This document shows, one piece after another, positions 1 to 47,430 of a stretch of 47,430 bases of DNA. How positions within the stretch are numbered: the stretch's first letter is position 1; every line of letters begins with the position of its first letter. The notes beneath the pieces are model-generated. The model was given only the letters and a program-made list of their open reading frames with translations, did no database searches and was not told the DNA's origin. The stretch comes from a virus: IMG/VR virus record IMGVR_UViG_3300046028_000627, positions 1 through 47,430 of that record; one strand, given 5' to 3'. A program made the position numbers and the translations under genes.

Positions 1-242
1 TCCGAGAATGGTGCGCCAGTGGCAGCAGGTGCTGGTGCAGGCATCACGAATGAGGGAGGCGCTGGCATGGCCGGGGCAGCGGTCACAGACACAGTGACAG
101 GTGCTGCAACGGGGGCCGCTTGTACCACAGGGGCAGGGGTTGGCGCAACAGGTGCGGGTGCTGATACATTGCCAGCTTGCAGTTGGGCAGTCAGGGCAGT
201 TACAGCAGCAGTCAGGGCTTCAATCTTGAGTTCGAGTGACAT
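1..242 (-). CDS. Pro/Ala-rich coiled-coil phage protein (partial, C-terminus beyond window)
   Basis: Leftward reading frame opening with MSLELKIEALTAAVTALTAQ and running off the left edge after about 80 residues. The first 20 residues form an amphipathic heptad pattern suggesting a short coiled coil. The rest is a low-complexity Pro/Ala/Val linker. I recall small phage proteins with this start and layout from Burkholderiales phages, without a known function. The start is chosen from an AGAAAC-type upstream stretch and because the frame overlaps the end of the upstream ribbon-helix-helix gene by 23 nt, suggesting one transcript. The opposite strand is also open here, but its Gly/Ala/Thr-rich product is the mirror of this low-complexity gene. 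Confidence 0.65.
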   Translation of the reverse strand, partial: MSLELKIEALTAAVTALTAQLQAGNVSAPAPVAPTPAPVVQAAPVAAPVTVSVTAAPAMPAPPSFVMPAPAPAATGAPFS

Positions 243-429
243 AAAGTTTCTCCAGAGGGTTACGGATTACAGGGGGTTGAATTGTGAGGCGGTCTTCGAC
301 AAACGCCTCTACGATTTCACGATGCACCTCACTCGGGGTTCCGAGTTTTCGTGCTTTCTCATGAAACTTGATGCGCGTCTTGTCTGTCACTCGTACAGAC
401 ATGAACGCTGATTTGGATGCTTGTGTCAT
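220..429 (-). CDS. Ribbon-helix-helix-like DNA-binding regulator
   Basis: A 69-residue product. The segment from MSVRVTDKTRIKFHEKARKL onward has the beta-strand then two-helix pattern of Arc/MetJ-type ribbon-helix-helix repressors. In that family the strand pairs in a dimer and reads the DNA major groove. I chose the start at MTQASKSAF because it sits just downstream of a plausible promoter whose -10 and spacer are covered by an 18-bp palindrome (458-475), a natural site for autoregulation. A longer upstream frame exists but would run through that promoter. The gene overlaps the next leftward gene by 23 nt. Family assignment is from the sequence pattern; the operator link is inference. Confidence 0.65.
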   Translation of the reverse strand: MTQASKSAFMSVRVTDKTRIKFHEKARKLGTPSEVHREIVEAFVEDRLTIQPPVIRNPLEKLYVTRTQD

Positions 430-457
430 AAATAATTTCCTTGACCGATGACGCAGT

Positions 458-485
458 GTATCACCACTGTGATACGATTGTGCAA
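458..485 (-). promoter_or_regulatory. Leftward promoter with palindromic operator
   Basis: On the minus strand, TTGCAC (485-480) and TGATAC (463-458) are 16 nt apart, acceptable -35 and -10 boxes for the gene starting at 429. The palindrome GTATCACCACTGTGATAC (458-475, 7-bp arms) overlaps the -10 and spacer, so a bound dimer would block polymerase. A related palindrome ATCACCGTGAT lies in the same position of the promoter at 7351-7378. Confidence 0.5.
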
Positions 486-514
486 CTGGTTTGAAAATTA
501 TTTTGCAAAAAGAA

Positions 515-540
515 AAGCCCCGGTGGTTAGACCGGGGCTT
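515..540 (+). terminator. GC-rich hairpin just upstream of a ribosome-binding site
   Basis: Inverted repeat AAGCCCCGG / CCGGGGCTT (9-bp arms, 8-nt loop). It is followed within 4 nt by AGGAG (544-548) and an ATG at 557. It has the stem of an intrinsic terminator but only a short U-run, and it sits in the 5' leader of the leader peptide and replication gene. It may act as an attenuator or mRNA-end protector. The same layout recurs at other genes in the window. Confidence 0.55.
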
Positions 541-556
541 AAAAGGAGAAACACCA

Positions 557-601
557 ATGAAAAAGTCGGCAACTGCAATCACCAACGGGTCCATTCTATG
601 A
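557..601 (+). CDS. 14-residue leader peptide coupled to the replication gene
   Basis: ATG at 557 is preceded by a good AGGAG at 544-548 and encodes MKKSATAITNGSIL. It stops at TGA 599-601, which overlaps the ATG of the replication gene (598-600) in an ATGA arrangement. The downstream start has no clear ribosome-binding site of its own, so ribosomes finishing this peptide could re-initiate there. No homology is expected at this size; the call rests on the strong ribosome site and the coupling geometry. Confidence 0.5.
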   Translation: MKKSATAITNGSIL

Positions 602-3096
602 CAGCGCCACAGACTGTGCAATCACATCCAGCATCGGTCGATGCGTACATCAGACACGGATGGTCACTTGTGCCCATCCCAGCCAACACCAAGGGGCCAC
701 GCACCCCGGGCTGGAACCTTAAACAGAACGCCCTCAAGGCCCAGGGCGATCTGCCCCACGGTTACGGCATTGGCTTGGCCCATGCGTACAGCGGCACGAT
801 GGCCCTTGACATCGACAACTGGACCGTGACCACCAGCCTGCTGGCCGAGCACGGCATTGACCTTCAAGCCCTCTACGATGCACCTGACGCCGTGGTCATC
901 AACTCGGGCAAGCCCGGGCACGGCAAGCTGCTGTATGCGATGCCCTTCGGCGCTGCACTGCCATCAAAGAAGATCATGCACAGCGGCATCACAGCCTACG
1001 AGTTGCGCTGCGCCACGGTCAGCGGCCTCACGGTGCAGGACGTGCTGCCCCCGTCGATCCACCCCGAGACACGCCAGCCTTACCACTGGGCGGGCCACGG
1101 CCATTGGACCCGGATGCCGGTGATCCCCCAAGCCCTGCTGGACCTGTGGAGTGGGATGCTGTCGCAGGACAAAGAGCGCACAATTGCCACAGACGGCTCG
1201 GTTGATGCCTCATGGGAGGAGATCAGGCAAGCCCTCGATGCGGTGCCCGCTGACTGCACTCGTGACGAGTGGGTGGGCATCGGCATGGCGCTGCACTGGG
1301 CAGGCACCCAGACCGATCAGCTTGAGCAGGCGCTGGCGCTGTGGAACGAGTGGAGCGCCACGGCGCAGACCAAGTACCCCGGAGAGCGTGAGATTTTGAC
1401 GCAGTGGATCAGCTTCAAGCCTGACAAGGCCACTGCTGTCAAGTTGGGGACACTCTTTCACATTGCCAAGTCTCACGGCTGGACCCGGCCCATGCCCGAT
1501 GCGTCCGAGTTGTTCAGCAAGATCGACATCCCCGTGATGGAGCCGTTGAGCGTGATGGACGGCCTGCGGCCCAAGCCACCCGAGATGGACCTGTCACTGT
1601 GGCCCAACATCCTCAAGACCCGATCCACTGAGATTTCAGAAAGCGTGGGCTGTGACCCTTTGGTCCCTTTGTTCGCTGGGTTGGCCGCTGTCTGCGGGGT
1701 GATTGACGCCCGCACACGGCTGGAACTCATGCCGGGGTTTCGTGTGCCCCCGGTGCTGTGGCTCATGACTTTGGGCGACCCATCGGACAAGAAGTCACCC
1801 GGCTCGCGGCCCATGCTGTCGCCATTAAAAAACATTGAGGCCGAGGATCGGCCCCGCTACGGCAAGGAACTGCTGGACTGGGAGGGCAGAGAGGCCCAAC
1901 ACGCCAGCGCCAAGAAGGCATTCCTTGAATGGTCATCGTCTACTGAGGCCATGCTGGGCGGGGATCAGGCACCGCTTGTGCCCGACCTGTCAACGCAGCC
2001 GGTGCCCCTCAAGATCACGGTCAGCGACATCACGAGTCAGAAGCTGGTGCGCCAAGCGGCAGACCGTCCCCGTGGCCTGCTGTGTTACCTCGACGAGATG
2101 AATAGCTGGGTGCGCAAGCTGACAGACAAGAGCAGCGGTGAAGACCGATCAGCGTGGGTTGTCAGTTACGAGTCAGAACACTACGAGATGGACCGGGTGG
2201 GCGCTGGGTCGATCTATGCGGAAAACCTCGCTGTGTCGATCTACGGCAACATCCAGCCTCAGGTGTTCAAGGCCAATCTGGCCGCACTGTCGGCTGACGG
2301 CCTGCTGCAACGGTTTATCCCCGCTATTCTGCGCGGGAACAAGACCAAGCTGGGCCAGCCCATCCCCGAGTACCTGACCAGCGCCGGGGCATGGGAGAAC
2401 ACCCTGCGCCTGACCTATGCGCTGCCCGTGCAGACGTATCAGTTATCCACAGAAGCGTACACAGCATTCAGGGAGTTCCAGCAGTGGTACGAGTCGGCCA
2501 AGCAAGACGAGAGGGTGCTGGACAGCGGGACCGAGTACATGACGGCTTTCGGTAAGTTGGAAGGTTTAGCTGGCCGGTTGATTCTCATGTTCCACGTCAT
2601 CGAGTCGCCCTTCAACCCCGTGGTGTCAGTCGATGTTGTCCACAGGGTTGTCAGTCTGGTGCGGGGGTACATCATCCCGGCTTACCGCTACGCTTTAGGC
2701 GAGGTGGGTGGGGTCATCACCGACACGTTCGATCAGTGGGTGATTGACTACATTGTGCAGATCAGCGGCGAGGTGCACACCATTGACCTGCGCAGCCTCA
2801 AACGGTCGGCCCGCAGGCCACTGGAGGGCAAGACCGATTGGCAGAAGGATCAGGCGATCATGGACGCCATGCTGGTCATCGAGCAGGCTGGTTGGGCGGT
2901 GCAGATCGAGAGTGAACTGCACAAGAAAAAGGTCACATGGGCCATCAACCCCACGCTGCCCGAGATGTTCAAAGATTACCGGCAGACGGTCATCAAGGCC
3001 AAGCAGCGCCACGCTGACTACATCTATCGCCACGCCACGGCCAAGGGGTACGAGCGAAAACTGGTCAAGGGGTACACCCCGGACATGGACGAATGA
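598..3096 (+). CDS. Primase-polymerase / PriCT-2 / DUF3987 replication protein
   Basis: An 832-residue protein probably acting at the replication origin as primase and helicase-like ATPase. Residues 1-190 look like a bifunctional primase/polymerase (Prim-Pol) domain with the metal-binding DxD in ALDIDNW (71-73). Residues about 204-290 match PriCT-2 (EEIRQALDAVPADCTRDEW start). The remainder matches DUF3987, including LCYLDEMNSW and a late NLAVSIYGNIQPQVF segment. The expected P-loop is degenerate: GDPSDKKS at about 393-400 has Lys where GKS/GKT is usual. The start at MTAPQTV is favoured by ATGA coupling to the upstream leader peptide; an in-frame extension to 448 would run through the hairpin. 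A terminator follows at once. Confidence 0.85.
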   Translation: MTAPQTVQSHPASVDAYIRHGWSLVPIPANTKGPRTPGWNLKQNALKAQGDLPHGYGIGLAHAYSGTMALDIDNWTVTTSLLAEHGIDLQALYDAPDAVVINSGKPGHGKLLYAMPFGAALPSKKIMHSGITAYELRCATVSGLTVQDVLPPSIHPETRQPYHWAGHGHWTRMPVIPQALLDLWSGMLSQDKERTIATDGSVDASWEEIRQALDAVPADCTRDEWVGIGMALHWAGTQTDQLEQALALWNEWSATAQTKYPGEREILTQWISFKPDKATAVKLGTLFHIAKSHGWTRPMPDASELFSKIDIPVMEPLSVMDGLRPKPPEMDLSLWPNILKTRSTEISESVGCDPLVPLFAGLAAVCGVIDARTRLELMPGFRVPPVLWLMTLGDPSDKKSPGSRPMLSPLKNIEAEDRPRYGKELLDWEGREAQHASAKKAFLEWSSSTEAMLGGDQAPLVPDLSTQPVPLKITVSDITSQKLVRQAADRPRGLLCYLDEMNSWVRKLTDKSSGEDRSAWVVSYESEHYEMDRVGAGSIYAENLAVSIYGNIQPQVFKANLAALSADGLLQRFIPAILRGNKTKLGQPIPEYLTSAGAWENTLRLTYALPVQTYQLSTEAYTAFREFQQWYESAKQDERVLDSGTEYMTAFGKLEGLAGRLILMFHVIESPFNPVVSVDVVHRVVSLVRGYIIPAYRYALGEVGGVITDTFDQWVIDYIVQISGEVHTIDLRSLKRSARRPLEGKTDWQKDQAIMDAMLVIEQAGWAVQIESELHKKKVTWAINPTLPEMFKDYRQTVIKAKQRHADYIYRHATAKGYERKLVKGYTPDMDE

Positions 3097-3097
3097 G

Positions 3098-3122
3098 AAA
3101 AGCCCCGATTACCGGGGCTTTT
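3098..3122 (+). terminator. Intrinsic terminator of the replication gene
   Basis: AAAAGCCCCG / CGGGGCTTTT forms a 10-bp stem with loop ATTAC, running into a T stretch, starting 2 nt after the replication-gene stop codon. The A-rich left arm lets it work in the opposite direction too. Confidence 0.85.
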
Positions 3123-3165
3123 TGCTTTAGTTCGATTCCTTAAAAAGTGGTCTTGACGGCTGGTT

Positions 3166-3243
3166 GGGAGCCTTAAAACCAAAGGCCCGATGGTTAGTTC
3201 GATGCCTTAAAACCAAAGGCCCGATGGTTAGTTGGGAGCCTTA
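3166..3243. repeat. Two tandem 34-bp repeats plus a partial third
   Basis: Units 3166-3199 and 3200-3233 are nearly identical and share CCTTAAAACCAAAGGCCCGA followed by TGGTTAGTT. They differ only in the first bases (GGGAG versus CGATG). A third unit begins GGGAGCCTTA at 3234 and runs into the end of the leftward HTH gene. The related word TTCGATTCCTTAAAA precedes the array at 3131. Function is unknown; the array sits between two converging transcription units. Confidence 0.7.
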
Positions 3244-3534
3244 GTCTATTTTGACACTTGGTCGACCCCGAGGCCGCTTAGGGGCAACGGGCACGGCGGC
3301 GGGCGTCAGCGCATCGAGCACGGCGGGCGCGATGGCCTCGAGGGTGCCGAGCACGTCAAGCAACCGCACGGCGGCGGCGCTCGGTGCGCGGGTGCCCGCG
3401 ATCCACTTTCGCAGGGTGTAAACCGGCACCCCGAGCAACCCGGCGGCGCTGGGTTCATCAAGGGCACGGCGGGCGACAAAAGCCCCGAGGGTTGCGGCAA
3501 AGGGCACGGCGGGGGCACTGGGTGCGGTGATCAT
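3241..3534 (-). CDS. Small helix-turn-helix-like protein
   Basis: A 97-residue, very GC-rich leftward gene. Residues about 27-65 (SAAGLLGVPVYTLRKWIAGT and onward) fit a helix-turn-helix of the Cro/XRE kind, with a turn before the recognition helix TLRKWIAG. The tail is Pro/Arg/Lys rich (KRPRGRPSVKID), typical of DNA contact. The start lies in the recurring leader TTTGAAAGCCTAACCATG, also found before the gene at 3902. A strong leftward terminator hairpin lies between this gene and the upstream operon, so it may be expressed at a lower level or by read-through. Confidence 0.6.
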   Translation of the reverse strand: MITAPSAPAVPFAATLGAFVARRALDEPSAAGLLGVPVYTLRKWIAGTRAPSAAAVRLLDVLGTLEAIAPAVLDALTPAAVPVAPKRPRGRPSVKID

Positions 3535-3554
3535 GGTTAGGCTTTCAAAGGGGT

Positions 3555-3582
3555 AAAAAAGCCCCCGGGGTGAACCGGGGGC
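3555..3582 (-). terminator. Leftward intrinsic terminator inside the small-gene operon
   Basis: On the minus strand GCCCCCGG / CCGGGGGC (8-bp arms, 6-nt loop) is followed by TTTTTT. It lies 12 nt after the small membrane-peptide gene and about 20 nt upstream of the next start codon at 3534, so it either ends the operon or works as an attenuator in front of the HTH gene. Confidence 0.75.
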
Positions 3583-3594
3583 GGGGTTGCGGGG

Positions 3595-3687
3595 TTAGTC
3601 TCGGCCACTGAAAAGGGCGGCGAGGATCAAAAGCAAAGCCCGCACGGCGGCAAAGCAAAGGGAAACGACAATTGAAAAGGTGATCAA
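3595..3687 (-). CDS. Predicted 30-residue membrane peptide (TTG start)
   Basis: Frame starting at TTG 3687 in a TTGA overlap with the stop of the upstream gene. It encodes a 30-residue peptide beginning ITFSIVVSLCFAAVRALLLI and ending FSGRD. Almost the whole length is hydrophobic, so it would be a single-pass membrane peptide. There is no family match I know. Support comes only from the stop-start coupling, the hydrophobic pattern and the terminator immediately after it. Confidence 0.35.
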   Translation of the reverse strand: MITFSIVVSLCFAAVRALLLILAALFSGRD

Positions 3688-3902
3688 TCGGTGCCCCCGT
3701 ATGCCCGCTCATGGCGGGCGACAAAAAGGTCAGTTTCCAATTGATCGCGGGTATTTTTCAGGCTTTCAATCTCGGCCACGGCATCGCCGAGGGCTTTTTG
3801 TAGGTCAGCGATCCGGGCAAATAACCGGGCGGTGCCCGGGTAACCCTCGGCAAAGGCGAGGCGCTCGGCCTCGGGTGCGGTTAGGTTTTCAAGGTTGATC
3901 AT
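3684..3902 (-). CDS. Small coiled-coil phage protein
   Basis: A 72-residue acidic protein. Residues about 28-60 (ARIADLQKALGDAVAEIESL and onward) form heptads typical of a dimeric coiled coil. I do not recognise the family. The start ATGATCAACC sits after TTTGAAAGCCTAACC, the same 15-nt leader as the HTH gene at 3534. That leader contains the stop of the upstream zinc-protein gene, so translation is probably coupled. Confidence 0.6.
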   Translation of the reverse strand: MINLENLTAPEAERLAFAEGYPGTARLFARIADLQKALGDAVAEIESLKNTRDQLETDLFVARHERAYGGTD

Positions 3903-3912
3903 GGTTAGGCTT

Positions 3913-4230
3913 TCAAATATATTGACAATCGGGGCAACGAGGCCATCCCTCGGTGTTATCCCACTGGGTTTTCGGTACGGTGCACCCGCATGAACACGTG
4001 GTCGTCAGGGGATCGCCTTTGGCGTCAAATTTAATCGACGTGTCGCCCGTATCGTAAAAGGTGCGCCATTTGCACGCCTCGCACCACATACCGAAAGCCC
4101 CCGCCGGAAAACCATAAAACAAGGGTTTGCCGGTTTGCCCGATAGGTGCATCACAATGAAAGCACCGCACGTGCGCATGGGCGTCAAATTGTGGATAAGT
4201 TTTTTGTTGCATGGGTTCAAAATTGAACAT
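3913..4230 (-). CDS. Cys-rich zinc-ribbon-like protein
   Basis: A 105-residue protein with paired cysteines at C23/C26 (RCFHC), C50/C53 (WCEAC), C79/C81/C83 (CSCGC) and C99/C102 (CPDC). Two zinc ribbons would be satisfied by these ligands. Zinc-ribbon phage proteins often bind DNA or RNA polymerase, but nothing here shows a target. The stop of the upstream gene and this start are separated by only two bases (TGA-TC-ATG), so the genes are translationally linked. An alternative start is the Met at residue 7. Confidence 0.65.
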   Translation of the reverse strand: MFNFEPMQQKTYPQFDAHAHVRCFHCDAPIGQTGKPLFYGFPAGAFGMWCEACKWRTFYDTGDTSIKFDAKGDPLTTTCSCGCTVPKTQWDNTEGWPRCPDCQYI

Positions 4231-4232
4231 GA

Positions 4233-4907
4233 TCAGGCTTTCAAAATAGGGATCACTCGGCGGGCTTTAGCATCGGCAACCCGGGCGCGGGTGCCGTGGG
4301 CACGGAAACCGACAATCACGGTTCGATCAGCACGGGCGCAAAGCCCGCACGTTTCGCACGTTATATCTTCGCGGGTTTGCGCGGGGCAAACGATGATCAC
4401 GCGCCCCTCGGGGGTGTAACTTTTCTCGGGTGTATCCGTGGGCACGATGGCGCAAACGGGGCCAAAGGGGGCGAGGGCGTCAGCATCCCCGGCATCATCG
4501 GCGCTCAGATTGACCGTGAACCCCCAGCGCGTAGCATGCCCCGCCCACTCGATGGCCTCGGGGCTTTTTTTGTGGGTATACGTGAACCCACGGCGGCCAC
4601 GGTTTGCGGCGACGATGGCCCCCAGCGCGGCGGCGTCAACGGCCTCGCCCGCCCCGGGTAAGTCACCGGCTACGTTCATTCGCCACAATTGACCCTCGGG
4701 TAACGCGGCGATTGACGCGCAAAGGGCGTCAAGGGTGCCCCCGCGCTCGGGCACTTTGTCCCATGCTATGCGGGTGTAAAAATCCTCGGCGTAACAATCG
4801 GCGCGGTAATGGGCGCACGATGGCGGGCACGATGCCCGCTCAGTGTAAGTCACGGGGATCGCCCCGGTTTTGCGGTTGCTTGACTGGGGGATAAAGTGAT
4901 ATTTCAT
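4233..4907 (-). CDS. Phage protein with two cysteine clusters (possible Fe-S protein)
   Basis: A 224-residue protein with an N-terminal cluster C27-x3-C31-x6-C38 (in CPPSCAHYRADCYAE) and a C-terminal cluster C174-x9-C184-x2-C187-x2-C190. The N-terminal CYAE motif recalls the phage Gp37/Gp68 family, which is thought to be related to radical-SAM enzymes. The C-terminal spacing is ferredoxin-like. I cannot assign a reaction. The start MKYHFIPQSS is chosen because it follows the leader GGGGCTTGATC, just after the upstream stop; a longer frame would overlap the neighbour by 61 nt. Confidence 0.65.
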   Translation of the reverse strand: MKYHFIPQSSNRKTGAIPVTYTERASCPPSCAHYRADCYAEDFYTRIAWDKVPERGGTLDALCASIAALPEGQLWRMNVAGDLPGAGEAVDAAALGAIVAANRGRRGFTYTHKKSPEAIEWAGHATRWGFTVNLSADDAGDADALAPFGPVCAIVPTDTPEKSYTPEGRVIIVCPAQTREDITCETCGLCARADRTVIVGFRAHGTRARVADAKARRVIPILKA

Positions 4908-4909
4908 GA

Positions 4910-5152
4910 TCAAGCCCCCATGATTGATTTTAATTCGGCCTTGATTCGGCGGGCATCCTCGCCGCGCCATGTGTTCGCGTTTGCGAGGAAATATTGAACA
5001 ATCGAGTGGGCATCATCAAGCCCGTATTTATCGCCGATGCCCCCGAGGGTTAACATGGCGTCAAGGTAAGGCACGGCCCCAAAATAAGGCTTTGCCCATG
5101 TTTTGCGGATATCGCGGGCGATGGCGGCGAGGGTGCGGGTTTCGGTGTTCAT
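4910..5152 (-). CDS. Conserved phage/plasmid hypothetical protein
   Basis: An 80-residue protein with the pattern ARDIRKTW, PYLDAMLTLGGIGDKYGLDD, SIVQYFLANANTWRG and ARRIKAELKSI. I recall this pattern from small proteins of unknown function in plasmids and phages. It looks wholly alpha-helical with no catalytic signature. Its start lies at the end of the recurring leader GTAACCGTAAAAGGATCAATC, giving an AAGGA ribosome site 6-8 nt before ATG. Confidence 0.65.
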   Translation of the reverse strand: MNTETRTLAAIARDIRKTWAKPYFGAVPYLDAMLTLGGIGDKYGLDDAHSIVQYFLANANTWRGEDARRIKAELKSIMGA

Positions 5153-5176
5153 GATTGATCCTTTTACGGTTACGGG

Positions 5177-5410
5177 TTACAGATTGAGGGCATCGATTAA
5201 GTCAAGGCGGGCACGCTCGAGCGAGGCGGCGGCGAGTTTATTGGAAAACTCGCACCGGGGGCCACGTAATCGGGCGGTTGCGCTTTTCATGGCCTCGAGG
5301 ATATCGGCGAGGGTTTCCGGATCAATCACCGGCGCGGCGGGCGCGGGTTTCTCGGTGATTGTCACGAGGGTGAAGTGATCGCGCATGAATTGGGCATTTA
5401 TCGGGTTCAT
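5177..5410 (-). CDS. Small phage protein of unknown function
   Basis: A 77-residue protein, mostly helical after residue 30 (PETLADILEAMKSATARLRG), with a Pro/Ala hinge at 22-28. I do not recognise the family. Its ATG overlaps the stop of the upstream gene as ATGA, and its own stop TAA starts the recurring intergenic leader before the 5152 gene. This places it firmly in the operon. Confidence 0.55.
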   Translation of the reverse strand: MNPINAQFMRDHFTLVTITEKPAPAAPVIDPETLADILEAMKSATARLRGPRCEFSNKLAAASLERARLDLIDALNL

Positions 5411-5691
5411 GCGGGCACCTTCAAAAGTTGATTGATCCCAGCGACAAGCGAATCCAAGTCACGCGCCCACATATTGCGCCCGCCCGTGTAATCCTTCAAG
5501 TGCGCGGCGGTGCGGTACATGTAACCCAGTGAACCGCAGGGTTCAGTGTTCACGTACACGATGCGGTCACCCAGGGCGATAAACCCAGAACACCCGCGCT
5601 TATCGTCATTCACCCGGATGTTTTTAAGGTGCACTTGGTGCACGGATGAAAACCGGTTTTTGAGTTTCGTTGACAAAATTAGCATGATCAT
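5407..5691 (-). CDS. Small phage protein of unknown function
   Basis: A 94-residue protein with alternating strands in the first two thirds (KNIRVNDDKRGCSGFIALGD, RIVYVNTEPCG) and a short helical end. I do not recognise it. It starts within GGGAGCATGATCATG, where GGGAG serves as ribosome site and the upstream stop overlaps. The Met at residue 3 is an equally good start. It ends in an ATGA overlap with the next gene. Confidence 0.55.
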   Translation of the reverse strand: MIMLILSTKLKNRFSSVHQVHLKNIRVNDDKRGCSGFIALGDRIVYVNTEPCGSLGYMYRTAAHLKDYTGGRNMWARDLDSLVAGINQLLKVPA

Positions 5692-5990
5692 GCTCCCTTA
5701 CGTGCTGACACGCGAACCACGGCGTAAGGCGCACCGGTTGATGTATGCGCGGCGATCAGTTGACGCGATGGGGAAAACTTGGCGGCGATGGTTTCCCAAT
5801 CGATTGACACGCGCCCGGCACAATGCGAAACGGCGGCGCGGTGCGCGGTGCCGTCAATCGCCTCAAGGCCCGAGGCGGTTAATGCTTCCTTGAGTTGCTT
5901 TTCCTCGGCGCTCAATTGCGCCATTTGCGCTTTGATTAGGGCGAGGCGATCCACGGCGGCGGCGAGGATAGCGGGGTTTTCGTTTTTCAT
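5688..5990 (-). CDS. Conserved phage protein, helical N-terminus and beta C-terminus
   Basis: A 100-residue protein. Residues 8-45 form a charged helix (LALIKAQMAQLSAEEKQLKE). A conserved-looking end follows with DGTAHRAAVSHCAGRVSIDW and VVRVSARKGA. I recall close relatives of this pattern in betaproteobacterial phages, without a function. The helix-plus-domain layout resembles small host-nuclease inhibitors such as Gam only very loosely. It uses the recurring GTAAAAGGATCAATC leader for its start. Confidence 0.6.
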   Translation of the reverse strand: MKNENPAILAAAVDRLALIKAQMAQLSAEEKQLKEALTASGLEAIDGTAHRAAVSHCAGRVSIDWETIAAKFSPSRQLIAAHTSTGAPYAVVRVSARKGA

Positions 5991-6015
5991 GATTGATCCT
6001 TTTACGGGTTACGGG

Positions 6016-6156
6016 TTACAAAACAAAAAGGCAAACGGTGATCACCCAAAGGGCAACCAAAGCAAAGGCGGCACCGGCCACGATGGCGAGGGGCGAGGGT
6101 TCACGCTCGAGGGGTTGCGGGTGCAAATCAATGTAGGTCAGTTGATGGCGGTTCAT
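6016..6156 (-). CDS. 46-residue single-pass membrane protein
   Basis: Frame beginning MNRHQLTYIDLHPQPLERE and ending in a 23-residue hydrophobic segment (LAIVAGAAFALVALWVITVC and onward). It predicts a short cytoplasmic arm and one transmembrane helix at the C-terminus. Both its start and its stop fall in copies of the recurring intergenic leader, which strongly supports it as a real gene despite its size. Function unknown. Confidence 0.7.
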   Translation of the reverse strand: MNRHQLTYIDLHPQPLEREPSPLAIVAGAAFALVALWVITVCLFVL

Positions 6157-6181
6157 GATTGATCCTTTTACGGGTTACGGG

Positions 6182-6427
6182 TTACAAAGGGGAATAGTTT
6201 CCGGCGTCATACGCCGCAAGAACGGCCCCGCCCAATTCGGCGGGGTTCAATGATGCATCGAAAAGAACGGTTTCAACCCGGCCGGAAATATGGCGCGAGG
6301 CGTCAACAAATGAGGCGATCACGTCAACAAAGCCGAAACTATCGGGGGCGCTTTGCTTTTCGATGGTTATTTGCAGCACTTGCGGCGCGTCATACGTGCG
6401 GCCCGTGGGGTGTTCGATGATGTTCAT
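6182..6427 (-). CDS. Small phage protein of unknown function
   Basis: An 81-residue protein starting MNIIEHPTGRTYDAPQVLQI, with a beta-rich body and an acidic, Ala-rich C-terminal helix. I do not recognise the family. The start at 6427 is preferred over a longer frame because it lies directly after the recurring leader with AAGGA. Its stop TAA begins the next copy of that leader. Confidence 0.6.
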   Translation of the reverse strand: MNIIEHPTGRTYDAPQVLQITIEKQSAPDSFGFVDVIASFVDASRHISGRVETVLFDASLNPAELGGAVLAAYDAGNYSPL

Positions 6428-6486
6428 GATTGATCCTTTTACAGTTACGGTTACGGGGTGCCCGGGGTTTCCCCCAGGCGGGCTGA

Positions 6487-6672
6487 TCAGCAAATGAATT
6501 CGGGATGCTTTGTCAAACCGTGCGCCTCGGCAAAGGCGCGAATCTCGGCGGCATCCTTTGAGCGCATGGCCGAGCGAATCAAGGCAGACACCGAGCGGGC
6601 GGCGGTGTCAATCATGCCGAGGGCGATGTACTTTTGAGCAATGGCGATATCACGGGCTTGAGACTTTGTCAT
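6487..6672 (-). CDS. Small helical phage protein, first gene of the leftward operon
   Basis: A 61-residue helical protein starting MTKSQARDIAIAQKYIALGM, with an Ala/Arg-rich middle (ARSVSALIRSAMRSKDAAEI). No family recognised. It uses the recurring AAGGATCAATC leader and is the first gene after the promoter at 6727-6754, so its leader is the transcript 5' end. A longer in-frame start at 6708 would read through that leader and is less likely. Confidence 0.6.
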   Translation of the reverse strand: MTKSQARDIAIAQKYIALGMIDTAARSVSALIRSAMRSKDAAEIRAFAEAHGLTKHPEFIC

Positions 6673-6726
6673 GATTGATCCTTTTACAGTTACGGGGTTT
6701 CGTTTCACCCTTTCGGGCTAGCCCTC

Positions 6727-6764
6727 AGATTATCATGGATTTTGCACTTGTCAACCCACTGGGT
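6727..6764 (-). promoter_or_regulatory. Promoter of the leftward small-gene operon with palindromic operator
   Basis: On the minus strand TTGACA (6754-6749, perfect -35) and TAATCT (6732-6727) are 16 nt apart. The palindrome ACCCAGTGGGT (6754-6764) abuts the -35 box and shares its last T. A second, longer palindrome ACACCCAGTGGGTGT lies about 33 bp upstream at 6787-6801. This is the arrangement of a two-site operator, and the same palindrome is repeated through the following 500 bp. Confidence 0.7.
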
Positions 6765-7336
6765 GCAAATACTTGTCACCTATGTTACACCCAGTGGGTG
6801 TTTCTTTTGTACGTGGTGACAATTGTTCCTTTTGTCGCTGGGGGTTCATTTTGTAGTTTGCTTAATCCTTGTGCAATTTGAAAAGTATGTAATTTTCGCC
6901 TTGCCTGCGCGAAAGGGCAACTTGTCACAATCGCCCCCAAAACCCCCGTTTTAACCCGCTGGGTGCGCGGTTGCCGCTGATCCCCTAACCCACTGGGGCA
7001 TGAACCCTAACCCACTGGGTGCCGTGCCTAATCCACTGGGTGCGCGGTTTCCTCGCCCGCTTTGCCCCGGGTATCGGCACCCACTGGGTGCGGTTCCCAC
7101 TGGGTGCGCGGTTCCCACTGGGTGCACGGCGCGGCGGTATCGATGCCCGGCGCGATGGCGCGATCCACGGCGGCGCGGCGCAAAGCATAAAACGTGCCAG
7201 CGGTTCGATGGGGGCGGGTGAGGGCCGGAGCGAGGTGGGCCGTTGGCCGGGCGGTATCACAAATCCCGTGAAAATTTTTTCAAAAATCAGAAACCCAGTG
7301 GGTAAATGCTTCTACGAACCATTGACCCCACTGGGT
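6754..7336. repeat. Array of eleven ACCCA-S-TGGGT palindromes in a gene-free stretch
   Basis: Exact or one-mismatch copies start at 6754, 6789, 6954, 6988, 7010, 7031, 7079, 7095, 7113, 7293 and 7326. Each is 11 bp with arms ACCCA/TGGGT around a central C or G. Spacing is irregular, with a dense block at 7079-7123. Short open frames cross this stretch on both strands but have no ribosome sites and simply translate the repeats. I see no gene between 6673 and 7387. Exact copies also occur inside the replication gene at 24309 and 24490. Confidence 0.8.
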
Positions 7337-7350
7337 ACAGTGCAGCCACG

Positions 7351-7378
7351 TTGCACATTTCCATCACCGTGATAGACT
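7351..7378 (+). promoter_or_regulatory. Rightward promoter for the terminase module with palindrome
   Basis: TTGCAC (7351-7356) and TAGACT (7373-7378) are 16 nt apart. The palindrome ATCACCGTGAT (7363-7373) sits in the spacer. The -35 sequence, spacing and ATCAC/GTGAT arms match the leftward promoter at 458-485, suggesting a common regulator. The predicted start of transcription falls only a few bases before the ATG at 7388. Confidence 0.45.
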
Positions 7379-7387
7379 CACAGCACT

Positions 7388-7951
7388 ATGAAACAAGAGA
7401 ACACCTCGTTTGTAGGCACGGCTGTCGCCAGTGAAAATCAACTGCCCAACTGGCTGTCCGTGCCTGACCCAGAACCCCTCAGAACCTCGAAGGAGGCAAG
7501 GGCGTTGCTGCATGTCGAATATGAGCAAATCTTCGAGAGGGTCGTAGAAGACATCTACCGTGGCCGGTCCCTGCAATCGCTGATTGAGGATGACCACAGG
7601 GCCATCTCGTATGAGGACTTCCTGCGCTGGGTCAAGCGTGAACCCACCCGCCATGAACGGTTCAAAGAAGCGCAGGAGATGCGCACTGAGTTCTTGGCCG
7701 GAGAAATCCTAGAGATTGCCGATGGCGTTGAAGCAGTGGACCCCACATCGAACGATACGGTGAACAGGGACAAGCTGCGCATCGACACGCGCAAGTGGCT
7801 CATGAGCGCACACAACAAGAAACGCTACGGCGAGATCAAGCAGGTTGAACTCGGTGGCACCATCTCTATTACCGAGGCGCTGGCGCAGGCACAGGCCAGA
7901 GTGATCGAGGGTGAGGTGATCGACGTGACACCTCGACTGGAGAACGACTGA
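7388..7951 (+). CDS. Terminase small subunit (module A)
   Basis: A 187-residue protein that would recognise packaging sites and recruit the large subunit. The centre (about 50-85, DIYRGRSLQSLIEDDHRAIS, then DFLRWV) fits the helix-turn-helix of small terminases. It is followed by the typical EILEIAD and RDKLRIDTRKWLMSAHNKKRYG segments seen in small subunits that precede this type of large subunit. The stop overlaps the next start (TGATG). There is no ribosome site before 7388, and the promoter lies so close that the message might be leaderless. A later TTG (7506) after AAGGAGG is an alternative start. Confidence 0.75.
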   Translation: MKQENTSFVGTAVASENQLPNWLSVPDPEPLRTSKEARALLHVEYEQIFERVVEDIYRGRSLQSLIEDDHRAISYEDFLRWVKREPTRHERFKEAQEMRTEFLAGEILEIADGVEAVDPTSNDTVNRDKLRIDTRKWLMSAHNKKRYGEIKQVELGGTISITEALAQAQARVIEGEVIDVTPRLEND

Positions 7952-9492
7952 TGCAGAAGCCCCGGTACAGCCCAGAAGATGAGCAGACACTCATGTCGCA
8001 GCTTTGGAGTCCTGCTCTGAAGGATGACCCTGAAGCGTTTGTTTTGTTCCTGTTCCCCTGGGGGCAGAAGAACACCCCACTCGAACACTTCAAAGCCCCT
8101 CGCACATGGCAGCGCAGAGCCCTGCGCAGGATACGGGACTTTATCAAAGAGAACCGGGGGAAGATGAGCAACGACGAGTTGATCGACGCGATGCGAAGGG
8201 CTGTGTCATCGGGCCGAGGTGTGGGCAAGTCAGCACTGGTGTCGTGGCTGATCCTGTGGATGCTGACCACTCGTATTGGGTCGTCTGTGATCGTGTCGGC
8301 CAACAGCGAGAACCAGTTGCGTAAGGTCACATGGGGTGAGTTGACCAAATGGGTCACGATGGCGCTCAACGCGCACTGGTGGGAACCCACGGCCACGAGC
8401 CTGAACCCGGCCAACTGGTTGACTGATCTGGTCGAGCGTGACCTGAGGAAAGGCACCCGGTACTGGGGTGCCGAGGGTAAGCTGTGGAGCGAGGAGAACC
8501 CAGACGCCTACGCCGGTGTGCACAACATGGACGGCATGATGGTGATCTTTGACGAAGCGTCAGGTATCCCGGACAGCATCTGGTCCGTGGCTGCGGGCTT
8601 CTTTACCGAGAACATCTTGGACCGGTATTGGCTGGCGTTCAGCAACGGTCGTCGCAACACCGGGTACTTCTACGAGGCTGTGGACGGCAGCAAGCGGGAG
8701 TTCTGGGAGAGCGAGAAGATCGATGCCCGCACAGTCGAGGGCACCGACAAGACCATCTACCAGCAGATCATCAACGAGTACGGCGAGGACTCGGACGAGG
8801 CGCGGGTCGAGGTCTACGGCGACTTCCCCAAGTCGGGCCAAGACCAGTTCATCACACCACACATCGTGGACGATGCCATCAAGCGGCCCCTGTACAAAGA
8901 CATGACCGCGCCCATCATCATCGGCGTGGACCCGGCCCGGGGCGGCATGGACAGCACCGTGATCGCCGTGCGCCAAGGGCGGGACATCGTGGCGATCAAG
9001 CGGTTCAAGGGCGAGGACACCATGAGCGTAGTAGGCCACGTCATCGACGCCATCGAGGAGTACCGGCCAGCACTGACCGTAATCGACGAGGGTGGTCTGG
9101 GCTACGGCATCCTTGACAGATTGACCGAGCAGAAGTACAAAGTGCGCGGGGTCAACTTTGGCTGGAAGGCCAAGAACCCGACGATGTGGGGTAACAAGCG
9201 GGCTGAGATTTGGGGTGCGATGCGCGACTGGCTCAAGACCGCCAGCATCCCGCAGGACAGGATGCTCAAGTCCGACCTGATCGGCCCGATGAAGAAGCCC
9301 AACTCGGCTGGCACCATCTTTTTGGAAGGCAAGAAAGAGATGAAAGCGCGTGGAGTTGCATCACCCGATGCGGCTGACGCCATTGCCGTGACCTTTGCGT
9401 ACCCTGTGGCACATCGGGAGTACAATGAGCGAACAAATACCCGGCGCAACGCTCAAAACGGTGCTGCCCTTACTTCATGGATGGGTTCGTAA
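7951..9492 (+). CDS. Terminase large subunit (module A)
   Basis: A 513-residue DNA-packaging motor ATPase and nuclease. Walker A is GRGVGKS at 88-94. Walker B is MVIFDEAS at about 197-204, followed by the usual coupling region. The RNase-H-like nuclease starts with IIGVDPARGG at about 323, continues with TVIDEGGLGYG at about 375, and ends with PDAADAIAV near 470, giving the three acidic metal ligands. Length is normal for phage terminases. It is not closely similar to the second large terminase in the window (29307-30533), which is of the PBSX type, so the two are from different lineages. It starts one base inside the small-subunit stop. Confidence 0.9.
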   Translation: MQKPRYSPEDEQTLMSQLWSPALKDDPEAFVLFLFPWGQKNTPLEHFKAPRTWQRRALRRIRDFIKENRGKMSNDELIDAMRRAVSSGRGVGKSALVSWLILWMLTTRIGSSVIVSANSENQLRKVTWGELTKWVTMALNAHWWEPTATSLNPANWLTDLVERDLRKGTRYWGAEGKLWSEENPDAYAGVHNMDGMMVIFDEASGIPDSIWSVAAGFFTENILDRYWLAFSNGRRNTGYFYEAVDGSKREFWESEKIDARTVEGTDKTIYQQIINEYGEDSDEARVEVYGDFPKSGQDQFITPHIVDDAIKRPLYKDMTAPIIIGVDPARGGMDSTVIAVRQGRDIVAIKRFKGEDTMSVVGHVIDAIEEYRPALTVIDEGGLGYGILDRLTEQKYKVRGVNFGWKAKNPTMWGNKRAEIWGAMRDWLKTASIPQDRMLKSDLIGPMKKPNSAGTIFLEGKKEMKARGVASPDAADAIAVTFAYPVAHREYNERTNTRRNAQNGAALTSWMGS

Positions 9493-9645
9493 ATGCCACT
9501 CGTCAAATCACCCTCAAAAGAGGCATTTCGCAAGAATGTCAAGGCCGAAGTGTCTGCGGGTAAACCCGTAAAGCAGGCAGTTGCGATTGCCTACTCCGTC
9601 AAGCGTGAAGCTGCCAAAAAACCAACAATGAAGACCAAAAAATGA
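9493..9645 (+). CDS. Small Lys-rich phage protein (KxSGKPxKQAVAIA family)
   Basis: A 50-residue basic protein with the core FRKNVKAEVSAGKPVKQAVA and a Lys-rich tail. The same core, with matched spacing, appears in the protein at 35500-35664 of module B. Small proteins with this core are common in phage structural regions, and I know no function for them. The ATG follows the terminase stop by no gap (TAAATG), and its stop overlaps the start of the GroES-like gene. Confidence 0.75.
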   Translation: MPLVKSPSKEAFRKNVKAEVSAGKPVKQAVAIAYSVKREAAKKPTMKTKK

Positions 9646-9890
9646 GCCTCCAAGCCCTGCAAGACTGCCTGATCGTCCGCCCCGACATGGAAAAACATGA
9701 GCTTTTCATCCTGTTGCGCGACAAACAAACTGGCACGGGTGTGGTAATCTCCGTTGGGCCTGAAGCCAAGGACGTGAAAGTCGGCGACAAAGTGCTATTT
9801 GGTGATTCCATCGGCCAAGACCTAAAATACGAGGGTGACAACCTTCTGGTCATGAGGGAATCACACACCCTCGGAGTATTTGACGCATGA
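9642..9890 (+). CDS. GroES-like co-chaperonin
   Basis: An 82-residue protein with the GroES beta-barrel pattern: LQDCLIVRPD (6-15), GTGVVISVGPEAKDVKVGDK (31-50), VLFGDS, DLKYEGDNLLVMRES and a final LGVFD. In cells GroES caps GroEL. Phage versions such as T4 Gp31 redirect the host chaperonin to fold capsid proteins. This one is shorter than the bacterial protein (about 97 residues), and the mobile loop is reduced to the short segment around FILLRDKQT (22-30), where FILL could replace the GroEL-contacting IVL. No GroEL gene is present. It overlaps both neighbours by a few bases, tying it to terminase and portal expression. Confidence 0.8.
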   Translation: MSLQALQDCLIVRPDMEKHELFILLRDKQTGTGVVISVGPEAKDVKVGDKVLFGDSIGQDLKYEGDNLLVMRESHTLGVFDA

Positions 9891-12085
9891 AAGACACCAC
9901 CGGAATCGTAGCCGCAGCAAATGTGGCAAAAAACGGACCGAACCCGTCAAAAGGCGGTTCCGAGGAGATCCTGACTGTTGCCCGTTCACGTTTGAACACA
10001 GCAATGACTGCGTTTTCCGAGACTCGGGAAGACGAACTCGACGACTTGCGGTTCTACGCAGGCTCTCCAGACAACCAGTGGCAGTGGCCCGCTGATGTGC
10101 TCCAGACCCGTGGTTCTTTGCAGGGTCAAACGATCAATGCCCGTCCTTGCCTGACCATCAACAAGCTACCGCAGCACGTTCACCAAGTGACGAACGAGCA
10201 GCGCATGAACCGTCCTGGCATCAAGGTGATCCCGGCTGACGACAAGGCCGATGTGGACATGGCAGACGTGTTCAACGGCGTGATTCGCCACATCGAGTAC
10301 ATCTCGGACGCTGACGTGGCCTACGACACCGCCTGCGAGAACCAAGTGTCTTACGGCGAAGGTTACATTCGGGTCTTGACCGAGTATTGCGACGACAAGT
10401 CGTTCGATCAGGACATCAAGATCGGGCGCATTCGCAACAGTTTCAGCGTCTACATGGACCCCTTGATCCAAGACCCCGCAGGCGCAGACGCCCGCTGGTG
10501 CTTCATCACGGAAGACATCCCCAAGGCTGAATACGAGCGTTTGTACCCCGATGCAGCGCCTATCAGCACCCTCATGAGCCTTGGCGTGGGCGATCAGTCC
10601 ATTGCACAGTGGATCGGTGAAAACACCATTCGCATCGCCGAGTATTTCTACATCGAGTACGAGAAGCACACGCTCAACCTGTACCCCGGCAACCAGACTG
10701 CATTCAGCGGTACGCCCGAGGACAAGATGCTGCGCGAGATGTTCGGCAAGCCGATTCGCAGCCGCCAAGCTGACCGCAAAAAGGTCAAGTGGTGCAAGAT
10801 CAACGGCTACGACATCCTTGAGGAACGCGATTGGGCTGGTTCCTACATCCCCGTGGTGCGCGTGGTCGGCAACGAGTTTGAGGTTGACGGCCAGATGTAC
10901 GTGTCGGGCTTGGTGCGCAACGCCAAGGATGCCCAGCGCATGTACAACTACTGGGTGTCGCAGGAAGCTGAGATGCTGGCGCTGGCTCCCAAAGCCCCGT
11001 TCATCGGGTACGGCGGTCAGTTTGAAGGCTACGAGCAGCAGTGGAAGACTGCCAACACAAACAACTGGCCTTACCTTGAGGTCAATCCAGACGTTACAGA
11101 CGGCCAAGGCGCTGTGTTGCCACTACCCCAGCGGGCACAGCCTCCAATGGCTTCCAGCGGCCTGCTGCAAGCCAAGGCGGGTGCTGCCGAGGACATCAAG
11201 TCGGCCACCGGTCAGTACAACGCATCGCTGGGGATGACCAGCAACGAGCGTTCGGGTAAAGCCATTCTTGCGCGTCAGCGCGAAGGCGACATCGGCACCT
11301 ACCACTACGTTGACAACTTGGCCCGTGCGATCCGTCACATTGGTCGTCAACTCGTGGACCTGATCCCCAAGATTTACGACACCGAGCGCATTGCCCGCAT
11401 CATTGGCGAGGATGGTGAGCCATCGACCGTCAAGATGAACCCAGGGCAGCAAGAGCCGGTCAAGCGGATCGTGGACCAAGAAGGCGTGTTGATCGAGAAG
11501 ATCTACAACCCCGGCGTTGGCAAGTACGATGTGCGCGTGATTACCGGTCCTGGCTACGCCACCAAGCGTCAGGAAGCCTTGGAGAGCATGGCCCAGTTGC
11601 TGCAAGGCAACCCACAGTTGTGGCAAGTGGCTGGCGACCTGTTTGTCAAGAACATGGACTGGCCCGGTGCCCAAGACCTTGCCAAGCGGTTCAAAAAGAC
11701 CATCGACCCCAAAGTGCTGGCCGATGATGACGATCCAGCCTTGGCCGCTGCCAACCAGCAGATGCAGGCCATGCAAGCTGAGATGGAAAACATGTTCCAG
11801 ATGTTGCAAAACGTCAACCAGAGCATGGAAGTCCGTGATTTGGAAATCAAGGAACAGGCCAACCAGATCAAAGCATTCGATGCTGAGACTAAGCGTATCA
11901 GCGCCGTGCAGGCTGGTATGACTGAGCAGCAGATTCAAGACATCGCTATGGGTGTTGTGGCGGCTGCGATGGAAAGCAACGACAATATGGTCATGATGAA
12001 TGAGCAGCGTCAGATGCCTGAGATGCAGCCAGAGATGCAGCCCGAGATGATGCCACCTCAAGGAGAGATGAATGAAATGCGCTGA
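9887..12085 (+). CDS. P22-type portal protein (module A)
   Basis: A 732-residue portal that would form the dodecameric ring through which DNA enters and leaves the head. The family is shown by DDLRFYAGSPDNQWQWP near residue 50, CLTINKLPQHVHQVTNEQRM near 88, QVSYGEGYIRVLTEY, and GLLQAKAGAAEDIKSATGQY with the following SNERSGKAI. The C-terminal 150 residues are a Gln/Met-rich coiled coil ending in repeated MPEMQPEMQPEM, like the barrel and tail of P22 portals. It overlaps the GroES-like gene by 4 nt (ATGA). It belongs to a different subfamily from the portal at 30558. Confidence 0.88.
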   Translation: MKDTTGIVAAANVAKNGPNPSKGGSEEILTVARSRLNTAMTAFSETREDELDDLRFYAGSPDNQWQWPADVLQTRGSLQGQTINARPCLTINKLPQHVHQVTNEQRMNRPGIKVIPADDKADVDMADVFNGVIRHIEYISDADVAYDTACENQVSYGEGYIRVLTEYCDDKSFDQDIKIGRIRNSFSVYMDPLIQDPAGADARWCFITEDIPKAEYERLYPDAAPISTLMSLGVGDQSIAQWIGENTIRIAEYFYIEYEKHTLNLYPGNQTAFSGTPEDKMLREMFGKPIRSRQADRKKVKWCKINGYDILEERDWAGSYIPVVRVVGNEFEVDGQMYVSGLVRNAKDAQRMYNYWVSQEAEMLALAPKAPFIGYGGQFEGYEQQWKTANTNNWPYLEVNPDVTDGQGAVLPLPQRAQPPMASSGLLQAKAGAAEDIKSATGQYNASLGMTSNERSGKAILARQREGDIGTYHYVDNLARAIRHIGRQLVDLIPKIYDTERIARIIGEDGEPSTVKMNPGQQEPVKRIVDQEGVLIEKIYNPGVGKYDVRVITGPGYATKRQEALESMAQLLQGNPQLWQVAGDLFVKNMDWPGAQDLAKRFKKTIDPKVLADDDDPALAAANQQMQAMQAEMENMFQMLQNVNQSMEVRDLEIKEQANQIKAFDAETKRISAVQAGMTEQQIQDIAMGVVAAAMESNDNMVMMNEQRQMPEMQPEMQPEMMPPQGEMNEMR

Positions 12086-12434
12086 TTTTGTAGGCGAACT
12101 GTTCTTGGCCCGCGACGTGGCCCATTCGGTTCACCTGAACACCCGCAGCTTCTCTAAGCACTCGGCGCTGAACACGTTCTACGACGAAGTGATCGACTTG
12201 GCCGACAAATTTGCCGAGGCGTACCAAGGCCGTCATGGTCTAATTGGTCCCATTAGCTTGATGAGCGCCAAGAAGACCACAAACATCATTGAGTTTCTGG
12301 AGCAGTCCCTCAAAGACATTGAGGACATGCGGTACGAGGTGGTAGAGAAGACCGACAGCCCGATCCAGAACATCATTGACGAAATCGTCGGGCTTTACTT
12401 GTCCACCCTGTACAAGTTAAAATTCCTCGCATAA
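12072..12434 (+). CDS. Conserved phage protein (DUF5856-like)
   Basis: A 120-residue, wholly helical protein with FLARDVAHSVHLNTRSFSKH, ALNTFYDEVIDLADKFAEAY and QGRHGLIGPIS. From memory this fits a phage family listed as DUF5856, whose function is unknown. The spacing of acidic and His residues on long helices recalls ferritin-like four-helix bundles, but that is only an impression. The start overlaps the portal end by 14 nt and has AGGAGA six bases upstream. Confidence 0.65.
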   Translation: MKCADFVGELFLARDVAHSVHLNTRSFSKHSALNTFYDEVIDLADKFAEAYQGRHGLIGPISLMSAKKTTNIIEFLEQSLKDIEDMRYEVVEKTDSPIQNIIDEIVGLYLSTLYKLKFLA

Positions 12435-12445
12435 GGACGCACATC

Positions 12446-14518
12446 ATGGCCGTGACTCTTTCGCTGTTTGCTGGTGCAGGCGCTCAATTTTTTGACAACA
12501 ATGGCAACGTGTTGTCCGGTGGCAAGATTTACACGTATCAAGCAGGTACAACTACTCCGCTGGCCGTGTACACATCAAACGCCGAGTCTGCTTTTCACAC
12601 CAACCCGATTATTTTGGATTCTGCCGGTCGTGTGCCTAGCGGCGGCGAAATTTGGTTGCAGCTTGGAATCGGGTACAAGTTTGTGCTTAGAACATCAACA
12701 GATGTTTTGATTGCCACATACGACAACATCCCATCATCCGCGCAGCCGCCAGCCGCCAATGATGCCGATTCCATCATGTACGAGCAGGGCTACACCGTTA
12801 CGGCGGGTAGCTTTGTTGTAGGAAAAATTTACCGGATTGCGTCTGTTGGTACAACCGATTTCACCTTGATTGGTGCGACAAATAACACAGTCGGCACCCA
12901 CTTCATTGCAACAGGTGTGGGTACTGGCACAGGTACAGCAGAACTATCCCAGACTGTCGAAACCAAACTCCGCGAAACCGTCAGCGTCAAGGACTTTGGT
13001 GCTGTTGGTGATGGCGTTGCGGATGACACTGTTGAAATTCAAGCAGCACTTGACAGCGGCGCTGATGCTGTTTATTTCCCCTCTGGAACATACAACATTT
13101 CAGCCTCGCTAGACGTATCAAGCAATACCGCTATTTACGGGGATTCGTTTACGTCAATCGTGGAATCAACCACATCGGATTTTTACTTATTTGAAATTCC
13201 AAACGGTTCTAGCAACATTTCATTTAACGGCATTGATTTTGTCGGTGCTGCAACTGCCTCACAAGCAACTCCGCAGTGGGCTATCTACTCTGACACAGTT
13301 GACGCTTCAACTGATGTATCCATCACAGACTGCCGATTTCGTTACGTCAACAACGCAGTTGCGTTCGGCAACGGTACTCGCTACCGAGTTCAAAATTGCG
13401 TGTTTGAACACATCATGGGGGTTAATCCTGCATCACCCAGTACCGCTGGCAATGGTTACGGCGTAGCCAGCTTTGGGGCTTCTGGAGGCTACCATACCGT
13501 TTCCAGCAATCAGTTTATCGGAGCAGTAGGTGAGGGTCGCCATGCTGTGTACTTCACCAACGGCACATCATATTCTCAAATCACAAACAATAACATTCGG
13601 GACTTTAACGAAATAAATATTAGTGTTCGTGCCGAATCACCGCAACCGGGAGTTATTGGAAACATCGTCAGCGGCAACACCTGTATCGGTGGCGGCACTT
13701 CGACTACTGCCGAAAGTGGTTGTATTTCTATTTCAGGAGTGGCCAAATACAATACAATTTCAAACAACATTGTTGGTAATTTTGACAATGATGGAATTGT
13801 AATTTCACACCAAAGCCAAGGCGCAAATTGTTTGCGAAATTACGTCAGCAACAACTACGTGTTTTTGTGCGGGTTATCGGGAATTGTTGTGACAGGTTCA
13901 CCCCAAACCGATGTTGTTGGAAACAGATTTTTTAATTGTTCGCAAAATTCTTCTGGTGTTTCATCTGGTATCACTATTGGATCGCAGGGTTCAGGCGGGT
14001 CTGGTTTTGCAATAGACCCTGCTGATTGTAATTTCATTAGCAACTTTGTGACTGGCGCAGATAACAGATTTGCTTTTAGAATTCTCGCTTCCGTACCGGT
14101 TCCGACTAACACCAACATTGTGGCGAATACATTCAATATTGGTACGACACCCGATTTTGCTGTTTCGCTAAACATGGACGTAGGTGTTGTTCCAAATTAT
14201 GCTTTTAACATTACCGATCAAGCTGACGCTAGTGGTTTTTCTGACATTAAGCAAACAATGTCACGATCTGGCACGTTTGACTTTGCGAGCATTCCAGCAA
14301 ACACCACTGCGGAATTAACACGCGCAATCACTGGTGTAACGACAACAGGTTGGGTAGTGGTTGCATCGCCAGAAGGCGGTGTGATCGAGTCCGGACTTGT
14401 TTGGAGCGCGTATGTCAGTGCGGCAAACACGGTGACTTTGCGGATTGCTAACGTAACAACCAGTGCAATCAACCCCGCATCTTGCGTTTGGCGGTTTGAT
14501 TGCTTCAGACATGGTTAA
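12446..14518 (+). CDS. Tailspike with right-handed beta-helix (first copy, complete)
   Basis: A 690-residue receptor-binding and probably polysaccharide-cleaving tailspike. Residues 1-105 are an adapter domain (LSLFAGAGAQFFDNNGNVLS and onward), different from the P22 type. Residues about 120-165 carry a small repeat motif (VGKIYRIASVGTTDFTLIGA) common in phage structural proteins. From about 180 (VSVKDFGAVGDG) begins a pectate-lyase-3-like beta-helix with many Asn-rich turns (ISNN, VSNN, ITNN), to about residue 560, then a C-terminal beta domain. DNA from about 12975 to 13967 is nearly the same as 46437-47430 in the second tailspike. AT content is higher than in the portal gene. Confidence 0.85.
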   Translation: MAVTLSLFAGAGAQFFDNNGNVLSGGKIYTYQAGTTTPLAVYTSNAESAFHTNPIILDSAGRVPSGGEIWLQLGIGYKFVLRTSTDVLIATYDNIPSSAQPPAANDADSIMYEQGYTVTAGSFVVGKIYRIASVGTTDFTLIGATNNTVGTHFIATGVGTGTGTAELSQTVETKLRETVSVKDFGAVGDGVADDTVEIQAALDSGADAVYFPSGTYNISASLDVSSNTAIYGDSFTSIVESTTSDFYLFEIPNGSSNISFNGIDFVGAATASQATPQWAIYSDTVDASTDVSITDCRFRYVNNAVAFGNGTRYRVQNCVFEHIMGVNPASPSTAGNGYGVASFGASGGYHTVSSNQFIGAVGEGRHAVYFTNGTSYSQITNNNIRDFNEINISVRAESPQPGVIGNIVSGNTCIGGGTSTTAESGCISISGVAKYNTISNNIVGNFDNDGIVISHQSQGANCLRNYVSNNYVFLCGLSGIVVTGSPQTDVVGNRFFNCSQNSSGVSSGITIGSQGSGGSGFAIDPADCNFISNFVTGADNRFAFRILASVPVPTNTNIVANTFNIGTTPDFAVSLNMDVGVVPNYAFNITDQADASGFSDIKQTMSRSGTFDFASIPANTTAELTRAITGVTTTGWVVVASPEGGVIESGLVWSAYVSAANTVTLRIANVTTSAINPASCVWRFDCFRHG

Positions 14519-14529
14519 AGGATAAAAAT

Positions 14530-15675
14530 ATGGCAGCAAGATTTTGGGTTGGCGGCTCAGGCCCGTGGGATAATTTAAGCATTCTTAATTGGTCTGCTAC
14601 ATCAGGCGGTATTCCTGGCGCAACAGCGCCGACTAGCGCTGATACGGCTACTTTTGATGCTAACTCAGGCACTGCGGCAATAGTAACGGTTGCGGCAACG
14701 GCAACATCGTCAAGCACAACAGTTAATAAGGCTGACATCAATCTTTCATTATCTGGTAGCCCAACGCTCTGCACAGGCACACTTGCGTTCACGGCTGGAA
14801 CGCTAACATTAAATACACACACGCTAACTGTTAATGTTTTTAGTTCATCAAATAGCAATGTTCGTACAGTTGCTTTTGGTACTGGAAAAATTACGCTAAA
14901 GGGCAATGCCGGAACAATTTGGACTACTTCAACACCTGCGGGCTTCAATACTAGCGGCACACCCATTGTCGAATTGACCTATTCCGGCGGAACTGGCACG
15001 CGAACGGTTGTTGCGTCCTACGATTCTGCAATTGGAGTTACTTCGGCCATCAACTTCAATGTGGTTGCTGGCACTGACACTGTATCGTTCACGAACAGCA
15101 GCGGAACGGCTTGTAATGGTCTAAACTTCACGGGCTTTTCTGGTACATGCTCGGTTCTACCAAGAACATACTTTGGCGATTTAACAATTGTTTCTGGAAT
15201 GACATTGACCAATACAGGATCAATTGTCTTTGCAGCAACATCAGGAACAAAACAAATCACCACTGCGCTCAAAACTTTTGACTGTGCCATCACTTTTAGT
15301 GGTGTCGGTGGCACTTTTGCTTTCCAAGACGCACTGACGCAAGGTTCGACAAGAGCATTCACCATCACCAATGGCACGGTGCAACTCAAGGCAGGTGCAA
15401 CCAGCACCGTGGGCGCGTTCGCCACCAGTGGAACAAATCAGAAATTTTTACAGTCCACGCTTGCAGGCACTCAAGCCACGCTGTCGCAAGCCAGTGGCAC
15501 GGTTAATACTAGCAACCTGACTATCCAAGACATCAGCGCCACTGGCGGCGCAACTTGGAACGCTTACACCACCAACAACAACGTGGATGCAGGCAATAAT
15601 CTAGGCTGGGATTTTTCAACTCAGATCGGTCGATACATTTACACTCGGCGCAAAAACAAGCGCATTCTTCCTTAA
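14530..15675 (+). CDS. Repetitive beta-structured phage surface protein
   Basis: A 381-residue Thr/Ser/Gly-rich protein starting MAARFWVGGSGPWDN with NWSATSGGIPGATAPTSADT. I recall this opening from phage and bacterial surface proteins that fold as beta-solenoids. It has no signal peptide or catalytic motif. The end (RYIYTRRKNKRILP) is basic. The start at 14530 follows AAAGGATAAAAAT. Its place between a tailspike and the lysis genes suggests a virion fibre or decoration protein; that role is inference. Confidence 0.6.
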   Translation: MAARFWVGGSGPWDNLSILNWSATSGGIPGATAPTSADTATFDANSGTAAIVTVAATATSSSTTVNKADINLSLSGSPTLCTGTLAFTAGTLTLNTHTLTVNVFSSSNSNVRTVAFGTGKITLKGNAGTIWTTSTPAGFNTSGTPIVELTYSGGTGTRTVVASYDSAIGVTSAINFNVVAGTDTVSFTNSSGTACNGLNFTGFSGTCSVLPRTYFGDLTIVSGMTLTNTGSIVFAATSGTKQITTALKTFDCAITFSGVGGTFAFQDALTQGSTRAFTITNGTVQLKAGATSTVGAFATSGTNQKFLQSTLAGTQATLSQASGTVNTSNLTIQDISATGGATWNAYTTNNNVDAGNNLGWDFSTQIGRYIYTRRKNKRILP

Positions 15676-15684
15676 GGAGTCATC

Positions 15685-16038
15685 ATGGCATCAAACTCAC
15701 AAATCGCATTTGCGCCCCTTGGCAACACAGTCGTTGTCCCTGCTGCTACTGTGGCCCCAACTGGCGTACAGGCGCTGGTTGACGCACGCTTTGATGGTCA
15801 GGGCACAGGCCAATATCGCTTGGTTAACTCAGGCGCTAATACGGTATTTTTGGGTATTGGCTCAACAGCAGCGATTGCTACGGCAAACGCGGTCGCCCCT
15901 ACTGCTGGTTCACCCACTGCTGCAATTGTGCTTCTTCCTGGTGCTATTGAAATCTTGCGGTTTGGGCGTGAATCATTTTTCAGCGGCTTGGCCTCGGCAT
16001 CGACTACGGTCTACATAACACCAGGCCAGGGCATTTGA
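15685..16038 (+). CDS. Small beta-structured phage protein, likely structural
   Basis: A 117-residue protein, mostly small and hydrophobic residues, with QYRLVNSGANTVFLGIGSTA and AIVLLPGAIEILRFG. The pattern resembles short beta-sandwich proteins found near tail-fibre genes. No family name is assigned. AAGGAG lies 7 nt before the ATG. It sits in line with the preceding beta-rich gene and ahead of the lysis cassette. Confidence 0.6.
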   Translation: MASNSQIAFAPLGNTVVVPAATVAPTGVQALVDARFDGQGTGQYRLVNSGANTVFLGIGSTAAIATANAVAPTAGSPTAAIVLLPGAIEILRFGRESFFSGLASASTTVYITPGQGI

Positions 16039-16085
16039 TCTGTTACAAACAGAAACGAAATGCTTAAAATTTGGCGACCTAAATC

Positions 16086-16328
16086 ATGGAAGCAGTTGAC
16101 ATGGCAGAGATTGACCCAGTGAAATATGGAGTGCTCTGGGAGCGTGTGCAGAACTATGAGCGCAGGTTTGACGAGATGTCCAATAAAATGGACAAAATGG
16201 AAGCGAACGTCGAGAAGCTGGTGGCAATGGCCAATCAAGGGCGTGGTGGCTTCTGGGCAGGCATGGCCTTCGTGTCGTTTATCTCCAGCGGCGTAGGGTT
16301 TGCCCTAAGTTGGATCAAGGGGCACTGA
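16086..16328 (+). CDS. Coiled-coil protein with C-terminal membrane anchor (lysis cassette)
   Basis: An 80-residue protein. Residues 20-50 form a coiled coil (RVQNYERRFDEMSNKMDKME and onward) and residues about 56-76 one membrane helix (FWAGMAFVSFISSGVGFALSW). This is the layout of haemolysin XhlA-like accessory lysis proteins, which act at the inner membrane with a holin. The Met at residue 6 is an alternative start. It is followed at once by another membrane protein and the holin. Confidence 0.6.
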   Translation: MEAVDMAEIDPVKYGVLWERVQNYERRFDEMSNKMDKMEANVEKLVAMANQGRGGFWAGMAFVSFISSGVGFALSWIKGH

Positions 16329-16329
16329 G

Positions 16330-16749
16330 ATGAACGATCAGATGCACCAGATTGAACTAATCAAGGCGCAAGCCAGAGTCGAGTTGAACAAGCTGGAGGC
16401 CAGTTCTCCAGCCAAGGACGTGGCGGGCCGCGCAATTGGCAAGCACGGGTTGTTCTACATCACCCTCATCGTCACCATTGGCGTGGCCTCCAGCCTCGTG
16501 CTGGACAAGGACAAGATTGCTGCTGTCATGGGCCTGCTGGGCGCATCGCTCACGGCCCTGATCTCCATGCTCAACGGCATTGCCGGGGCCAACGCCAAGC
16601 AAGAGAAACCCGAGTTTGAGGTCATGAAGCAATTGATCGACAAGCTGGACAAACTGGACCGTAAAGAGCAGCCGATGAAAGTCACTGTTGAAGGTGAAAA
16701 GGTCACAGTCACCAAAGGCGACGATCAGATCACCACATCGAAGGGGTAA
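16330..16749 (+). CDS. Two-helix membrane protein of the lysis cassette
   Basis: A 139-residue protein with a charged N-terminal helix (1-35), two membrane segments at about 40-57 (LFYITLIVTIGVASSLVL) and 63-82 (IAAVMGLLGASLTALISMLN), and a soluble Lys/Glu-rich C-terminal tail. It could be a second holin or antiholin. No family is firmly recognised. It begins 1 nt after the preceding stop, and the holin starts 2 nt after its own stop. Confidence 0.6.
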   Translation: MNDQMHQIELIKAQARVELNKLEASSPAKDVAGRAIGKHGLFYITLIVTIGVASSLVLDKDKIAAVMGLLGASLTALISMLNGIAGANAKQEKPEFEVMKQLIDKLDKLDRKEQPMKVTVEGEKVTVTKGDDQITTSKG

Positions 16750-16751
16750 TC

Positions 16752-17243
16752 ATGGACTGGCTCAAACAAATCGCACCGACCATCGCTACTGCAATGGGTG
16801 GCCCACTGGCAGGCATGGCTGTCTCGGCCATCTCCAAGGCCATCGGTGTGGACCCCGACAAAGTGGGCGACATGATCTCCAACAACAAGCTGTCAGCAGA
16901 GCAGATCGCCCAAGTCAAGATCGCAGAGATCGAATTACAAAAGCAAGCCCAAGAACTTGGCCTCAATTTTGAAAAGCTGGAAGTGGAAGACCGCAAGTCA
17001 GCACGGGACATGCAGGCCACCACTAGAAGCTTGATGCCTCCATTGCTGGCTGGCGCTGTGACCATTGGCTTCTTCGGCATCATGGTGATGATGTTCTTCA
17101 ACCAGATCGACAGCAGCAACCCGGCCATCCTCATGATGCTGGGCAGCTTGGGCACGGCCTGGACGGGCATCATCGCTTATTACTTCGGATCGTCTGCTGG
17201 CTCCCAGGCCAAGACTGACATTCTCTCAAGAACAGCAAAATGA
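16752..17243 (+). CDS. Holin of the 3-TM family
   Basis: A 163-residue protein resembling the Holin_3TMs family. It has a short hydrophobic N-terminal helix (PTIATAMGGPLAGMAVSAIS), a long amphipathic coiled region with AEIELQKQAQELGLNFEKLE and DRKSARDMQ, then two strong membrane helices at about 97-116 and 124-148. Holins of this kind open the inner membrane at the set time so the endolysin reaches the wall. It overlaps the endolysin gene by 4 nt (ATGA). Confidence 0.78.
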   Translation: MDWLKQIAPTIATAMGGPLAGMAVSAISKAIGVDPDKVGDMISNNKLSAEQIAQVKIAEIELQKQAQELGLNFEKLEVEDRKSARDMQATTRSLMPPLLAGAVTIGFFGIMVMMFFNQIDSSNPAILMMLGSLGTAWTGIIAYYFGSSAGSQAKTDILSRTAK

Positions 17244-17677
17244 ATTTAACACCCAACTTCACCCTTGACGAGTTGACGGCCTCCGAGTCAGCCGAGCGCA
17301 ACGGCTGGGACAACAGCCCCAACGATGCAGAACTTGAGAACCTCACGCGCTTGGCTGACTTCCTCGAACAGGTCAAAGTGGTCATGGGCGGCAAGCCCAT
17401 CATGATCAGCTCAGGCCTTCGCACAAAGAAAGTCAACGACGCAGTGGGCAGCAAAGACACCAGCCAACACCGCATCGGCTGCGCTGCCGATTTCCGTGTT
17501 CCAGGCATGACACCAGACCAAGTGGTCAAGGCCATCGTCGCCAGTGGCATTGGCTACGATCAGGTCATCCGCGAGTTTGACCGCTGGACGCACATCAGCG
17601 TGCCCAACAGCGTGGACACAAGCCCCCGCAGGCAGGCTTTGATCATCGACAAGGCTGGAACCAGGCCTTACGCATAA
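17240..17677 (+). CDS. Endolysin, M15-type peptidoglycan endopeptidase
   Basis: A 145-residue zinc peptidase that would cut the peptide cross-links of peptidoglycan. It has the family's ISSGLR at 56-61, the SxHxxGxAAD motif (SQHRIGCAADF, ligands H77 and D84) and WTHIS with the third ligand H118. There is no signal peptide, so export depends on the holin encoded just upstream. Length is typical for a single-domain enzyme. Its 3' end overlaps the converging leftward gene by 10 bp, leaving no room for a terminator between the two units. Confidence 0.88.
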   Translation: MNLTPNFTLDELTASESAERNGWDNSPNDAELENLTRLADFLEQVKVVMGGKPIMISSGLRTKKVNDAVGSKDTSQHRIGCAADFRVPGMTPDQVVKAIVASGIGYDQVIREFDRWTHISVPNSVDTSPRRQALIIDKAGTRPYA

Positions 17678-17880
17678 ACAGCGGCGCAAGCCACCAAGAA
17701 GGCCAGCCAGAGCATCCCCAGGATGCCCAGGACAAACCACCAAGCAGCACGCCTGAGCATGTACCGCCACACAGAATGCGGCAACAGCTCAGGCCCGTGC
17801 ACCTTTTTTCCAATCTTGGCCACACGCACAGGGCAGTTCCGGCCCTGGTTGCATTCACCATATTCGTCGCAGCAGTTCAC
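17668..17880 (-). CDS. Cys-rich protein with C-terminal membrane helix (GTG start)
   Basis: A 70-residue protein beginning MNCCDEYGECNQGRNCPVRV, with four or five cysteines in the first 16 residues and a membrane helix at about 46-68 (WWFVLGILGMLWLAFLVACA). I chose the GTG at 17880 because it is coupled by GTGA overlap to the upstream gene and preceded by AAGGAG. A longer ATG frame would translate the neighbour out of frame. Such N-terminal Cys clusters suggest a small metal site. Function unknown. Confidence 0.65.
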   Translation of the reverse strand: MNCCDEYGECNQGRNCPVRVAKIGKKVHGPELLPHSVWRYMLRRAAWWFVLGILGMLWLAFLVACAAVYA

Positions 17881-17993
17881 GACGGCTCCTTGAGCGTGGC
17901 CCATGCCACCAATGCACATCGAGCGCATTGGTAGTGGTACTGGGTGCGGTGTGGCGATGGGGTCAACAGCCAGCGGTGTTTGCATTCGGTCAT
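17877..17993 (-). CDS. 38-residue zinc-binding-like protein
   Basis: A tiny gene encoding MTECKHRWLLTPSPHRTQYH followed by YQCARCALVAWATLKEPS. C4 and H6 with the C23-x2-C26 pair could hold one zinc ion. It is linked on both sides: its ATG overlaps the glutaredoxin stop (ATGA) and its stop overlaps the next GTG start. Confidence 0.6.
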   Translation of the reverse strand: MTECKHRWLLTPSPHRTQYHYQCARCALVAWATLKEPS

Positions 17994-18223
17994 AGTCCTA
18001 ACTCCTTCAATGCTGCTTGAAGTCCAGCGAGTCCACCGACACGCTGACCTTGGATAAAGATTTGTGGCATCTGGCGGGCTTCGGGGTATTCCAGCGAGAA
18101 AGCCATGCGATCGTCAAAGTTGTCCAAACCAACCTCGGTGTACCCAATCCCCTTGCTGTTCAGCAGCGCCTTGGCTGTGGTGCAGTTGGGACAATTCGAT
18201 TTGGTGTAAATCACGATGTTCAT
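17990..18223 (-). CDS. Glutaredoxin (NrdH-like)
   Basis: A 77-residue thioredoxin-fold protein with active site C11-P-N-C14 after the first strand (MNIVIYTKSN). It has the cis-Pro segment MPQIFIQGQRVGG at about 52-64, the usual glutathione or partner-binding loop. Phage glutaredoxins commonly supply electrons to ribonucleotide reductase; no reductase gene is visible here, so it would serve a host enzyme. It is joined to the gene before (4-nt overlap) and after. Confidence 0.85.
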   Translation of the reverse strand: MNIVIYTKSNCPNCTTAKALLNSKGIGYTEVGLDNFDDRMAFSLEYPEARQMPQIFIQGQRVGGLAGLQAALKELGL

Positions 18224-18663
18224 TGGTTGCGCTCCTTCAACTTGGCTTCGATGGCTTCAATGGCATATCGCGTTGCAAAGCTTTCTCGCAGTTTTTCAAT
18301 CTCCTCATCCGTCAGCCCAACCCATTGCCGCTGTGCTGCGGGTAACGGCTCTTCAATGCTGTATTGTTTGCATTGCCGACAGTAGCCGGGTGCAGGCGCT
18401 GCCTTATAAAATTCCACAAAAGGAATCGGTTTAGCCATCAGCTTATCGCCATCCCACCAGACCTTTGACACCTGAGTGCCATAAGCAGGGTCTAATCCCG
18501 GGGGGTCAAGTCTGTAATTGCTGTTGTCCTGCACAGGTGCTGCAAGGGCTTGCTTGATGGCGGTGATGGCTTCAGTTAAGTTGTGATCCAAAGTTCCTGT
18601 CCACGGGACTTCACACATTTCCAACGCCTCCAGCGCCAGCTTCAATGCTTCGTCTTTGGTCAT
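18220..18663 (-). CDS. Conserved phage protein of unknown function
   Basis: A 147-residue protein starting MTKDEALKLALEALEMCEVP with AITAIKQALAAP. This N-terminal module is very common in small proteins of betaproteobacterial phages. Mid-region CRQCKQY (C94-x2-C97) and a late VGLTDEEIEKLRES helix follow. No function is known to me. It overlaps the glutaredoxin start and the preceding gene stop, as expected for a tightly packed early operon. Confidence 0.6.
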   Translation of the reverse strand: MTKDEALKLALEALEMCEVPWTGTLDHNLTEAITAIKQALAAPVQDNSNYRLDPPGLDPAYGTQVSKVWWDGDKLMAKPIPFVEFYKAAPAPGYCRQCKQYSIEEPLPAAQRQWVGLTDEEIEKLRESFATRYAIEAIEAKLKERNQ

Positions 18664-18869
18664 GTGTTTTCCTCAGTGGCTTTGTGCAAATAGGCCGTCA
18701 GGCGCTTGATCTGGGCCTCGCGGTACTTGCACATGGAGTCGGCGTATTCACGCGCTGTCTGGGCCTCCAGCAGCCTGCGCTTGCTGTCCTCCAGCTCACG
18801 CAGTGCCAGTGCCTCAGCGCTCGGCGTGGTGTAGGCGTTCTTCACCCAATTGCACAGCTCTCGAATCAT
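18660..18869 (-). CDS. Small coiled-coil phage protein
   Basis: A 69-residue helical protein. Residues 15-65 (EALALRELEDSKRRLLEAQT and onward) are a continuous charged helix likely to form a coiled coil. Related short proteins are widespread in phage early operons without assigned function. It overlaps neighbours by 4 nt on both sides. Confidence 0.6.
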   Translation of the reverse strand: MIRELCNWVKNAYTTPSAEALALRELEDSKRRLLEAQTAREYADSMCKYREAQIKRLTAYLHKATEENT

Positions 18870-19168
18870 GACAACTCCTTCTCGGCCATCTCATCGGCCA
18901 TCTTTGCCCAATACTCCCGGCTCACGCTATCGACCAGGATTCCAACCTGATCGAACTTGCGTTCGGCCAGCACCTTGGCCAGCACCATCTTGACGTTGGT
19001 GCTTGCCTCGCCCAGCGCCTCGGTGATGTTGAATCCATCCATTGGATCGCAAGCCTCACCGTGTTGCATCAGCTCAATGGCACGCGCCTCGATTGCAAAG
19101 GCCAGGCTCTCGGCCCGATCCTCATCATCCTGGCGGCTGTTCATCATCATGGTGTTCATGCAGCTCAT
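18866..19168 (-). CDS. Small phage protein of unknown function
   Basis: A 100-residue protein starting MSCMNTMMMNSRQDDEDRAE, mostly helical, with an Asp/Glu-rich body (NITEALGEASTNVKMVLAKV). I placed the start at 19168 because it overlaps the stop of the upstream membrane-protein gene as ATGA. The longer frame from 19249 would read the membrane gene out of frame. Later Met codons in the N-terminal run are also possible starts. Confidence 0.55.
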   Translation of the reverse strand: MSCMNTMMMNSRQDDEDRAESLAFAIEARAIELMQHGEACDPMDGFNITEALGEASTNVKMVLAKVLAERKFDQVGILVDSVSREYWAKMADEMAEKELS

Positions 19169-19323
19169 GACGACCACCACGCGACCAGCAATGCGGCCAT
19201 GCCGACACCAATTGCAAAAGCCAAGGCATAACCAGCCAGGCGCTCCCAAAGCGGCTCTGGGCGGCCATATCCCTGCACCCAGGTGCAGTCTGCAAAGTTT
19301 CGGGGTGTTGTGTTGTTCTTCAT
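19165..19323 (-). CDS. 52-residue single-pass membrane protein
   Basis: Frame beginning MKNNTTPRNFADCTWVQGYG, then PEPLWERLAGYALAFAIGVG and a hydrophobic run ending in WWSS. It predicts a short N-terminal arm and one membrane helix. AGGAG lies 8 nt before the ATG, just downstream of a GC hairpin (19342-19356). The stop overlaps the next start. Function unknown. Confidence 0.65.
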   Translation of the reverse strand: MKNNTTPRNFADCTWVQGYGRPEPLWERLAGYALAFAIGVGMAALLVAWWSS

Positions 19324-19341
19324 GTCGTTCTCCTAAAAGGT

Positions 19342-19356
19342 GGGGCCAGTGGCCCC
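19342..19356 (-). promoter_or_regulatory. Hairpin in front of a ribosome site
   Basis: Minus strand GGGGCC-ACT-GGCCCC followed by ACCTTTTAGGAG and the ATG at 19323. The 6-bp GC stem plus T-run could end transcription from upstream or protect the 5' end of the next message. Confidence 0.55.
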
Positions 19357-19366
19357 GGTTGATTGT

Positions 19367-19627
19367 TTAGCGCGGAACCCACTTGTTTACATAGCAAGCA
19401 ACACTTGAACCGTACAAAACACGGACTTGTTTGTGAGTCTCGTTTTTCTTGTCGAAATCTTTTTGACGGGCTTGCTCTATGGCAGCAAAAAAAACTTCTG
19501 CTGAAATTGGTTTGCCAGATAAAAAGAATTTTTGTTGGTCATCATGGTTTTGCCATTGGCTAGCCCAAACCCAATTGCTTTCTTCTACCGTATGGCCGTT
19601 GCTGTAAGTTGTTGCATAGCGTTTCAT
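19367..19627 (-). CDS. Small phage protein of unknown function
   Basis: An 86-residue protein starting MKRYATTYSNGHTVEESNWV, with KKFFLSGKPISAEVFFAAIE-like strand-helix alternation. I do not recognise it. It has its own promoter and a hairpin-TCTTTTTAGGAG leader, shared with the genes at 22432 and 23776, so it belongs to a co-regulated set. Confidence 0.55.
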   Translation of the reverse strand: MKRYATTYSNGHTVEESNWVWASQWQNHDDQQKFFLSGKPISAEVFFAAIEQARQKDFDKKNETHKQVRVLYGSSVACYVNKWVPR

Positions 19628-19648
19628 GCTGTTAACTCCTAAAAAGAC

Positions 19649-19700
19649 CCCTTGCGAAATTGCTAGGGCATATGTGCATTGTATAGGATTCTAAACAAGT
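19649..19700 (-). promoter_or_regulatory. Promoter and hairpin leader (copy 1 of 3)
   Basis: Minus strand -10 TACAAT (19683-19678) within CCTATACAATGCACATATG, the same words as at 22477 and 23824; the -35 is weak here. The leader then forms CCCT-A-GC / GC-A-AGGG (19649-19668, 6-nt loop) followed by TCTTTTTAGGAG and the ATG at 19627. Confidence 0.55.
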
Positions 19701-19717
19701 ATGCACGATGTTACAAA

Positions 19718-19924
19718 TTATTTTTCAAGGCGATAAAACCACTTGTCGCCTCGGCGCTGACAGTTGATGTCAAAGCCGTTTTGTCTGAGTTCAGCCACGA
19801 TACTGTTTACAGCGCAGACGTTGGCTTGTTTGATGATGTCCAGAGTGGAGAAGTCCCCACCCTGAGACAGCAGATCCAGAACACGCCCAAGGCGTTCGCT
19901 CTTTTCAATGCTGGCGGCGTTCAT
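19718..19924 (-). CDS. Small winged-helix DNA-binding protein
   Basis: A 68-residue protein with SERLGRVLDLLSQGGDFSTL, DIIKQANVCAVNSIVAELRQ and a final GDKWFYRLEK. Two helices, a turn and a recognition helix followed by a beta wing match winged-helix domains of small phage regulators I recall. It lies last in the recombination operon, just after the SSB-like gene, 3 nt from its stop. Confidence 0.65.
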   Translation of the reverse strand: MNAASIEKSERLGRVLDLLSQGGDFSTLDIIKQANVCAVNSIVAELRQNGFDINCQRRGDKWFYRLEK

Positions 19925-19927
19925 GGC

Positions 19928-20185
19928 CTAAAAGGGTATGTCGCTGTCATCAAATGCTGCTGGGCGGCGCTCTTGGCGCTCTTCTTGCGGCTTCGGGTCA
20001 TTGATGTATGCCCAACCATCCCAACCACCTTCACGCAGCGGGATAACATCCAGCTTGAGCATTTCACCGTTTTTGGTGTTGATGATTGAGCCAATTCGCT
20101 GATAACGCTTCTTGCGCTCTCCGTTGGCGTTTGTGTACTCGCCTGTAATGCACGAGATTTCCTTGCTGATACGGGACATTTTCAT
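19928..20185 (-). CDS. SSB-like protein with acidic DIPF tail
   Basis: An 85-residue protein whose body (KRYQRIGSIINTKNGEMLKL, then GGWDGWAYINDPKP) fits a small beta-barrel single-strand-DNA-binding type seen in phages. It ends DDSDIPF, close to the DDDIPF tip by which bacterial SSB recruits partner enzymes. The gene overlaps the exonuclease gene, as expected for a recombination operon. Assignment is from the tail and context more than from the fold. Confidence 0.65.
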   Translation of the reverse strand: MKMSRISKEISCITGEYTNANGERKKRYQRIGSIINTKNGEMLKLDVIPLREGGWDGWAYINDPKPQEERQERRPAAFDDSDIPF

Positions 20186-20817
20186 TCTCCAATGATGGTT
20201 TTCAGGGCGGTGACTTTGGCATCTACTTCTGCCAAAAACGTGGTGACTTCATCTTCAGCAATCTTCAGCCATTCGGCATTGCGTTCGACTCGGTAAATAA
20301 ATAACTGGGCCTTGGCTGGCATCCTGGGGTCAAAGACAACGTAATCGCACCATGACCGATCAGCGCAGCGCATCTGCCATTGCATCTGTGCGTAATACTT
20401 GGCATCAACAGGGTTGCCGCCTTGTGAATGGGTCAGCCAAACCTCAAGGGCCGTGCTGGATGACGGGCATTTAATCTCCACCATGCCATCATCACCCACC
20501 AAGCCATCAGGCGATGCTCCAGCAGCATCGATGTCGGGGTGATGTATGAATCCTACTTCCTCGACCATTTGCCCCGTGTGGGCCTCATACGCAGCCCGAG
20601 CAAAGGGTTCCTGTTCTGTACCCCATTGCATTGCTGCATTGCTGTATGACTCGGCCTTGGTCTGTGTGATGCGCTCCAGCACAAGCTGTGTCATGTAATT
20701 GGTACGGCTTGCGCTGTAACCCGTCTTTGTCTTGGCAAGTACATCAGCCAAGCGGCTGGCGGTGACTTTACCCAAGCGGTTGGCAAACCAGCTTTCGGTT
20801 CCTTGTTCTTCAGACAT
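20182..20817 (-). CDS. YqaJ/lambda-exonuclease-type nuclease
   Basis: A 211-residue enzyme that would degrade one strand of double-stranded DNA ends to give tails for annealing. It shows N-terminal WFANRLGKVTAS, the QWGTEQEP segment, and the catalytic core SPDGLVGDDGMVEIKCPSS with D104, E114 and K116. The helix YYAQMQWQM follows. It is paired with the ERF annealing gene two genes upstream and the SSB-like gene just downstream, the standard phage recombination set. Confidence 0.88.
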   Translation of the reverse strand: MSEEQGTESWFANRLGKVTASRLADVLAKTKTGYSASRTNYMTQLVLERITQTKAESYSNAAMQWGTEQEPFARAAYEAHTGQMVEEVGFIHHPDIDAAGASPDGLVGDDGMVEIKCPSSSTALEVWLTHSQGGNPVDAKYYAQMQWQMRCADRSWCDYVVFDPRMPAKAQLFIYRVERNAEWLKIAEDEVTTFLAEVDAKVTALKTIIGE

Positions 20818-21154
20818 ACGATTCTCCGGTTGTTTTCTCGATCAACTTCATCGCGGCCTGGATTTCAGGCGGCTGATTTTTGAATGGCATAACTTTGTGG
20901 AAATTGTCCTTTTCTTTGTTTGAATACCAACCTACAAATGTGCGTAAGAGTTCCAGCATCTCAGGGGCATGGGCAATCAGCATGGCATTGGCCCGTTGTT
21001 CAGCATCAGGCACTGTCCTGCGGTTGGGGATGTTGGCAATCGTTGTGCCATGCACCCCAGGCTTGCGCGTGGTGATGCTGTAGGGGTTGGTTGTCCAAGG
21101 CGATTGATAGCGCGTGTTGTCTTGAAAGTGCCAGCGTTCAGGGGTGTAACTCAT
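20810..21154 (-). CDS. Conserved phage protein in the recombination operon
   Basis: A 114-residue protein with TPERWHFQDNTRYQ, ANAMLIAHAPEMLELLRTFV and a final helix. The NAMLIAHAPEML motif is common in small phage proteins that sit among recombination genes. I know no function. It overlaps the exonuclease start by 8 nt and the ERF end by 4 nt. Confidence 0.6.
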   Translation of the reverse strand: MSYTPERWHFQDNTRYQSPWTTNPYSITTRKPGVHGTTIANIPNRRTVPDAEQRANAMLIAHAPEMLELLRTFVGWYSNKEKDNFHKVMPFKNQPPEIQAAMKLIEKTTGESYV

Positions 21155-21711
21155 GCTGCTTTCTCCTGTTTGGCACGCTCAACCCGAGCTTTTTTGGCTG
21201 CGATAACTTTGGCTTGCAGCGCTTGATTTCCCTCGCAAGCTGCCAGTGCGTCTTTGTAAACCTTTGCCAATTCTTCGCTGTTGGCGCTGGCATCGATTGC
21301 AGCCAGATGGTCTGTGATGTCTGGAGTCGGCACAGCCTTGCGTGTGGCTGCATTGCCATCGTCATCTTCTGGTGCAATGCCGCAAGCTGCCATCAAGCTG
21401 TATCGCCTTGCGTATGTCAGGGCGCTGCCGTATCCCTGTGGGTCTTGCTTGGCTGCTGGCACGTGCAGCTTGCCGCATTCCAGCATCTCGCCTGATTCGT
21501 GGATGAACACAGTTTCCACTGTGACCCCAGTGGTGTCCTCGCTGGTGCGCTGGACAAGGGCAATGCCTGCCCCGTTCAGTCCCTCAATGACTGCCTCAAC
21601 GCAAGCCGAAAGGTCGGCGTAACGGCTGCGAAAGTGCGGGTTGGTGCTGCTTTTCAGGGCAGGGCCAAAGGCTTGTTGTGCCTTGACCAGTGCGGTGGCA
21701 ATGTTCTTCAT
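21151..21711 (-). CDS. ERF-family single-strand annealing protein
   Basis: A 186-residue recombinase that anneals complementary strands. The family shows in IATALVKAQQAFGPALKSST, NPHFRSRYADLSACVEAVIE, and DPQGYGSALTYARRYSLMAA with the following CGIAPEDDDGN. The C-terminal third is a Lys/Ala-rich helix, typically variable. P22 and many temperate phages use ERF to circularise DNA, and here it pairs with the YqaJ nuclease downstream. Confidence 0.9.
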   Translation of the reverse strand: MKNIATALVKAQQAFGPALKSSTNPHFRSRYADLSACVEAVIEGLNGAGIALVQRTSEDTTGVTVETVFIHESGEMLECGKLHVPAAKQDPQGYGSALTYARRYSLMAACGIAPEDDDGNAATRKAVPTPDITDHLAAIDASANSEELAKVYKDALAACEGNQALQAKVIAAKKARVERAKQEKAA

Positions 21712-21989
21712 GCTGTGTACTCCAGTGCTTGTAAATTGCTGATGCGGTTGTTGATTTCTGAGAGCGTCTTTTGATAGTCGCCCATGACCTTTTGCTTTTG
21801 AGCAATCAATGCAGCAATTTGCGCTGGTCGTGGATCGTAGTTATCAGGGACTTCAATTTCTACCTCTTGTTCCCCAATGTAGGTGCGGCTATCGTCATCT
21901 GGCAAAGCGGCATACCAAAGTTGGAACTCGCCCTTTTCCTCCCAAGAATATTTCCTGTAATGGATGTGCGCTATAAGTTTGATTTTCAT
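21708..21989 (-). CDS. Small phage protein of unknown function
   Basis: A 93-residue protein. The N-terminal half is beta-rich (LIAHIHYRKYSWEEKGEFQL, EVEIEVPDNYD) and the C-terminal half is a coiled helix (QIAALIAQKQKVMGDYQKTL). It overlaps the ERF start by 4 nt and the upstream frame-disrupted gene by 4 nt. No family recognised. Confidence 0.6.
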   Translation of the reverse strand: MKIKLIAHIHYRKYSWEEKGEFQLWYAALPDDDSRTYIGEQEVEIEVPDNYDPRPAQIAALIAQKQKVMGDYQKTLSEINNRISNLQALEYTA

Positions 21990-22166
21990 GCTTGCTCCTT
22001 GTGCATTTCAATGATGATCTGGTCAAGCTCTTGCTGGAATGTTTCCAGAAGTTGATCTTGATGTCGGATGTGGGCCTCAAGAAGTCCTACGTGGTAGGCG
22101 AGGCGATCAGCTTGGTTGTCGCTGTATTTAGCGGCTAGCTGTGTGAAGTTTTCGAGTGCTGTCATG
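21986..22166 (-). pseudogene. Small coiled-coil gene broken by a one-base frameshift
   Basis: From the ATG at 22166, after a good AGGAG leader, the frame reads MTALENFTQ and then meets a stop within a few codons. Moving one base at about 22139-22141 (an extra A on the minus strand in CACAAGC) opens a frame reading LAAKYSDNQADRLAYHVGLL and on to EMHKEQA. It ends in an ATGA overlap with the next gene. Total length is 181 nt, one more than a whole codon number. The composite would be about 59 residues. It may be a real mutation, a programmed shift or a sequence error. Confidence 0.55.
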
Positions 22167-22201
22167 GTTGCTCCTAAAAAGACCCTTGCGGGATTAAAAA
22201 A

Positions 22202-22432
22202 TTAAAGGCTGTCAAAACCTTTTTTGTGACCGAGGTTTTCGTTTTCCTCGTACCCGGCAATGTATTCAGCGATTTCTTTTTTGTTCAGTTGAACAATCAT
22301 TTCGCCTCGGCCAGTACCTAAAGGCCACCAATGAGGATTTGGTTGGCGGCCATAGTAAGAATCTGCCGATCCACGATCAAAAAGAGAGCCGTGTTTGGTT
22401 CTTACAAATTGAGTTTTGATGAATTTTGCCAT
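22202..22432 (-). CDS. Conserved phage protein of unknown function
   Basis: A 76-residue protein with SLFDRGSADSYYGRQPNPHW, WPLGTGRGEMIVQL and IAEYIAGYEENEN. This set of words is familiar from many phages, always as a short protein of unknown function, with a conserved Tyr/Trp-rich front and an acidic back. It is driven by its own promoter with an operator and a hairpin leader (22451-22542). Confidence 0.65.
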   Translation of the reverse strand: MAKFIKTQFVRTKHGSLFDRGSADSYYGRQPNPHWWPLGTGRGEMIVQLNKKEIAEYIAGYEENENLGHKKGFDSL

Positions 22433-22450
22433 TTTGATTTCCTAAAAAGA

Positions 22451-22542
22451 CCCCAAGAAGTTCGGGGCATATGTGCATTGTATAGGGTTCTGAACATTCA
22501 TCAAGAGGTTTCGCGCTGTTTTTATTAGGACTTTCCCTAATA
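22451..22542 (-). promoter_or_regulatory. Promoter, operator and hairpin leader (copy 2 of 3)
   Basis: Minus strand: palindrome TATTAGGGAAAGTCCTAATA (22542-22523), then -35 TTGATG (22504-22499), 16-nt spacer, -10 TACAAT (22482-22477). The leader contains CCCC/GGGG (22451-22467) and TCTTTTTAGGA before the ATG at 22432. The operator is identical in its arms and centre to the one at 23870-23889. Confidence 0.65.
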
Positions 22543-22567
22543 AGACAGGGCCAAAGCCCCATCTATA

Positions 22568-23536
22568 TCAAGCCAGCAAAAGTGATTCGGCCTCTGATTT
22601 CAGTCGATTGCCATTGCCAAACCATGCATTGTTCATGCGGGTATCTACGTTATGGCCACGCTCATGGTCGATGTATTGTGTGACTGCATTCAGCAAGCCC
22701 CATCGTGTCCCGTATACACCCTGATTAAATGCGCCGATCCCTGCACCCTCAAACAACTCCAAGACACGTTTGTAGCCTCTAGATTCTTTGAGCTTCTCTG
22801 TTTGTGGATCAAAGATGGCAGGGAATAATTCGCTAATGAAATCCTGTGTGTATTTCATTGAAACGCCTTGTCGTGCGAGTGACCTGTATTTGTCCATCAT
22901 TCCATCAAAGCCACCAACAATGATGCCGAGGCGTTCCCGCATCAGGCTGGCATCAAAATCTGTGCCATGTGTCAACATCACACGGCTTGGTGCAACCTCA
23001 GTATCAGCCGCAGAAAGTGTGTTGTTGCACACAACTCTGATGCTGGTGAATTGACCAATGGTGGCTGCTGATCCATCAAATGATGTGCTGAGAAGCAAGT
23101 AGCCTTTCACAGCATCATCATTTAAGACAACAGCTTCTTTGTTGACATTTGCCAATGCCCAGATGCGCTTGCCGCCTTTGATTGCACCAGCAACTTCAAG
23201 AGTAAAGCCAGCCGATTGCACAAGCGTGTTGAAGAAGTCCAGGACATCCGCTGGTTGGTGAATTTTGTATCGGTCAGAAACAACACCAAGTGGGGTCTTT
23301 GTGTCATTGCGGAAAATGACATTTTTATTTTCAACCTTTTGAGGTGCAGCAAGACCTTCAGGCCAAAACATTACAGGAGAGACCTGTGCCTCCCAATCAA
23401 GTCCAGCTTCGGTGCGCCATACATCAATGGGTGCATCCTGGGTCAACTGTTGACCAAGGCCATGCCAAGGAGTTTTATTTGCGTAAGCAATTTCTGCTTT
23501 GCCTGTGATCGCATTGTTTTCAATTAAGTGAGCCAT
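22568..23536 (-). CDS. DUF932 phage/plasmid-like protein
   Basis: A 322-residue protein matching the DUF932 family found in phages and conjugative plasmids. It shows N-terminal KTPWHGLGQQLT, then SPVMFWPEGL, TPLGVVSDRYKIHQPADVLD, IWALANVNKEAVV and FTSIRVVCNNTL. The biochemical role is unknown; its frequent place among recombination genes suggests DNA metabolism. Its leader has a perfect GGGGC-TTCG-GCCCC hairpin before AGGA. Length is normal for the family. Confidence 0.85.
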   Translation of the reverse strand: MAHLIENNAITGKAEIAYANKTPWHGLGQQLTQDAPIDVWRTEAGLDWEAQVSPVMFWPEGLAAPQKVENKNVIFRNDTKTPLGVVSDRYKIHQPADVLDFFNTLVQSAGFTLEVAGAIKGGKRIWALANVNKEAVVLNDDAVKGYLLLSTSFDGSAATIGQFTSIRVVCNNTLSAADTEVAPSRVMLTHGTDFDASLMRERLGIIVGGFDGMMDKYRSLARQGVSMKYTQDFISELFPAIFDPQTEKLKESRGYKRVLELFEGAGIGAFNQGVYGTRWGLLNAVTQYIDHERGHNVDTRMNNAWFGNGNRLKSEAESLLLA

Positions 23537-23552
23537 GATTTTTCCTAAAGAT

Positions 23553-23566
23553 GGGGCCGAAGCCCC
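23553..23566 (-). promoter_or_regulatory. UUCG tetraloop hairpin before the DUF932 gene
   Basis: Minus strand GGGGCTTCGGCCCC (5-bp GC stem, UUCG loop) followed by ATCTTTAGGA and ATG 23536. It is the same 14-mer as at 26990-27003 on the plus strand. UUCG loops give unusually stable hairpins. Confidence 0.6.
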
Positions 23567-23575
23567 GTGGGTTGA

Positions 23576-23776
23576 TTAAGCGTTTGCCAGTTGTTGGATG
23601 GTGGGGAGTTTCAAAAAGCAAGCATCAAGAACACCAGCGTAAAGTGTTTGACCATTGCTTGTCGTATAGGTAAGTTCAACCGAGAAGTGGTTGACTGCCT
23701 CCACCGTGTAAACGGTTGCATCTGGAAGGTCGGTAGCTACCACCTTGATGCCTTTGTAAAGTTCCTGAGGTTTCAT
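23576..23776 (-). CDS. Small phage protein, first gene of the leftward early operon
   Basis: A 66-residue, mostly beta protein (GIKVVATDLPDATVYTVEAV, HFSVELTYTTSNGQTLYAGV) reminiscent of small SH3-like barrels. No family name recognised. It is the first gene read leftward from the control region opposite the Cro-like gene. Its start follows the hairpin and TTTTTGGAG leader. Confidence 0.6.
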   Translation of the reverse strand: MKPQELYKGIKVVATDLPDATVYTVEAVNHFSVELTYTTSNGQTLYAGVLDACFLKLPTIQQLANA

Positions 23777-23921
23777 GATTTCTCCAAAAAGACCCTTGTG
23801 CGAAATTGCTAGGGCATGGTCACATTGTATAGGGTTCTAAACACTCGTCAATAAATGATGCGATATTTTTATTAGGACTTTCCCTAATACGATTGCCCAC
23901 TTTGTTTAGTAAAATGCACCG
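23777..23921. promoter_or_regulatory. Divergent early control region (copy 3 of the promoter/leader)
   Basis: Leftward: palindrome TATTAGGGAAAGTCCTAATA (23889-23870), -35 TTGACG (23851-23846), 16-nt spacer, -10 TACAAT (23829-23824). A hairpin with CCCT/AGGG arms (23793-23814) and TCTTTTTGGAG follow. Rightward, the Cro-like gene starts at 23922, so the same palindrome can control both directions. A rightward promoter must lie between 23870 and 23915, but no box is strong enough to name. Confidence 0.65.
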
Positions 23922-24080
23922 ATGTCAAAAGATGAAGCCATTTCTAGAGCTGGTTCACAAGTCGCACTTGCAAGGTTGCTGGGTGTGACAAGAGGTGCTG
24001 TTTGTCAATGGAAGCAGTTGCCAAAAGGTCGGCTGTACCAGCTCATGGTCATAAAACCTGACTGGTTTGTGAAGATATAA
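23922..24080 (+). CDS. Cro-like repressor
   Basis: A 52-residue protein, MSKDEAISRAGSQVALARLL then GVTRGAVCQWKQLPKGRLYQ. This is a compact helix-turn-helix with the recognition helix GAVCQWKQ and the SQVALARLLGV first helix, as in YdaS/Cro-type regulators. It is the first rightward gene and faces the leftward operon across a palindromic operator. In lambdoid phages Cro shuts down early transcription from both promoters. No partner CI-type repressor is seen in the window. Confidence 0.8.
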   Translation: MSKDEAISRAGSQVALARLLGVTRGAVCQWKQLPKGRLYQLMVIKPDWFVKI

Positions 24081-24179
24081 TTTTTTGAAACCCAGCTAGG
24101 CAAGGAGTAGCTACCTTGCTGAAAAGTGAACTCCCCACCTGCTGACGTTTCTTTTCAGGGAGTTTTGCGGAGATGCTTT

Positions 24180-24950
24180 GTGCATTACTACACATTCAAC
24201 ATCGGTGATTACCGAGGTGCAACTGCACACCTTTCAAATGAGGAAGACCTTGCGTATAGAAGGCTCCTTGATATGTACTACGACACCGAACAAAAAATCC
24301 CACTTGATACCCACTGGGTTGCCAGACGCATCCGAGTGGAGGCCTTTGTCATTGTGGATGTCTTAAACGATATGTTTGAAAAACATGAAGATGGTTGGTT
24401 TCATGCTCGCTGCCATGAGGTGATTGGTCACTATCACGCTATGGCAGAAAAGAACAGGGCAAACGGGAAACTTGGTGGAAGGAAAAAGAACCCAGTGGGT
24501 AACCCAGTGGATACCCACTCGGAACCCATCGCTAAGGCAACTAATAACCAAGAACCAATAACCAATAACCAAAGGAATACCAATATATGTCCACCAGATG
24601 GTGTACCTGAGATGGAGTTACCTGATTGCAAACACACAGAAGTCATTGGCCTATACCACCAGCATTTGCCTACATTGCGGAAGGTCGAAGTCTGGAACGC
24701 TGCACGACAAGGTTATTTGAGACAGCGATGGCGAGAGGTTGCGGCAGAACTCTCACAAGGCAAACAGATCCAAGCCGATGATGTTCTCACATGGTGGGCA
24801 GATTTTTTCAGGCATGTTGGTAGATCAAAATTTCTGACAGGAAAAGTCAACAGCAAAGATGGTCGTGTGTTTACCGCAGACCTTGAGTGGATTCTCAAAC
24901 CAAGCAACTTCGCAAAAATTGTAGAGGGAAAATATCATGGCACTAACTAA
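24180..24950 (+). CDS. DUF1376 replication protein (GTG start)
   Basis: A 256-residue protein beginning (V/M)HYYTFNIGDYRGATAHLSN, the typical DUF1376 opening, through LDMYYDTEQKIPLDTHWVAR. This family occupies the place of origin-binding replication proteins in many phages. I start it at GTG 24180, because GGAG lies 7 nt upstream and relatives open this way; an ATG at 24126 would add 18 atypical residues. A low-complexity linker (NPVGNPVDTHSEPI) carries iteron-like DNA repeats, and a basic C-terminal helical domain follows. No helicase loader gene is adjacent. Confidence 0.78.
   Translation: MHYYTFNIGDYRGATAHLSNEEDLAYRRLLDMYYDTEQKIPLDTHWVARRIRVEAFVIVDVLNDMFEKHEDGWFHARCHEVIGHYHAMAEKNRANGKLGGRKKNPVGNPVDTHSEPIAKATNNQEPITNNQRNTNICPPDGVPEMELPDCKHTEVIGLYHQHLPTLRKVEVWNAARQGYLRQRWREVAAELSQGKQIQADDVLTWWADFFRHVGRSKFLTGKVNSKDGRVFTADLEWILKPSNFAKIVEGKYHGTN
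24490..24523. repeat. Iteron-like repeats inside the replication gene (candidate origin)
   Basis: ACCCAGTGGGT at 24490, ACCCAGTGGAT at 24502 and ACCCACTCGGA at 24513 lie almost head to tail, 12 and 11 bp apart. A further exact copy ACCCACTGGGT is at 24309. They fall in the linker between the protein's two domains and are followed by an AT-richer stretch. This is the arrangement of lambda-type origins within the O gene. Origin function is inference. Confidence 0.55.
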
Positions 24951-25173
24951 TTTCAAACAGCAAACAAACAATCAGATTGACGAGACAGGTCATCTTTTTT
25001 GCAGCGTTCCTGGTTGTGGGAAACGATGGTCAGTTCACATGGAGGGTTACAGACCAATGTGTAGCGAACATCAGTGGGGCGGTAAAACTTTAAAGCCAAA
25101 GAAAAATCTTGCAGATGCTTTGCAAGCTAAAAACATCGTGCAGTGGTATGACGACAAAGACGAGATTTATTGA
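24937..25173 (+). CDS. Small zinc-finger-like protein
   Basis: A 78-residue protein with FCSVPGCGKRWSVHMEGYRP then MCSEH. C22, C27, H34, C42 and H45 could bind one zinc ion. The rest is basic and helical. It overlaps the replication gene end by 14 nt, so it is likely expressed with it, perhaps as a DNA- or partner-binding accessory. No family name recognised. Confidence 0.65.
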   Translation: MALTNFKQQTNNQIDETGHLFCSVPGCGKRWSVHMEGYRPMCSEHQWGGKTLKPKKNLADALQAKNIVQWYDDKDEIY

Positions 25174-25467
25174 TGAACAAGGACCAAGCAAACCAAATTT
25201 TGGACAAATTACGTGATGGACAAAAATTCAGTTTTGAACAAATCAGCGCCGCCCTTTTCGCCACTGGTGACTTACATGACCCAATGCGAGGCGAGAGAAT
25301 GGAAGGGGCGATACAAGATGAAAGTCAAAGAGATTGGCAAGCAGAACGCCCAGAACTGGTGGGCGGGTGTAAAAGCCGACATTCTGAGAATACGTGGACA
25401 GGCTGGTCACGATACCTTGATTACAGAAATGAACAATGATGCAAATACACTTTCAAGTCGAGGGTGA
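25173..25467 (+). pseudogene. Small phage gene split by an apparent +1 frameshift
   Basis: Frame 1 (ATG 25173) gives a natural-looking start, DQANQILDKLRDGQKFSFEQ then ISAALFATGDLHD, but its remainder to 25439 looks unnatural. Frame 2, open from 25213 to 25467, gives QCEAREWKGRYKMKVKEIGK and WWAGVKADILRIRGQ, the type of ending I recall for this family. Skipping one C in GACCCA near 25282 fuses them as ...GDLHD-QCEAREW.... Frame 1's stop overlaps the RusA ATG (ATGA), so an intact frame-1 gene cannot be ruled out. It could be a mutation, a programmed shift or a sequence error. Confidence 0.5.
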
Positions 25468-25858
25468 CCCAAAAGGAAAAGGCCGACCTAGATTCAGCAG
25501 GGTTGGCAGCTTCACCAAGGTATACACCGACAAACAGACTTTGAGCTATGAGGCCATGATTGCTACCTTTGCCAAACAAGCAATAGGTGCGACAGAGCCT
25601 CTTAAAACGCCCGTGAGCGTGTTTTTGTACGTAAGACTTTCAATTCCACAGTCTTACCCAAAAAAGCGCAGGGAAGCCTGTTTAAGCGGCGTTGAGAAGC
25701 CATGCAAGAAGCCTGACATCGACAACATTGCAAAAACCTACCTTGATGCCATGAACGGTGTCATTTTTGTGGATGACACCCAAGTCATTGATTTGCACGT
25801 GAAAAAGGTCTACGCAGAAAAAGCTGGCGTTGATGTCATGGTGATGGAGGCGCAATGA
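25436..25858 (+). CDS. rusA: RusA-type Holliday junction resolvase
   Basis: A 140-residue endonuclease that cuts four-way junctions as paired nicks. N-terminal VEGDPKGKGRPRFSRVG and the catalytic KKPDIDNIAKTYLDAMNG (D94, D96, D104) with FVDDTQVID (D113, D114) match RusA throughout. Length is normal. It fits after the replication gene, where it would resolve branched DNA before packaging. Either of two adjacent ATG codons (25436, 25439) may be used. Confidence 0.9.
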   Translation: MMQIHFQVEGDPKGKGRPRFSRVGSFTKVYTDKQTLSYEAMIATFAKQAIGATEPLKTPVSVFLYVRLSIPQSYPKKRREACLSGVEKPCKKPDIDNIAKTYLDAMNGVIFVDDTQVIDLHVKKVYAEKAGVDVMVMEAQ

Positions 25859-26184
25859 AACCAGAACAAGCAGCCGAGACCATTCGTCAGATTGCACCAG
25901 CCTACGGTGAAGCCAAAGCGCAACGGGTCTACCTTGAAGAATTCAGGAAATCAAAAAAAGCCCTCCTGATGAAAGACGCTCTAAAACTTGGCGTGGAGGC
26001 AGCAAACGCCCAGGAACGTGAAGCCTACGCAGATCCGGCCTACCACCAGTTACTGAAAGGGCTGGCGCTGGCTGTTGAACAAGAGGAAACCCTGAAGTGG
26101 CAACTGGAAGCCGCAAGGCTTGACATTGAAATCTGGCGGACACGCGAGGCCACCAACCGAATGCAAGACAGGGCGCACCAATGA
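25855..26184 (+). CDS. Conserved phage protein of unknown function
   Basis: A 109-residue, entirely helical, charged protein (EQAAETIRQIAPAYGEAKAQ, QLEAARLDIEIWRTREATNR). I recall relatives directly after RusA genes in phages, without a function. It overlaps RusA and the next gene by 4 nt each. Confidence 0.6.
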   Translation: MKPEQAAETIRQIAPAYGEAKAQRVYLEEFRKSKKALLMKDALKLGVEAANAQEREAYADPAYHQLLKGLALAVEQEETLKWQLEAARLDIEIWRTREATNRMQDRAHQ

Positions 26185-26636
26185 AAAAGCAATGCCGCCG
26201 AAAGATTTGGGCCAAGATCAATCCGATTGAGCACGCCATTACAGGGGCAATGGTCATCAGTGAGGAAAAGCTCAACAATCTCAGAATGCACGAACTCAGC
26301 GCCATTGACAGCATGGTTAAAGGGGTTGGGACAGTGCAAGATTGGATGACGCTGGTGCACGTGTTAAACGTGTCAGAAACGATGGGTCACAATGGTATTG
26401 GTATTGAGGTGTTGCCATTGTGTGCATTGGTGCAGCCTGAGATGGAAGCAGCCGCCAAACGCTACGAAGCAACGAAAAAGATGGGCTTGTCTGGTGTTGG
26501 CATTAAGTATCTGAAAGAACTTTGCGCCTTGCATGACCTTCAAAGGCAGAGCATAAGTTGTTCAGAGTTTGAGCGAATGATTGACAAAAGTAACAACAAC
26601 GTTAGGTCAAACCATCAAAGGGTGATGCACATATGA
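26181..26636 (+). CDS. Conserved phage protein of unknown function
   Basis: A 151-residue helical protein starting MKKQCRRKIWAKINPIEHAI, with GVGTVQDWMTLVHVLNVSE in the centre. It resembles a family near the end of phage early operons, where late regulators often lie, but no zinc site or DNA-binding motif supports calling it an antiterminator. It overlaps both neighbours by 4 nt. Confidence 0.6.
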   Translation: MKKQCRRKIWAKINPIEHAITGAMVISEEKLNNLRMHELSAIDSMVKGVGTVQDWMTLVHVLNVSETMGHNGIGIEVLPLCALVQPEMEAAAKRYEATKKMGLSGVGIKYLKELCALHDLQRQSISCSEFERMIDKSNNNVRSNHQRVMHI

Positions 26637-26959
26637 TGTTTCAAAAGCACGCATACGTCAGAAGCAAAAAGCTGCTAAAGCTGGTGGCTAGCCTTGATTG
26701 CCAAATCTGCGGGTCAGGCGTTTGCGTTCAGGCGGCACACACCAACTGGGGTGGCGGCAAAGGCCGGGGCATCAAAGCTGATGACAACCTAACGGCTGCG
26801 CTTTGCATGAGTTGCCATTACGACATTGACCAAGGAGCCAAGTGGTCAAAAGCGGAGAGGCAGCTAGCGTGGAAAGTGGCGCATTACAAGACAGTTCAGT
26901 TATTGGTTGACACAAACCAATGGCCTGTTGACATTGCTATACCATCGATAGCAGAATAG
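26633..26959 (+). CDS. HNH-like nuclease (YbcO/DUF1364-like)
   Basis: A 108-residue protein with C23-x2-C26, then VQAAHTNWGGGKGRGIKADD around H36, then ALCMSCHYDIDQG with C58, C61 and H62. This is the metal-finger and beta-beta-alpha pattern of small phage nucleases such as lambdoid YbcO. Such enzymes act on branched DNA or RNA during late replication. A strong terminator follows about 30 nt downstream, so it is last in its unit. Confidence 0.72.
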   Translation: MMFQKHAYVRSKKLLKLVASLDCQICGSGVCVQAAHTNWGGGKGRGIKADDNLTAALCMSCHYDIDQGAKWSKAERQLAWKVAHYKTVQLLVDTNQWPVDIAIPSIAE

Positions 26960-26989
26960 ACCCGCTGACAAATGCAGTTGCCAGCTTTT

Positions 26990-27010
26990 GGGGCTTCGGC
27001 CCCTTTTTTT
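26990..27010 (+). terminator. Intrinsic terminator with UUCG loop, just before the next gene
   Basis: GGGGC-TTCG-GCCCC (26990-27003) followed by seven T. It ends the replication operon. It also lies only 9 nt before AAGGAG (27012) and the GTG at 27022, so it doubles as the leader hairpin of the following gene. Confidence 0.88.
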
Positions 27011-27021
27011 AAGGAGTATCA

Positions 27022-27150
27022 GTGAAAACCCTAATCACAATCGCAGCCCTGCTGCTGTCTTTTGCAACTCAAGCTCAAACCACCACCAGATGCGTGAAAA
27101 ATTGGGATGGAAGCGTTACTTGCACCACAACTCGCAATGGTGGTTTTTAA
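27022..27150 (+). CDS. 42-residue secreted peptide with one Cys pair
   Basis: GTG start with AAGGAG 7 nt upstream. The product opens MKTLITIAALLLSFATQAQ, a clear signal peptide with an AQA-type cleavage site near residue 18. The mature part, about 24 residues (TTTRCVKNWDGSVTCTTTRN and GGF), has two cysteines able to form a disulfide in the periplasm. I have seen similar tiny exported peptides in phages, without a function. The stop is immediately followed by the ParB-like gene start. Confidence 0.65.
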   Translation: MKTLITIAALLLSFATQAQTTTRCVKNWDGSVTCTTTRNGGF

Positions 27151-27951
27151 ATGACCAATCCAGCGGACAAAGTTCAAAAGTGGGCCATTGAAAAACTCAT
27201 ACCCTACGCACGCAATGCACGCACGCACTCGGACGAGCAAGTCGCACAGATTGCTGCAAGCATCAAAGAATGGGGCTGGACAACACCAGTGCTTGTGGAC
27301 GAGGATGGCGGGATCATTGCAGGGCATGGGCGCACACTGGCGGCGCAGAAGCTGAAGATGACAGAAGTGCCTGTAATGGTGGCAAAAGGCTGGTCAGATG
27401 TCAAAAAACGGGCTTACATCATTGCGGACAACAAACTTGCCCAAAATGCTGATTGGGATAATGCGATGTTATCCCTAGAGCTAGAAGAGCTTGATGGTCT
27501 GGGTTTTGACATCGACTTAACTGGTTTTACACCAGAGGAAATTTCTGAGCTTTTGTTGCCTGATGTTAACGATGAACAAATTGATAGCAGTAAGTACACA
27601 AAAAAAATAGATGCCCCTGTTTATTCGCCATCCGGTGATTGTCCCGCTGTAAATGAACTTTACGACAAAGTGAAATATGAACAGCTAACGGCAAAAATTT
27701 ATCAGGACCCTGAAATTAAGGCAGAGGTAAAAGATTTTTTGCTGGCTGCGGCAGCAAGACACATACGATTCGACTTTGAGCAAATTGCTGAGTTTTATGC
27801 ACACGCAGACCCTGACTTGCAGCAGCTCATGGAAGACAGCGCACTGGTCATCATTGACTTTGATAAGGCCATTGCAAACGGTTACGTAAAGCTTTCGCAA
27901 GCCATCAGTGATGTCTACGCTGGCGAAAAGGGCGAAGAACATGATGCCTAA
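27151..27951 (+). CDS. ParB/Srx-fold protein, partner of the DNA glycosyltransferase
   Basis: A 266-residue protein. Residues 10-95 are a ParB-like nuclease fold: IEKLIPYARNARTHSDEQ, then GGIIAGHGRTLAAQKL with the conserved GHGR (58-61), then DNKLAQNADWD (93-103). This version is usually found with DNA-modifying enzymes, not with chromosome partition. Residues about 155-266 form a second, helical domain (FDFEQIAEFYAHADPDLQQL, ALVIIDFDKAIANGYVKLS) which I cannot name. It overlaps the glycosyltransferase by about 11 nt, so the two are co-translated. In known cases such proteins are thought to guide or process modified DNA. Confidence 0.75.
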   Translation: MTNPADKVQKWAIEKLIPYARNARTHSDEQVAQIAASIKEWGWTTPVLVDEDGGIIAGHGRTLAAQKLKMTEVPVMVAKGWSDVKKRAYIIADNKLAQNADWDNAMLSLELEELDGLGFDIDLTGFTPEEISELLLPDVNDEQIDSSKYTKKIDAPVYSPSGDCPAVNELYDKVKYEQLTAKIYQDPEIKAEVKDFLLAAAARHIRFDFEQIAEFYAHADPDLQQLMEDSALVIIDFDKAIANGYVKLSQAISDVYAGEKGEEHDA

Positions 27952-28846
27952 GACCTTTGCTGTTTTTATTCTGACACATGGGCGGGCAAACAATGTTTAC
28001 ACCTACCAGACCCTACGCAAAAGCGGCTACACAGGTAAGATTTACCTGATTTGTGACGATGAAGACAAACAGCTTGATAAATACAAAGAGGTTTACGACA
28101 AAGACTCTGTCATTGTTTTTAACAAGCAAGAGGCTATTGATGCCACTGATAGCGGTGACAACTTCAAGAAACGCAACAGTGTGGTGTACGCAAGAAACAT
28201 CAGCTTCAAAATTGCGGCAGATCTTGGGTTGACACACTTTTGGCAACTGGATGACGATTACACAAGGTTTGATTACTCAACCAACGAGGAAATGCAATAC
28301 ATCACATCCCAAAACAAGATTGGCAACCTTGACGATGTGCTTGTCGCACTAATTGGGTTTTTAGATACAACACCATTTCATTCGGTTGCATTTGCACAGG
28401 GTGGGGACTTTATTGGTGGCGAGGGTTGCGTTTTACTCAGCAAGATGCGAAAAGATGAAATCTACCGCAAGGTAATGAATTCTTTTATGTTTCGGGTAGA
28501 TCGTCCAGTAGAGTTCATGGGCCGCATCAACGAGGATGTGAACATGTATGTCGAATGGGGCAGACGTGGCAATCTTTTCATGACCACACCCCAGTTACGC
28601 TTGCAGCAAGTCGTTACGCAGCAAAACGCAGGTGGATTGACTGAAATCTACCTTGACCTTGGCACGTATACAAAATCGTTCTATTCGGTGATGTACGCAC
28701 CATCGTGTGTAAAAATCTCAGAAGTAGGCACAAACGATAAGCGAATACACCATCAAGTATCATGGAAGCATACTGCGCCCAAGATACTGAGTGAGGAGCA
28801 TCGCAAGCCAAGGCTGCTGTCACGCATTACAAGCACAGTCAAGTAA
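27941..28846 (+). CDS. TET-associated-type (TAGT) DNA glycosyltransferase
   Basis: A 301-residue GT-A-like transferase. It opens KTFAVFILTHGRANNVYTYQ with KIYLICDDEDKQLDKY, then the metal-binding HFWQLDDDYTRFDY (D104-D106), GGDFIGGEGCVLLSK, RINEDVNMYVEWGRRG and VSWKHTAPKIL. This matches my memory of TAGT proteins, which add sugar to hydroxymethylated cytosine in phage DNA. The adjacent ParB-like gene is also a known companion. No cytosine methyltransferase or TET/JBP dioxygenase is in the window, so the hydroxylated base would have to come from outside it or be a different one. Two ATGs (27941, 27944) are possible. Confidence 0.75.
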   Translation: MMPKTFAVFILTHGRANNVYTYQTLRKSGYTGKIYLICDDEDKQLDKYKEVYDKDSVIVFNKQEAIDATDSGDNFKKRNSVVYARNISFKIAADLGLTHFWQLDDDYTRFDYSTNEEMQYITSQNKIGNLDDVLVALIGFLDTTPFHSVAFAQGGDFIGGEGCVLLSKMRKDEIYRKVMNSFMFRVDRPVEFMGRINEDVNMYVEWGRRGNLFMTTPQLRLQQVVTQQNAGGLTEIYLDLGTYTKSFYSVMYAPSCVKISEVGTNDKRIHHQVSWKHTAPKILSEEHRKPRLLSRITSTVK

Positions 28847-28879
28847 ACGCAGAAAACCAACCTTTCGCGGAGGTTACAT

Positions 28880-29314
28880 ATGAAGAAAAGTACTGAAAAT
28901 TCCACCCGACTGCCTAAAAAAGAGGCAGATGAGCCTAAAAAGAATGGCGGAGCCAGAGAGGGTTCTGGCAGAAAGCCATTTTTGCCGACAGATTCAGAGC
29001 GCAAACAAGTTGAGGCCATGTCTGGTTATGGTGTGCCATTTGAGCAGATTGCCGCCCTTGTTCGTGAGGGAATCGACATTGATACGCTACGAAAATACTT
29101 TAGCGCAGAGTTGGTGAACGGCAAGGCCAAAGCAAACGCACAAATTGGCAAGGGCATATTCCAAAAAGCAATGGCTGGTGATACCACTGCACAGATTTGG
29201 TGGTCAAAGTGCCAGATGGGTTGGAAGGAAACCCACAAGCACGAACTAACAGGCGCTGATGGACAGCCGCTTGAATTCACCAAGATTGAACGTGTAATCG
29301 TCAAACATGCATAA
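28880..29314 (+). CDS. Terminase small subunit (module B)
   Basis: A 144-residue protein with a basic, flexible start (GGAREGSGRKPFLPT), a helix-turn-helix at about 40-75 (VEAMSGYGVPFEQIAALVRE then DTLRKYF), and AKANAQIGKGIFQKAMAGDT with MGWKET. This is the usual layout of small terminases before PBSX-type large subunits. It overlaps the large subunit by 8 nt and is preceded by GCGGAGG 8 nt from the ATG. Confidence 0.75.
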   Translation: MKKSTENSTRLPKKEADEPKKNGGAREGSGRKPFLPTDSERKQVEAMSGYGVPFEQIAALVREGIDIDTLRKYFSAELVNGKAKANAQIGKGIFQKAMAGDTTAQIWWSKCQMGWKETHKHELTGADGQPLEFTKIERVIVKHA

Positions 29315-30533
29315 AGTTTTGCAGCTTCAGACACCAGAATGGGCGCAACCCTTGCTGGAGTCGGCACGCTACAAAGGCGCATGGGGTGGGCGTGGATCTG
29401 GCAAGTCGCATATGTTCGCCGAGCTGATGATTGAAATGCACATCATGGATCAGAAGCGGCGCAGCGTTTGCGTCCGTGAGATACAGAAATCCCTGAACCA
29501 ATCGGTAAAGCGTTTGCTGGAGACCAAAATTGAGGCCATGAACGCTGGCGCTTACTTTGAAGTCCAGGATTCGGTCATCAAGTCCAAGAAGGGCGATGGG
29601 GCCATTATCTTTCAGGGTATGCAGAACCACACAGCCGACAGCATTAAGTCGCTGGAGGGCTACGACTGCGCCTGGGTAGAGGAAGCCCAAAGCCTGAGTC
29701 AGTCCAGCCTTGACCTATTGAGGCCAACCATCCGCAAGCCTGACAGTGAACTATGGTTCACATGGAACCCCCGACAGCAAAGCGACCCTGTTGATTTTCT
29801 GTTGCGAGGCCCAGAGCCACCTGTAGATGCCAAGGTCATCAAGGTGAACTTTGGGGAAAACCCTTGGTTTCCGCAAGTCCTCAAAGACGAAATGGAATAC
29901 GACAAGCGGCGTGACCCTGACAAATACCAGCATGTTTGGATGGGTCAGTATCTGCGTAACAGCAACGCCAGGGTGTTCAAGAACTGGAAGATTGACGATT
30001 TTGAAGCACCGCCAGATGCCATCCACCGACTTGGCGCTGATTGGGGATTTTCGATTGACCCGACAGTGCTGGTGCGCTGCCACATCATTGGGCGCACGCT
30101 GTTCATTGACTACGAAGCCTACATGGTTGGGTGTGAAATCATCAACACGCCCGAGCTATTCATGCAAGTGCCTGAGAGCGAACGCTGGCCGATCGTGGCA
30201 GATTCAGCCAGGCCCGAGACCATCAGCCACATGAAGCGCAACGGCTTTCCAAAGATTATGACTGCCGTAAAAGGGCCAAAGTCTGTCGAGGAAGGCATCG
30301 AATTCCTGAAGAACTACGACATCGTGGTTCACCCTCGCTGTATACACACCATTGACGAACTGAGCCTCTACAGCTACAAGTCAGACCCCCTGACGGGTAG
30401 AATCCTGCCTGTGCTGGAGGACAAAAAGAACCATGTGATTGATGCGCTGAGATATGCTTGCGAGGGTGTCAGGCGTGCAGCAGTGACCAAGACGATCAAC
30501 TTCACGCCATTGCCGACCATAAACAAATGGTAG
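29307..30533 (+). CDS. Terminase large subunit, PBSX type (module B)
   Basis: A 408-residue packaging ATPase and nuclease. Walker A is GGRGSGKS (27-34), the SVCVREIQKSL strand follows, and Walker B is CAWVEEAQ (121-128). The nuclease acids are D245 in RLGADWGFS, D299 in IVADSARPE and D379 in HVIDALRYA. Length and motif spacing fit the PBSX/XtmB family. It is a different lineage from the module A large subunit, so the window carries two complete packaging motors. Confidence 0.93.
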   Translation: MHKVLQLQTPEWAQPLLESARYKGAWGGRGSGKSHMFAELMIEMHIMDQKRRSVCVREIQKSLNQSVKRLLETKIEAMNAGAYFEVQDSVIKSKKGDGAIIFQGMQNHTADSIKSLEGYDCAWVEEAQSLSQSSLDLLRPTIRKPDSELWFTWNPRQQSDPVDFLLRGPEPPVDAKVIKVNFGENPWFPQVLKDEMEYDKRRDPDKYQHVWMGQYLRNSNARVFKNWKIDDFEAPPDAIHRLGADWGFSIDPTVLVRCHIIGRTLFIDYEAYMVGCEIINTPELFMQVPESERWPIVADSARPETISHMKRNGFPKIMTAVKGPKSVEEGIEFLKNYDIVVHPRCIHTIDELSLYSYKSDPLTGRILPVLEDKKNHVIDALRYACEGVRRAAVTKTINFTPLPTINKW

Positions 30534-30557
30534 AAAATCGGTTAACAAAGGACAATC

Positions 30558-32621
30558 ATGGCAAGAATCTCAAACGACCAACGGCTTTCGAATCTACACA
30601 CCGAAGCCCTGCGCCAGTTCAATGACATCCAGACTGCGCTGCGTGACGAGCGCCTACAGTGCTTGCAAGACAGGCGGTTCTACTCCCTGTGCGGCGCTCA
30701 GTGGGAAGGCCCACTGTGGGATCAGTACGAGAACAAGCCCAAGTTTGAGGTCAACAAGATCATGCTGGCGGTCATTCGCATCGTCAACGAATACCGCAAC
30801 AACCGCATTACTGTGGACTACGTGTCCAAAGATGGCACAGACAACTCAAAGCTGGCAGAGGTCTGTGATGGCCTGTATCGTGCTGACGAACAAGCATCGG
30901 TCGCTGATGAAGCCTACGACAACGCTTTTGAGGAAGCCGTAGGCGGCGGCATTGGCGCATGGCGGCTGCGGACAGTCTACGAAGACGAAGAGAATGACGA
31001 GGATGACCGACAGCGCATCCGCATGGAGCCAATCTTTGATGCTGACAGCTCGGTGTTCTTTGATCTGAACGCCAAGCGCCAAGACAAGTCAGACGCTAAG
31101 TACGCTTTTGTGGTCACCAGCATGACCCGTGAGAGCTACAAAGAAACCTACAACGATGACCCAACGGATTGGCCCAAGATCATCCATCAATACGAATTCG
31201 ATTGGGCAACGCCTGATGTCGTGTTTGTAGCTGAGTATTACAAGGTCGAGGAAAAGACAGAGACAATCCGCATCTTTGAGGCCATTGACGGGACAGAGGA
31301 ACGCTACACAGCCAAAGACTTTGAGAACGATGAGACCCTTGAAGAAACTTTGATGGCCATCGGCACTCGGGAAGTCAGGCAGAAGCGGGTCAAGCGTATG
31401 CGTGTCCGCAAATACATTATGTCAGGCGGCAAAGTGCTTGAGGATGCTGGCTACATCGCTGGCAAGTGCATTCCGATTGTGGTGGTCTACGGCAAACGCT
31501 GGTTCGTGGACAACATCGAACGCTGCATGGGTGCTGTCAGATTGGCGAAAGATGCCCAACGCCTGAAGAATATGCAACTGTCCAAGCTGGGCGAAATCTC
31601 AGCCTTGTCAAGCATTGAGAAGCCCATCATGACCCCCGAGCAAGTGGCGGGTCATCAGCTTATGTGGGCAGAGGACAACCTACGTGATTACCCGTATCTG
31701 CTGATTAACCCAATCACTGGGCCTGATGGCAACACCCAAGCGGCTGGCCCATTGGCTTACACCAAGTCGGCATCTATTCCCCCCGCTATGGCTGCGCTTT
31801 TGCAGATCACCGAACAGGATATGCAAGACATCCTGGGCAACCCACAGGGCGCTGACAAGATCGTTTCTGGCGTGTCTGGTAAGGCCGTGGAGATGATCCA
31901 AACCCGTGTGGATATGCAGACGTTCATCTACATGAGCAACTTTGCCAAGGGTATGAAACGCTGCGGCGAGATTTGGTTAAGCATGGCTCGGGACATCTAC
32001 ACCGAAGACAAGCGCAAGATGAAAACCATTGCACCAACTGGCGAGTCCAGTGTGGTCGAGCTGATGAAGCCCATGATCGACACCGAAACAGGTGCGATGG
32101 TCATGGAAAATGATCTCAGCACCGCCACCTTTGATGTGGTTGCCGAAGTTGGTCCATCCAGCAGCAGCAAGCGAGCAGCTACTGTACGGGCATTGACCGG
32201 GATGCTCCAGATTACGACCGACCCAGAGACAGCGCAAGTGCTGACCGCAATGGCGATGATGAACATGGAAGGCGAAGGCGTGGGCGATGCCAATGCTTAC
32301 TTTCGCAAGAAGTTGCTCCGCATGGGTGTGGTTCAGCCCACCGATGTTGAAGCCGAAGAACTCATGGCCGAGATGCAAGGCAAGCCGCAAGACCCGAACG
32401 CTATGTACCTTCAAGCAGCAGCAGAGGGTGAATTGGCAAAAGCAGCCAAAGCCCGTGCTGACACCGTGGAGACAGTGGCAAGTGCCGAGTTGAAGCGTGC
32501 ACAAACGCTTGAAACATTGGGCAAAGTCGATGAAACTGCACAAAACATGGCGATGACCAATGCCCAGGCAGTGCAAGAGATATTGCAAGGACAGATTGTG
32601 CAGCCTGTTGCGAATCAGTAA
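30558..32621 (+). CDS. P22-type portal protein (module B)
   Basis: A 687-residue portal with P22-family features: GAQWEGPLWDQYENKPKFEV then NKIMLAVIRIVNEYRNNR near 45-80, AFEEAVGGGIGAWRL, the VDNIERCMGAVRLAKDAQR helix, and ADKIVSGVSGKAVEMIQTRV. The last 100 residues are Ala/Gln-rich helix (the barrel or crown). It lies between terminase and scaffold as in P22. Sequence is clearly different from the 732-residue portal at 9887. Confidence 0.92.
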   Translation: MARISNDQRLSNLHTEALRQFNDIQTALRDERLQCLQDRRFYSLCGAQWEGPLWDQYENKPKFEVNKIMLAVIRIVNEYRNNRITVDYVSKDGTDNSKLAEVCDGLYRADEQASVADEAYDNAFEEAVGGGIGAWRLRTVYEDEENDEDDRQRIRMEPIFDADSSVFFDLNAKRQDKSDAKYAFVVTSMTRESYKETYNDDPTDWPKIIHQYEFDWATPDVVFVAEYYKVEEKTETIRIFEAIDGTEERYTAKDFENDETLEETLMAIGTREVRQKRVKRMRVRKYIMSGGKVLEDAGYIAGKCIPIVVVYGKRWFVDNIERCMGAVRLAKDAQRLKNMQLSKLGEISALSSIEKPIMTPEQVAGHQLMWAEDNLRDYPYLLINPITGPDGNTQAAGPLAYTKSASIPPAMAALLQITEQDMQDILGNPQGADKIVSGVSGKAVEMIQTRVDMQTFIYMSNFAKGMKRCGEIWLSMARDIYTEDKRKMKTIAPTGESSVVELMKPMIDTETGAMVMENDLSTATFDVVAEVGPSSSSKRAATVRALTGMLQITTDPETAQVLTAMAMMNMEGEGVGDANAYFRKKLLRMGVVQPTDVEAEELMAEMQGKPQDPNAMYLQAAAEGELAKAAKARADTVETVASAELKRAQTLETLGKVDETAQNMAMTNAQAVQEILQGQIVQPVANQ

Positions 32622-32690
32622 AAAACAAGCGAGAATGTATTAACGGATGCCACCCACCGTTTTAATGGGTGAGTTTAATGGGGTCAAAAG

Positions 32691-33524
32691 ATGAACGAAA
32701 AGGCAGTACTTGAGGACGAGGAAACCTATGTAGAGGAAGATGTCGAGGAAGTCACGGAAATCGTTGATGACCAAGAAGAACCCGATACGGAGGAAGTAGT
32801 TGTCAGCATTGGTGAGGAAGCGCCACCTCACGAAGAGCACACTCCAGCACCTGAATGGGTACGAGAGTTGCGAAAGACAAACCGTGAGTTGCAACGCCAG
32901 AACCGTGAACTGCAAAGCAAGCTGCAAGTCCAACCAACTGAGATCAAGCCAGTTGCCATTGGAGCCAAGCCCAAGCTAGAAGATCACGACTATGACGCTG
33001 ACAAATACGAAGAAGCACTGACAGGTTGGTTTGAGCGCAAGCGACAAGCCGATGATGTCAACGCCAAGCAACAAGCTGAAGTTATGAATCAGCAGAAAGC
33101 ATGGCAAGCCAAGCTGGACGGCTACGGCAAAGCAAAAGCAGAGCTGCGAGTCAGGGATTACGAAGATGCCGAGGCCGTGGCCCAGGAAGTCTTTTCAATC
33201 ACACAGCAGGGCGTGATTCTTCAAGGGGCTGAAAACCCCGCACTGGTTGTTTACGCACTCGGCAAGAACCCAAAGAAGGCCAAGGAGTTGGCAGAAGTCT
33301 CAGACCCCGTAAAGTTTGCCTTTGCGGTAGCAAAACTGGAGAAGGAATTGAAAGTTACAAACCGCAGAGCAGCACCCGCACCAGAGCGTATCGTTTCAGG
33401 AACTGGACGATCTTCAGGCGCGGTGGACTCAACCCTCGAACGGCTGAGAGAAGAAGCGTCCCGTACTGGCAACATGACGAAAGTCATTCAGTATCGGGCG
33501 CAGAAACGATCAGCATCCAAGTAA
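32691..33524 (+). CDS. Scaffolding protein (module B)
   Basis: A 277-residue protein with a very acidic N-terminus (runs of Glu/Asp through residue 45), a coiled coil at about 60-85 (LRKTNRELQRQNRELQSKLQ) and a basic C-terminus (IQYRAQKRSASK), where P22 scaffold binds coat. It is placed between portal and coat, exactly as gene 8 of P22. The preceding gap (32622-32690) holds an inverted repeat CACCCA/TGGGTG. Confidence 0.8.
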   Translation: MNEKAVLEDEETYVEEDVEEVTEIVDDQEEPDTEEVVVSIGEEAPPHEEHTPAPEWVRELRKTNRELQRQNRELQSKLQVQPTEIKPVAIGAKPKLEDHDYDADKYEEALTGWFERKRQADDVNAKQQAEVMNQQKAWQAKLDGYGKAKAELRVRDYEDAEAVAQEVFSITQQGVILQGAENPALVVYALGKNPKKAKELAEVSDPVKFAFAVAKLEKELKVTNRRAAPAPERIVSGTGRSSGAVDSTLERLREEASRTGNMTKVIQYRAQKRSASK

Positions 33525-33542
33525 TTTTTTTAGGAGCATGAA

Positions 33543-34823
33543 ATGAGCAACTCATTCAGCAAAGAAGAGCGCGTTGCCTTTGAGGACATCCTCGAAGGTT
33601 TCAATGACGCATTGGTCTTGTCCCGCAACGTATCCGTCTACAACACTGACGGTTCGATGATGGAACGCACCAACAACGTGATCTATCGTCCACAGCCTTA
33701 CATCGCACAGTCGTACGATGGCATGGATCAAACCAACAACTTCACCGCTTACACACAGCTTGCAGTGCCAGCGACATTGGGCTTTCAAAAGTCCGTGCCG
33801 TTCATTCTGGATGCTTTGGAACTGCGTGATGCGTTGCAAGAAGGTCGTCTGGGCGAAGCTGCTAAACAGAAGCTGGCCTCTGACATCAACATCGCCATCA
33901 TGAACGTGGCTGCTGCCCAAGGTTCTTTGGTCGTGACCGTGAACACCGCTGCTGGTGATTATGATGACGTTGCCCTGTGCGACAGCATCATGAACGAGCA
34001 GGGCGTGCAAGCGTTCGACCGCTACTTGGCTCTGTCCAGCCGTGACTACAACGGTATTGCTGGCAACATTGCCACTGGTGCTGGTACTGGCGCACGCAGC
34101 TTTGCTGGCACTAAGTCCAACACTGCTTTCGAGCGTTCGTTTGTTGGTCAAGTCGCTGGCTTTGAGACATACAAGTTGGATTACGCAAATCGCTTGGCTG
34201 CACGTACTGGTTCCAATACCACTATGTCCACCCTGGCTGCTGCAAACAACTACTACGTCCCAACTGCCACTTCTACCGCAGCGACAGGCGAGACCCAGAA
34301 CGTTGACAACCGCTTCCAGACCATCACTGTCACATCGACAACTGATCTGCGTGTCGGTACACCGTTCCAGATCGGTGGCGTTGAGGCCGTGCATCACATC
34401 ACCAAGCAGGGTACTGGCTTTGCCAAGACCTTCCGTGTGGTGAGCATCACAAACTCGACCACTTGCGTTATCACACCGCCAATCATCTCGGCCCAAGGCG
34501 GCACTGATGCAGAACTGCAATACCAGAACTGTATCGTGACACCTAGCGCATCGGAAACTTTGACCCGATTGAACTCGGTCACTGCACCTATCAACTGCTT
34601 CTGGCAGAAGGATGCGCTCGAGATTCTGCCTGGTCGTTACGCTGTCCCGTCCGATGCTGGTGTCGCAGTGATGCGTGCCTCCACCGATCAGGGCATCGAG
34701 CTGGTGATGCAGAAGCAGTACGATGTGAACACCATGAAGACCAAGTATCGCCTTGATACCTTGTTCGGCGTGGTCAATAAGCAGCCAGAAATGTCTGGTA
34801 TTTTGTTGTTCGGTCAGACTTAA
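33543..34823 (+). CDS. P22-type major coat protein (module B)
   Basis: A 426-residue coat protein matching the P22 gp5 family: FEDILEGFNDALVLSRNVSV, ERTNNVIYRPQPYIAQSYDG, TAYTQLAVPATLGFQKSVPF then ALELRD, and a late GVAVMRASTDQGIELVMQKQ then TKYRLDTLFGVVNKQPEM. It would form the T=7 head around the scaffold. Length is close to P22's 430. This is the only coat gene in the window. TTAGGAG is 7 nt before the ATG. Confidence 0.93.
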   Translation: MSNSFSKEERVAFEDILEGFNDALVLSRNVSVYNTDGSMMERTNNVIYRPQPYIAQSYDGMDQTNNFTAYTQLAVPATLGFQKSVPFILDALELRDALQEGRLGEAAKQKLASDINIAIMNVAAAQGSLVVTVNTAAGDYDDVALCDSIMNEQGVQAFDRYLALSSRDYNGIAGNIATGAGTGARSFAGTKSNTAFERSFVGQVAGFETYKLDYANRLAARTGSNTTMSTLAAANNYYVPTATSTAATGETQNVDNRFQTITVTSTTDLRVGTPFQIGGVEAVHHITKQGTGFAKTFRVVSITNSTTCVITPPIISAQGGTDAELQYQNCIVTPSASETLTRLNSVTAPINCFWQKDALEILPGRYAVPSDAGVAVMRASTDQGIELVMQKQYDVNTMKTKYRLDTLFGVVNKQPEMSGILLFGQT

Positions 34824-34835
34824 TAGGGGGCGACC

Positions 34836-35450
34836 ATGAGCTATCAAGTTATCTTTGCACAAGGCACAGCTACTGTTGCCGTTCCCGCTGGCGAGAAAAT
34901 CGCTGTTCAAGCCTTTTCGCCAGCACAGGTGTTTCAAGAGGTTGGCTTTCCCAACTTTCCTGAAGCCAATGACCTGTTGACTACAGTTGACAACACCACC
35001 TATGTGTCAGGCGCATTTACCAATGCCACCAACGTGATTATTCAAGCTGGTGCATCGGGTGCGTACTACTCTGTGGGTGTTGCTCCTGACATCAGCAACA
35101 ATGGAAACTGGCAACCTCAGGGTGCGCCAGCCAACATTGCTGATGGCGGCTCGATGGTGGCAACTGCTGCCAACGTGTTGACAGGCATCATCACTGCTAC
35201 TCCAACTTCAGCCCGTGACATTCAATTGCCAACAGGTGCAAACCTTGATTTGGCAACTGAGTGGGCAATCGGTGATTCGTTTGACTTCAGCGTCATTACT
35301 TTGGCCGCATTTGCTTTGACTCTCACAGTCAATACAAACGTGACCATCGTGGGTGCTGCCGCAACTGCTGCAACGGCTGGTGCTTCTGCACGTTTCCGTT
35401 GCCGTAAGACTGCGGCTGATACCTTTGTCGTCTATCGTATCGGTGGTTAA
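34836..35450 (+). CDS. Virion-associated beta protein, possible head decoration
   Basis: A 204-residue Ala/Thr-rich beta protein. It has an opening strand set (VIFAQGTATVAVPAGEKIAV), a region of short strands, and DIQLPTGANLDLATEWAIGD with a final FRCRKTAADTFVVYRIGG. The C-terminal half resembles beta-sandwich knobs on phage structural proteins. Position right after coat suggests a decoration protein. No family confirmed. Confidence 0.6.
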   Translation: MSYQVIFAQGTATVAVPAGEKIAVQAFSPAQVFQEVGFPNFPEANDLLTTVDNTTYVSGAFTNATNVIIQAGASGAYYSVGVAPDISNNGNWQPQGAPANIADGGSMVATAANVLTGIITATPTSARDIQLPTGANLDLATEWAIGDSFDFSVITLAAFALTLTVNTNVTIVGAAATAATAGASARFRCRKTAADTFVVYRIGG

Positions 35451-35453
35451 ACC

Positions 35454-35485
35454 AAGACAGGCCAGCAGAGATGTTGGCCTGTCTT
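35454..35485 (+). terminator. Strong hairpin after the coat region
   Basis: AAGACAGGCCA / TGGCCTGTCTT (11-bp perfect arms, 10-nt loop) with a short T-poor tail. It starts 3 nt after the stop of the preceding gene and ends 15 nt before the next ATG. It may be a partial terminator lowering expression after coat, or a 3'-end protector. Confidence 0.65.
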
Positions 35486-35499
35486 ACATGGAGAACAAA

Positions 35500-35664
35500 A
35501 TGCCAATGAAAAAAGGTTACTCAGACAAGACCATTTCCAAGAACATCAAAATGGAAATGAAATCAGGCAAGCCCCAAAAGCAAGCTGTTGCAATGGCCCT
35601 TGGCATGGCAAGCAAGTCGGCAAAAGCCGCTGGCAAGCCAGGTAAAGCACCGATGAAAAAATGA
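35500..35664 (+). CDS. Small Lys-rich phage protein (paralogue of the 9493 gene product)
   Basis: A 54-residue basic protein, MPMKKGYSDKTISKNIKMEM then KSGKPQKQAVAMALGMA and a Lys/Ala/Gly tail. The KxSGKPxKQAVAxA core matches the module A protein at 9493-9645. The start is chosen for GGAG 7 nt upstream. Its stop overlaps the next start (ATGA). Unknown role; small basic virion proteins may sit on packaged DNA. Confidence 0.75.
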   Translation: MPMKKGYSDKTISKNIKMEMKSGKPQKQAVAMALGMASKSAKAAGKPGKAPMKK

Positions 35665-35978
35665 TTAAGTCGGCAGCCATCATCAAAGAAAAGCATCTCG
35701 CCCCGTGGCGGGAGATGCGTATTCAAAAGCGCAAGCTCAAAAAAGAGCAAGCCATTGAGCGCAGATTGACAAAAGTTTGCTATCCATCCCCCATTGGTGC
35801 TGTCGTGCAGCAAGTGGAGATTGTGGAAGTGGGCGAGCCAACACGTGATGAAATGTTGGAGCAAGCTGCTAAAATCGGCCTCAAAGTGGACAAGCGTTGG
35901 TCAGACGAAACTCTGCTCAATCGCATCAATCAGGCTATGGAGGCCGCATCATGGGATACAGCAAGCGCCAGTTCGTGA
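35661..35978 (+). CDS. Small phage protein with a LEM/Rho-N-like C-terminal helix pair
   Basis: A 105-residue protein. It has a basic N-terminal helix (LAPWREMRIQKRKLKKEQAI), then a C-terminal segment EMLEQAAKIGLKVDKRWSDE with TLLNRINQAME. That segment is like the short helix-extended loop-helix of LEM, SAP and Rho-N domains, which bind nucleic acid or peptides. It lies between coat and gp4-type genes. The assignment is structural impression only. Confidence 0.55.
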   Translation: MIKSAAIIKEKHLAPWREMRIQKRKLKKEQAIERRLTKVCYPSPIGAVVQQVEIVEVGEPTRDEMLEQAAKIGLKVDKRWSDETLLNRINQAMEAASWDTASASS

Positions 35979-36433
35979 CCGCTGCCTTTGAGGAAATAGG
36001 TCTTGCCTCTTATGTGTTCGACCTGAATCCCGAGCAGATGAACACGGCATTGCGTAGGCTAGATGCAATGATGGCTGATTGGAACGCCAAGGGCATCCGC
36101 TTGGGTTATCCGCTGCCCTCAAGCCCACAAGACAGCGATTTGGATGAACAGACCAATGTGCCCGACTCGGCATATGAGGCCATCATTTGCAGCCTGGGCA
36201 TCAGACTTGCCCCAAGCTACGGCAAGCAAGTGATGATTGAAACAAAGACCACTGCCAAGCAGGGTTACGACATTTTGCTTCAGCGTGCGACATTCCCGCT
36301 GGAAAAGCAACTCCCGGCAACCACACCCGCTGGCGCTGGCAACAAGCCATGGCGTGTGTACGACAACCCGTTTGTACGCCCACCATATAGCCCTGTTGAT
36401 GCTGGCCCTGATGGGCCAATCGAATACTACTGA
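35951..36433 (+). CDS. P22 gp4-like head-completion (tail accessory) protein
   Basis: A 160-residue protein with KRQFVTAAFEEIGLASYVFD, MNTALRRLDAMMADWNAKGI then RLGYPLPS and YEAIICSLGIRLAPSYGKQV. It matches P22 gp4, which binds under the portal and is the first factor to close the head after packaging. Length is close to P22's 166. The start at 35951 is preferred over an upstream in-frame Met because homologous sequence begins there; it overlaps the upstream gene. Confidence 0.88.
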   Translation: MGYSKRQFVTAAFEEIGLASYVFDLNPEQMNTALRRLDAMMADWNAKGIRLGYPLPSSPQDSDLDEQTNVPDSAYEAIICSLGIRLAPSYGKQVMIETKTTAKQGYDILLQRATFPLEKQLPATTPAGAGNKPWRVYDNPFVRPPYSPVDAGPDGPIEYY

Positions 36434-36441
36434 GGACAATC

Positions 36442-37500
36442 ATGCCAACAATCAACCAACTGCCAGTGCTGAACACCATCTCCAGTGGTGACCAGCTACC
36501 CGTTTACTCTCCTAACAACGGTGATGCTCGCAGAACATCGATTGGTTCCTTGCTGACATTTTTTCAGCAAAGTTTTGCATCACCAACCTTATCGGTGAAT
36601 CTGTACGTTCCTGGTTCTGGGTTCAACATCACAGTGCCAACGCCAGTTAGCCAAAACCAATGGATGCTGTTGCAACCCGCAGGGACGCTGGCAACAGGCA
36701 CGATCACGCTGCCTTTAAACACTGGTGTACCTGATGGCACTACGCTGCTGATTACTACCACACAAGAAATCACCTCATTGACGATTGCTTTGAATGGTGC
36801 ATCCGCCATTTTTGGTGCAGTCACAAGTTTGGGCGCAGGGTGTGCTGCTGTTTATCGCTTTTACCAGCCAACGAATTCTTGGTACAACATTAATGCTGAG
36901 ACGGTTTTTGCCGCGGGTATTGCTGCATGGCTGACCACCCCAACAAGTGCCAACCTACGGGCGGCAATGACAGATGAGACCGGAACCGGTCTGCTAGTGT
37001 TTAACACGAGTCCGACCTTGGTAACCCCTGTGCTGGGTACAGTGACCAGTGGCAACATCAGCGCCTGCACATCGACCAGCATGGTGATGGTCACTCCGAT
37101 TCTTGGCACACCAACATCTGGAGCATTGACAAACTGCACCGGGTTGCCGCTAACAACAGGCGTAACAGGCGCTCTGCCAGTTGCCAATGGCGGCACAGGG
37201 GCATCAGCAACGGTTCAGGCATTGAGTGGCCCAGGTGCGGTAAACATCACCAGCCTTGCCACTGCCTTTACATCGACAGCAGCAGGCAATGCGTTGACTC
37301 TTGCTGATGGCGCACAAGGCCAACTGAAAACAATTATTTATGTCGCAGAGGCGGCGGGTGGTGACACTGGTGTTTTGACACCAACCAACCTTGGCAGCGC
37401 CACCACAATCACCTTCAATGCTGTTGGCGATTCAGTGACTCTTCAGTTTGCTGGAACTGATTGGTGGGTTGTTGGGTTCCGTGGTGCGGTGGTTGCGTAA
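36442..37500 (+). CDS. Repetitive tail-fibre-like structural protein
   Basis: A 352-residue Thr/Gly/Ala-rich protein. N-terminal INQLPVLNTISSGDQLPVYS is an adapter-like motif. The centre has repeated NTSPTLVTPVLGTVTSG, VTPILGTPTSGALTNCTGLP and TGVTGALPVANGGTGA, words typical of tail-fibre shafts. The end is beta-rich (DSVTLQFAGTDWWVVGFRGA). It lies between gp4- and gp10-like genes, unlike P22, so it may be an extra head or neck fibre. Confidence 0.68.
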   Translation: MPTINQLPVLNTISSGDQLPVYSPNNGDARRTSIGSLLTFFQQSFASPTLSVNLYVPGSGFNITVPTPVSQNQWMLLQPAGTLATGTITLPLNTGVPDGTTLLITTTQEITSLTIALNGASAIFGAVTSLGAGCAAVYRFYQPTNSWYNINAETVFAAGIAAWLTTPTSANLRAAMTDETGTGLLVFNTSPTLVTPVLGTVTSGNISACTSTSMVMVTPILGTPTSGALTNCTGLPLTTGVTGALPVANGGTGASATVQALSGPGAVNITSLATAFTSTAAGNALTLADGAQGQLKTIIYVAEAAGGDTGVLTPTNLGSATTITFNAVGDSVTLQFAGTDWWVVGFRGAVVA

Positions 37501-37682
37501 TGGCAACAAAGCCCAAGTCCTCTGTCAATGCGGCTGGCAACTATACGAAGCCAACCATGCGAAAGAACCTGTTTGAAAAAATCAAAGCAGGGACAAAGGG
37601 CGGCGACCCGGGCGAATGGTCAGCCCGAAAAGCACAACTGCTGGCGGTGGAGTACAAGAAAGCTGGCGGAGGCTACCGATGA
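37500..37682 (+). CDS. Small conserved basic phage protein
   Basis: A 60-residue protein, MATKPKSSVNAAGNYTKPTM then RKNLFEKIKAGTKGG and EWSARKAQLLAVEYKKAGGG. I recall this as a widespread short protein of phage virion regions. Its start overlaps the previous stop (TAATG) and its end overlaps the next gene. Function unknown; the charge suggests DNA contact. Confidence 0.75.
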   Translation: MATKPKSSVNAAGNYTKPTMRKNLFEKIKAGTKGGDPGEWSARKAQLLAVEYKKAGGGYR

Positions 37683-37912
37683 AAGCCCCGCAAAAAAGCC
37701 TGAAAGATTGGGGCGCTCAGAAGTGGCGCACCAAGTCCGGCAAGCCATCATCTGAGACAGGTGAGCGTTATCTACCTGAGAAGGCCATCAAAGCCCTGTC
37801 ATCGGCTGAATATGCGGCGACCACCAAGGCAAAGCGTGAGGCCACAGCCAAGGGTGAACAATTTGCGAAGCAGCCCAAGAAGGTTGCCGAAAAGATTAAG
37901 AGGTTTCGATGA
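37679..37912 (+). CDS. Small conserved basic phage protein (DUF5872-like)
   Basis: A 77-residue Lys-rich protein, MKAPQKSLKDWGAQKWRTKS then GERYLPEKAIKALSSAEYAA and a charged helix. It fits, from memory, the DUF5872 family. It is the second of three consecutive small basic proteins, each overlapping the next by 4 nt, so their amounts are probably matched. Confidence 0.75.
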   Translation: MKAPQKSLKDWGAQKWRTKSGKPSSETGERYLPEKAIKALSSAEYAATTKAKREATAKGEQFAKQPKKVAEKIKRFR

Positions 37913-38202
37913 AGACTCCAGCCTATGCACGCAAGGAAGGTCAAAACCCCAAAGGCGGCCTGAACGCCAAAGGGCGTGCTGCTGCCCGTGCTGAAGGTAT
38001 GAATCTCAAACCTCCCGTGAAGTCTGGTGACAATCCCCGCAGGGCATCGTTTCTAGCCCGTATGGGCGGCAATCCTGGCCCTGAATACAAAGATGGTGAA
38101 CCTACCCGCCTGCTGCTAAGTTTGAGAGCTTGGGGCGCATCATCTAAGGCTGATGCTCAAGCCAAAGCAAAACGCATCAGCGCACGAAACAAGGCCAAGT
38201 GA
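37909..38202 (+). CDS. Small conserved basic phage protein (DUF6321-like)
   Basis: A 97-residue protein with ARKEGQNPKGGLNAKGRAAA, PPVKSGDNPRRASFLARMGG then GPEY, and LLLSLRAWGASSKADAQAKA. It fits what I recall as DUF6321, often found beside DUF5872 in phage contigs. It is the third of the basic trio. Its stop overlaps the gp10-like start. Confidence 0.75.
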   Translation: MKTPAYARKEGQNPKGGLNAKGRAAARAEGMNLKPPVKSGDNPRRASFLARMGGNPGPEYKDGEPTRLLLSLRAWGASSKADAQAKAKRISARNKAK

Positions 38203-39608
38203 TGCAGATACCTATCTTGAACGGCATTTTTACTGACAGCACCCCTGAACTGCGTACATCGTACCCAGTGAACCTTGTGCCTGTACCTAAAACATCAGGC
38301 ATCAGTAATGGGTTTCTGCGACCAGGCGATGGGATTGTGGCAAACGGCACAGGGCCAGGCGTTGATCGTGGCGGCATAAACTGGCAAGGCAGTTTGTATC
38401 GTGTCATGGGTACAAAGTTGGTGGAAATCGACAGCGTAGGCACAGTGACTATATTGGGTGATGTGGGTGGGCCAGTAGATCAACTGGTGACATTTGATTA
38501 CAGCTTTGATTTACTTGCGATTGCATCCGGTGGTCGCTTGTATTATTGGAATGGCACAACCCTAACGCAAGTGACCGATCCTGACCTTGGTGTGGTGCTT
38601 GATGTGGTGTGGGTCGATGGTTACTTTATGACCACAGATGGTGAATTCTTGATCGTCACAGAACTAACAGACCCAACTCAAGTCAATCCGCTGAAATATG
38701 GAAGCTCGGAAGTTGACCCAGACCCAGTGGTTGCGCTACTAAAATTGAGAAATGAAATCTACGCATTGAACCGCAATACGATTGAGGTATTCGATAACGT
38801 GGGTGGTGAGTTATTCCCATTTGCACGAATTGATGGCGCACAAATCCAAAAGGGCGTTGTTGGGACATTTGCTTGCTGTGTCTTTATTGAGCGCATTGCG
38901 TTTTTAGGAAGTGGTAGGAATGAAGCACCAAGCATCTATGTAGGCGCTTCGGCTGTTGCACAAAAAATAAGCACTCAAGAAATCGACAATCTTTTGCTTG
39001 AATACACTGAGGCGCAATTGGCTTTGGTTAAGTTAGAGGCGAGAAACGACAAGAGTCATCAACACCTTTATGTGCATTTGCCTGATCGCACCATAGTTTA
39101 TGACGCATCAGCATCGGAGGCATTACAGACTCCTGTCTGGTTCACCCTGACCACAACCCTAGCAGGATTTGCACAATACCGAGCCAGAAACATGGTTTGG
39201 GTGTACGACAAGTGGATGGTGGGCGACCCGCAATCCACCAATATCGGTTATTTGGTGCAAGACACAGGCCATCATTGGGGGCAACAAGTGCGGTGGGAGT
39301 TTGGCACACTGATTGTCTACAACGAGAGTAACGGTGCTATCTTCAACGAAATGGAACTTGTGAGCCTGACGGGTAGCATTGCATTAGGCAAAAACCCACA
39401 AATAAGCACCAGCTATTCTTTGGATGGGCAGACTTATTCACAGGAAAAGTTTATCTCTGTCGGCACGATTGGCAACCGCCAAAAGCGTTTGGCATGGTTT
39501 CAGCAGGGTCACATGAGGAACTGGCGCATCCAGCGTTTCCGTGGAGATAGTGATGCTCATGTGTCCTATGTGCGCTTAGAGGCACAGATTGAAGCATTGG
39601 CATACTGA
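38202..39608 (+). CDS. P22 gp10-like packaged-DNA stabilisation protein
   Basis: A 468-residue protein matching the phage stabilisation family. It has LRTSYPVNLVPVPKTSGISN then GFLRPGDGIV, RGGINWQGSLYRVMGTKLVE, DPTQVNPLKYGSSEVDPDPV and IYALNRNTIEVFDNVGGELF then PFARIDGAQIQKG. In P22 gp10 forms the hexameric ring below gp4 and gives the base for the tailspikes. Length matches P22's 472. It is coupled to genes on both sides by one-base stop/start overlap. Confidence 0.92.
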   Translation: MQIPILNGIFTDSTPELRTSYPVNLVPVPKTSGISNGFLRPGDGIVANGTGPGVDRGGINWQGSLYRVMGTKLVEIDSVGTVTILGDVGGPVDQLVTFDYSFDLLAIASGGRLYYWNGTTLTQVTDPDLGVVLDVVWVDGYFMTTDGEFLIVTELTDPTQVNPLKYGSSEVDPDPVVALLKLRNEIYALNRNTIEVFDNVGGELFPFARIDGAQIQKGVVGTFACCVFIERIAFLGSGRNEAPSIYVGASAVAQKISTQEIDNLLLEYTEAQLALVKLEARNDKSHQHLYVHLPDRTIVYDASASEALQTPVWFTLTTTLAGFAQYRARNMVWVYDKWMVGDPQSTNIGYLVQDTGHHWGQQVRWEFGTLIVYNESNGAIFNEMELVSLTGSIALGKNPQISTSYSLDGQTYSQEKFISVGTIGNRQKRLAWFQQGHMRNWRIQRFRGDSDAHVSYVRLEAQIEALAY

Positions 39609-40477
39609 TGGCAACCGCACCCATCTCACGCAGACTGAACTTGACCCGTGACCAGCTTGCGGAGTTCTTGACCGATCAGCAACAAATCAGACAGTTTGAA
39701 TTGCTGTTTTCCACTGTTGACCAACTTCAAGTAATTGTTGGAACTGACTTTGAATTTCAAGCAGACAATGCAGCGGCTGGTGCAAATTCAGCATTGGCAC
39801 AGATCATTGCTTTGGCACAAGAGACTGGTGTTAATAATGCAGCATTGGGTGCAAAGGCGCAGGATGCACTAGACAGGATTGCATTGCTGGCACAAGAAAC
39901 TGCGGTTACCGTGGCATTGGCTGAAAGCAAAGCAAATCAGGCTTTGGCATTGGTGGACAAACTTAATAAATCTGTTGAGGGTTTGCAGATGACCCCTCCA
40001 CCAAGGGAATTCAAACGAGCAAGATATGGGTCGTTTTACGACACCACTACCCAGACAGCAACCACAATCAACACAGCCAAGGCCATCACGTTTAACAGCA
40101 CGGACTTAAGCAATGGGGTATTTATCGGCTCACCTACCTCACGCATCATTGTGGATAGCGAGGGCATTTACAACTTTGATACCTCGTTCCAGTTGGATAA
40201 GACTACGGGCGGCACGGACGAGTTTTATTTTTGGTTCAGGCTTAACGGAACAGACGTGCCCGACAGCGCAAGCCAGATCAGGATTCAGGGTAATGACGCT
40301 GAAATCTTTGCATCACTGAATTACTTTTTTGACCTAAAGGCAGGCGATTACATTGAGATGATGTTTTCAACCACCAGCCTGAGTGTTGAGTTGCTTTCTG
40401 TTGTCGCAGCGCCACCAGTTCCAGCTATTCCGTCCATAATCCTGACAGTTTCAAACAATATCGGAGGTGTCCAATGA
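39608..40477 (+). CDS. Tail-needle-like protein with TNF/C1q-like knob
   Basis: A 289-residue protein located right after gp10, where P22 has the needle gp26. Residues 1-30 (PISRRLNLTRDQLAEFLTDQ) could be the plug. Residues about 50-130 are Ala-rich heptads (coiled coil). Residues about 138-265 are a beta knob with DTTTQTATTINTAKAITFNS, YNFDTSFQLDKTTGGTDEFY then FWFRLNG and ASLNYFFDLKAGDYIEMMFS, the pattern of TNF/C1q-like trimer domains as on the Sf6 needle tip. Such needles seal the tail and pierce the outer membrane. The call is by position and layout. Confidence 0.7.
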   Translation: MATAPISRRLNLTRDQLAEFLTDQQQIRQFELLFSTVDQLQVIVGTDFEFQADNAAAGANSALAQIIALAQETGVNNAALGAKAQDALDRIALLAQETAVTVALAESKANQALALVDKLNKSVEGLQMTPPPREFKRARYGSFYDTTTQTATTINTAKAITFNSTDLSNGVFIGSPTSRIIVDSEGIYNFDTSFQLDKTTGGTDEFYFWFRLNGTDVPDSASQIRIQGNDAEIFASLNYFFDLKAGDYIEMMFSTTSLSVELLSVVAAPPVPAIPSIILTVSNNIGGVQ

Positions 40478-40809
40478 CAGTTACAGTAAAAGTGCTAATC
40501 CCTGCAAAACAGGCAGAGAACAGCCAAACCACCCAATACACCGCAACAAATGTCAAAGCAATTATTGACAAGTTCACGGTGACCAATACCAGTGGCAACA
40601 ATGTGACTTTCAGTTGCAACTTGGTTACTGTGTCTGGTTCAGCAGGGGCATCAAACTTGATTATTGATACGCGAACCATCGTGCCAGATGAGACCTACAC
40701 CTGCCCTGAGTTGGTGGGCCAGGCGCTAGAACCAGGTGGGTTTATTTCCACAATCGCAGGGACGGCAACATCGCTGACCATTCGGGCTTCTGGTCGTGAA
40801 ATAAGTTAA
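40474..40809 (+). CDS. Small beta-sandwich structural protein
   Basis: A 111-residue beta-rich protein (KAIIDKFTVTNTSGNNVTFS, LIIDTRTIVPDETYTCPELV, TSLTIRASGREIS). The pattern recurs in phage virion regions and may form a head or tail decoration. No confirmed family. It overlaps the needle gene by 4 nt, so they are probably co-translated. Confidence 0.6.
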   Translation: MTVTVKVLIPAKQAENSQTTQYTATNVKAIIDKFTVTNTSGNNVTFSCNLVTVSGSAGASNLIIDTRTIVPDETYTCPELVGQALEPGGFISTIAGTATSLTIRASGREIS

Positions 40810-40820
40810 GGAGAACAAGC

Positions 40821-41216
40821 ATGGACAAATTTATGATGATGCCCAAGGGATTCATGGGCTTGCCGATGGATGAAGAATTCATCACCAATGCAGAGAACAA
40901 AAAAAACTACGCCATTGCCGTACAGGATTGGAACTATGGCCCAGAGATGCCAACTAACGCACCTGGGGCCAACAAAGAGTTTTATTCAGGGCTGGCAGAA
41001 GCCATGCAGTGCGATGAAAAAGACGCACGGCGCAAGCATTGCTCGAACTGTGGTTACTACGACAACAGCCTGATGGCGCAAGTCCGTATTGAGCGCATCC
41101 CGATGGCGGCATACGACAAAGGTGCAGGGTTTCGTGGTCACTGCGAGAAGCTCAACTTTATCTGCAATGACATGAGAGTTTGCCAAGCATGGGAAGACGA
41201 TGAGTATGAGGATTGA
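40821..41216 (+). CDS. Cys-rich phage protein, possible metal or Fe-S binder
   Basis: A 131-residue protein with cysteines at 64, 74, 77, 108, 115 and 121 in HCSNCGYYDNSLMAQVRIER, GHCEKLNFICNDMRVCQAWE. I recall similar proteins in virion regions of freshwater phages, without a function. The C-x2-C pair plus three later cysteines would suit a zinc or iron-sulfur site. GGAG lies upstream at a good distance. Confidence 0.6.
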   Translation: MDKFMMMPKGFMGLPMDEEFITNAENKKNYAIAVQDWNYGPEMPTNAPGANKEFYSGLAEAMQCDEKDARRKHCSNCGYYDNSLMAQVRIERIPMAAYDKGAGFRGHCEKLNFICNDMRVCQAWEDDEYED

Positions 41217-41288
41217 GTAAAACTGTGCGAAAATCGAGCCGCTGAGTCTATCGGGCCACCAGCAGCTCACCCTAAACAGGAGTTGTGC

Positions 41289-41732
41289 ATGACCGATGGG
41301 CTTAGAAAAAACCTGACGAAGGTTTTTATGCTGCCTACGCCAGCCGTAGAGTGGCTGCTTATGGTTTTTGACGCAATCCAAGTTTTTGATGATGTTGCCG
41401 ATGGTGATGCAGTTGAGCGCAAAGACCTCAACGCCACCATTTGGAACACGCTGGTGGGCATCAACCAAAACCAATTCTTTATTGCCAACAGTCACCACCT
41501 TGTGCCATTGCTGGCAACGATGATCCTGAAGTGGCAAGCCTCGGACACAGCAGAACGTCAAGGCAAAGCAGATGCTAAATCCTTTGGCTGGCGTGCTGGT
41601 TACTATGACCTGATTTTGATGACTGTCTCGCTCATACACGGCGCTGGCTTTGCCACACAAAATGCCCATTTGGTCATGGCGCTTTATGGCGAGAATTTTG
41701 AAGACTACATGAAGGAGTTCGGCAATGCCTGA
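41289..41732 (+). CDS. Conserved helical phage protein of unknown function
   Basis: A 147-residue helical protein with VEWLLMVFDAIQVFDDVADG, IWNTLVGINQNQFFIANSHH and MILKWQASDTAERQGKADAK. The Asp-rich FDDVADGD and helical repeats resemble a family I recall next to phage ejection genes. The start at 41289 has AGGAG 8 nt upstream. It overlaps the gp7-like gene by 8 nt, suggesting a role in virion assembly or ejection. Confidence 0.62.
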   Translation: MTDGLRKNLTKVFMLPTPAVEWLLMVFDAIQVFDDVADGDAVERKDLNATIWNTLVGINQNQFFIANSHHLVPLLATMILKWQASDTAERQGKADAKSFGWRAGYYDLILMTVSLIHGAGFATQNAHLVMALYGENFEDYMKEFGNA

Positions 41733-42450
41733 TCCAATAACAGCCCTAGTCGTTGGCGGGAGCCAGCTTATCGGTAGTTCAATGCAGGCCAGCGCAGCTG
41801 GAGAAGCCGCAGGCATTCAAGGCGCTGCTGCTGAACAAGGTATTGCAGAACAACGCAGGCAATTTGATGCCATGCGTGAATTGCTCAAGCCTTACACAGA
41901 AGTTGGAGTCCCTGCTCTTGCGGGATTACAGCCCTATGCGCAAGCAGGAGCGCCAGCACTTGAACAACAGCAGGCTTTGCTTGGGCTTCGTGGCCCAGAG
42001 GCGCAACAAGCAGCCATTGCAGGCATTGAAGGTGGTGCTGGATACCAAGCTCAAGTCCAAGCTGGCGAAGAAGCATTGCTCCAACGTGCATCGGCCACTG
42101 GTGGCCTGCGTGGTGGCAATATCCAAGCTGCACTTGGCCAATTCAGGCCAAAAATGTTGCAACAAGAAATTGAAAAGCAATATGGTCGATTGGGTGGCTT
42201 GGCTGACATTGGCCGTGTTACACAGCAAAACTTAGCCCAGATCGGACAGTCATCGGCTGCCGGTACTGGTTCGGCAGGATTACAAACAGGCACCAACGTG
42301 GCCAATCTATTGGCCCAGCAAGGTGCAGCTATGGCTGGTGGAGAACTTGGCCAGGCTAAAGCCTACGGTCAACTGTTTAATCTGCCAGCACAAATGCTTG
42401 GCTTCCAATACGGTGCTGGCGGCAAGGCTGGCGTTGGCTTTGGGTTCTAA
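41725..42450 (+). CDS. P22 gp7-like DNA ejection protein
   Basis: A 241-residue Ala/Gly/Gln-rich protein with RRQFDAMRELLKPYTEVGVP, QQALLGLRGPEAQQAAIAGI, ASATGGLRGGNIQAALGQFR and EIEKQYGRLGGLADIGRVTQ. These are hallmarks of gp7-type proteins packaged in the head and expelled into the cell to build a DNA channel. It is followed by gp20- and gp16-like genes in P22 order. Confidence 0.85.
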   Translation: MPDPITALVVGGSQLIGSSMQASAAGEAAGIQGAAAEQGIAEQRRQFDAMRELLKPYTEVGVPALAGLQPYAQAGAPALEQQQALLGLRGPEAQQAAIAGIEGGAGYQAQVQAGEEALLQRASATGGLRGGNIQAALGQFRPKMLQQEIEKQYGRLGGLADIGRVTQQNLAQIGQSSAAGTGSAGLQTGTNVANLLAQQGAAMAGGELGQAKAYGQLFNLPAQMLGFQYGAGGKAGVGFGF

Positions 42451-42459
42451 AGGACAGTC

Positions 42460-43875
42460 ATGGCAATCAATCCATTCCAAGCACCAATCAACTATGCAGT
42501 TGATGTGCAAAGCCCATTTGAGGCGGCTTTGGGCGGCTTTAAACTTGGCGCTGGTGTAGCAGAGGTAGAAGCAACACGGGCTGCACGTGAGCGTGCTCTT
42601 ACAGCGCAAACAGCCTTGGGTGATTTGTTTAAAAACCCCAATGCCACAGCAGCAGATTACGCACGGGTCACAGCATTTTTGCCAAAAGACCAAGCGGCAA
42701 TCGTCCAAACAGGCTTTGAAGCGCAGACCAAAGAGCAGCAGCAAAACACTTTGAAGGAAGGCACACAGGTATACACGGCTATCAAGTCGGGTAATTTACC
42801 TGTTGCTGAAATGCGTCTTACTGAGCGAGCAAAAGCATTACGAGAAGCCGGAAAAGAAAAAGAGGCGCAAGGTTTTGATGACCTTTCAAATCTGATCCGC
42901 ATGAATCCGACAGGCGCACAAACCACTATTGCACTGACGCTTGCAGCACTTCCTGGTGGAAAAGAGTTTCTTGAAAACGCAGACAAAGCACTGTCTACGC
43001 AAAGAGAAGAAGCACTTGCCCCGGCAAAACTGCAAGAGGCTTTGGGAAAAGCCACACAAGAAGAACAGAAGGCATTAAATGCTGTTGCGACAGCGGCAGA
43101 TGACGTTAAAAAAGCCGAGGCAGAAAATAAGCTGGCACAAGCACAAGCTGACAAAGCAAAAGTTGAGGCTCTGTTTGCTGAAGAAAAAGCCAAAACTGAT
43201 TTAGAAAAAACTCGTGCAGATATTCGTAAAACAGATGCTGACATCTTAATTGCAAAAGAAGACAACCGCATCAAAGCATTGAACGCAACCATTGCCCGAG
43301 AAACAAACGTACTTAGGCGACAAGAGTTGCAGCAAAAGATTGATGATGCAACCGAAAAGCGTGACTCGGCTAAACGAGAACAGCAAGCAACTTTGGCAAC
43401 CGTACAGTCTGACATTGATAACTTTTTGAATACAGGAACACAAATCCTAAATACTCCAATCGAAGTAATTAGATCAGCAACAGGCCCGATTGCATCACGA
43501 TTGCCAACAACAAGTCAGGCTGTTGCCGATTTTGAGGCACTGGTCGAAACCCTTGGTTCTCAGGCGTTTTTGGCGCAGATTCCAAAGATGAAAGGTTCTG
43601 GCGCTTTGTCTGAAAAAGAGGGCGACAAGTTGCAAGCATCTTTGCAAAATTTGAGTCTTAAGCAATCACCAACGCAACTTAAAAACAATGTTACTGAAGC
43701 CATGCGTTTGCTTGAGAAGGGTCGTGCTACTGCCGCAGAACGTGCTGGCTTGCCATCAACTCCAAGGGATGTGCCAGCCGAGGGTTTGACTGTTAGATTG
43801 CCAAACGGTGCAACGGCAACTTTCCCAACCAAGGCTGCTGCTGATGCCTACAAGAAAGCGGCGGGTATCAAATGA
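42460..43875 (+). CDS. P22 gp20-like DNA ejection protein
   Basis: A 471-residue protein. The N-terminus (MAINPFQAPINYAVDVQSPF then EAALGGFKLGAG) is membrane-seeking. Residues about 170-320 are a very long Lys/Glu/Ala coiled coil (KKAEAENKLAQAQADKAKVE). The C-terminal domain ends PNGATATFPTKAAADAYKKA. Size and position fit the second ejection protein of P22-like phages. It overlaps the next gene by 4 nt. Confidence 0.75.
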   Translation: MAINPFQAPINYAVDVQSPFEAALGGFKLGAGVAEVEATRAARERALTAQTALGDLFKNPNATAADYARVTAFLPKDQAAIVQTGFEAQTKEQQQNTLKEGTQVYTAIKSGNLPVAEMRLTERAKALREAGKEKEAQGFDDLSNLIRMNPTGAQTTIALTLAALPGGKEFLENADKALSTQREEALAPAKLQEALGKATQEEQKALNAVATAADDVKKAEAENKLAQAQADKAKVEALFAEEKAKTDLEKTRADIRKTDADILIAKEDNRIKALNATIARETNVLRRQELQQKIDDATEKRDSAKREQQATLATVQSDIDNFLNTGTQILNTPIEVIRSATGPIASRLPTTSQAVADFEALVETLGSQAFLAQIPKMKGSGALSEKEGDKLQASLQNLSLKQSPTQLKNNVTEAMRLLEKGRATAAERAGLPSTPRDVPAEGLTVRLPNGATATFPTKAAADAYKKAAGIK

Positions 43876-46040
43876 TCGACCCAGCAGAACTTGAAGCACT
43901 TGCAAAGCAATTCGGCGGCACAGTTGCGCCAGCCAATGCTCAGACATTTAATGTTCAGACGGATGCCGGAAAAAACGTTGCTATTGATGTTCGGTTTCCT
44001 GGTGCTGAAATGACAGCACCCCCTGAGACACAGCAAGACAGAAGTATGCCAGCCGCTGCGACAGATGTTGCCTCGCTTGCTGCACAGTTTGGCGGCACGA
44101 TTACAGAGCCGCCAACCACCGTAACGGGCCTTGCTGGTGCGGCCACAAGAGGCTTGGCACTACCCGCTGCTGGTGCGCTTGCTGGCGGTGCTGCTGGTGC
44201 TTTGCTTGGAGGTGTTGGTGCAATTCCTGGGGCTATCGCTGGTGCTGGTGCAGCCACCCTTGCTGGCTTGATTGGCGACCCGATTGTTGGTTCAATCAAC
44301 AGTTTGTTTGGCACGAAATACACAATGCCAACCGATGCAATGGAAGACTTGCTTACCCGTGTGGGAGTGGCTGAACCTCGCACAGCAGCAGAGCGCATCA
44401 TGCAAACAACAGCGGCAGGTGCAAGCAGCGCCATGGGGGGTGTTGCTGCTGGTCAAGCATTGCAAGCTGCTGCTCGAGCTCCAGTAAGGCCACAGTCTTT
44501 GGTAGAGCAAGGGAGTGCAGTTACTAGAGAAGTTGGCCGAATGTTAGCCGCAACCCCAGGATTCCAGGCACTTGCTGGTGGAACTGCGGCGGCTGCTGGT
44601 GGTGCTGCCAAAGAAGCTGGCGCTGGCCCTGTTGGTCAAATTGCGGCCACAGTGGGCGGCGCTTTAGTCCCATCTATTCCGGCTGCTACAAGGGCTGTGA
44701 CGCAGCAAGTGGCGCGACAAGTTGCCCCGGCTGGTGCTGGCATCCGTGAGCGTATTGAACCAACCAGCATTGAGCAACTGCGTGCTGGTCAAGAAGTACC
44801 TACCGAACCAACAATCAGAGAGTCGCTGCAAAGCATAAAGGCAAGTGTGGGCGAGAAAATCTCACCACAAGACTCAGCAAACTTACGCAAGCAGATTGCC
44901 CAGAATCCTGATTCGACAGAACTGGTGAACTTCCGCATCTCAGGCACTCAAGCTGTGCCTGATAACGAAGCCACATCTGCGATAACCCAGGGCTGGAAAG
45001 ATGGCACGATTGCCAGCATCAAGGCTGCATCTGACAAAGATCGTCAGGCCATGACCAAGATGCTCAACATCTTCAAGATGGGTGAAAAGCGTGAGGCATT
45101 TCGGGCATTGAACCGACCCGCTGACATCTTGGGCGATACCGTTGATTCAAGGATTCAGTTTCTGTCCACTGCGAACAAGCAAGCTGGTGCTGACATCAAC
45201 AAAATTGCCAACAACCAACTGCGTGGTCAAACCGTAAATTTCGACCCTGCCATCAATACCTTCCTTGATGATCTTGGCACTTTGGGCGTAAAGGTAGAGC
45301 TTGACGCAAACGGGGTCGCCAAGGCCAATTTGCAGGGTTCTGATATACAGGGAGACAGACAGGCTCAACGTGTCTTGAACATGGTTCTGGAGCGTTTGAG
45401 CACGGTTAAAGCACCTGATGCTTATGGCATCCATACAGCCAAGCGTTTTATTGACACTCAAGTAGATTTCGGCAAAAGAAGTCTCGCAAACCCACTGACA
45501 GCACAGGCCGAGCGAACACTGAAGACATTGCGCCGCAATTTGAACGCAACCCTTGGTGAAAGTTTCCCTGATTACAAGGCTGCAAATGCCAAGTATTCGG
45601 ACACCATCACGGCGCTGGATGACTTGCAAAAAGCTGCTGGCACAAACATCGACTTTGATTCTCCAAGCGCAAACAAGCAGCTTGGCACAGCGATGCGAAA
45701 GCTGACCAGCAACTACGGCACACGGGCAAATCTGATTGATTCGCTTGACCAAGCCAATAGCACGGCAACAAAATACGGCATGAAGTTGGATGACAACATC
45801 GTCAATCAGCTCATCTTTGTGAATGAACTTGATCGTATGTTTGGCGCAGCCGCACAAACCTCGCTGAAAGGCCAAGTCTCTGAAGCCATGCAAACTGGTG
45901 TGGATATCGCGAGGGGCGGCGCAGCAAGACGGGCAGTAGAATTGCTCGCAGAGAAGGCCGAAGAGTTGCGTGGCATCAACAAAGAGAACGCAGTTAAAGC
46001 AATGGAAGAACTGCTCAAGCGTAAAGCTGGGCAACCTTGA
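43872..46040 (+). CDS. P22 gp16-like DNA ejection protein
   Basis: A 722-residue protein. Residues 75-150 hold a glycine-zipper membrane region (GALAGGAAGALLGGVGAIPG, AIAGAGAATLAGLIGD). A second Ala/Gly-rich stretch lies at about 175-270. The C-terminal half is helical (INKIANNQLRGQTVNFDPAI, LKTLRRNLNATLGESFPDYK). It is the last and largest of the three ejection proteins, as in P22. I see no clear lytic transglycosylase motif. The tailspike follows 18 nt later. Confidence 0.75.
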   Translation: MIDPAELEALAKQFGGTVAPANAQTFNVQTDAGKNVAIDVRFPGAEMTAPPETQQDRSMPAAATDVASLAAQFGGTITEPPTTVTGLAGAATRGLALPAAGALAGGAAGALLGGVGAIPGAIAGAGAATLAGLIGDPIVGSINSLFGTKYTMPTDAMEDLLTRVGVAEPRTAAERIMQTTAAGASSAMGGVAAGQALQAAARAPVRPQSLVEQGSAVTREVGRMLAATPGFQALAGGTAAAAGGAAKEAGAGPVGQIAATVGGALVPSIPAATRAVTQQVARQVAPAGAGIRERIEPTSIEQLRAGQEVPTEPTIRESLQSIKASVGEKISPQDSANLRKQIAQNPDSTELVNFRISGTQAVPDNEATSAITQGWKDGTIASIKAASDKDRQAMTKMLNIFKMGEKREAFRALNRPADILGDTVDSRIQFLSTANKQAGADINKIANNQLRGQTVNFDPAINTFLDDLGTLGVKVELDANGVAKANLQGSDIQGDRQAQRVLNMVLERLSTVKAPDAYGIHTAKRFIDTQVDFGKRSLANPLTAQAERTLKTLRRNLNATLGESFPDYKAANAKYSDTITALDDLQKAAGTNIDFDSPSANKQLGTAMRKLTSNYGTRANLIDSLDQANSTATKYGMKLDDNIVNQLIFVNELDRMFGAAAQTSLKGQVSEAMQTGVDIARGGAARRAVELLAEKAEELRGINKENAVKAMEELLKRKAGQP

Positions 46041-46058
46041 TTCACAGGAGAACCAGTA

Positions 46059-47430
46059 ATGTCCGCACTCTCAGTTCAAGTCCCGTTCCCGGTCTTCCAA
46101 GACCGTGATGGGCAGCCTTTAGACAATGGTTATGTGTGGATTGGCACTGCAAATCTGTACCCGATAACTAACCCAGTTGTCGCTTACTTTGATGAAGCAT
46201 TGACGATCATTGCAGCGCAGCCCCTGCGTACGATCAACGGCTACATCTCCAATGCTGGAACGCCTGCTCAAGTCTATGTGGATGGTGTGAGCTTCAGCAT
46301 CTTGGTGCAGGACAGCAAAGGCTCGATGGTTTACAACTTTGCTAACGGGACAGGCCTAAGTCCAGATGCTTGCGGCGTTACATACGACCCACCTTTTACT
46401 GGTAGCGTTTCATATCCAGTGTGTGAAAAACTAGAGCAAACCGTCAGCGTCAAAGACTTTGGAGCTGTAGGTGATGGGATAGCCAATGACACGGCTGCAA
46501 TTCAGGCTGCACTTGACAGTGGTGCTGATGCTGTCTATTTCCCATCTGGAACATACAACATTTCAACCGAGTTATACGTGTCAAGCAACACTGCTATTCA
46601 CGGGGATTCGTTTACGTCAATCGTGGAATCAACCACATCGGATTTTTACTTATTTGAAATTCCAAACGGTTCTAGCAACATTTCATTTAACGGCATTGAT
46701 TTTGTCGGTGCTGCAACTGCCTCACAAGAAAATCCGCAATGGGCTATTTACTCCAGCACGACTGACGCTTCGACCAATGTATCAATTACAGACTGCCGAT
46801 TTCGTTACGTCAACAACGCAGTTGCGTTCGGCAACGGTACTCGCTACCGAGTTCAAAATTGCGTTTTTGAACACATCATAGGCGTTAACCCAGCATCATC
46901 AGGCGGTGCTGGCAATGGTTACGGCGTAGCTAGTTTTGGAGCTTCTGGTGGCTACCACACTGTCTCCAGCAATCAGTTTATCGGAGCAGTAGGTGAGGGT
47001 CGTCATGCTGTGTACTTCACCAACGGCACATCGTATTCTCAAATCACAAACAATAACATTCGGGACTTTAACGAAATACATATTTCTGTCCGCGCAGAAC
47101 TTCCACAGCCTGGCGTTATTGGAAACATCGTCAGCGGCAACACGTGTATTGGTGGAGGTACTTCGTCTACTGCCGAAAGTGGTTGTATTTCTATTTCAGG
47201 AGTGGCTAAATACAATACAATTTCAAACAACATTGTTGGTAATTTTGACAATGATGGAATTGTAATTTCACACCTCAGCCAAGGCGCAAATTGTTTGCGA
47301 AATTACGTCAGCAACAACTACGTGTTTTTGTGCGGGTTATCGGGAATTGTTGTGACAGGTTCACCCCAAACCGATGTTGTTGGAAACAGAGTTTTTAATT
47401 GTTCGCAAAATCCTTCTGGTGTTTCATCTG
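46059..47430 (+). CDS. Tailspike with P22-type head-binding domain (second copy, 3' end cut by the window)
   Basis: About 457 residues to the window edge. Residues 1-110 match the P22 tailspike head-binding domain: SVQVPFPVFQDRDGQPLDNG then YVWIGT, QPLRTINGYISNAGTPAQVY and SFSILVQDSKGSMVYNF. From about 129 (VSVKDFGAVGDGIANDT) a beta-helix begins that is nearly the same as in the first tailspike from its residue 180. The last base (47430) matches 13967 there, and both lie at the same codon position. AGGAG lies 9 nt before ATG 46059. It follows the ejection genes as gene 9 does in P22. Confidence 0.9.
   Translation, partial: MSALSVQVPFPVFQDRDGQPLDNGYVWIGTANLYPITNPVVAYFDEALTIIAAQPLRTINGYISNAGTPAQVYVDGVSFSILVQDSKGSMVYNFANGTGLSPDACGVTYDPPFTGSVSYPVCEKLEQTVSVKDFGAVGDGIANDTAAIQAALDSGADAVYFPSGTYNISTELYVSSNTAIHGDSFTSIVESTTSDFYLFEIPNGSSNISFNGIDFVGAATASQENPQWAIYSSTTDASTNVSITDCRFRYVNNAVAFGNGTRYRVQNCVFEHIIGVNPASSGGAGNGYGVASFGASGGYHTVSSNQFIGAVGEGRHAVYFTNGTSYSQITNNNIRDFNEIHISVRAELPQPGVIGNIVSGNTCIGGGTSSTAESGCISISGVAKYNTISNNIVGNFDNDGIVISHLSQGANCLRNYVSNNYVFLCGLSGIVVTGSPQTDVVGNRVFNCSQNPSGVSS

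Follow-up and report, generated by a model that had tools for sequence, protein, structure and literature searches.

A phage TAGT glycosyltransferase with an obligate, previously unnamed partner domain and no recognised enzymes to prepare its acceptor

The gene pair and the genome that carries it

The window analysed here is a 47,430-nucleotide stretch of viral DNA (IMG/VR record IMGVR_UViG_3300046028_000627), in which a gene for a protein with an N-terminal ParB_N domain and an additional C-terminal domain (hereafter CTD) overlaps a gene for a glycosyltransferase of the TAGT family, immediately upstream of the terminase genes (Table 1). The observation in the earlier note, that a ParB-fold protein with an extra C-terminal domain overlaps a GT-A-type glycosyltransferase with a DDD site and resembling TET-associated glycosyltransferases, is confirmed, as both reading frames exist and both assignments hold. 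The TAGT profile is matched over its full length (positions 1-205 of 205) with 124 bits against a curated cut-off of 27.5, while the ParB_N match lies just over its cut-off. In the PHROGs database, the upstream protein matches phrog_620 over nearly its full length, and the downstream protein matches phrog_842, named 'beta-glucosyl-HMC-alpha-glucosyltransferase' (E=1e-71). The pair is not a chance arrangement, since it recurs in hundreds of contigs and the TAGT has a dN/dS of about 0.02-0.05 against close relatives, so it is a working gene under purifying selection.

Table 1. Coordinates of the ParB_N-CTD and TAGT genes, their domains and motifs, and the adjacent packaging genes
Position	Strand	Feature	Support
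27151-27951	+	ParB_N-CTD protein (266 aa), homologue of E. coli Rac prophage YnaK	PF02195 E=7e-6; phrog_620 E=3e-67; full-length relatives
27151-27534	+	ParB_N (ParB/Srx-fold) domain, residues 1-128; optional module	Fold match to CTP-binding ParB structures, E=1e-7; absent in 43 of 136 scorable TAGT partners
27580-27906	+	CTD, residues 144-252; undescribed domain, predicted helical, preceded by a conserved, low-confidence YTxKIxxPxYEP segment; obligate partner of TAGT	No Pfam match above cut-off; linkage to TAGT; stands alone without ParB_N in pv27 and others
27941-27951	+	11-nt gene overlap (ATG at 27941 inside the end of the ParB gene, TAA at 27949-27951)	Longest ORFs overlap in 128 of 143 pairs
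27941-28846	+	TAGT glycosyltransferase, predicted GT-A fold (301 aa)	PF20691 E=9.8e-36; AlphaFold2 pLDDT 91.5, pTM 0.88; viral TAGT models (BFVD), TM 0.83
28250-28258	+	DDD metal/nucleotide-sugar motif (D104-D106)	D105 and D106 invariant, D104 at least 90% in 65 relatives
28529-28537	+	NED motif (N197-D199), candidate catalytic acidic pair	D199 at least 90% conserved in 65 relatives; N197-E198-D199 invariant in 12 relatives
28880-29314	+	Terminase small subunit, immediately downstream	phrog_309 E=7e-13
29307-30533	+	Terminase large subunit	PF04466 E=5e-31

The window probably joins two phages. It holds two packaging sets, with TerS, TerL and a P22-type portal at 7388-12082 in DNA of about 58% G+C and a second set at 28880-32621 in DNA of about 50%, and the 993 bp at 46438-47430 repeat 12975-13967, inside the tailspike gene, at 91%. 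Relatives of 32-33 kb align only with about 15.7-46.2 kb of the window, and their own contig ends overlap by 180 nt at 99.4% (relative G003), by 127 nt exactly (relative G004) and by 369 nt at 92%. In G003 the gene order runs from the equivalent of the 46-kb end through about 7 kb of tail genes straight into the equivalent of 15.7 kb. The ParB-TAGT phage is therefore a complete genome of about 32 kb inside 12.4-47.4 kb, and the first 12.4 kb belongs to another phage, the joint being probably a chimera, although a real recombinant remains possible. The earlier note had proposed that further modification enzymes might lie outside the window, and this proposal is rejected by the overlapping contig ends.

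Profile searches of the larger ORFs of the window against Pfam found no TET, C5-methyltransferase or thymidylate-synthase-family gene, the last including dCMP hydroxymethylase, and no GT-B alpha- or beta-glucosyltransferase; six-frame family searches of the window agree for the first three. The same scans found no ParA ATPase and no helix-turn-helix family, and the domain map of the ParB protein likewise shows no parS-binding helix-turn-helix domain, its C-terminal half being the CTD. A search of plasmids returned no match.

AlphaFold2 models the TAGT with confidence, and the best viral structural matches are TAGT proteins, with a T6-type enzyme of Klebsiella (PKO111) at TM 0.60-0.64. The earlier note had named a structure-based match to capsular or cell-wall glycosyltransferases as grounds for rejection, and no such placement was found: the fold search of the PDB returned only generic GT-A folds at TM of about 0.4-0.5, which do not discriminate, and sequence searches of the PDB returned nothing for TAGT. 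The ParB_N domain matches CTP-bound ParB, Noc and KorB structures and conserves G58, R61 and N94 in the nucleotide-binding regions, although the assignment of these residues to CTP motifs is an inference. For the CTD, sequence searches of the PDB gave only chance-level hits and the fold search no separate match; it is modelled as a helical bundle (residues about 174-260).

The C-terminal domain is the obligate partner of TAGT

In Vibrio phages such as pv27, the gene before TAGT encodes only the C-terminal half of the ParB protein. A tblastn search with this domain found 28 of 50,697 phage records, and all 28 are among the 37 records with a related TAGT. The other nine are decayed Lactobacillus delbrueckii phages (Ld17, LL-Ku, Ld25A), a divergent Porphyromonas phage that still has a ParB-CTD gene beside its TAGT, and one CTD-free type. 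The L. delbrueckii phages appear to form a decay series, in which Ld25A (locus L063, 90-515) looks like an internal deletion joining ParB_N to the TAGT C-terminus, while Ld17 (locus L064, 75-833) keeps a TAGT without the ParB/CTD gene. Scans of viral contigs and prokaryote genomes, some started from TAGT and some from CTD, gave 283 loci, of which 279 hold both CTD and TAGT, and the four exceptions are cut by contig ends.

In contrast, ParB_N is dispensable. Among the TAGT partners in 148 non-redundant loci, 93 carry ParB_N, 43 are CTD alone and 7 are truncated. The ParB_N state changes 12 times on a FastTree tree of TAGT, at least 6 of them by well-supported branches for the CTD-only group, and in three loci ParB_N is a separate gene 2-3 kb downstream of a CTD-only/TAGT pair (L213, 9529-10005; L225, 7820-8299; L284, 10554-11036). 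ParB_N is thus an interchangeable module, and CTD plus TAGT is the core. The earlier note had suggested that the C-terminal domain might be a targeting module; our results revise this, as it is the obligate partner of TAGT, while ParB_N is the better candidate for a DNA tether.

Distribution, neighbouring genes and acceptor-making enzymes

The pair spans Gram-negative, Lactobacillus, Nocardia, rumen and haloarchaeal viruses, including P22-like podoviruses, Rac-type prophages, Porphyromonas viruses and the haloarchaeal virus HHTV-2. A terminase-cluster gene lies within 5 kb in 82 of 95 ParB-CTD loci, and in about 20 rumen-type loci the core lies within a few genes of DNA polymerase A, in a replication neighbourhood with DnaB helicase, primase and RecA clusters. 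In E. coli the pair is the intact form of the Rac prophage gene ynaK and its neighbour, at least 80% of which is present in 887 of 5,426 complete genomes. In ATCC 8739, ynaK is annotated as incomplete, but the frame is open for 262 aa with ParB_N and CTD intact (locus L299, 15001-15786) and overlaps an intact TAGT. In K-12 MG1655 (locus L300, 7378-7641; genome positions 1425377-1425640), YnaK is an 87-aa ParB_N remnant and the TAGT is gone.

A variety of genes sit between CTD and TAGT or directly beside them. These include a histidine phosphatase fused to a cytidylyltransferase, in one case as a natural fusion of ParB_N, CTD, histidine phosphatase and cytidylyltransferase in a single 560-aa ORF (locus L276, 6739-8418); cytidylyltransferases with or without HAD phosphatase, resembling glycerol-3-phosphate cytidylyltransferase and heptose-1-phosphate adenylyltransferase; CofD-like plus MobA/GlmU-like nucleotidyltransferases; GalE/HldD-like epimerases (5 loci); radical SAM enzymes (13 non-redundant loci, among them L067, 5871-6830); and class I methyltransferases (6 loci). 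In L148 (6498-7898) and L211 (7132-8601) a P-loop NTPase/kinase-like domain, recognised from a Walker A motif seen by eye and a weak Pfam match, is fused to the N-terminus of TAGT. The nucleotide-sugar enzymes fit a real glycosyltransferase with tailored donors in some relatives, whereas the phage in the window has none and, we infer, would use host donors.

The known acceptor-making enzymes are absent not only from the window but also, with few exceptions, from the family. Searches for Tet_JBP in 26 records and in 396 genomes gave no hit at all and were uninformative; a repeat that included Nonlabens phage P12024L as a positive control detected the control (E=2.8e-29) and returned no hit in the window or in any of the CTD-TAGT records searched. 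The thymidylate-synthase family (PF00303) occurs in 1 of 39 CTD records, namely pv27, and a C5-methyltransferase in 2 of 39, while 8 of 148 loci have a C5-methyltransferase cluster member within 8 kb. P12024L shares the Pfam family and GT-A core with the TAGT described here, in a modification-like cluster, but it encodes TET (PF12851, E=3e-29), TAGT and an annotated methyltransferase in a row, and no CTD or ParB_N. TAGTs of the Vibrio 1.124/Aeromonas 65 type also lack CTD near the gene, and 6 of 9 CTD-free TAGT records (P12024L included) carry a PF00303 gene, against 1 of 39 CTD records (Fisher p=4e-5). It should be noted that genome size confounds this contrast, as most of the CTD-free controls are large T4-like phages; still, 15 CTD records above 60 kb show none either. 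The T2/T6 enzyme, also of the TAGT family, adds a second glucose to alpha-glucosyl-hmC (PMC13216743), which rests on dCMP hydroxymethylase plus alpha-GT, neither of which is present here.

A 2026 survey reported solitary TAGTs, without alpha-GT or beta-GT and with no known acceptor, in 288 of 753 glycosyltransferase-bearing phage genomes, and left them as potentially novel transferases without mentioning ParB or terminase (PMC13216743). The CTD-linked group is a defined subset of these with an obligate partner. We found no paper that describes the CTD link, although prior mention of a ParB-TAGT link in Iyer 2013, Burke 2021 or the GREB1 paper cannot be excluded, and no report of modified DNA in a ParB-TAGT virus such as HHTV-2 was found in the literature searched.

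A putative two-subunit glycosyltransferase

We propose, with moderate confidence, that ParB_N-CTD and TAGT form a two-subunit phage DNA glycosyltransferase. In this view, the TAGT subunit carries the GT-A active site and transfers a sugar from a nucleotide-sugar donor, usually the host's and in some relatives made by a phage cassette; the CTD is an obligate docking or activating subunit, made in step with TAGT through the overlapping genes; and ParB_N, where present, tethers or clamps the complex on phage DNA near replication or packaging. The product would be glycosylated phage DNA that resists host nucleases, and the acceptor would not be 5hmC made by a phage TET/5mC pathway or by a T4-like dCMP hydroxymethylase. 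Our analysis establishes the family, the predicted fold, the conserved catalytic residues, the obligate CTD-TAGT linkage, the optional nature of ParB_N, the absence of known acceptor-making enzymes and purifying selection, whereas the physical complex, the glycosylation of DNA, the tethering (and any binding and hydrolysis of CTP by ParB_N) and the protection of phage DNA are inferred. The TAGT identity and predicted fold, the action of the T2/T6 homologue on phage DNA, the co-occurrence of CTD and TAGT, the neighbouring polymerase and nucleotide-sugar genes, the absence of the known acceptor routes and the opposite charges of the CTD (acidic, mean -6) and TAGT (basic, +4.6) support this model. 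However, no sequence evidence names the acceptor, and the correlation of the CTD and TAGT trees is weak (mirror-tree r=0.25, hardly above 0.24 for CTD with TerL), so that co-evolution adds no support for direct contact; in addition, pv27 has both CTD-TAGT and a PF00303 gene, and the members with a nearby C5-methyltransferase could use 5mC.

The main rival, which we consider possible but less likely, is that TAGT glycosylates a phage protein, most simply its CTD partner or a packaging or replication protein, in order to regulate it. The strict 1:1 linkage, the overlapping genes and the invariant tyrosines Y149 and Y158 in a segment that AlphaFold leaves at low confidence are compatible with this, no acceptor-making enzymes would be needed, and the TAGT-related GREB1 is reported to O-GlcNAcylate a protein (PMC12645433), so the fold does not prove a DNA substrate. 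The kinship of GREB1 to TAGT is background knowledge, in line with a 'GREB1-related protein' label found in the E. coli genome search. Against this rival, the T6-type enzyme acts on DNA, the contexts are DNA-centred (ParB_N fusion, DNA polymerase A, terminase), and a conserved flexible segment is also what a partner-docking motif looks like. Of similarly low likelihood is a classic downstream glucosylation, in which a 5hmC, 5hmU or 5mC-derived acceptor is supplied by the host or by an unrecognised small phage enzyme and TAGT acts as in TET phages. The homology to T6-type and TET-associated enzymes favours it, host cytosine methylation is common, and a C5-methyltransferase is annotated about 10 kb upstream in the Rac prophage of ATCC 8739. 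Yet Tet_JBP is absent with a working control and PF00303 is absent from 38 of 39 records, hosts as unlike as Haloarcula, Lactobacillus, Nocardia and E. coli are not known to share a hydroxylated base, and, pv27 apart, TAGTs that sit with TET or PF00303 lack CTD.

Two further readings are very unlikely. An ordinary cell-surface glycosyltransferase (a serotype-conversion moron) that happens to lie next to a ParB gene is suggested only by distant PDB matches to TarS, TarP, SpsA and capsule polymerases, while the sequence and best structural matches are TAGT and the linkage to CTD is obligate across bacterial and archaeal viruses. A partition (ParABS) protein with an unrelated neighbour has the ParB_N domain and fold in its favour, but the lack of ParA and helix-turn-helix domain in the scans, together with the absence of ParB_N from many partners in which CTD and TAGT persist, argues against it.

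The interpretation in the earlier note is therefore partly supported: it was right that the enzyme is a TAGT, that it is paired with a ParB-domain protein and that the window encodes neither the methylating nor the hydroxylating enzyme, and its alternatives of host-made modified bases or of another base as acceptor are not excluded, but its remaining suggestions are revised as described above. Our findings give a large group of solitary TAGTs a defining feature and show that, apart from the exceptions counted above, they live without TET, C5-methyltransferase or dCMP hydroxymethylase. If the complex modifies DNA, there is an acceptor-forming step that nobody has described, with uses in enzyme discovery and in understanding phage escape from restriction and CRISPR, and as about one in six complete E. 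coli genomes carries the pair in a Rac-type prophage, the question is directly testable in this species. A more far-reaching possibility, which we regard as unlikely although it is not excluded, is that the CTD-TAGT complex needs no prior hydroxylation and glycosylates an ordinary DNA base, a DNA end or the backbone directly, or an acceptor made by its own cassette (CTD/ParB_N, radical SAM or kinase), which would be a new route to sugar-modified DNA spread through bacterial and archaeal viruses.

Extra TAGT copies flank some pairs, 17 in the non-redundant set, and tandem TAGTs, some with a second CTD copy, are found in loci L142, L146, L150, L239, L245 and L247. We speculate that these copies might add further sugars stepwise, as the T6 TAGT does. 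A single origin of the second copies is not supported, with 11 changes on a FastTree tree that has long branches.
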